A DNA stretch of 18,573 nucleotides, from positions 1 to 18,573 of the forward strand of contig JAPYWL010000019.1 of assembly GCA_028276365.1 (NCBI GenBank), read 5' to 3'. Both the position numbers and the translations under genes were made by a program. The DNA is from Deltaproteobacteria bacterium. GTDB lineage: Bacteria > DRYD01. Below, in pieces: positions 1 to 18,573 of this stretch (position 1 is its first letter; each line of letters starts with the position of its first letter). The notes below the pieces were generated by a model. It was not told where the DNA came from and did no database searches. It saw nothing but the letters and a program-made list of their open reading frames with translations.

Positions 1-5
1 AAAAA

Positions 6-77
6 GGGGCTGTAGCTCAGTGGGAGAGCGTCTGCTTGGCGTGCAGAAGGTCGGGGGTTCAAGTCCCCTCAGCTCCA
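6..77 (+). tRNA. tRNA-Ala (anticodon GGC)
   Basis: A complete cloverleaf can be folded by eye. The acceptor stem GGGGCTG pairs with CAGCTCC, with one G-T pair. The D arm is GCTC...GAGC, the anticodon stem TCTGC/GCAGA, and the seven-base loop TTGGCGT places anticodon GGC at 38-40. The T arm is GGGGG-TTCAAGT-CCCCT, with one G-T pair. The discriminator base is A77. The 3' CCA is not encoded, because ATC follows A77, so it would have to be added after transcription. It is by far the most GC-rich stretch nearby, as expected for a structural RNA in an AT-rich genome. Confidence 0.97.
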
Positions 78-103
78 ATCCTATCCCAATTTAAATAATT
101 AAA

Positions 104-844
104 ATGAATACAAAGAATATAAAAAAATTTCAAAATATAAAAAAAATCCTTAAAACCCTTTTAATTTTTACTATCCTTTTTAATATCCTAATTAACTTCT
201 CCTTTTCAATAAATCATAATAACTTAATAAATCATAATAACCTAAAAATTAATTCAATTAAATTTAACTTAGAAAATATTAATATAGAAAATAATCAAAT
301 AACTAATTTTCAACCTTCTATTATTTTTAAATTAAAAAACAACACCCCTAATTTCTCTAATTTTAATTATCCTAACTATAATAGCTTTTTAATATCTAAT
401 CAAAATCTTTTAAATAAAATATTATCATATAAATACGAAAACACATTTATAAATAATTATCAAATAAATTTATTCCCTATATTTTATAAAAATATGAACA
501 ATCTTGATACTGGATTTTATATTTTAAAACCATCAATAAATCCATTTAATAACTCAACAACATTATTAAATCCATATTTAGAATTTAATTACAATAAATC
601 AATTAACTATTTAACAAACATACAAACTAATAATTTTATACAAAATAATAATATTTTAAATAATTATAATCTTAATTATTTTATAAGTTTTAAAGAAGTT
701 TCAATAAAACTAAATAAAAAAAATACTATTAATACGACTTTAACTATAAGTACAAGTATTAATCTAAATAATATAGAAAATCTAAATAATCAAAACAATA
801 ATCTAATAAATAATTCCAATATAAGATTAACAATTAAATTTTAA
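104..844 (+). CDS. Asn-rich exported protein of unknown function
   Basis: I do not recognise this 246-residue protein. Residues 1-17 are lysine-rich, followed by a hydrophobic stretch to about residue 35 that looks like a signal peptide or N-terminal anchor, so export is inferred. The rest has extreme composition: about 67 of 246 residues are Asn, with almost no Gly, Val, Asp or Arg and no Ala, Cys or Trp that I can find. Residues 36-47 contain a duplicated INHNNL unit. The chain ends with alternating hydrophobic residues and a terminal Phe (RLTIKF), which resembles a last outer-membrane beta strand, but that is only suggestive. No good Shine-Dalgarno site precedes the ATG. An open frame this long is unlikely by chance in such AT-rich DNA, which is the main reason for believing it is a gene. 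Confidence 0.65.
   Translation: MNTKNIKKFQNIKKILKTLLIFTILFNILINFSFSINHNNLINHNNLKINSIKFNLENINIENNQITNFQPSIIFKLKNNTPNFSNFNYPNYNSFLISNQNLLNKILSYKYENTFINNYQINLFPIFYKNMNNLDTGFYILKPSINPFNNSTTLLNPYLEFNYNKSINYLTNIQTNNFIQNNNILNNYNLNYFISFKEVSIKLNKKNTINTTLTISTSINLNNIENLNNQNNNLINNSNIRLTIKF
209..244 (+). repeat. Two-copy 18-bp tandem repeat inside the Asn-rich gene
   Basis: Positions 209-226 and 227-244 are near-identical 18-mers (ATAAATCATAATAACYTA), differing at one base. They encode the duplicated INHNNL hexapeptide just after the signal-like segment. The repeat is in frame and adds six residues, consistent with slippage expanding the Asn-rich region. Confidence 0.85.
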
Positions 845-902
845 TCCCAAAAAATCTATAAAAGAAAAATCAGAAAATCATAATCAAAACTATATCTAAA
901 AA

Positions 903-1838
903 ATGGATTTTAAAAAATTGTCATTAGCTTTAGTTATTTCATCCTTAATAGAATTTTTTATATTATTTTTAATATTTTACTTTGATTATAATATCTATAA
1001 GCTTTATAAAGAAGGAAGAAAATTAACTTTACGAAATTTAAATTACTACATATCAAAGCAAAATCCTAAAATAGTTATACTAAATCTAAGGGATTACATA
1101 AATTACAAAGGAAAATTAAATAAAAATTTACTAAACAAAATAGTACCGGTCCTAAAGGAATGGATACTAACAAAAGATGCCTATTTTTTAGCTAATTCTA
1201 TAATAGATAAAGACAATAGAGCTCAACACTTAAGATTATCTAAATTAAGTCAAGATCCATATATAAGATACATTGCTAATACTTATTATTATGTTTTAGT
1301 ATCTAAAGAATTTTCAGAAGCATTAGGTAGTAGCTATCAAGATTTAAAAAACAAAATCCCTCAATCCTATAAATGGATAATAGAAATAATAGAAAAACCA
1401 ATTCTAAACGCTGCCAAAACATACTTAATTAATAAATTAAAAGAAACAGCAATAAATTCTCAAGATGATATATCAAAAAGTTTATCATTATCAGTATTAA
1501 TATCTGTTTTTAAATATTATGATGAAAACTTTTATATTAATTTTTTAAATACCAATACTCCTGTACTCTTTGTAATATCCACTATAGGATTATCTCAAAC
1601 AGGAGAATATCTAAATACTAAGCAAGAATACTTAAAAAATTTTGAAAAATATATATATTTTATCAATAACAAAGAGGATTTATATAAATACTATAGCATT
1701 TTTTTAATTTTAGTTTTTACAGATAAAAATAAAGCTATAAATTTATATAAAAATTACTTAGATTTTGATATTTTAAAAGAACCAAAAGATATAACTATTT
1801 CATTAGTAATGCTAAATTATCTTTATTCTTTAAAATAG
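903..1838 (+). CDS. Membrane-anchored helical protein of unknown function
   Basis: A 311-residue protein with one strong hydrophobic segment at about residues 8-28 (LALVISSLIEFFILFLIFY) and no cleavage motif, so it is probably an N-terminal anchor. The remainder (about 35-311) reads as a series of amphipathic helices rich in Lys, Asn, Tyr and Leu, possibly a solenoid fold. I see no catalytic motif and cannot name a family. It follows the Asn-rich exported gene by 58 bp on the same strand, and the two could share a transcript. It lacks a convincing ribosome binding site. It converges on hutU with only 32 bp between the two stop codons, and that gap shows no GC-rich terminator. Confidence 0.75.
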   Translation: MDFKKLSLALVISSLIEFFILFLIFYFDYNIYKLYKEGRKLTLRNLNYYISKQNPKIVILNLRDYINYKGKLNKNLLNKIVPVLKEWILTKDAYFLANSIIDKDNRAQHLRLSKLSQDPYIRYIANTYYYVLVSKEFSEALGSSYQDLKNKIPQSYKWIIEIIEKPILNAAKTYLINKLKETAINSQDDISKSLSLSVLISVFKYYDENFYINFLNTNTPVLFVISTIGLSQTGEYLNTKQEYLKNFEKYIYFINNKEDLYKYYSIFLILVFTDKNKAINLYKNYLDFDILKEPKDITISLVMLNYLYSLK

Positions 1839-1870
1839 TATATTTCTTAAATAGTAATTTATATTAAATT

Positions 1871-3511
1871 TTATTCAATCCAGTTAATATTTTTTTGTTT
1901 AGCAGTTTGCTTAGCTATAGGATAACCAGCATCAGCGTGCCTAATAACACCAATACCTGGATCATTAGTTAAAACCCTTTCTAATTTTTCATAAGTTAAT
2001 TTTTTTCCATCAGCAACTATTACAACCCCTGCGTGAATAGAATTCCCAATCCCTACTCCTCCACCATGATGAACAGATACCCAAGATGCTCCAGATGCAG
2101 TATTAAGTAAAGCATTTAATATAGGCCAATCAGCTATAGCATCTGAACCATCTAACATTCCTTCAGTTTCCCTATAAGGAGAAGCAACAGAACCTGTATC
2201 CAAATGATCTCTACCTATTACAATAGGAGCTTTAAGAACACCTTTTTCCACTAAATAATTAAAATATAATCCAGCTTTATCTCTTTCTTGATATCCTAAC
2301 CAAGAAATTCTAGCAGGTAATCCCTGGAATTTTATATAACTTTGAGCTTTATTTATCCAGTTAACTAATTTAGGGTTATCAGAAAATAGCTTTAATATAG
2401 CATTATCAGTTTCATAAATATCTTTAGGATCACCTGAAAGAGCAACCCATCTAAAAGGTCCTTTACCTTCAGAAAATAGATCCCTAATATACAGTTTAAC
2501 AAACCCTTCAAATTCAAAAGCATCTTTATATCCTGCTTTATAAGCTTGCCCCCTTATGTTATTACCATAATCAAAAACAATAGCTCCTTTTCTCTTAAAT
2601 TCTACCATTGCTTGACAATGTTTTACTATTGTTTCAAAGCTTCTCTTAATATATTCTTGGGGATTTTCTTTTCTTAATTTCAAAGCTTGTTCAAAATCCA
2701 TTTCAGGAACATAACCATTAAGTTCATCATGTGCTGAAGTTTGATCTGTAACAACATCCGGAATAATATCATTTTTAAGCATATAAGTATATAAGGTAGC
2801 AGCATTAACAGGTACCGCAATAGAAATAGCTTTACCTTCTTTCTTATACTCTAAGGCTGTTTTAATAGCTTGATCCATATCGTCTATTACCATATCCAAA
2901 TATCCTGTTTCTATTCTTCTTTGTATTCTCTTTTTATCCACTTCAGCTATTAAAGCTACTCCTTCATTAAATTTAATAGCTAAGGGTTGAGCTCCTCCCA
3001 TTCCTCCTAACCCAGCAGTTAAAACTAATTTATGCTTTAAATTAGAATTAAAATGTTTTTCAGCTAAAGTAGCAAAAGTTTCATAAGTACCTTGAATAAT
3101 CCCCTGAGTACCTATATATATCCAGCTACCAGCAGTCATTTGCCCATACATTATTAATCCTTTAGCTTCCAATTCTCTAAAATATTCCCAAGTAGCCCAC
3201 TTAGGTACTAACATTGAATTAACTATTAAAACCCTTGGAGATAATTCAAAAGTTTTAAATACAGCAACAGGCTTGCCCGATTGTATTAATAAAGTTTCAT
3301 CATTTTTAAGTTTAGTGAGAGCTTGTATTATTTTATAATAAGCGTCCCAATTCCTAGCTGCTTTTCCATTACCACCATATACTATTAACTCACTTGGATT
3401 CTCCGCTACTTCATTATCTAAGTTATTCATAAGCATTCTCATAGCAGCTTCCTGTGGCCAATCTAAACACGTTAGCTTATTACCTCTTGGAGCTTTTATA
3501 ACTACTTTCAT
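1871..3511 (-). CDS. hutU: Urocanate hydratase (urocanase)
   Basis: Urocanase converts urocanate to 4-imidazolone-5-propionate, the second step of histidine degradation to glutamate, using tightly bound NAD+ in the cytosol. The 546-residue length fits the family (about 550). Diagnostic blocks are [11 protein letters not shown] near residue 45, the NAD-binding loop GLGGMGGAQ at 167-175, [30 protein letters not shown], and [17 protein letters not shown] near the C terminus. In the segment [10 protein letters not shown] residue 403 is Ser (codon TCT). The families I know have Cys there, corresponding to the active-site Cys410 of Pseudomonas putida numbering. The start is supported by GGAGGTG at about 3518-3524. 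No hutH, hutI or hutG is in the window. Confidence 0.97.
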
Positions 3512-3558
3512 TCATTTTCACCTCCACATCACTCTTCAGCCCCTTTCTATTTCTTAAT

Positions 3559-3588
3559 ATTGTACCTTAACATTATTTTATTCTACAA
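3559..3588 (-). promoter_or_regulatory. Possible sigma-70 promoter of hutU
   Basis: Read on the minus strand, TTGTAG (3583-3588) and TACAAT (3559-3564) are separated by 18 bases, about 50 bases upstream of the hutU start. The -10 match is good and the -35 match is partial. The surrounding AT-richness makes chance matches common. The same 162-bp divergent gap also holds a TATAAT at 3615-3620 on the plus strand facing the next gene, but without a clear -35 box. Confidence 0.35.
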
Positions 3589-3673
3589 AGGAAATTTTTT
3601 TCTTTTTTCTAATTTATAATTATGAAACTTTTAATAAATAAATTAAATAAATACAAATAGCGGAGGTAAAAAA

Positions 3674-4162
3674 ATGGAAAATCAAATAGAAAACCAAAAT
3701 AATAACCAAAATAAAGGAACCTCTATAGTTGAACATTTTTCTAATATCTTAAATTATTTAGTAAATTCATATAATGCTTTAAACAAAGAACAAGATGAAT
3801 CTAAAAAAAATGAAATCATCAATAAACTAAATGAATTAAAAGAATATATACAAACTGATATAGAACAAATAAATGATATGCTAAATAGCTCATTAGAAAA
3901 AAAAGAAGAAGATCTAAATAATCCTAATTTATCCCAAGATGTAAGAGATTTCTTGATATCAATGCATGATGCTATGATTGATATCCATAATCATTTCCTA
4001 AGTATAGCAGAATCCTTTATTGAATTTATAGATACCTTAAATCCAGAAATTCTAAATAACATAAAAGATTCAATAAATAACGGTGTAATAAAGTTAGATG
4101 AATTCAATGAAATAAATAAACAACTAAAAGAACTATTAGAAAAACAAGAATTTAATGCTTAA
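3674..4162 (+). CDS. Small acidic helical protein of unknown function
   Basis: A 162-residue soluble protein with no signal peptide or membrane segment. It starts with an Asn/Gln-rich tail (residues 1-15) and is otherwise almost entirely helix-forming, rich in Glu, Asp, Asn, Lys and Leu. Heptad-like spacing of Leu and Ile near residues 50-80 and 140-158 suggests coiled coil or helical bundle structure. The start is well supported by CGGAGGT at 3661-3667, seven bases before the ATG, one of the best ribosome binding sites in the window, so it may be well expressed. It is transcribed away from hutU and toward the ATPase/nuclease gene 42 bp downstream. I cannot assign a family. The adjacency could mean an accessory partner of that ATPase, but copy B of the ATPase has no such neighbour. 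Confidence 0.8.
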   Translation: MENQIENQNNNQNKGTSIVEHFSNILNYLVNSYNALNKEQDESKKNEIINKLNELKEYIQTDIEQINDMLNSSLEKKEEDLNNPNLSQDVRDFLISMHDAMIDIHNHFLSIAESFIEFIDTLNPEILNNIKDSINNGVIKLDEFNEINKQLKELLEKQEFNA

Positions 4163-4190
4163 AAATAAAATTTAATTAAATTTTTTATTT
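4162..4190 (+). terminator. AT-only inverted repeat, possible weak terminator
   Basis: Immediately after the stop of the acidic protein, an AT-only palindrome is centred on TTAATTAA. Its left arm AAAATAAAATTTAA mirrors TTAAATTTTTTATTT on the right, which ends in T-rich sequence. It could form a hairpin in RNA, but with no G-C pairs it would be weak. It may partly separate this gene from the ATPase gene. Confidence 0.3.
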
Positions 4191-4204
4191 AATTTTAGCT
4201 AAAA

Positions 4205-5731
4205 ATGAAAAAATTACCGATAGGAATAAGTGATTTTAAAGAATTAATTAATGGAAATTACATATATGTAGATAAAACAGAGTATATATATAAGTTAATA
4301 AATAGTGGAAAATATTATTTTTTAAGTCGTCCTAGACGCTTTGGTAAATCTTTGTTAATCTCTACTATTAGATATCTTTTTGAAGGTCAAAAAGAATTAT
4401 TTAAAAACTTATATATCCAAGATAAATGGAATTGGGAAGAAATTTATCCAGTAATAAGAATAGATTTTGCCAAAACCCAAGTAAAAAATGAAGAAGAATT
4501 ACAAATGGAGTTAAAAGCTACAATAATAGAAACCGGAAGAAAATATGATTATGAATATAATCAAGAATATACAATAAATAGGAATTTAGAAAAATTAATA
4601 GAGAGGGTAAATGAGTTAAGTAAGAAGCAGGCGGTAATATTAATAGATGAATATGATAAGCCAATATTGGATAATATAGAGAAGAAGGAAGAAGTAGAAA
4701 GGATAAGAGAAGTATTAAAGGGATTTTATACAACATTAAAAGGATTAGATGAATATATCAAATTTGTCTTAATAACAGGGGTAAGTAAATTTTCTAAAGT
4801 ATCTTTATTTAGTGGGTTAAATCAGTTAGAAGATATCTCATTAAATAAAGATTTTGGTAATATCTGTGGTTATACTCAACAAGAACTAGAATTCTATTTT
4901 AAAGAATATTTACAAGGTCTAAATTTAGATGAAATTAAAGAATGGTATAATGGATATTACTTTTTACAAGATACACTTTATAATCCTTTTGATATCTTAT
5001 TATATTTAAAAAATAGGGAATTTAGGAGTTATTGGTATAAAACAGGTACACCAACTTTTCTAATAAAACTAATAAAAAAACAAAAATATGATATAACTAA
5101 ATTAGATAATATTATACTAAGGGAAAACATCTTAGAAAAATTTGATATAGAGGAAATCAAAATAGAAGCTCTAATGTTTCAAACTGGGTATTTAACAATT
5201 AAAGAAGTTTATCAAAAAGAGTATGGTCAAGAATATAAACTCGGCTTCCCTAATAAAGAAGTTAAAATCTCATTTAATGAAAACATCTTAGAATTTACCA
5301 TAAAAGAAGAGGTAAGATATAAACTGGTAGATGAAATAATAACAATATTAAAAAAAGAAGAGATAAAAAAATTAAAAGAAAAACTGGAAATATTAATAAG
5401 TAATATAAGTTATATGTATCTTAAAGAAGAAGCAAGCTATGTATTAGCTGTTTTTGTTTTGTTTTATTCATCAGGCTTAAATGTTATAACAGAAGACAAT
5501 ACATCAAAAGGAAGAATAGATTTAACAATTACAGTTAATAATTCCATAGTTTATATCCTTGAATTTAAAGTAATTCAAAATTCTAAAGAAAAAGGTAATG
5601 CTATAAAGCAAATATTGGAAAAAGAATATTATAAAAAATATTTAAATTATGATAAGGTCTATATAGTAGGGATAGAGCTAAATAAAACTAAAAAGCAAAT
5701 TGTTAATTTTGAATATCAACAAGTTAAATAA
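4205..5731 (+). CDS. AAA-ATPase / PD-(D/E)XK nuclease-family protein, copy A
   Basis: A 508-residue protein of the group that joins an AAA-ATPase-like domain (PF09820 type) to a C-terminal PD-(D/E)XK domain (PF08011 type). The N terminus (PIGISDFKELI...YVDKT) is typical. The P-loop is SRPRRFGKS at 41-49, with Lys48 and Ser49 expected to bind nucleotide. The Walker B-like strand VILIDEYDKP lies at 144-153. The nuclease-fold signature is GRID (436-439) followed by EFK (453-455), giving the D...ExK set. Cellular function is not established for the family, which is often present in many copies per genome. There is no clear ribosome binding site. It is a close paralog of the gene at 14964-16490, which has the opposite orientation. 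The CRISPR array begins 80 bp after its stop. Confidence 0.92.
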   Translation: MKKLPIGISDFKELINGNYIYVDKTEYIYKLINSGKYYFLSRPRRFGKSLLISTIRYLFEGQKELFKNLYIQDKWNWEEIYPVIRIDFAKTQVKNEEELQMELKATIIETGRKYDYEYNQEYTINRNLEKLIERVNELSKKQAVILIDEYDKPILDNIEKKEEVERIREVLKGFYTTLKGLDEYIKFVLITGVSKFSKVSLFSGLNQLEDISLNKDFGNICGYTQQELEFYFKEYLQGLNLDEIKEWYNGYYFLQDTLYNPFDILLYLKNREFRSYWYKTGTPTFLIKLIKKQKYDITKLDNIILRENILEKFDIEEIKIEALMFQTGYLTIKEVYQKEYGQEYKLGFPNKEVKISFNENILEFTIKEEVRYKLVDEIITILKKEEIKKLKEKLEILISNISYMYLKEEASYVLAVFVLFYSSGLNVITEDNTSKGRIDLTITVNNSIVYILEFKVIQNSKEKGNAIKQILEKEYYKKYLNYDKVYIVGIELNKTKKQIVNFEYQQVK

Positions 5732-5810
5732 AGAAACAAAAAAAATATTTAAAGTATTAAACTCCAAATTTAGTAAATGATGCAAAACATATAGATACAA
5801 TCGGTACATA
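5732..5810 (+). promoter_or_regulatory. Possible CRISPR leader
   Basis: These 79 AT-rich bases lie between the stop of ATPase copy A and the first, best-preserved CRISPR repeat. Since the repeat handle (ATTGAAAGT) and the decay gradient both place the leader on this side, this is where it should be. About the first 30 bases resemble the sequence after the stop of ATPase copy B (TAAATAAAGAAA...ATATTTAA), so that part may belong to the duplicated ATPase segment. No distinct promoter box stands out. Confidence 0.35.
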
Positions 5811-6166
5811 GTTTAGCTTACCCATAGGGGAATTGAAAGTATTTAATATTGGCCTAAATTCGTAGTATTTTGTTTTGTTTAGCTTACCCATAGGGGAATT
5901 GAAAGTTATTAACTCTTTTTTGTGAATAAGTAGTTAGTCTAAGTTTAGCTTATCCATAAGGGAATTGAAAGTAATTATTTGCTTTTTTATCTATTTCAAA
6001 TAGTTTTCTGCTTAGCTTACCCTTAATAGAATTGAAAGTAAAGAGATAAGGTAAGTATAGATAAGAAATAAGTGTAGATTACCTCCAGAAAATTCAAAGT
6101 TGATATAAAACAAAAAAAATAAAAAACTTACTCTTTCTTTAGCTTACCCACAGAGGATTTGAAAGT
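5811..6166 (+). CRISPR. Small six-repeat CRISPR array, decaying rightward
   Basis: Six units of about 30 bases begin at 5811, 5877, 5943, 6010, 6072 and 6137. The intact unit begins GTTTAGCTTACCC, has a short CCC-AT-A-GGG dyad and ends GGAATTGAAAGT. The ATTGAAA-type end matches repeats of type I-B and type III systems, where it forms the 5' handle of the crRNA, so transcription on the plus strand is inferred. Spacers are 5841-5876 (36), 5907-5942 (36), 5973-6009 (37), about 6040-6071 (32) and 6101-6136 (36). Repeats 1 and 2 are identical and repeat 3 differs at two positions. Repeats 4-6 carry more changes and repeat 5 is badly degraded (28-29 bases). This is the usual leader-distal decay. 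The last base of repeat 6 is within the ilvE stop codon. No cas gene is present in the window, so activity would depend on proteins encoded elsewhere. Confidence 0.88.
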
Positions 6167-7062
6167 TATTTAACTGTTTCTTCATCATAAACAGGAGTAG
6201 ACCAAAATGAAACATATTTTGGGAAATATTCCCTTATCTTAGTAGTGATATCTCCTGGGCAATATCTTACCTTTTTTCCGTTAATCTCACTAACTGGGAT
6301 AATTTCTGCTCCCGTACCCGTTAAAAACACCTCATCAGCATTAATTAAATCTTTTATATCTATTATATCTTCTTTTACTTTTATATTTAGTTCCCTACAG
6401 ATATCAATTACACTTGCTCTGGTAATACCTTCAAGAATCCCCACATAAGGAGGAGGTGTAATAACTACATCATTTTTTACAATAAATATATTATCAGCAG
6501 TACATTCAGTTATATACCCTTGAGAATTAAGCATAACCGCTTCTTGACAATTACTATAATTTGCTTCTATTTTTGCTAATATATTATTTAAGTAATTAAG
6601 TGATTTAATTCTAGGGGATAATATATCAGCAGAAGGTCTTCTAAAAGATGAGATAATAACTTTTAAACCTTTTTCATAATATTCTTTTGGATAAAGCTGA
6701 ATTTTATCAACTATAATAACTACCGTAGGTTTTGAACATTTTCTAGGATCTAAACCTAAATCCCCTACTCCCCTACTAACTACTAACCTAATATAAGCAT
6801 TTTCCCAATTCTCTTCCTCTAAATTGATTCTCACCACCTCTTTAACAATACCTTTTAATTCCTGGTAATCATAAGGTATATTTAAATCAATAACATTAGC
6901 AGAATAATACAATCTCTCTAAGTGTTCATTTAATTTAAAAATTTTTTTATTATAAACCCTAATTCCCTCAAAAACACCATCACCATAAAGGAATCCGTGA
7001 TCCCATACAGATATTTTTGCTTCTTCTTTTGGATATAATTTCCCATCTATAAAAACCTTCAT
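6166..7062 (-). CDS. ilvE: Branched-chain amino acid aminotransferase (class IV, PLP)
   Basis: This 298-residue cytosolic enzyme carries out the last step of valine, leucine and isoleucine synthesis, or the first of their breakdown: reversible transamination with 2-oxoglutarate and glutamate. The family start is clear (FIDGKLYPKEEAKISVWDHG, then YGDGVFEGIRVYN). The PLP lysine is Lys153 in RIKSLNYLNNILAKIEA. The later block GYITECTADNIFIVK is more typical of branched-chain than of D-amino acid aminotransferases, though the class IV subfamilies are hard to separate by eye. The ribosome binding site GGAAGGAG lies about 10-15 bases before the ATG. Its stop codon abuts the last CRISPR repeat. It lies downstream of hemB with a 301-bp gap, so it probably has its own promoter. 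Confidence 0.93.
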   Translation of the reverse strand: MKVFIDGKLYPKEEAKISVWDHGFLYGDGVFEGIRVYNKKIFKLNEHLERLYYSANVIDLNIPYDYQELKGIVKEVVRINLEEENWENAYIRLVVSRGVGDLGLDPRKCSKPTVVIIVDKIQLYPKEYYEKGLKVIISSFRRPSADILSPRIKSLNYLNNILAKIEANYSNCQEAVMLNSQGYITECTADNIFIVKNDVVITPPPYVGILEGITRASVIDICRELNIKVKEDIIDIKDLINADEVFLTGTGAEIIPVSEINGKKVRYCPGDITTKIREYFPKYVSFWSTPVYDEETVK

Positions 7063-7317
7063 AAAATCTAACTCCTTCCTTTATTTTTAATTAATAAATT
7101 TTTAGCTTAAAACCTATTCATTTATACTTACATTTATTTTTCATTTATTTTTACAATATAAATATTATATAAAGCTTTTTAAAAACCTTTATATGAAAAG
7201 TAGAAAAATTAGCCTATTTCACATTAACAGTTTTTTATTAAAAATTTATATGAAGGATTTTTTATCTTTTTACCTAATTCTTAATTCTTATATTGGAGTA
7301 AATATACATCTTCCTTA
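7063..7317. other. Intergenic stretch upstream of ilvE
   Basis: Together with the repeat at 7318-7363 this makes a gap of 301 bases between ilvE and hemB. It is AT-rich with no open frame of interest. ATTATA at 7164-7169, TATAAT on the minus strand, could be an ilvE -10 box, but I see no convincing -35. A half match to the CRISPR repeat (TTTAGCTTAAAACCTATTC) occurs near 7101-7119 and may be chance. Confidence 0.4.
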
Positions 7318-7363
7318 GTTTAGCTTAACCCATAGGGGAATTAAAAGAAGGGGGATTGAAAGT
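7318..7363 (+). repeat. Orphan CRISPR-type repeat with duplicated 3' half
   Basis: GTTTAGCTTAACCCATAGG begins a unit at 7318-7347 that matches the array consensus closely, with one inserted A and ATTAAAAG in place of ATTGAAAG. It is followed at once by 7348-7363 (AAGGGGGATTGAAAGT), a second copy of the 3' half carrying the proper ATTGAAAGT end. The orientation is the same as the array 1.15 kb to the left, and ilvE lies between them. It ends exactly one base before the hemB stop codon (7364-7366). There is no further repeat at array spacing on either side. Confidence 0.85.
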
Positions 7364-8380
7364 TTATAAGTATTTTTGAATTAGATATGGTAAAGATTTA
7401 GTAAAATAGGAGATAATAATATCAGCACCAGAGCGTTTAATAGACAGTAATATTTCTAATATTAATTTTTCTTCATCTATAAAGTTTGAAACATTTTTAA
7501 TCATTGCGTATTCTCCTGAAACATTATAAGCAGCTAAAGGTGTTTTAATTAATTGCTTTGCTTGATATATTATATCTAAGTAAGCTAATGCAGGTTTTAC
7601 CATTACTATATCAGCACCTTCTTCTATATCCTTTAAGATTCTGTTTATTGCTTGCTTAGGGGATAAAGGGCTTATTTGATAAGAGGATCTATCTCCGAAT
7701 TTAGGAGCAGAATCAGCTGCCTCTCTAAAAGGAGAATAAAATACTGAATTAAATTTAGCAGAATAAGCCATTATTCCTACATTATAATATCCTAATTTAT
7801 CTAACAGTTTTCTTATATAAGCTACTTGAAAATCCATATTAGAGCTAGGAGCAACAAAATCTACCCCCGCTTGAGCATAAGCTACTGCAGCCTTACCTAA
7901 TAATCCTAATGTTAAATCATTATCAACATAATTATTTATATCCACTACTCCACAATGCCCACTATCAGTATACTCACATAAACAAACATCAGCAAATAAT
8001 AAAATATCATCTTTAAACTCTTTTTTTAATAAATCTATAGATTTAACAACGATACTATCTTGATCATAAGCATATTTTCCAAATTTATCCTTCCTATCTT
8101 CTACTCCAAATAATATAAAATTCCTTATCCCTAAGTTTAAACATTCATTAACTTCTTTCAATAAATTATCAATAGATATTCTAAATATTCCTTTCATTGA
8201 TGAAATCTCTTCATTCTCTCCAAATCTCTTAATAAACAAGGGATAAATAAAATTATTAATATTTAAATTAACTTCAGATACTAATTTTATAATATTTTTA
8301 TTTTTTCTTAATCTTCTATCCCTTTTAGTTTTATTTAGAGAATTTATGATATCCCTGCTAATTATATTGAAGTCATTCAT
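7364..8380 (-). CDS. hemB: Porphobilinogen synthase (delta-aminolevulinic acid dehydratase)
   Basis: HemB condenses two molecules of 5-aminolevulinate to porphobilinogen in tetrapyrrole synthesis. The 338-residue length is normal. The two catalytic lysines are Lys209 in MAYSAKF and Lys262 in MVKPALAYLD. The metal site DVCLCEYTDSGHCG has Cys133, Cys135 and Cys143, the arrangement of zinc-dependent enzymes rather than the Asp-type magnesium form. PFREAADSAPKFGDRSSYQ and VSGEYAMIK are also conserved. The usual MDG before the substrate region is MDF here, a minor oddity. A GGGGAAGGG stretch precedes the ATG as a plausible ribosome binding site. The 614-residue gene lies 55 bp upstream on the same strand, so the two may be co-transcribed. 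The stop is one base from an orphan CRISPR-type repeat. Confidence 0.97.
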   Translation of the reverse strand: MNDFNIISRDIINSLNKTKRDRRLRKNKNIIKLVSEVNLNINNFIYPLFIKRFGENEEISSMKGIFRISIDNLLKEVNECLNLGIRNFILFGVEDRKDKFGKYAYDQDSIVVKSIDLLKKEFKDDILLFADVCLCEYTDSGHCGVVDINNYVDNDLTLGLLGKAAVAYAQAGVDFVAPSSNMDFQVAYIRKLLDKLGYYNVGIMAYSAKFNSVFYSPFREAADSAPKFGDRSSYQISPLSPKQAINRILKDIEEGADIVMVKPALAYLDIIYQAKQLIKTPLAAYNVSGEYAMIKNVSNFIDEEKLILEILLSIKRSGADIIISYFTKSLPYLIQKYL

Positions 8381-8435
8381 AATAACCCTTCCCCTTTCTT
8401 GAATTATTACTTTAAATTATTCAATTCTAATTTTA

Positions 8436-10280
8436 TTAGTTTTGAATTTTAATAAAATTTAAAGAAGAAACATAGTAATTATAAATAATATCAGTTAAAG
8501 CATCTTTAATTAGGTTTTCAGGAAATACTTGTAATAATTCAGAATAATCTTTTAAGATGAAATTTAAATTTTTATCAGAAACTACATTATTAATAATTAT
8601 ATTTAAATACTTAGATTTCAAGTTATCAAGAACATTATTAGAATTTAGGGATTCTAAATTTTGTAAAAAAGATAAAAACAATGTTTGATTTAATAAAAAT
8701 TTAGGATCATAAGTAGTAGTAAATCTTGGAATAATCCTAATTAATACACTATCAAGGGATTTTAAAAATGAATCAGTAGGATATATAGAATTATTAAATA
8801 TATTTGAAAAAGCTTTTTGATAAAGATACTCAGAATCTGGATATAATTTAAATAAATCCAAAATTTTAGATTTTATAATGCTTATGTATTTTTGGTAATT
8901 AGGATCAGATTTATTTAATTTAGTAGAAATTTTAGTAAGCAAATTTAATTTAAAATAAAATTCATTTGATTTAGGCATATTATTAAAAGTAGATAAAAAA
9001 ACTCTTAATGAGATTTTATTTAACATATCTAATAAAGCCATTATCTGATTTTTATCACTTGAAAAAGTTATATCAAAAATTGATTGGAATGCAGGTTTAT
9101 TGATAAAAAAGTTTCTTAAATTAGATAACATGGCTTTAAAATTAGTATCAATTTGATTAGTATTTAAATAGTTAATCATTACAGAAGTTAATAAAAACAA
9201 GTATAAATAATCTAAAGAATCTCCATTATTATTTTGACCAGATTTAATAGAATTAACTAAATAAGATGATACAGAATTAATATATAATGTACTTAAATTA
9301 GTTGCTATATTTTTTTTCAGTTCTTTTTTATCAAAATCTATATTATTAACTATGTTTTTTATTATATTATCTTGATTGGGCGTTATTATGGAATTATCTA
9401 GTAAATCAGGATTTACAGATTTAGATAAATTTAAATTATAAATAAAATTAATCAATTTACTAACTTCTTTTTCATTAGTTTTATAAGACACATTAAAATA
9501 GCTACTTAGTAAATCTACAAAAACTCTATAAAAATTAATATCCAAAATTTGTTTATTATTATCATAAAAAGATTTAAAAGAATCTTTTAAAGGTTTAATT
9601 AATTCAAAACACTCATTAATAAAAGAATCTACATTTAAATACATATCTTTAGTTAAGTAATTAAGATTAGATAAAACAAAGGATAAAGTTTTAGCTTTAA
9701 AGTATAATTCAAAAACTTTATCATAATAATTTGGATCAAGATTTATAGGATTTAAAGTAGGTAATATAGTTTTTATGTTATTTAAAATAAAGGCATTAGC
9801 TTCTGAGAAAATTGGTAAATTTGAAGATTTTTGATACTCTGATAATATATTATCGTTATTTTCTTTCATTAAATTCTCTACTTTACTAAGAACATCAGTA
9901 TAATTATAAGATCCTTTATTAGAAACTAAGAACGCTATATAAGATGAAATAGATACTAAATAATTAAAGTTTTTTAATAATGAAAGACTAAAGAAATTAT
10001 AAAAAGGTTCTAAAATTTTAGCTAAACCTATCTGGTTGTTTATTAATTTATTATCTTGAATAATATTTTCTAAGTTTTCATTTATAGCCTTATAAAGATT
10101 GGAATTATAAAATGAGTAATTATAATTGTTTTTAGCAAATATAAAAGTGCTGTATAAATCAGAAGAATTTAAATAGAAATCCTGTAATGATAAAATAGAT
10201 AATTCTTCTTTCTTGTTATTCTTTATTTTTTTGTAAATATTTTTAAAAAAACTGCTTACTTTTTTTAAATTTACTTCCAT
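8436..10280 (-). CDS. Large helical protein of unknown function
   Basis: A 614-residue protein that I do not recognise. It begins with a basic stretch (residues 1-25, many Lys) and has no signal peptide. No segment is long and hydrophobic enough for a clear membrane span, so a cytosolic location is inferred. It reads as continuous amphipathic helices rich in Asn, Leu, Ser, Lys and Phe with short polar turns, suggesting an alpha-solenoid or bundle. No nucleotide-binding or catalytic motif is visible. The start has no Shine-Dalgarno sequence. It lies 55 bp upstream of hemB and could share its transcript, but nothing in the protein suggests a role in haem synthesis. Confidence 0.8.
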   Translation of the reverse strand: MEVNLKKVSSFFKNIYKKIKNNKKEELSILSLQDFYLNSSDLYSTFIFAKNNYNYSFYNSNLYKAINENLENIIQDNKLINNQIGLAKILEPFYNFFSLSLLKNFNYLVSISSYIAFLVSNKGSYNYTDVLSKVENLMKENNDNILSEYQKSSNLPIFSEANAFILNNIKTILPTLNPINLDPNYYDKVFELYFKAKTLSFVLSNLNYLTKDMYLNVDSFINECFELIKPLKDSFKSFYDNNKQILDINFYRVFVDLLSSYFNVSYKTNEKEVSKLINFIYNLNLSKSVNPDLLDNSIITPNQDNIIKNIVNNIDFDKKELKKNIATNLSTLYINSVSSYLVNSIKSGQNNNGDSLDYLYLFLLTSVMINYLNTNQIDTNFKAMLSNLRNFFINKPAFQSIFDITFSSDKNQIMALLDMLNKISLRVFLSTFNNMPKSNEFYFKLNLLTKISTKLNKSDPNYQKYISIIKSKILDLFKLYPDSEYLYQKAFSNIFNNSIYPTDSFLKSLDSVLIRIIPRFTTTYDPKFLLNQTLFLSFLQNLESLNSNNVLDNLKSKYLNIIINNVVSDKNLNFILKDYSELLQVFPENLIKDALTDIIYNYYVSSLNFIKIQN

Positions 10281-10348
10281 ATTTTATATATTAATTTTAT
10301 TCCTTTTAAATAAGTAAAATATTTGTTAATTTTTAGTAAAAATTTAAA

Positions 10349-10440
10349 AATCAAAATCAAAATTCCCTTTAAAATAATACAAAATAACAAGAAATTCAAT
10401 ATACCAAAAAATCGTTATCACACTAAAAATTTCTATAATA
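10349..10440 (-). pseudogene. Relic of an MFS transporter gene
   Basis: These 92 bases align without gaps to 13494-13585 inside the intact MFS gene, with about 15 mismatches by eye (about 84% identity). Read on the minus strand, the fragment keeps FS-I---YI-F--ILYYFKG-FDFD in the same frame as residues about 245-275 of the transporter, then reaches TAA where the intact gene continues with YLG. Similarity fades on both sides. It is a decayed partial copy in the 265-bp gap between the 614-residue gene and the next plus-strand gene. Nothing else supportable lies in that gap apart from the ribosome binding site of the downstream gene. Confidence 0.8.
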
Positions 10441-10545
10441 TTAATTAAAAATATCTATTTTAGATTTGGTAATTTTATTTTGCTAATTTTATGAGGATTA
10501 CTTGGATAAAAAGTATAAAATAATAAAAGGAGAGGATATAAATTT

Positions 10546-11091
10546 ATGAATTATAAAAAAAATTCAAATCATAAAAAATTTAAAAATAAAGAATTTAAAA
10601 ATAAAAATAAGAAAGGCTTGTTCTTTGGTTTCTTAATAAAAAATATCGTAATATTTTTAGTAATTTTTATTTTAGCTTTTAAATTATTTATTCTTTATAG
10701 TCCATTATCAAGTGATAGAAAATATCAAGATTTTTATTTACAAGTAAAACATGTTTTAGACTTATCAATTGATTTTAAACTCAACCTAAGAAATTATAAC
10801 TTTAATGATATTTCTTTTAGTAAAGAATTTTTAACAAATTTCAGTATTTTATTTAAGCAATATTACATAAGAAATGATAAAATAATATTTATAAATGCTT
10901 TTAATACTCCTTGCTACTTTCAAGATAATAACTTTATAATAGAAACAATTGCTGATAAAAACTATATCCCTTTAAAGGTAATGTTAGATATAGACGCTAA
11001 TTTAGATGATGGGATTCCAAATACTGGAAAGATAAAAAGCAATGTAAATAACTATTATATAGGTTGTCAAATTATCATTAATCTTTATTAA
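10546..11091 (+). CDS. Membrane-anchored protein with acidic C-terminal loop
   Basis: A 181-residue protein. Residues 1-24 are strongly basic (Lys/Asn), residues about 25-50 form one hydrophobic helix (GFLIKNIVIFLVIFILAFKL), and the remainder is presumably outside the membrane. Near the C terminus is an Asp-rich loop, DIDANLDDGIPNTGKI, followed by a second Cys; the two Cys of NTPCYF and IGCQI could form a disulfide. Similar DDG-P-TG loops occur near the C-terminal disulfide of type IV pilin-like proteins, but the prepilin leader and Glu5 are absent, so I do not call it a pilin. GGAGAGG lies about 10-15 bases before the ATG. The PriA-like gene follows 53 bp downstream on the same strand. Confidence 0.75.
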   Translation: MNYKKNSNHKKFKNKEFKNKNKKGLFFGFLIKNIVIFLVIFILAFKLFILYSPLSSDRKYQDFYLQVKHVLDLSIDFKLNLRNYNFNDISFSKEFLTNFSILFKQYYIRNDKIIFINAFNTPCYFQDNNFIIETIADKNYIPLKVMLDIDANLDDGIPNTGKIKSNVNNYYIGCQIIINLY

Positions 11092-11095
11092 TTTT

Positions 11096-11135
11096 TTATT
11101 TTATTAATGAATTTATTATTTTATTAGTAAATTTA
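11096..11135 (+). repeat. Two-copy 20-bp AT tandem repeat
   Basis: Two adjacent 20-base units, 11096-11115 and 11116-11135, share TTATTTTATTA and a closing ATTTA and differ at about two or three positions. They fill most of the gap between the membrane-anchored gene and the PriA-like gene, where a ribosome binding site would be expected and none is seen. Confidence 0.65.
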
Positions 11136-11144
11136 ATTTATTAT

Positions 11145-12980
11145 ATGCAGGAATTAATATTTTTTGTAATATCTAAGAATTTTGGGATAAAAACAAAAGA
11201 AAAAACCATAAATCAAGATACTTTTAATCATATTTACTTCATAAAATTAAAAAACAATTACCTATATGGCTTTTTTTTAGAATCTAAAGATTTATTAAAT
11301 ATTTATAAAAACCACAATCCATTAATAATTAAACTTAATAAAATAAATATAATTGATCAACTTAAATTACCATTACTCAAAAAGATTCAAAATAATTTAA
11401 TAAATATTTTAAAGGAAACTAATCTAAATTTATTAAAAGTCCTAGAATCTTTAATAAAAAAAATAATAAAATTTAATTTAACACTTAAAGTAAAATTAAC
11501 TAATAAAACACATACTAAAACCAATAAGTACATTGAAGATTTAAAAAAAAAATATAATTTAGAAATCTTTAAAGATGATATAAAAGATAATGAAATAATA
11601 CTAAAAATAATATTAAAATCAAATACTCAAAAAGATATAAAAAAAGAATTGAAAAAAATTTCAAAAATCTTACAAATTCCTTTAAAATATCTAAAAAATA
11701 ATCAAATAGATTATGAATTTAATTTAAATGAAAATTACGAAGAACTATATAAAATTTTTTTCATTTTAAAAAATAACAAAAAAACTTTAAAATACAAATA
11801 TAACCATACAATATTCCCAAACTACAATTTAAATGATTTTTTAAATAACTTTAAAGATATTCTTTCTAAATTAGATAAAAACTTCATAAATGAAACCAAT
11901 ACAAATAAATTACATACCAAAAAAATAATCGTTTTTATTTTTATAAGAAATATAGAACAAATAATAAAAGATAAAAAATATATTATTTTAGAGAATCAAG
12001 ATATAATATTTTTTATTTCATCCTTTACAGGATTTTTAATCTATGATTATTTTGATTATATTTTAATATTTGATAGTTATACCTTCAAAAAAAATGAATT
12101 ATTAAACAAGTTATTAAATTTTAATAAAAACATCAACAAAATCTTTCTAAACTATCTTATAATTAAAAATAATAAAGATCATATAAAACTAATTTATGAA
12201 AAACTAAATAAAATAAAAGAAAAATTACATTCTTATAATACATTAATAACAGCTATTAAAAATAATTCAAATATAAATAATGAGTTTATTAACATTAATA
12301 ATAATTTTAACTGGTGGTATTTTACACAACATAATAAATTTTATTATATCTATTGTAGAAATTGTTTAAACAAGCCTTATTGTGAAAATTGCAATTCTAT
12401 TATAAAAGAAAAAATAAATCTCAAAATAAATAAAAGAATTTTTAATAAATTATACACTAAATTAAAATATAAAAAAATAAATATTGAGCAAATGATAAAC
12501 AATTTAGTATTAGAATGTAAAAATTGTGGATTAAAATATGATATATTTAATTGTCAATATTGTGATTCTTTTAATTGGAAAATAAAAATATTTGATCCTC
12601 AAAAATATATTAATCACATTCAAAATGAACTGAAAATAAAATTAAATAAAATAGATTATCAAAAAATATTTTCATTTTATTACGATATCTATTTAACTAA
12701 TTTAAGAGAAACATTAAAAAATAACTTTTCAAATATAATTATATTTGATTACTATTTCTTAGAATTTCCGTTTATTATAAAAGAACTAAACATTATTTTT
12801 AATTTATTAGAATTAGAAAGGATATTTAATCCTAAATATTTTTGTTCCCTTGAAAATAAAGAATTTTCTTTAATAGAATATATCTCAACTTTAACTACAG
12901 ATATTTATAATTTTGAAGAACATATGAATAATTTACTTGACTTAGAAGAAAAAATAAGAGAAATAAATACTAACCCATAA
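11145..12980 (+). CDS. Diverged PriA-like zinc-binding protein lacking helicase motifs
   Basis: A 611-residue protein very rich in Lys, Asn and Ile. Its firmest feature is an eight-cysteine set: Cys404, 407, 413, 416 (C-x2-C-x5-C-x2-C) and Cys458, 461, 470, 473 (C-x2-C-G-x7-C-x2-C, followed by DS). This matches the order and near-exact spacing of the two zinc sites of the primosomal helicase PriA, which precede its conserved C-terminal region. The link between the two quartets is about 25 residues longer than in E. coli PriA. The N-terminal 60 residues could be the 3'-DNA-binding domain. The Walker A (GSGKT) and DEAH motifs expected between are missing; IFDSYTF at about residue 300-310 sits where DEEH might be. 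Actinobacterial PriA also lacks helicase motifs, so a non-motor replication-restart role is possible. Another zinc-ribbon family is the alternative. No ribosome binding site is seen. Confidence 0.6.
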   Translation: MQELIFFVISKNFGIKTKEKTINQDTFNHIYFIKLKNNYLYGFFLESKDLLNIYKNHNPLIIKLNKINIIDQLKLPLLKKIQNNLINILKETNLNLLKVLESLIKKIIKFNLTLKVKLTNKTHTKTNKYIEDLKKKYNLEIFKDDIKDNEIILKIILKSNTQKDIKKELKKISKILQIPLKYLKNNQIDYEFNLNENYEELYKIFFILKNNKKTLKYKYNHTIFPNYNLNDFLNNFKDILSKLDKNFINETNTNKLHTKKIIVFIFIRNIEQIIKDKKYIILENQDIIFFISSFTGFLIYDYFDYILIFDSYTFKKNELLNKLLNFNKNINKIFLNYLIIKNNKDHIKLIYEKLNKIKEKLHSYNTLITAIKNNSNINNEFININNNFNWWYFTQHNKFYYIYCRNCLNKPYCENCNSIIKEKINLKINKRIFNKLYTKLKYKKINIEQMINNLVLECKNCGLKYDIFNCQYCDSFNWKIKIFDPQKYINHIQNELKIKLNKIDYQKIFSFYYDIYLTNLRETLKNNFSNIIIFDYYFLEFPFIIKELNIIFNLLELERIFNPKYFCSLENKEFSLIEYISTLTTDIYNFEEHMNNLLDLEEKIREINTNP

Positions 12981-13044
12981 ATAAACTAAATAATAAATAA
13001 ATAACTTACTTACGATATTTTCAAGTAAATTAAGAAATTATTGA

Positions 13045-14319
13045 TTAATTCTTTTGATAAAATAAAATTTGGTTTCTAAATAAAAAGAAAAATAAAATAG
13101 AAATCAATTGAATAGAAAAACTAAATAAGAGCATATAATCAAACCCTAATTTTTGATAAATCAAACCTAAAAATAAGCTACCAACAAACCAACTTAAGCC
13201 AAAAAAAGTATGGAATAATCCAAATCTTTTACCGATATTTTCTTCCTCACTTTTTAAAGATACTATTATTTTAAAAATAGTTTCTAAAGAACCCAAAGCC
13301 CATCCCCAAAACAATGAAACAATAATAAATATTAATACATTTTTTATAAAAAATAATAATACAGGATAAAAAACAACCAAAGCTAAAGAAAAAATAATAA
13401 CAAAAGTAGGATATTTTTTAAAAAAAATGGAACTAATAAATCCACCAACTGCACTACTTACCATCGCTATAGAATATAAAACAACTCCCAAATAATCAAA
13501 ATCAAAACTTCCTTTAAAATAATACAAAATAATAGGGAAATCAATATATCCAAAAGCTATTATCATACTAAAAATTACCATAATATAATAATGATTTAGC
13601 TTAAATCCAATTTTATTTTCTTTAGTATTAAATTTATCCTTTATTTCAATTTCTGTATCTTTTTTATGATCGTTAATATTATTTTTAATTTCATTTTCAG
13701 TTATTTTATTAAAGTAGATGTTAGCTAAAAATAGATGTAAAAAAACTAATAAAATAGGTATCCCTAACATAAGAAAAGCTAATTTATAATGATAAATATC
13801 TTTAAATTTAAAATAAAAAAAGAAAAAGGATAAAATCAAAGGTCCAATAAAAGCTCCTAATTGATCCATTAAATGATGTATCCCAAATATTTTATTACTT
13901 TCTATATTACATTTATTAGAAACAATAAAAAAGACAGAATCCCTAGGTGGAATTCTTAATCCTTTACCAAATCTTTCCAAAAATACTAAAAACCAAACAA
14001 AATAATAACTATTAGCAAAATATAATAATGGGACACTAATAAGATTTAAAAAATATCCTAAATATATTATTAAAAATTTTGCTTTCCTAAATTTATCAAC
14101 AAAATATCCAATAAAATATCTAACAGAATACCCAATGAATTCAGAAAAACCAGCAACTAATCCTAAATAAAAAACAGGGATATTTAATAATAAAAAATAT
14201 TGTCCTAAAATAGATCTACTACCTTCATAAATAAAATCCGCTAAAAAACTAACTATACTTAAATTTATTACTACTAACCACCCATACTTCCTTAAATTAA
14301 AATAATGTTTATTATCCAT
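13045..14319 (-). CDS. Major facilitator superfamily transporter
   Basis: A 424-residue polytopic inner-membrane protein with about twelve hydrophobic segments, probably a proton-coupled secondary transporter of unknown substrate. The cytoplasmic loop GYFVDKFRKAKF fits MFS motif A between helices 2 and 3. ERFGKGLRIPPRDS at about residues 114-127 is typical of a broad bacterial MFS group. The central loop, about residues 205-235, is long and charged (Lys, Glu, Asn), as usual between the two halves. There is no strong Shine-Dalgarno site. It converges on the PriA-like gene with 64 bp between the stops. A decayed fragment of a second copy lies at 10349-10440. The substrate cannot be inferred from the neighbours. 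Confidence 0.9.
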   Translation of the reverse strand: MDNKHYFNLRKYGWLVVINLSIVSFLADFIYEGSRSILGQYFLLLNIPVFYLGLVAGFSEFIGYSVRYFIGYFVDKFRKAKFLIIYLGYFLNLISVPLLYFANSYYFVWFLVFLERFGKGLRIPPRDSVFFIVSNKCNIESNKIFGIHHLMDQLGAFIGPLILSFFFFYFKFKDIYHYKLAFLMLGIPILLVFLHLFLANIYFNKITENEIKNNINDHKKDTEIEIKDKFNTKENKIGFKLNHYYIMVIFSMIIAFGYIDFPIILYYFKGSFDFDYLGVVLYSIAMVSSAVGGFISSIFFKKYPTFVIIFSLALVVFYPVLLFFIKNVLIFIIVSLFWGWALGSLETIFKIIVSLKSEEENIGKRFGLFHTFFGLSWFVGSLFLGLIYQKLGFDYMLLFSFSIQLISILFFFLFRNQILFYQKN

Positions 14320-14431
14320 TTTATATTATAATTTTCAATTTTTAATTATAAATAACCTTTTAAATTTTTTCAAAATTTTTAAACACTTTGAATATTAATA
14401 AAACAAAATTAATAAAAAATAAAAAATTAAT

Positions 14432-14467
14432 AAAAAATAAAAAAGGGGGTAGTTTAAATACTCCCCC
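14432..14467 (-). terminator. Intrinsic terminator of the delta-60 lipoprotein gene
   Basis: Read on the minus strand, GGGGG-AGT-loop-ACT-CCCCC forms an eight-pair stem with a bulged T and a six-base loop, followed by TTTTTTATTTTTT (complement of 14432-14444). It lies about 40 bases past the stop of the lipoprotein gene. It is the only GC-rich hairpin in the window's intergenic DNA, and is extended by a run of eight C on the plus strand (14463-14470). Confidence 0.8.
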
Positions 14468-14506
14468 CCCTAATACCTTTTTCTTTTTTTTTATTTAATC
14501 TACTTC

Positions 14507-14809
14507 CTACTTATACTTCCATATTACCATATCATAATTACCACTACTATTTTTACTAAAACCAGTTACATATATCTTACCATTACTATCTACATATATT
14601 GAATTACCATAATCCTCAGAATCAGAGCCCGCTGCGTTATCATGGACTACAAATCCTGTACCATTAAATGAAGTATCTAATACTCCACCAGATCCACCAC
14701 TTTCTCCAGATCCACCACTTCCTCCAGATCCGCCACTTCCTCCGATACATCCTGTCACTATTGATATCATTATATATGCTACTATTATCCATAATATCCA
14801 TTTTTTCAT
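14507..14809 (-). CDS. Short lipoprotein with one delta-60-type propeller unit
   Basis: A 100-residue protein. Residues 1-20 form a lipoprotein signal peptide with VTGC as lipobox, so Cys21 would be lipidated and the protein anchored in a membrane. Residues 22-42 are a flexible Gly-Gly-Ser linker. Residues 43-100 are one repeat of the delta-60 / DUF5122 beta-propeller type: LDTSFNGTGFVV, then SIYVDSNGKIYVTGFS and a final DMVIWKYK. Such proteins normally carry many of these units, so this is either a minimal form or a truncated gene; the frame ends in TAG where the next unit would begin, and no continuation is visible before the terminator. AGGAGGTG at about 14816-14823 gives a strong ribosome binding site. 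It is isolated, with its own terminator. Confidence 0.85.
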   Translation of the reverse strand: MKKWILWIIVAYIMISIVTGCIGGSGGSGGSGGSGESGGSGGVLDTSFNGTGFVVHDNAAGSDSEDYGNSIYVDSNGKIYVTGFSKNSSGNYDMVIWKYK

Positions 14810-14963
14810 TTTTTCACCTCCTTTTTAGATTGATTAATATATTATTTTAGAAAAGAAAAAAAAAAAATCCTGCTAAAATTTCTTTAATTTTAATATCTGT
14901 AAATTAGGACAAAAATGGTTTTAAAATTCTTTTAAGCTTAAATTCCTTAAATATTTTTTTTCT

Positions 14964-16490
14964 TTATTTAATTTGTTGATATTCAAAATTAACAATTTGT
15001 TTTTTAATTTTATCAAGTTCTATCCCTATTATGTAGATTTTATCATAATTTAAATATTTTTTATAATATTCTTTTTCCAATATTTGCTTTATAGCTTTTC
15101 CTTTTTCTTTTTCATCTTCTAGCACTTTAAATTCTATTATATACACTATACTCTTATTAACTATGATTGTTAAATCTATTCTACCTTTTGAGGTATTGTC
15201 TTCTATTATTACATTAAATCCTGTAGAATATATTAATCCATAAATAGCAGCTTGATATACATACTCATTTTTAAGTATATTATAACTTATTGAATTAATA
15301 AAAATTTCTATTTGCTCTTTTATTTTTTCTATTTCCTCATTTATAATTGCTATTTTTAAATTATATATTCTATCTGTATGATAGCTTTTGGTTATATAGA
15401 ATACTAAATCTCTATTAAACGATTGTCTTACTTCTTTATTTGGATAATCCAGAAGATACATCTCCTCTGATTCTATTTGTTTTACCTCTTTAATTGTTAA
15501 ATACCCTGTTTGAAACATTAATGCTTCTATAGATATATATTCTATATCAAATTTATCCAATATTTCACTTGTATAATATAACTTATTTAAATAAGGAAGC
15601 TCATAGTTTTTAGTTTTTAAAAGTTTAAATAAAAATTCTGTTTTTCCTGTTTCATACCAATAATTCTTAAACTTCTTACTATCTAAATATAACAATATAT
15701 CAAACGGATTATACACCTTTTCTCCCAAAAAATTATATCCATTATACCAGTCTTTAATTTCATCTAAATTTAGATCTTTTAAATAATCTTTAAAATAAAT
15801 TTCTAATTCTTGTTGAGTATATCCACATATATTGCCATATATTTCATTTAGTGAGATATCTTTTAACTGATTTAATCCACTAAATAGCGATACTTTAGCA
15901 AATTTACTCACTCCCGTTACTAATACAAATTTGATATATTCATCTAATCCTTTTAAGACGGAATAAAATCCTTTTAATACTTCTCTTATCATTTCTACTC
16001 CCTCTTTTTTCTCTATATTATCCAATATCGGCTTATCATATTCGTCTATTAATATTACTACCTGCTTCTTTCTTTCCTCATATATCCTCTTTATTAGTAA
16101 TTCAAAATTTCTATTTATTGTATATTCTTGATTATATTCATAATCATATCTTCTTCCAGTTTCTATTATTGTAGCTTTTAATTCCATTTGTAATTCCTCT
16201 TCATTTTTTACTTGGGTTTTGGCAAAATCTATTCTTATTACTGGATAAATTTCTTCCCAATTCCATTTATCGTAAATATATAACTCCTTAAATAACTCTT
16301 TTTTTCCTTCAAAGAGATATCTAATAGTAGAAATCAATAAAGATTTTCCAAAGCGTCTAGGCCTACTTAAAAAATAATAATTTCCTCCTTCATGTATTAA
16401 CTTGTATATATACTCTGTTTTATCTACATATATATAATTTCCTTCTATTAGTTTTTTAAAATCACTTATTCCTATCCCTAATTTCTTCAT
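14964..16490 (-). CDS. AAA-ATPase / PD-(D/E)XK nuclease-family protein, copy B
   Basis: A 508-residue paralog of copy A, in the opposite orientation and about 9.2 kb away. It has the same architecture: P-loop SRPRRFGKS at about 42-50, Walker B-like VILIDEYDKP, and C-terminal GRID followed by EFK for the PD-(D/E)XK fold. The N-terminal half and the last 80 residues are very similar to copy A, but about residues 270-420 have diverged strongly. At the nucleotide level 16105-16271 matches 4421-4587 with about five differences in 167 bases. Similarity continues some 25-30 bases beyond the stop codon. GAGGTG lies about 12 bases before the ATG. The acidic partner gene and the CRISPR array next to copy A have no counterpart here. 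Cellular role unknown. Confidence 0.92.
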   Translation of the reverse strand: MKKLGIGISDFKKLIEGNYIYVDKTEYIYKLIHEGGNYYFLSRPRRFGKSLLISTIRYLFEGKKELFKELYIYDKWNWEEIYPVIRIDFAKTQVKNEEELQMELKATIIETGRRYDYEYNQEYTINRNFELLIKRIYEERKKQVVILIDEYDKPILDNIEKKEGVEMIREVLKGFYSVLKGLDEYIKFVLVTGVSKFAKVSLFSGLNQLKDISLNEIYGNICGYTQQELEIYFKDYLKDLNLDEIKDWYNGYNFLGEKVYNPFDILLYLDSKKFKNYWYETGKTEFLFKLLKTKNYELPYLNKLYYTSEILDKFDIEYISIEALMFQTGYLTIKEVKQIESEEMYLLDYPNKEVRQSFNRDLVFYITKSYHTDRIYNLKIAIINEEIEKIKEQIEIFINSISYNILKNEYVYQAAIYGLIYSTGFNVIIEDNTSKGRIDLTIIVNKSIVYIIEFKVLEDEKEKGKAIKQILEKEYYKKYLNYDKIYIIGIELDKIKKQIVNFEYQQIK

Positions 16491-16622
16491 TCCTCTTACA
16501 CCTCTATTTTATTTAAATTTAGAAATAACTTTCTCATTTTAGTATTATATTTTTTTTCCTTATCTTCCTATACGACATTAAGAGGTTTTATAAATCTTAA
16601 AGTAGAAATAAATAAAAGAGAT

Positions 16623-17288
16623 ATGATGAAAAATTTAAGCTCCTTAAAAAGTTTAAATTTAAGATTTTTATTTTTTTTATTTTTAGTTTTTATTTTTATA
16701 AACAATTATGCTGAATCCCAAAATTCAAATCAATATTCTAATCAAAGCTCAATAGATTATAAAGATTTATATAAAAAAGTGTATAAAACTTTAGAATATG
16801 AAAAAGCTAAGTATGGAGATTTAAATAATTATGTTGATTTAACTTATGAATATGAAGGGATAAGTTTAAGTTTTAGATTGTATATGAGGGAAGAAGAAAA
16901 AAGTTTGTATATAAAAAATTTATCTGAAACTTGGGAAAATAACATAATAAGAGTATCAAAAGGAGTAAAAGAATATTGGGGTTATGTATTTAGATATGCA
17001 CTATTTATTATATATAAAAAACAAGGGAATATCTACTGGAAGATTTATTCAACAGATAAAGGGCAGGAATTATTTGGAGGCTTCTTAAGTAGTGAAAATG
17101 TATTAGAAAAAGAGTTAAGGGATGTATATTTTGCTCCTTATAAAAAAGGAGCTTTCACTTCTTTAGTTTTCTTTGATTCACTTAATAAAATGTATTATCA
17201 AATTTATTATATAGACATTTGGGGAAGGCACGACTTAGTTTATAAATCCAATATATCCGATAATCCCTATGATACAGGAAATAAATGA
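16623..17288 (+). CDS. Exported protein of unknown function, overlapping the TgpA-like gene
   Basis: A 221-residue protein. After a basic N terminus, residues about 14-28 are strongly hydrophobic (FLFFLFLVFIFINN), followed by AES, giving a plausible signal peptide cleaved near residue 31. The mature part is rich in Tyr, Lys, Glu and Asn with alternating patterns that suggest beta structure (for example VDLTYEYEGISLSFRLYM and SLVFFDSLNKMYYQIYYIDI). I do not recognise a family. There are two candidate starts, ATG at 16623 and 16626; neither has a strong ribosome binding site, with only AAAGAG upstream. Its last 20 bases overlap the start of the next gene, so the two are probably translated together and may act on the same extracytoplasmic target. 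Confidence 0.8.
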   Translation: MMKNLSSLKSLNLRFLFFLFLVFIFINNYAESQNSNQYSNQSSIDYKDLYKKVYKTLEYEKAKYGDLNNYVDLTYEYEGISLSFRLYMREEEKSLYIKNLSETWENNIIRVSKGVKEYWGYVFRYALFIIYKKQGNIYWKIYSTDKGQELFGGFLSSENVLEKELRDVYFAPYKKGAFTSLVFFDSLNKMYYQIYYIDIWGRHDLVYKSNISDNPYDTGNK

Positions 17289-18573
17289 TTTAAAAATAAA
17301 TAGATTCTCTTTTTTTAATAGTAAGTTAGATATTGAAAATCAAATAGAAGAATCCGTTTTAGTTAGATTCTCAGTTTATTTAGTTTGTCTATATACCATA
17401 ATATCTTATGGTTTTTTAATATATAATGAATTAAATGAACCAGTATTTTTAGTTAATTCATTTATATATCTGTTTTTCATAACAGTAGGATATATATGGA
17501 GTTACTTTTATAGAAAAAGTAAACAATATTTTTTAAAGTTTTTATTAGCTTTATTAATGGTAATATTTATGTTTAATTTCTTTAAAGATCTATCATCAAA
17601 TTTATATGACCCAAGAATCCCATTAGCTAACTTACTAATTACATTATTAGTAATTCATAGTTATGATTTACCAAGAAAAAGAGATCTATTATATTCTTTA
17701 TTATCATCTATTATTGTATTTATAAGCCTATCAGTTATAAGTACTAATCCAATATTTATTATCCTCGTTTTAGGGATAACTGTATTAACTTTTATTTCAA
17801 TAAATTCAATTAATTTAAATATCAAAGATATTCAGAAATTTTTATTTAATTTTAATATTAATACGGTATTAGGGGTTATATTTTTTTTAGCTTCGTTATT
17901 ATTTTATTTTATATTACCTAAACCCCAAGCTGGATATTACTTTAAAACAGTTTTAGCACCCAAAGATTTACCACAAAAAGAAAATAAAAATTTATTTGAA
18001 AAAAAAGAAGAATCTAATAAACTAAATAATCAAATACTAAATAAAGAATACACATATAAAGCTTTCAAAGGAGAAGTAGATCTAAATAATAGAGGATTAT
18101 TACCACATATACTTTTAATGAAAGTTAAATCCCCTGTTCTAACATATATAAAAGGGGTACATTATAGTTATTATGATGGAAAAAAATGGAAATACGCAGA
18201 AAATAAAGAATCTTACATAACTTCTTATGAAAATTCAATTTTTGATATAGAAGCTTCTAATGATATCTATTTAGTTAGTAATTACAATGAAATAACTGTA
18301 TATTTTATTATCCAAGAAGATATGCCAGATATATTATATCATATACCTATTCCATCTCAAGTTTATATTCCAAGTGAAAATCTCTTAACTAAAGATTATA
18401 ATTTCTTTAATGATTATCCATTAGTTAAAGGTATAACTTACACCGTTATCTCCAAACTTCCTAAAATTGATTATAATGTTTTAAATAATTTTACAATTAA
18501 AGAATATCAAGATTTTTTAAATTATATATACCAAAAAAATAAGAAAGAATTATATAAAAATTTACAGATTCCA
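17269..18573 (+). CDS. TgpA-like membrane protein, transglutaminase family (partial)
   Basis: An open frame of 435 codons starting at ATG 17269 and running off the window end with no stop. The first 220 residues hold several hydrophobic segments, about 6-7 membrane spans. The signature of the TgpA N-terminal domain (DUF3488) is present: YDPRIPLANLL at about 113-123 and HSYDLPRKRDL at 130-140, followed by LPKPQAGYYF, the family's exit from the last helix of this set. The region from about 225 onward is extracytoplasmic and includes YSYYDGKKWKY. In this family it leads into a transglutaminase-like cysteine-protease fold, whose Cys-His-Asp residues would lie beyond the window. There is no ribosome binding site, and the start sits inside the preceding gene, which indicates translational coupling. 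Confidence 0.88.
   Translation, partial: MIQEINDLKINRFSFFNSKLDIENQIEESVLVRFSVYLVCLYTIISYGFLIYNELNEPVFLVNSFIYLFFITVGYIWSYFYRKSKQYFLKFLLALLMVIFMFNFFKDLSSNLYDPRIPLANLLITLLVIHSYDLPRKRDLLYSLLSSIIVFISLSVISTNPIFIILVLGITVLTFISINSINLNIKDIQKFLFNFNINTVLGVIFFLASLLFYFILPKPQAGYYFKTVLAPKDLPQKENKNLFEKKEESNKLNNQILNKEYTYKAFKGEVDLNNRGLLPHILLMKVKSPVLTYIKGVHYSYYDGKKWKYAENKESYITSYENSIFDIEASNDIYLVSNYNEITVYFIIQEDMPDILYHIPIPSQVYIPSENLLTKDYNFFNDYPLVKGITYTVISKLPKIDYNVLNNFTIKEYQDFLNYIYQKNKKELYKNLQIP

What the first reader, a model, noticed from the sequence alone, without database searches (positions are those of the whole stretch)
6137..7366. CRISPR-type repeats placed exactly at the stop codons of ilvE and hemB
The last array repeat (6137-6166) ends inside the ilvE stop codon, and an isolated copy (7318-7363) ends one base before the hemB stop codon. 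Both have the same orientation, antisense to the genes. Two independent junctions at the same position relative to a stop codon are hard to explain as ordinary array decay. Possibilities are insertion of ilvE or rearrangement within a longer array, spread of single repeats into gene ends, or use of the repeat hairpin as a 3'-end processing or antisense signal.
Basis: partly seen in the sequence, partly recalled or inferred. Interest (0 to 1): 0.68.

Follow-up and report, generated by a model that had tools for sequence, protein, structure and literature searches.

The report
CRISPR leader-repeat units at gene ends
In this uncultured bacterium a 130-160 base piece of CRISPR, the start region plus one repeat and no spacers, has spread to about 20 places, nearly always right at the stop codon of a gene and pointing back at it, which suggests that parts of CRISPR can scatter like a small mobile element.

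Summary
The hemB-end copy is not a bare repeat: it is the last ~115 nt of the CRISPR leader plus one repeat and a 15-nt half repeat (7202-7362). The same genome carries about 20 such spacer-less leader+repeat units besides real type I-B arrays. In 16 of 19 independent units the repeat end faces the stop codon of an antisense gene within -27 to +53 nt (chance 0.21 per site, p about 7e-9). Array trailer ends, including the one at ilvE, follow the same rule in 4 of 4 readable cases, and mostly so in a congener. The congener keeps at least seven of the same gene pairs adjacent without the unit, so the units are insertions; at ftcD removing the unit restores a continuous reading frame. Shared derived features (truncated leader, 10-nt deletion, altered leader end) show that most units descend from other units rather than from separate array collapses. 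No target duplication, RNA structure signal, Y1 transposase or reverse transcriptase was found; the mobilising machinery and any function are unknown. One fragmented MAG is the only genome with the proliferation.

The parts
7202..7317 (+). Leader-proximal core of the CRISPR leader (starts AGAAAAATTAGCC, ends ...TTGGAGTAAATATACATCTTCCTTA)
   Evidence: 85% match to the dispersed-unit consensus over its whole length; alignment of 24 leader-repeat junctions
7318..7347 (+). Single CRISPR repeat of the solo unit, with a 1-nt insertion and GAATTAAAAG variant end
7348..7362 (+). 15-nt 3' half repeat AAGGGGGATTGAAAG, shared with several other solo units
7364..8380 (-). hemB (delta-aminolevulinic acid dehydratase); stop codon 1 nt from the unit's right end
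   Evidence: PF00490 E 8.5e-123
6166..7062 (-). ilvE-type branched-chain aminotransferase; stop codon abuts the last array repeat
   Evidence: PF01063 E 4.3e-66
5811..5839 (+). Array repeat 1 (perfect)
5877..5905 (+). Array repeat 2 (perfect)
5943..5971 (+). Array repeat 3 (2 mismatches)
6010..6038 (+). Array repeat 4 (decayed)
6072..6099 (+). Probable array repeat 5 (heavily decayed)
   Evidence: in register with the ~66-nt period, read by eye
6137..6165 (+). Last (trailer-end) array repeat, 3 mismatches in its 28-nt core, ends at the ilvE stop
4205..5731 (+). AAA-ATPase-like / PD-(D/E)XK (DUF1703-type) gene that lies where the array's leader would be expected
   Evidence: PF09820, PF08011

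Best explanation
A short piece of the CRISPR locus, the leader-proximal ~100-115 nt plus one repeat (some with an extra 3' half repeat), has become a dispersed, non-coding miniature element in this genome. About 20 copies were inserted, at least seven of them demonstrably after the split from the nearest sequenced congener, with the repeat edge at or within a few nt of a gene's stop codon and the leader pointing antisense into that gene. The copy at hemB is one of them. True arrays have the same trailer-edge placement, so arrays probably start from such leader+repeat units and grow between leader and first repeat; the array at ilvE is an old, now leaderless one. Shown: the copies, their leader content, placement and orientation bias, and element-free orthologous sites. 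Inferred: that copies arise from copies by an integrase acting in trans (not identified), and that placement reflects tolerance of insertions just behind stop codons plus selection against leaders that fire into the next gene, possibly with some insertion preference.
For: 24 leader-repeat junctions in the own genome, ~20 of them without spacers. Common left end AGAAAAATTA and right end GAAAG, a 10-nt deletion shared by 13 units and by no array leader, and a leader end (GTAAATATACATCC..) not seen in arrays. Array leaders group with one or two solos in the tree, UFB 96 and 86. Repeat end faces an antisense stop in 16/19; same orientation in 13/13 clear co-directional pairs. Orthologous gene pairs without the unit in the congener G001; at C6 the joined frame FKKTLDIKE* matches G001 FKKIIEFQVE*. 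Array trailer ends abut antisense stops in 4/4 readable own cases (window, C70, C72, C70 relic) and in 3 of 4 G001 arrays, two of these across a half-repeat tail. Type I-B cas locus with Cas1 and a 32-repeat array next to it.
Against: No mobilising enzyme identified: no Y1 transposase or reverse transcriptase family hit in the 87% complete genome; other transposase families were not searched. No target duplication above permutation. Left ends vary by a few nt, and some units lie in other contexts (C124 between divergent genes, C1 unclear). Leader ends look mixed between copies, so the tree is weak. The background for the placement test comes from the fetched stretches with crude ORF calls.
Confidence: 0.7

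Rival explanations
1. Each solo unit is the relic of a separate full array that collapsed by recombination between its first and last repeat, leaving leader + one repeat.
For: The end product would have the same structure; two solos (C72:6808-7051, C87:66139) keep all or part of the long distal leader, and decayed short arrays exist (window 5811-6165, C70:14304-14542, G001 C26:24112-25029).
Against: 18 of 20 solos lack the distal leader that all 4 arrays with a fully readable leader have; 13 share a 10-nt deletion and many share a half-repeat tail and a leader end not found in any array. Twenty arrays at 20 gene ends would still have to be dispersed first.
Confidence: 0.2
2. The units are kept because they work at gene 3' ends: transcript 3'-end processing, termination, or antisense/crRNA-like regulation from the leader promoter.
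For: Tight placement and fixed orientation; the leader core would be expected to carry a promoter aimed at the gene's 3' end.
Against: Neither strand folds better than shuffles (z -0.5 to +1.0); no T-run follows the short stem in the gene sense; no second full repeat and spacer to make a crRNA; unrelated genes are hit and element-free in the congener.
Confidence: 0.1
3. In the window, one array was split by insertion or rearrangement of ilvE, leaving one piece at hemB.
For: hemB and ilvE are on different contigs of the congener with other neighbours (hemB on C39; ilvE on C29 between mutL-like and acyl-CoA-dehydrogenase-like genes, named by eye), so a rearrangement happened here; ilvE lies between two directly oriented repeats, compatible with recombination between units.
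Against: The hemB copy has its own leader end directly upstream of the repeat, so it is a complete unit and not a trailer piece; the same arrangement occurs at other genes whose neighbours did not change.
Confidence: 0.08
4. Insertion is truly targeted to stop-codon-proximal DNA by a dedicated machinery, not merely tolerated there.
For: Many right edges lie 0-9 nt from a stop; several insertions are a few codons inside the gene (C6, C54b, C83b).
Against: No target duplication and no obvious target motif in the flanks; C124 lies between divergent genes; compact intergenic regions and purifying selection could give the same pattern.
Confidence: 0.25

Closest known systems
Ectopic CRISPR repeats of CreTA / CreA modules (PMC9458426)
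   Same: CRISPR repeats outside arrays, linked to a type I system, partly degenerate
   Different: CreA has in most cases two pseudo-repeats around a pseudo-spacer and a partner toxin; here leader core + one repeat, no spacer, ~20 dispersed copies
Solitary repeat units (SRUs) of viruses and proviruses (reviewed in PMC8616872)
   Same: Single copies of a host-like repeat without spacers
   Different: Here chromosomal, with leader, multicopy, at gene ends; no viral contig carried the repeat and the one match to the leader-repeat pattern is an unrelated GC-rich sequence by inspection
REP/REPIN and MITE-type miniature dispersed elements (PMC3116915)
   Same: Short non-coding extragenic family, presumably moved in trans, derived from a larger element
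   Different: No inverted-repeat ends, no Y1/RAYT transposase found in the genome, and the sequence is CRISPR leader+repeat
Dispersed multi-array CRISPR families of Methanocaldococcus jannaschii (long segment + short repeats; from memory, Bult et al. 1996)
   Same: Many loci with a shared leader-like segment and few repeats
   Different: Not tested here; gene-end placement and a spacer-less sub-family are not something I know to be reported there

Membership tests
Type I-B CRISPR array (window 5811-6165) | Regularly spaced repeats with unique spacers | tested here: met
   ~66-nt period, 37-nt spacers, same repeat as the C72/C84/C59 arrays
Type I-B CRISPR array (window 5811-6165) | Leader directly upstream | tested here: not met
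   No leader before 5811; an AAA-ATPase/PDDEXK gene is there
CreTA / CreA | (Pseudo)repeats around a pseudo-spacer | tested here: not met
   One repeat, at most a directly attached half repeat
CreTA / CreA | Adjacent small toxin RNA gene | not tested
   no search made
REP/REPIN | Palindromic ends mobilised by a Y1 (RAYT) transposase | tested here: not met
   No PF01797 match in the 87% complete genome; weak 3-bp stem
MITE-like dispersed element | Multiple non-coding copies with shared ends and empty orthologous sites | tested here: met
MITE-like dispersed element | Terminal inverted repeats and target-site duplication | tested here: not met
   No terminal inverted repeat seen by eye in the alignment; duplication not above permutation
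Viral SRU | Carried by a virus | tested here: not met
   No relevant hit in 2.9 million viral contigs with exact patterns

The most novel reading that the evidence does not exclude
CRISPR leader+repeat units are themselves mobile and are the founders of arrays: a dedicated (perhaps Cas1-dependent) process plants a spacer-less unit behind a stop codon, and arrays then grow from it, so that the position of every array's trailer end records the founding insertion.
Probability: 0.25. Interest if true: 0.87.

Novelty: new variant of a known kind. Interest (0 to 1): 0.66.

Why it matters
How new CRISPR arrays arise away from cas genes is an open question. A genome with about 20 spacer-less leader+repeat units, empty sites for several of them in a congener, and arrays sitting at the same kind of place gives a direct natural series (empty site, seed, array, relic) with which to test it. 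It would also be a CRISPR-derived repeat family that behaves like a miniature mobile element and rewrites gene C-termini.

Tried and rejected
Viral carriers: none; the one pattern hit is an unrelated GC-rich contig. Y1 transposase and reverse transcriptase: none. RNA structure/terminator: no signal. Target-site duplications: not above permutation. Self-targeting: no spacer fully matches the fetched stretches outside its own array, but the rest of the genome was not searched. Dispersal in the other genus of the family: the G005 leader type is confined to one locus. Literature searches found ectopic repeats, SRUs and mini-CRISPRs but no dispersed leader+repeat family; the library lacks most subscription journals.

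Full report
Observation. The last array repeat (6137-6165) abuts the ilvE stop (6166-6168). The isolated copy at 7318 is a repeat with one inserted base followed by a 15-nt half repeat, ending at 7362, one base before the hemB stop (7364-7366).

What the isolated copy is. A genome-wide search for the repeat gave 107 copies, most in large arrays on C72, C84 and C59, but also some 15 solitary copies. The solitary copies share their upstream sequence, and this sequence is the proximal part of the CRISPR leader, seen in front of the true arrays on C84 and C59 and at the contig ends of C68 and C71, where arrays are cut off. A search with the 131-nt leader+repeat consensus lists 24 junctions: these 4 array-type leaders and 20 solo units (C51:3717, C5:28629, C83:11715, C1:9051, C104:1924, C87:66139, C48:608, C106:29520, C16:549, C5:3690, C6:23945, the window C66:7202, C72:6924, C124:58477, C54:14340, C70:16987, C61:2412, C120:962, C54:21209, C83:19819). 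C54:21209 lies 365 nt from a contig end but is followed by thrS sequence, so it is a solo too. That C68 and C71 are arrays is inferred: each shows one repeat and 20 nt before the contig ends.

Sub-family structure. Most solos begin at or near AGAAAAATTA; the array leaders and C72:6808 (plus part at C87) continue upstream into a distal leader of at least 130 nt. Thirteen solos lack 10 nt (TATTATGAAGG for TATTAAAAATTTATATGAAGG), which no array leader lacks. Many have a different leader end (GTAAATATACATCCTTCCTTA against GCAGATATATAGCATACGA in arrays). Several end in GAATTAAAAG plus a half repeat AAGGGGAATTGAAAG. In the tree the array leaders form a group with C54:21209 (96) and C124 (86); other branches are weakly supported. 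A relic at C70:14304-14542 has the distal leader joined directly to the repeat at the point where solos begin.

Placement. In 17 of 20 solos the repeat end faces the 3' end of an antisense gene within -27 to +53 nt; counting the half repeat as part of the unit, many lie within 10 nt of the stop. C16 and C83a are a segmental duplicate, so 16 of 19 are independent. Random intergenic placement with random orientation gives 0.21 per site, p = 6.7e-9. In 13 of 13 clear co-directional pairs the repeat faces the upstream gene's stop (two-sided p = 2.4e-4). Exceptions are C124 (between divergent genes), C1 (no clear gene) and C72:6924 (same orientation, 113 nt).

Insertions, not inheritance. In the congener G001 the same two genes are adjacent without the unit at C61 (lepA), C87, C54a, C54b (thrS), C6 (ftcD-hemE), C106 (relA-type) and C83b; C51 and C5a have other DNA between (gene names here are read from the sequence by eye). 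At C6 the own sequence without the unit reads FKKTLDIKE*, matching FKKIIEFQVE* in G001, so the unit went in about 16 nt before the stop and now supplies the ending FQFPYG*. At thrS the ending is now LSIPLWVS*. No target duplication is seen above permutation. The hemB site has no clean empty counterpart, because the gene behind hemB differs in G001.

Arrays follow the same rule. Trailer ends: window array 0 nt from the ilvE stop, C70 array 0 nt from a short gene that looks like infA, C72 array and the C70 relic with the antisense stop inside the half-repeat tail. In G001, C22 is 6 nt, C16 and C4 about 76 nt (half-repeat tail in between) from antisense stops; C26 is an exception. This supports, but does not prove, that arrays grow from leader+repeat units planted at gene ends.

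Machinery. The genome has one Cas1 in a type I-B locus (cas8b, cas7b, cas5b, cas3b, a short cas4, cas6b, cas1b) immediately upstream of the C84 leader; cas2 was not looked for. Spacers are 35-40 nt with no full self match outside the arrays in the fetched stretches. The congener has homologous leaders and a related repeat, with four arrays and one decayed one, but no proliferation. No Y1 transposase or reverse transcriptase was found. What moves the unit is unknown.

Function. Folding gives no signal on either strand. A regulatory role by antisense transcription from the leader is possible but untested.

The window neighbourhood. hemB keeps its upstream neighbours in G001 but not ilvE, which there lies between mutL-like and acyl-CoA-dehydrogenase-like genes. 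So ilvE and hemB came to lie together by a rearrangement in one of the two lineages, and directly oriented CRISPR repeats on both sides of ilvE are a plausible substrate; this is inference.

Limits. One fragmented MAG (124 contigs, 87% complete) is the only genome showing the proliferation; contigs break inside arrays; ORFs were called mechanically; the placement background comes from the fetched stretches.

Noticed in passing
window 4205-5731 (+) and 14964-16490 (-): Two inverted copies (about 85% identical DNA) of an AAA-ATPase-like/PD-(D/E)XK gene; further copies with similar N-terminal sequence lie next to solo units at C104 and C1 (a C-terminal fragment at C72), so this is a multicopy family in the genome.
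   Followed up: partly
L038 (C16:1-11700) and L041 (C83:7800-15800): A several-kb segmental duplication carrying a solo unit at the same place in both copies but with different leader ends and tails, suggesting recombination or conversion between units.
   Followed up: partly
L035, right flank of the C1 unit: Long run of imperfect TTCAATTGAC-type short tandem repeats between the unit and an AAA-ATPase-like gene.
   Followed up: no
L045 2561-2680 (C72) and L040 14250-14330 (C70): Array trailers end in runs of 3' half repeats (GAAGGGGATTGAAAG) in which the neighbouring antisense gene's stop codon lies.
   Followed up: partly
L138 4638-4982: The cas4 reading frame of the I-B locus is short (114 aa, matching only the C-terminal two thirds of Cas4 profiles), perhaps truncated or frameshifted.
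   Followed up: no
leader of arrays on C84, C59, C68, C71 and of G001 C26: Conserved inverted repeat CTGTCGAT...ATCGACAG followed by a T-run in the middle of the leader, like an intrinsic terminator; solo units start inside its loop.
   Followed up: no
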